Made by a program: the position numbers and the translations under genes. Positions 1-5,140 of a stretch of DNA of 5,140 nt are shown piece after piece. The notes beneath the pieces were generated by a model. That model saw nothing but the letters and a program-made list of their open reading frames with translations, did not search any database and was not told the DNA's origin. Source of the DNA: JBFJWU01 sp041623475 [NCBI: bacterium] (GTDB taxonomy: Bacteria; J088); NCBI GenBank assembly GCA_041623475.1, contig JBFJWU010000264.1:1-5140 (forward strand), written 5' to 3'. How positions within the stretch are numbered: the first letter of the stretch is position 1; each line of letters begins with the position of its first letter.

Positions 1-202
1 GGCGCTCGTCTCGCTCGCGAAGGCGAGGGCGAGCGATACGGCGATCCAGGTCGCGAACGAGGCCGTGCAGATGCACGGCGGGATCGGCATGACCGACGAG
101 CACGACATCGGCTTCTACCTGAAGCGCGCCCGCGTGGCGGAGATGACCTTTGGCGACGCCGCCTGGCACCGAAACCGCTGGGCGGAACTTGCCGGATACT
201 GA
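1..202 (+). CDS. Acyl-CoA dehydrogenase, C-terminal 66 residues (5' end outside window)
   Basis: The open frame starts at base 2, runs in from the left edge and ends at TGA 200-202. Its product would catalyse FAD-dependent alpha,beta-desaturation of an acyl-CoA thioester, passing electrons to an electron-transfer flavoprotein in the cytoplasm. The visible part is the end of the C-terminal helical domain. It shows the family motif AVQMHGGIGMTDEHDIGFYL at residues 21-40 of the fragment (the Q-x-H-G-G-x-G signature near the FAD and substrate site), followed by a K/R-rich helix and the sequence GDAAWHRNRWAELAGY at the end. The natural stop directly after this helix is normal for the family, so the gene is cut only by the window edge. 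About 91% of its third codon positions are G or C, clearly more than in the genes downstream. It lies 30 bases upstream of the flavin reductase gene with no visible terminator, so read-through is possible. Substrate class cannot be told from this part. Confidence 0.9.
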   Translation, partial: ALVSLAKARASDTAIQVANEAVQMHGGIGMTDEHDIGFYLKRARVAEMTFGDAAWHRNRWAELAGY

Positions 203-220
203 TTTCCCGGTTTATTACGC

Positions 221-227
221 AGGAGAG
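221..227 (+). promoter_or_regulatory. Ribosome binding site of the flavin reductase gene
   Basis: AGGAGAG lies five bases upstream of the ATG at 233 and is the strongest Shine-Dalgarno match in the window. It fixes the start of the first gene of the overlapping block. The four genes after it have weak or no such sites and probably depend on coupling to the gene before them. Confidence 0.8.
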
Positions 228-232
228 TCGCA

Positions 233-724
233 ATGGATATTACACAGGAATTCAAAGATGCTTTGTCGACGTGGGCGTCTGGTGTTACGGTGGTCAGCAC
301 CCGGGCGGATGGCCTGTTTTATGGCCTGACCGTATCCAGCTTTTCGTCCCTGTCACTGGACCCGCCGTTGGTTACTGTCTGCCTGGCCAATGCCAATCGA
401 ATGTCATCGATGATTGAGTCCGCCGGGCAGTTTACGGTATCCATACTCGCCCGCGACCAGGAGGATGTCTCCAACCATTTTGCGTCCCAGGGCCGTGAAC
501 CCGTTAGTGACTTGGCCGGCCAGGCCGGCGATTGGGAAGACGGAGACCTGCCCCGGTTGACGGGCGCGGTGGCTAACCTGGAATGCAACATGTACGAACT
601 GATTATCAAGGGTGACCACACGATTGCCGTCGGCGAAGTTCGCCGGGCACTGTCAAATTCCGATGCGTGGCCGTTGTTGTATTACCGCCGTGCTTACCGG
701 GGCGTTACCGGGGAACAAAATTGA
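233..724 (+). CDS. Flavin reductase-like domain protein (FMN-binding split barrel)
   Basis: The 163-residue product has the usual length of the flavin reductase-like family (HpaC and other small reductase components). These proteins bind FMN or FAD and use NAD(P)H to supply reduced flavin to a separate oxygenase in the cytoplasm. Family signs are the N-terminal helix followed by SGVTVVSTRADG (16-27), the core flavin-binding stretch GLTVSSFSSLSLDPPLVTVC (31-50), an NRMS motif (55-58), GDHTIAVGEV (127-136) where the conserved aspartate-histidine pair sits, and PLLYYRRAYR (147-156) near the end. The ATG start has an ideal ribosome binding site. The stop at 722-724 overlaps the TTG start of the next gene. 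No oxygenase partner is in the window, so what receives the reduced flavin is unknown. A role linked to the deazaflavin made by the last two genes is conceivable but is inference. The family assignment is firm; cofactor and partner are not. Confidence 0.88.
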   Translation: MDITQEFKDALSTWASGVTVVSTRADGLFYGLTVSSFSSLSLDPPLVTVCLANANRMSSMIESAGQFTVSILARDQEDVSNHFASQGREPVSDLAGQAGDWEDGDLPRLTGAVANLECNMYELIIKGDHTIAVGEVRRALSNSDAWPLLYYRRAYRGVTGEQN

Positions 725-1497
725 CGGCATCGCTGGATTTCAAAGGCAAATCTGTCCTCGTTACCGGCGGCGCTCGTGGCGTTGGCCGCGGGATAACGGA
801 ATCGTTCCTGGCTGCGGGCGCACAGGTGATGATCTGCGGCCGCAATGAACCGGAAAACCTGCCCGGCAGCGACGGTAACACCGCTCATTTTCACCCGACC
901 GATGTTCGCGACCCCGAACAAGTAAACGCCCTGGTCGACGCGACGGTCAAACGGCTTGGATCATTGGACATCCTGGTCAATAATGCCGGCGGCGCGCCCT
1001 TCGCCGAAGCGGCGACGGCGTCACCTCGGTTCTCCGAAAAGATTGTCCAGCTCAACCTGTTGGCACCACTCAATTGCGCCCAGGCCGCAAACCGGGTGAT
1101 GCAGGACAGGCAAGGCGGCGTCATTATCAACATCGCCAGCGTCAGCGGCCAACGCGCCTCACCGGGCACAGCTATTTACGGTGCTGCAAAAGCCGGATTG
1201 CTGAACCTGACCAGGTCCCTGGCCGTGGAATGGGCACCAAAGGTCCGGGTTGTTGCAATAACTGCCGGAATGATCCGGACAGAGCAGGCCCATCTTCATT
1301 ACGGCGATGACGCGGGAATCGCAGCTGTCGAAAAGACAGTGCCCTTGCAACGGTTGGGTCTGCCGCGGGACATCGGCGATACCTGCCTGTTCCTGGCCTC
1401 GCCGATGGCGTCCTATATCAGCGGCGGCTCGGTTATCGTCGACGGTGGGGGCGAACGTCCATCGTTCCTGGACGCGGCAAACGCCGAACAGTCTTGA
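721..1497 (+). CDS. Classical SDR-family oxidoreductase
   Basis: This encodes a cytoplasmic NAD(P)(H)-dependent Rossmann-fold dehydrogenase/reductase of 258 residues, the standard length for classical SDRs. Visible motifs are TGGARGVG (15-22, nucleotide binding), CGRN (39-42, an arginine after the second strand that suggests NADP(H)), NNAG (87-90), N112, S140 in NIASVSG, and Y153-x-x-x-K157 in YGAAK. The catalytic tetrad is therefore complete. The C-terminal SGGSVIVDGG (234-243) is typical. The usual N-x-x-x-P-G stretch after strand 6 reads VAITAG (178-183). I chose TTG at 721 because it gives the normal ten or so residues before the first strand and overlaps the previous stop as ATTGA, with a weak GGGGAA site at 710-715. 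An in-frame ATG at 667 would overlap the flavin reductase by 58 bases and add an unlikely leader. The substrate, probably an alcohol/ketone or hydroxyacyl-CoA pair, cannot be read from the sequence. Confidence 0.9.
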   Translation: MTASLDFKGKSVLVTGGARGVGRGITESFLAAGAQVMICGRNEPENLPGSDGNTAHFHPTDVRDPEQVNALVDATVKRLGSLDILVNNAGGAPFAEAATASPRFSEKIVQLNLLAPLNCAQAANRVMQDRQGGVIINIASVSGQRASPGTAIYGAAKAGLLNLTRSLAVEWAPKVRVVAITAGMIRTEQAHLHYGDDAGIAAVEKTVPLQRLGLPRDIGDTCLFLASPMASYISGGSVIVDGGGERPSFLDAANAEQS

Positions 1498-2321
1498 CGT
1501 CCCGGATCTTTCGTGAGGACCTGCTCGCCGGGCAGGTCGCCGTGATCACGGGTGGCGGCACAGGAATTGGCCGTGCAACCGCGTTGGAAATGGCAGCACT
1601 TGGTGCTGACATTGCCCTGGTCGGGCGCCGCCCCGAACCGCTTCGGCACACTCAGGACGAGATTGGGCAGCTTGGCCGCACGGCACTGGCCCTGCCCTGC
1701 GACATTCGCGATTACGATGCAGTCGGAAAGACCGTCGACGCGGTCCTCGACCGGTTTGGCCGGATCGACACATTGTTTAACAACGCCGGCGGCCAGTTTT
1801 TCCAACCGTCGACGGACTTGACACCCGGTGGTTGGCAAGCTGTGCTCAACACAAACCTCAGCGGGACGTTCTTTTTTACCCAGCACGTTGCCAACCGGGC
1901 AATGATTCCTTCGGGTGGCGGGGCCATCGTCAACATGGTGATTAACATGTGGCGTGGACAGCCGGCAGCGGTCCACTCAGCTGCCGCGCGAGCCGGGATC
2001 GACAACCTGACCAAATCGCTCAGCGTCGAATGGGCCGTTCACAAGATACGGATCAATGCCGTCGCTCCCGGAACTGTCCGTACCGAAGGACTTGACCAGT
2101 ACCCTGAAGATGTCGTCCGGCAACTGCGGTCGATAATTCCCCTGAAGCGCGAAGGCACTCCGGAAGAAATTGCCTGGCTCGTCTGTTACCTTGCATCTGA
2201 AGCCGGGGCCTGGATTACCGGCGAGACGATTTGCATTGACGGCGGGTCGCAGAATTGGGGCAGTATGTGGAACATACCGGACGATAACAGCGATATTCAA
2301 GGATACCGGCGCGACGAATGA
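1494..2321 (+). CDS. SDR of the trans-2-enoyl-CoA reductase (PECR) / AtuG type
   Basis: The product is a 275-residue Rossmann-fold protein with TGGGTGIG (19-26), VGRR (43-46, suggesting NADPH), NNAGGQF (96-102) and ITGETICIDGG (241-251). The catalytic region departs from classical SDRs. The serine position is V149 and the tyrosine position is S162, preceded by H161. The lysine position is R166, in AVHSAAARAGIDNLTKSL (159-176). This VHS-x-A-A-R-A-G pattern, with NNAGGQF, is what I recall from mammalian peroxisomal trans-2-enoyl-CoA reductase; related dienoyl-CoA reductases and the bacterial AtuG group (acyclic terpene catabolism) are close. The likely reaction is NADPH-dependent reduction of an enoyl- or dienoyl-CoA rather than alcohol oxidation. 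The start is TTG at 1494, overlapping the previous TGA as TTGA. No ATG precedes the nucleotide-binding motif, and no clear ribosome binding site is seen, so coupling is likely. Subfamily is fairly secure from motifs; substrate is inferred. Confidence 0.87.
   Translation: MTSRIFREDLLAGQVAVITGGGTGIGRATALEMAALGADIALVGRRPEPLRHTQDEIGQLGRTALALPCDIRDYDAVGKTVDAVLDRFGRIDTLFNNAGGQFFQPSTDLTPGGWQAVLNTNLSGTFFFTQHVANRAMIPSGGGAIVNMVINMWRGQPAAVHSAAARAGIDNLTKSLSVEWAVHKIRINAVAPGTVRTEGLDQYPEDVVRQLRSIIPLKREGTPEEIAWLVCYLASEAGAWITGETICIDGGSQNWGSMWNIPDDNSDIQGYRRDE
2299..2303 (+). promoter_or_regulatory. Possible ribosome binding site of cofG
   Basis: AAGGA lies inside the end of the second SDR gene, 14 bases before the ATG at 2318. 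The spacing is longer than ideal, so the ATGA overlap with the SDR stop may matter more for initiation. Confidence 0.35.
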
Positions 2322-3442
2322 TTACGGACCCACAGGACCTGCAGAAGTGCTCGACCGCGGAACTGGCCGCATCTGCGTGCGCCGTCCGTGACCATGTGTA
2401 CGGTAATACATTGACCTTTTCCCCTAAAGTATTCCTGCCAATAACTAATCTCTGCAGGAATCGTTGCGATTACTGTTCCTTTCGACGCTCATCCGGGGAC
2501 CCCGGCGAATGGACCATGACACCGGACCAGGTCATCGCCACACTTGACGACGCTGCCGCAAACGGGTGCATCGAAGCGCTGTTCTGCCTGGGCGACACGC
2601 CGGAAGGACCCTACCCTGCCTATCGCGAACTACTGGCCAAATGGGGATTCGAAACGACCGTTGATTATCTGGAATGGGCAGGAATCCAGGCGCTGGAACG
2701 TGGCCTGCTGCCCCACACCAATGCCGGCATCCTGACCCGGCAACAGATGGCCAGGTTGCGCCCGGTCAATGTCAGCCTCGGATTGATGCTTGAAAATATC
2801 AGCCCGCGAATGTGCGAGCCAGGAATGCCCCACCACAAGGCACCCGACAAGCGACCGCAGGTGCGATTGGACATGACGCGCGAAGCTGGCAAATTGCGGA
2901 TTCCATTTACATCGGGCCTGCTGCTCGGCATTGGCGAAACCGAAGCCGAACGGATTGACACACTGGTTGCGATCGATGAACTTCACCGTAATGGCGGACA
3001 TATTCAGGAAGTCATTATCCAGAATTTCCGGACCCGACCCGACATTGCGATGGCCAGCAGCCCGGAGCCCGAGGTCGACGCGATTGTCCGCACGGTCTCG
3101 ATGGCCAGACTGCTGCTGCCACCAGAGATCAGCGTTCAGGCCCCCCCGAACCTGAACCCTGCAGATGCCGGGTTGCTGATCCAGGCGGGCATCAACGATT
3201 TCGGCGGGATTTCGCCGGTCACACCTGACTACATCAACCACCTGCATCCGTGGCCAGTACTCGACCAGCTGGAATCAGAATGCCGTACAGCAGGGTTCGA
3301 ACTTCGGCCACGGCTGCCGATCTATGACCGGTACCTGGTACAGGACGATTTCCTGGACCAGTCCCTGTTGCCATTCGTTCAGCAGGCCCAGCGCGCGATC
3401 GAAATCGGCAATTTTGCCTGGCGCCAGCGAGCAGTCGCCTGA
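2318..3442 (+). CDS. cofG: F0 synthase subunit 1, radical SAM protein CofG
   Basis: CofG works with CofH to build 7,8-didemethyl-8-hydroxy-5-deazariboflavin (F0), the chromophore of coenzyme F420. It acts on the adduct made by CofH and closes the deazaflavin ring using a 5'-deoxyadenosyl radical. The 374-residue product has the radical-SAM iron-sulfur motif C46-x3-C50-x2-C53 in NLCRNRCDYCSF. It also has ALFCLGDTPEG (87-97), LGLMLENISPRM (154-165), the PGMPHHKAPDK stretch (168-178), PFTSGLLLGIGET (196-208), HIQEVIIQNFRTRPDIAMA (228-246), QAPPNL (274-279) and DFGGISPVTPDYIN (294-307). All match the N-terminal half of actinobacterial FbiC as I know it. The ATG overlaps the SDR stop as ATGA, and its own TGA shares one base with the cofH ATG. 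The first 35 residues precede the barrel and are not conserved in a way I recognise. Assignment is firm; whether the product goes on to F420 or stays as F0 is not shown. Confidence 0.96.
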   Translation: MITDPQDLQKCSTAELAASACAVRDHVYGNTLTFSPKVFLPITNLCRNRCDYCSFRRSSGDPGEWTMTPDQVIATLDDAAANGCIEALFCLGDTPEGPYPAYRELLAKWGFETTVDYLEWAGIQALERGLLPHTNAGILTRQQMARLRPVNVSLGLMLENISPRMCEPGMPHHKAPDKRPQVRLDMTREAGKLRIPFTSGLLLGIGETEAERIDTLVAIDELHRNGGHIQEVIIQNFRTRPDIAMASSPEPEVDAIVRTVSMARLLLPPEISVQAPPNLNPADAGLLIQAGINDFGGISPVTPDYINHLHPWPVLDQLESECRTAGFELRPRLPIYDRYLVQDDFLDQSLLPFVQQAQRAIEIGNFAWRQRAVA

Positions 3443-4722
3443 TGCTTACAGTCGACCAGACATTGTCCGGCGCGTCCAGCAAGATTGCCGTAATCCTCGA
3501 CCACGTGTTGTCCGGCCATGAACTGGACATCGACGGAGCCGAGCAACTTTTCCTGGCGACCGGCAACGACCTGCGCGCCCTGACCGCGACCGCCGACAAA
3601 TTGCGCTGCCAGCAGGTTGGCGAAGCTGTAACGTATGTCATCAATCGCAATATTAACTTTACAAATGTCTGCGTCAAATCCTGCCGGTTCTGTGCGTTTT
3701 CCCGGGATATTCGATCTGAATCGGGATACTTCCTGGATACGGACGCAATTGTTGAAAAAGTCGCACAGGCTGTTGAAATGGGCGCAACAGAAGTCTGCCT
3801 GCAAGCGGGACTGGCACCAACAGTTGACGGTCGGATATACATCGACCTGTGCCAGACACTGCACAACGCATTTCCCGACGTCCATCTGCATGCGTTCTCG
3901 CCGGAAGAGATCAAATACGGCTCGGTACGCGCCCGGATGACATTTCGGGAATATCTGTCGGAACTGAAGGATGCCGGATTGGGCAGCCTTCCCGGAACAT
4001 CCGCCGAGATTCTCGACGACGATCTGCGGACACGCATCTCACCGGGTCGAATTACGGTCGACGAATGGACGACGGTGATTCGCACAGCCCACGAACTGGG
4101 CATACCAACGACATCGACCATGATGTTCGGGCATATCGAGACTGCCGGCCATCGCGCACGTCATATGGCACTGTTGCGTGACATCCAGCGGGACACTGGC
4201 GGATTTACGGAATTCGTTCCACTGTCCTTTGTTCATTCTGAAGCACCATTGTTTGTCACTGGCGACATCCCCGGCGTCCAGCCTGGCCCGACAGGTAACG
4301 ATGTCCTGCGTCTGTACGCGATTGCCCGGCTGATGCTGGGCGCCACGTTCACAAACATCCAGGCATCCTGGGTCAAAGAAGGCCTGCGCGGTGCCCAGTT
4401 GCTGCTGGATGCGGGCGTCAATGATCTGGGCGGCACCCTGATGAACGAAAGCATCTCAACCAAGGCCGGTGCCAGCAACGGCCAGATGGTCACCCCCGCC
4501 CAGTTACGCCAGTTAGTCCGCGACGCCGGCCGGGTCCCCGTTGAACGCACCACCCTGTACGGCGAGCGCCATCGCTTCCCGGAACAGTACACACCTGGCG
4601 AAGAAGACCTTGATCCGTTGAACCGGGTCACCGACACCGAACAAACCTTTGGCTCGTACGACGAACTGGTCAACAACCCGAAATACCATTACGACTTTGA
4701 AGAATACCGGGTAAAGAATTGA
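3442..4722 (+). CDS. cofH: F0 synthase subunit 2, radical SAM protein CofH
   Basis: CofH uses S-adenosylmethionine to generate a radical from tyrosine and joins it to 5-amino-6-(D-ribitylamino)uracil, giving the intermediate that CofG turns into F0. The iron-sulfur motif is C77-x3-C81-x2-C84 in NVCVKSCRFCAF, after VINRNINFT (66-74). Other family motifs are ATEVCLQAG (115-123), HLHAFSPEEI (148-157), LPGTSAEILDDDLR (183-196), TTSTMMFGHIE (223-233), GGFTEFVPLSFVHSEAPL (253-270), the QASWVKEG stretch (307-314) and GVNDLGGTLMNESIS (325-339). This order matches the C-terminal half of FbiC. The start ATG at 3442-3444 shares its A with the cofG stop (TGATG), so the two subunits are probably made in equal amounts. 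At 426 residues it carries roughly 50 residues (375-426) past the last motif I recognise, rich in acidic and aromatic residues and ending YHYDFEEYRVKN. It is the last gene of the block. Confidence 0.96.
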   Translation: MLTVDQTLSGASSKIAVILDHVLSGHELDIDGAEQLFLATGNDLRALTATADKLRCQQVGEAVTYVINRNINFTNVCVKSCRFCAFSRDIRSESGYFLDTDAIVEKVAQAVEMGATEVCLQAGLAPTVDGRIYIDLCQTLHNAFPDVHLHAFSPEEIKYGSVRARMTFREYLSELKDAGLGSLPGTSAEILDDDLRTRISPGRITVDEWTTVIRTAHELGIPTTSTMMFGHIETAGHRARHMALLRDIQRDTGGFTEFVPLSFVHSEAPLFVTGDIPGVQPGPTGNDVLRLYAIARLMLGATFTNIQASWVKEGLRGAQLLLDAGVNDLGGTLMNESISTKAGASNGQMVTPAQLRQLVRDAGRVPVERTTLYGERHRFPEQYTPGEEDLDPLNRVTDTEQTFGSYDELVNNPKYHYDFEEYRVKN

Positions 4723-4730
4723 GTATTTGC

Positions 4731-4810
4731 CACAGAGGCACAGAGGAAAGACAGAGAGGAAGCAGAGAGAAAGACATTTTGCACCATGGGGACACGGGAG
4801 AGCGCGGGGA
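4731..4810. repeat. Purine-rich degenerate repeat based on CACAGAGG
   Basis: Two exact tandem copies of CACAGAGG occupy 4731-4746. They are followed by degraded purine-rich variants (ACAGAGAGG, GCAGAGAG) to about 4775, then by CACCATGGGGACACGGGAGAG at 4782-4802, which looks like a second diverged copy of the same theme. From memory, similar sequence (CCACAGAGGCACAGAG and relatives) occurs as dispersed intergenic repeats in many unrelated bacteria, where its translation is often annotated as small spurious proteins. Family membership and copy number in this genome cannot be checked here. Confidence 0.65.
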
Positions 4811-5045
4811 AGTCCAGATACTGATTGACACTGTAGAGGCGCGGACTAAACAAACTGAAATGCTTCGACGTCTCCTTGCTCACCCCATCTGGATCTTGCC
4901 GAGACAAGGCTGGAAAAATTGGACCAAGGGCGAAATGCCTGTTTGACCAACCGCAGGGAGGGAGTTCATTTCGACCCCAATTTTGCCTGCCGCCGACGAG
5001 GGGATCTGGCGCAAGCCGGACAAGACCGGACGGGGCGCGTTTCTT

Positions 5046-5079
5046 GTTTTCCTTTTTGCCGCGCAGCAAAAAGGAAAAC
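5046..5079. repeat. Perfect 14-bp inverted repeat (hairpin), loop CGCGCA
   Basis: GTTTTCCTTTTTGC at 5046-5059 is exactly complementary to GCAAAAAGGAAAAC at 5066-5079, around a six-base loop. The stem is A/T-rich with poly-T/poly-A segments. No T-run follows it on either strand (CCCCGG follows on +, AAGAAACG on -), so it does not fit an intrinsic terminator. It is more like a palindromic repeat unit or a remnant end of a small mobile element. Confidence 0.7.
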
Positions 5080-5091
5080 CCCCGGCAGGGA

Positions 5092-5132
5092 GATGCCGAA
5101 CATAATCACGGGTGCCGATCTATCACGGCATC
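5092..5132. repeat. Weak 7-bp inverted repeat
   Basis: GATGCCG (5092-5098) is matched by CGGCATC (5126-5132) with 27 bases between. A related GGTGCCG sits between them at 5111-5117. Arms this short could arise by chance. It is recorded because it adjoins the hairpin and the window ends directly after it. Confidence 0.25.
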
Positions 5133-5140
5133 AGGCTGTA

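What the first reader, a model, noticed from the sequence alone, without database searches (positions are those of the whole stretch)
233..4722. F0 (deazaflavin) synthase genes in one operon with a flavin reductase and two SDRs
cofG and cofH lie at the end of a five-gene overlapping block whose other members are NAD(P)H- and flavin-linked redox enzymes, not F420 biosynthesis genes. Such tight coupling suggests that deazaflavin supply is needed for one particular pathway. No cofC, cofD or cofE is visible, so the module might use F0 itself or make F420 from genes elsewhere. The gene families are read directly from motifs; the link between F0 and the redox enzymes is inference.
Basis: partly seen in the sequence, partly recalled or inferred. 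Interest (0 to 1): 0.65.

Follow-up and report, generated by a model that had tools for sequence, protein, structure and literature searches.

The report
F420 cofactor genes in steroid-degradation operon
Two genes that make the core of the rare redox cofactor F420 sit at the end of an operon whose other genes look like parts of a bacterial steroid-breakdown pathway, which suggests that these uncultured myxobacteria make F420 to help eat steroids.

Summary
In detail: FlvR, SDR1, SDR2, cofG and cofH (233-4722) overlap by 1-4 bases behind the 3' end of an acyl-CoA dehydrogenase (2-202). CofG and CofH pass curated cut-offs. No genome is held for the window; its CofG falls in a fully supported, almost purely Myxococcota clade.

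In relatives the same gene types stand in steroid-degradation clusters: SDR1 beside echA20/ipdABC, twice directly before cofG-cofH; the ACAD after hsaG-hsaF-ACAD_L, once directly before cofG; SDR2 overlapping hsaF. Only the SDR1 evidence is phylum-wide. Relatives also carry cofC, cofD, cofE, an F420:NADP reductase and an Rv3520c-family F420 enzyme. CofG and IpdA co-occur (84 of 112 CofG genomes; 14 of 265 others) and are linked only among CofGs most like the window's (10 of 30 versus 0 of 82).

Best reading: F0/F420 supply built into a steroid-degradation operon. Membership is inferred from relatives, the F420 need more so. Against: no steroid marker in the window; exact order not found elsewhere; 8 of those 30 genomes lack IpdA and HsaA; flavin reductase and ACAD fragment have near-equal relatives elsewhere.

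The parts
2..202 (+). 3' end of an acyl-CoA dehydrogenase gene (last 66 codons), ACAD_S type
   Evidence: PF00441 43.9 bits. Best relatives among the ORFs of the fetched loci compared: L187 69%, L184 66%, L001 63%, which stand after hsaG-hsaF-ACAD_L (for L184 across the L205/L184 boundary); the others there 55% or less. But in plasmids a 62% relative lies on a Cupriavidus megaplasmid with no hsa/ipd gene within 9 kb, and 58% ones in Sulfitobacter. First ~150 bases have a different codon composition.
233..724 (+). flavin reductase (HpaC/HsaB-like small component)
   Evidence: PF01613 136.9 bits; NF042921 144 and HsaB model NF045630 102 bits, both under their cut-offs. In 22 chosen genomes the best relatives, G012 50% and G354 47%, stand in the order ACAD_S-ACAD_L-FlvR; weaker ones stand beside HsaA in G254 and G303 and near SDR1 in G011 and G076. 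Others of 45-49% are outside steroid clusters.
721..1497 (+). SDR1, NAD(P)-dependent short-chain dehydrogenase with canonical YxxxK, TTG start
   Evidence: NF005893 392.7 bits, cut-off 255; YGAAK at residue 153; orthologues 59-65% beside echA20-like genes in G001, G012, G007; best orthologue, 71% in G233, lies 10.8 kb from IpdA.
1494..2321 (+). SDR2, SDR of the trans-2-enoyl-CoA reductase kind, without YxxxK, TTG start
   Evidence: Nearest solved structures 1yxm (peroxisomal trans 2-enoyl CoA reductase) and 6lln (citronellol catabolism), which share the HS-AAR-G motif at the YxxxK position. Best relative in 22 chosen genomes, 61%, overlaps hsaF by 4 bp in an hsaACDE-GF operon of G316.
2318..3442 (+). 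cofG, 7,8-didemethyl-8-hydroxy-5-deazariboflavin (F0) synthase subunit 1
   Evidence: TIGR03550 408.5 bits over cut-off 213.35; CRNRCDYC cluster; in a 33-row clade of Myxococcota-type CofG with 100/100 support.
3442..4722 (+). cofH, F0 synthase subunit 2
   Evidence: TIGR03551 463.4 bits over cut-off 374.1 and PF19288; CVKSCRFC cluster.

Best explanation
The window is part of a steroid (sterol ring) degradation supercluster of an uncultured Myxococcota bacterium, in which the F0 synthase genes cofG-cofH were placed at the end of a catabolic operon. SHOWN: gene identities and overlaps, and that in relatives the same gene types sit in hsa/ipd clusters next to cof genes. INFERRED: (1) the ACAD, SDR1 and SDR2 handle CoA-thioester or hydroxy/keto intermediates of the steroid rings, and FlvR supplies reduced flavin, possibly to an HsaA-type monooxygenase; (2) CofG/CofH make F0 when the pathway is induced; (3) CofC, CofD and CofE, encoded elsewhere in the cluster in relatives, turn F0 into F420, and NpdG reduces it with NADPH; (4) an F420-dependent luciferase-like enzyme of the Rv3520c family (TIGR03559) spends or regenerates F420H2 in a step on the steroid or its side chain. 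The FlvR and SDRs themselves are ordinary flavin/NAD(P) enzymes and need no F420.
For: Linkage: L187 (G316): HsaA-, HsaC-, HsaD-, HsaE-, HsaG-, HsaF-like, ACAD_L, ACAD_S overlapping CofG, CofH, then CofC, CofD, CofE, LLM. L205+L184 (G354, one contig): HsaA-C-D-E-G-F-ACAD_L, ACAD_S ... thiolase-ACAD-ACAD-Ech-IpdC-IpdB-IpdA-EchA20 | SDR1-CofG-CofH | CofD-CofE-NpdG-LLM. L014 (G012): SDR1-CofG-CofH beside EchA20-IpdA-IpdB-IpdC. L203 (G007): SDR1-CofE-CofD-CofC divergent from EchA20. Seven genomes of one clade with cofG within 45 kb of IpdA and/or SDR1. Markers: IpdA-like 330.7 bits to 6co6/6co9 against 78 for glutaconate CoA-transferase (that these entries are IpdAB is recalled); HsaA-like 330 bits to 2rfq '3-HSA hydroxylase' and 429-448 bits to NF045629, just under its cut-off of 450. 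Over their cut-offs in relatives: CofC, CofD, CofE, NpdG and the LLM's TIGR03559 in L187, L168, L184. Counts: CofG with IpdA 84 of 112, IpdA without CofG 14 of 265; SDR1 with IpdA 86 of 92; window-like CofG linked in 10 of 30, the rest in 0 of 82. Other class: in Gammaproteobacteria 3 of 5 IpdA genomes carry CofG, 11 of 345 others do, p = 5e-4. Literature (passages): KstR2 table with Rv3548c/Rv3549c listed before echA20-ipdAB, KstR motif between Rv3520c and Rv3521, Rv3520c listed among cholesterol genes, cofC/D/E of Sterolibacterium in a figure legend on cholesterol-degradation genes.
Against: No hsa, ipd or kst gene lies in the window; membership rests on relatives, and the comparisons for ACAD (fetched loci only), SDR2 and FlvR (22 chosen genomes, nearly all with steroid genes) are biased towards steroid contexts. 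Outside them the ACAD fragment reaches 62% on a Cupriavidus megaplasmid without hsa/ipd genes within 9 kb and 58% in Sulfitobacter beta-oxidation-type genes; FlvR has 7 relatives of 45-49% outside steroid clusters and matches in 1,057 plasmid records, best listed 44%; 8 of 9 further SDR2 relatives (48-52%) inspected are outside. The exact order was not found elsewhere. Of 30 genomes with window-like CofG 9 lack IpdA, and 8 of those also lack HsaA. The LLM is in 5 of those 9, in G003, G005, G006, and beside cofGH in two Gammaproteobacteria without IpdA (L280, L039), so F420 and the LLM serve something else too. Seven of the 10 linked genomes are one clade; the 45 kb limit was set after seeing the distances. 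Co-occurrence is not corrected for kinship. In the three Gammaproteobacteria with both genes they are on different contigs. The window's SDR1 groups with ACAD/MaoC-linked SDR1 genes, not with the cof-linked pair (unsettled bootstrap).
Confidence: 0.6

Rival explanations
1. General F420 supply, co-located by history. cofGH make F420 for many enzymes, and their place in the operon reflects rearrangement or convenient expression rather than a steroid step that needs F420.
For: 8 of 30 genomes with window-like CofG have neither IpdA nor HsaA; the LLM occurs in genomes without steroid markers; in the other 82 genomes, 63 have IpdA but cofG is linked to it in 0.
Against: Several different arrangements bring cof genes next to steroid genes (SDR1-cofGH, ACAD_S-cofGH, SDR1-cofEDC, and the window's own order), with overlapping stops and starts.
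Confidence: 0.24
2. The operon degrades another polycyclic, terpenoid or aromatic compound, or fatty acids, through CoA intermediates, and the steroid likeness comes from shared enzyme families.
For: ACADs, SDRs and flavin reductases are widespread; IpdE2 and HsaB models score far below their cut-offs; the ACAD fragment, FlvR and SDR2 have fairly close relatives in other contexts; SDR2 also resembles a citronellol-catabolism protein.
Against: SDR1, the one gene searched phylum-wide, tracks IpdA (86 of 92); the top SDR2, ACAD and FlvR matches of the Myxococcota examined all lead to genomes with hsa/ipd genes; the markers match solved steroid enzymes best.
Confidence: 0.12
3. F0 itself is the product used, for instance as an antenna chromophore of a photolyase.
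For: No cofC, cofD or cofE in the window. F0 as a photolyase chromophore is recalled.
Against: Relatives with similar cofGH carry cofC/D/E and npdG next to it. Nothing in the operon resembles a photolyase. Photolyases were not searched for.
Confidence: 0.03

Closest known systems
F0 synthase CofG/CofH (TIGR03550, TIGR03551; fused as FbiC/CofGH in others)
   Same: Both subunits pass curated cut-offs, with the CxxxCxxC clusters.
   Different: Separate genes at the end of a catabolic operon. In the four plasmid regions viewed (Croceicoccus, Novosphingobium, Aromatoleum, Paraburkholderia) one long ORF holds both, near npdG and other cof genes; most gammaproteobacterial loci also show one long ORF.
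KstR2 regulon of actinobacteria (Rv3548c, Rv3549c, echA20, ipdAB, ipdC), HIP degradation
   Same: SDR1-type genes divergent from echA20-ipdA-ipdB-ipdC in Myxococcota, as Rv3549c is listed next to echA20 in the published table (strands of the Rv genes recalled).
   Different: That paper does not mention F420; here cof genes lie in the cluster. Whether SDR1 is Rv3549c by descent was not tested.
Rv3520c family of F420-dependent LLM enzymes (TIGR03559)
   Same: The LLM beside the cof genes passes the cut-off in the three loci tested. Rv3520c has a KstR motif upstream and is listed with cholesterol degradation.
   Different: No LLM in the window; in the passages I saw its reaction is not given.
Sterolibacterium denitrificans cholesterol cluster with SEDNCHOL_10763-10765
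   Same: CofC, CofD and CofE next to an acyl-CoA synthetase, steroid isomerase and ACADs, listed in a figure legend.
   Different: [quoted passage not shown] cofGH not seen in the passage; sequences not compared here.

Membership tests
F0 synthase (CofG + CofH) | Score over the curated cut-offs of TIGR03550 and TIGR03551 | tested here: met
   408.5 over 213.35; 463.4 over 374.1
F0 synthase (CofG + CofH) | Radical-SAM CxxxCxxC cluster in each subunit | tested here: met
   CRNRCDYC, CVKSCRFC
F0 synthase (CofG + CofH) | Makes F0 from tyrosine and 5-amino-6-ribitylaminouracil | not testable with these tools
   Needs enzyme assay or fluorescence
Complete F420 biosynthesis | cofC, cofD, cofE in the same genome | tested here: inconclusive
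   Not in the window and no genome held. In relatives over cut-off: CofC L187 and L001, CofD L014 and L203, CofE L187 and L203, NpdG L184 and L168
Steroid-degradation (9,10-seco / HIP) gene cluster | Signature genes hsaA/hsaC/hsaD or ipdA/ipdB/echA20 in the cluster | tested here: inconclusive
   None in the 5,140 bases; present around the same gene types in G316, G354, G012, G001, G007
Steroid-degradation (9,10-seco / HIP) gene cluster | Window genes group with steroid-cluster members rather than with generic paralogues | tested here: inconclusive
   SDR1: met (phylum-wide, 86 of 92 with IpdA). SDR2: 61% in an hsa operon against 52% or less, 22 chosen genomes. ACAD fragment: 63-69% against 55% or less in fetched loci, but 62% in an unrelated plasmid. 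FlvR: 50 and 47% against 45-49% outside
HsaB reductase | Score over NF045630 cut-off (230 bits) | tested here: not met
   102.1 bits; so called HsaB-like by context only
IpdE2 acyl-CoA dehydrogenase | Score over NF050027 cut-off (450 bits) | tested here: not met
   43.3 bits on the 66 aa in the window, 144.6 for the full L001 relative
Trans-2-enoyl-CoA reductase (PECR) type SDR | Best structural relatives and shared active-site motif without YxxxK | tested here: met
   1yxm best hit, 210 bits, motif shared; 6lln scores the same; activity not tested

The most novel reading that the evidence does not exclude
Steroid ring degradation in uncultured Myxococcota, and perhaps in SAR86 and mycobacteria, contains a so far unassigned step that depends on F420 and is catalysed by the Rv3520c-family LLM enzyme. 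Cofactor biosynthesis has been drawn into the catabolic operon more than once because the pathway cannot run without it.
Probability: 0.3. Interest if true: 0.8.

Novelty: new variant of a known kind. Interest (0 to 1): 0.6.

Why it matters
F420 is known for methanogenesis, antibiotic making and prodrug activation (recalled), while its everyday metabolic partners in aerobic bacteria are often unknown. Placing its biosynthesis inside steroid catabolism gives a concrete pathway to test. It would also give a lead on the function of the Rv3520c family and on KstR2 genes whose steps are stated to be open, and would add uncultured Myxococcota to the likely environmental steroid degraders.

Tried and rejected
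F0-only use: set aside because relatives carry cofC/D/E/npdG. Exact five-gene synteny: not seen in fetched loci, not searched for exhaustively; pairs and triples were used instead. A longest-ORF caller gave wrong genes in high-GC loci, so I wrote a composition-based caller; its gene starts are approximate, and the gene labels are best BLAST matches to my seed proteins, of which only those named with a call were checked by profile. NCBIfam gave no family for the IpdA- and IpdB-like proteins of L014, FabK below cut-off for the IpdC-like one, and nothing or a weak match for the Rieske proteins labelled 'KshA?'. NF005893 at E <= 1e-80 rang in none of 14 control genomes, so SDR1 could not be tied to a named actinobacterial gene that way. 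An EchA20 structure search gave nothing at E <= 1e-40. Plasmid cof operons: Croceicoccus and Novosphingobium ones lie near LLM, SDR and FAD genes, the latter also near Rieske genes and a FAD protein resembling 3-ketosteroid dehydrogenases below cut-off; Aromatoleum and Paraburkholderia ones lie near transposases and other genes: suggestive at most. Gammaproteobacteria: in the 14 cofG loci (13 genomes) annotated no ipd or hsa label above 30% identity appears; the steroid link there is co-occurrence only, apart from a KstD-like gene and an SDR1 relative near the SAR86 cof genes. The last two lines are spoiled by a dictionary bug; the earlier lines are sound, and the true number of window-like-CofG genomes without IpdA is 30 - 21 = 9. 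'Clade A/B' there is a split by identity (54% or more), not a tree; G089 (54%, partial match) was put in the lower group by hand before counting.

Literature: ten searches, of which I saw titles and abstract starts; of the papers opened I saw only the passages found, none in full. None of the titles or abstract starts describes F420 biosynthesis genes in steroid clusters; a figure legend in PMC6678751 lists three. PMC5790920 has no mention of Deltaproteobacteria, Myxococc- or F420, PMC4810484 none of myxobacteria, PMC11061730 none of F420. Subscription papers are not held, so absence in print is not shown.

Change on re-checking: searches were made to test my own claims. CofC, CofD, CofE, NpdG and HsaA labels held (HsaA still just under its cut-off); the ACAD fragment turned out less specific than I had written, so the best explanation went from 0.66 to 0.60 and the novel case from 0.33 to 0.30.
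Full report
WHAT IS THERE. The window carries six genes on the + strand: the 3' end of an acyl-CoA dehydrogenase (2-202), a flavin reductase (233-724), two short-chain dehydrogenases (721-1497 and 1494-2321), cofG (2318-3442) and cofH (3442-4722). The last five overlap by 4, 4, 4 and 1 bases. CofG and CofH pass the curated cut-offs by wide margins and have their CxxxCxxC clusters. SDR1 has the usual YxxxK; SDR2 lacks it but shares the motif at that place with peroxisomal trans 2-enoyl CoA reductase (1yxm) and with 6lln, its two best structural relatives.

WHOSE DNA. No genome is held for the window. The CofG tree (49 rows from fetched loci) puts it inside a 33-row clade with 100/100 support, made of Myxococcota MAGs, MAGs titled delta-proteobacteria, genomes from the phylum of G012, and one MAG labelled cyanobacterial (L002); the window has no close sister. 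Of the ten best CofH relatives (55-61%) five are titled Myxococcales or Polyangia, two delta proteobacterium, and one each Synechococcaceae, Rokuibacteriota and Acidobacteria.

WHICH PATHWAY. I asked of each window gene where its nearest relatives stand. SDR1 was searched in 377 genomes of the phylum: 92 have it at E <= 1e-60, 86 of these 92 also have IpdA, and 12 IpdA genomes lack SDR1. Its best match (71%, G233) lies 10.8 kb from IpdA. Orthologues of 59-65% stand next to or divergent from echA20-like genes in G001, G012 and G007. The other three genes were compared in biased sets. ACAD, against ORFs of the loci used: 69% to the gene that follows hsaG-hsaF-ACAD_L and overlaps cofG in G316 (L187), 66% to the one in G354, 63% to the one in L001, all others 55% or less. 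But against plasmids the same 66 residues reach 62% on a Cupriavidus megaplasmid, with no hsa/ipd match within 9 kb, and 58% in Sulfitobacter, in an ACAD-ACAD-SDR-SDR-thiolase row. SDR2, in 22 chosen genomes: 61% to a gene overlapping the end of an hsaA-C-D-E-G-F operon in G316 (HsaA, HsaG and HsaF of this locus tested); of nine further relatives of 48-52% inspected, eight lie outside steroid clusters. In plasmids the five best-listed are 43-46%. FlvR, in the same 22 genomes: 50% and 47% to genes after an ACAD pair in G012 and G354, the latter on the contig of the steroid cluster and near a KstD-like gene (below cut-off), the former on a 6.9 kb contig without ipd or hsa genes; seven relatives of 45-49% lie outside steroid clusters; two of 34-37% lie beside HsaA; two of 37-39% near SDR1 in G011 and G076. 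FlvR relatives are common on plasmids (1,057 records, best listed 44%). SDR1 is thus the strong evidence, SDR2 and ACAD moderate, FlvR weak.

ARE THE MARKERS WHAT I CALL THEM? IpdA-like of L184 matches 6co6/6co9/6coj/6con at 325-331 bits and glutaconate CoA-transferase at 78; these entries are titled CoA-transferase alpha subunit, and that they are IpdAB is recalled. NCBIfam has no hit for the IpdA- and IpdB-like proteins of L014, and FabK below cut-off for the IpdC-like one, in line with the published table that gives FabK as IpdC's best hit. HsaA-like matches 2rfq, named 3-HSA hydroxylase, at 330 bits and the HsaA model at 429-448 bits with a cut-off of 450. HsaG- and HsaF-like pass the acetaldehyde dehydrogenase and 4-hydroxy-2-oxovalerate aldolase cut-offs. 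HsaC and HsaD models score second best and best but below cut-off. EchA20-like passes NF005925 in L014 and L203; the label EchA20 rests on its place beside ipdABC.

COF GENES IN STEROID CLUSTERS. L187 (G316): hsa genes, ACAD_L, ACAD_S, cofG, cofH, then cofC, cofD, cofE and an LLM; IpdA and SDR1 lie 35-37 kb away on the same contig. L205/L184 (G354): hsa genes, ipd genes, SDR1-cofG-cofH, cofD, cofE, npdG and LLM on one contig. L014 (G012): SDR1-cofG-cofH between ipd genes and cofD. L203 (G007): SDR1-cofE-cofD-cofC divergent from echA20. Seven genomes of one CofG clade (G036, G041, G158, G196, G206, G393, G396) hold cofG within 45 kb of IpdA or SDR1. The LLM passes TIGR03559 (Rv3520c family) in L187, L168 and L184.

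COUNTS AND CONTROLS. In 377 genomes CofG occurs in 112, IpdA in 98, both in 84; 14 of the 265 without CofG have IpdA. These counts are not corrected for kinship. I split CofG by identity into window-like (54% or more, 30 genomes) and the rest (82). IpdA or SDR1 lies within 45 kb of cofG in 10 of 30 and in 0 of 82; the limit was chosen after seeing distances of up to 37 kb. Many assemblies are fragmentary, so 10 of 30 may be an undercount. Against an exclusive link: 9 of the 30 lack IpdA and 8 of these also lack HsaA, while HsaA is in 20 of the 21 with IpdA; the LLM is in 18 of those 21 and in 5 of the 9. In 350 Gammaproteobacteria CofG is in 14, IpdA in 5, both in 3 (p = 5e-4), on different contigs.

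MECHANISM. Most likely CofG/CofH provide F0, completed to F420 by CofC, CofD and CofE and reduced by NpdG, for an F420-dependent enzyme of the steroid pathway, the Rv3520c-type LLM being the best candidate. Rv3520c/Rv3521 share a KstR motif (PMC1995591, passages); a 2026 review and a 2019 comparison list Rv3520c, an F420-dependent oxidoreductase, with cholesterol degradation (PMC12855090 and PMC6429209, passages). The FlvR and SDRs are not expected to use F420. What the LLM does is unknown to me; oxidation of a hydroxyl or reduction of an enone would fit the wider family (recalled).

KNOWN OR NEW. The parts are known families. The combination, F420 biosynthesis inside steroid-degradation operons of Myxococcota, appears in none of the titles and abstract starts from ten searches; the nearest is a figure legend that lists cofC, cofD and cofE among Sterolibacterium cholesterol genes (PMC6678751, passages). 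I rate it a new variant of a known kind.

Noticed in passing
window 1-150: Codon composition break: 1 of the first 48 ACAD codons ends in A or T, against at least 7 in each of 1,261 windows of 48 codons in the other five genes. The last 19 codons are of local type, so the contig may be a chimera of related strains, or recombined, inside the ACAD gene.
   Followed up: partly
window 5046-5079: Nearly perfect inverted repeat, arms of 17 bases with no loop (94% complementary), 324 bp after cofH; function unknown.
   Followed up: no
window 4731-4746: CACAGAGGCACAGAGG just after cofH looks like a dispersed repeat (impression from memory); no exact copy in the 285 loci then held.
   Followed up: partly
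L002 8829-11257: A MAG labelled Synechococcaceae cyanobacterium carries a cofG-cofH pair whose CofG groups with Myxococcota: contamination or transfer.
   Followed up: no
L204 (G024, SAR86), 2290-13906: A SAR86 genome has cofGH, cofD, cofE and npdG within 12 kb of a 3-ketosteroid dehydrogenase-like gene (below cut-off) and an SDR1 relative (45%), and carries IpdA on another contig.
   Followed up: partly
L215 (Croceicoccus plasmid), L217 (Novosphingobium pSA2): Plasmid-borne F420 operons with LLM, SDR and FAD genes and NTF2-family proteins nearby, in L217 also Rieske genes and a KstD-like protein below cut-off; possibly other F420-linked catabolic clusters.
   Followed up: partly
L168 4277-5152 and the same place in L170, L171: A second F420 LLM (TIGR03619 type, 206.5 bits in L168, the only one tested) lies directly upstream of and overlapping cofG.
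   Followed up: no
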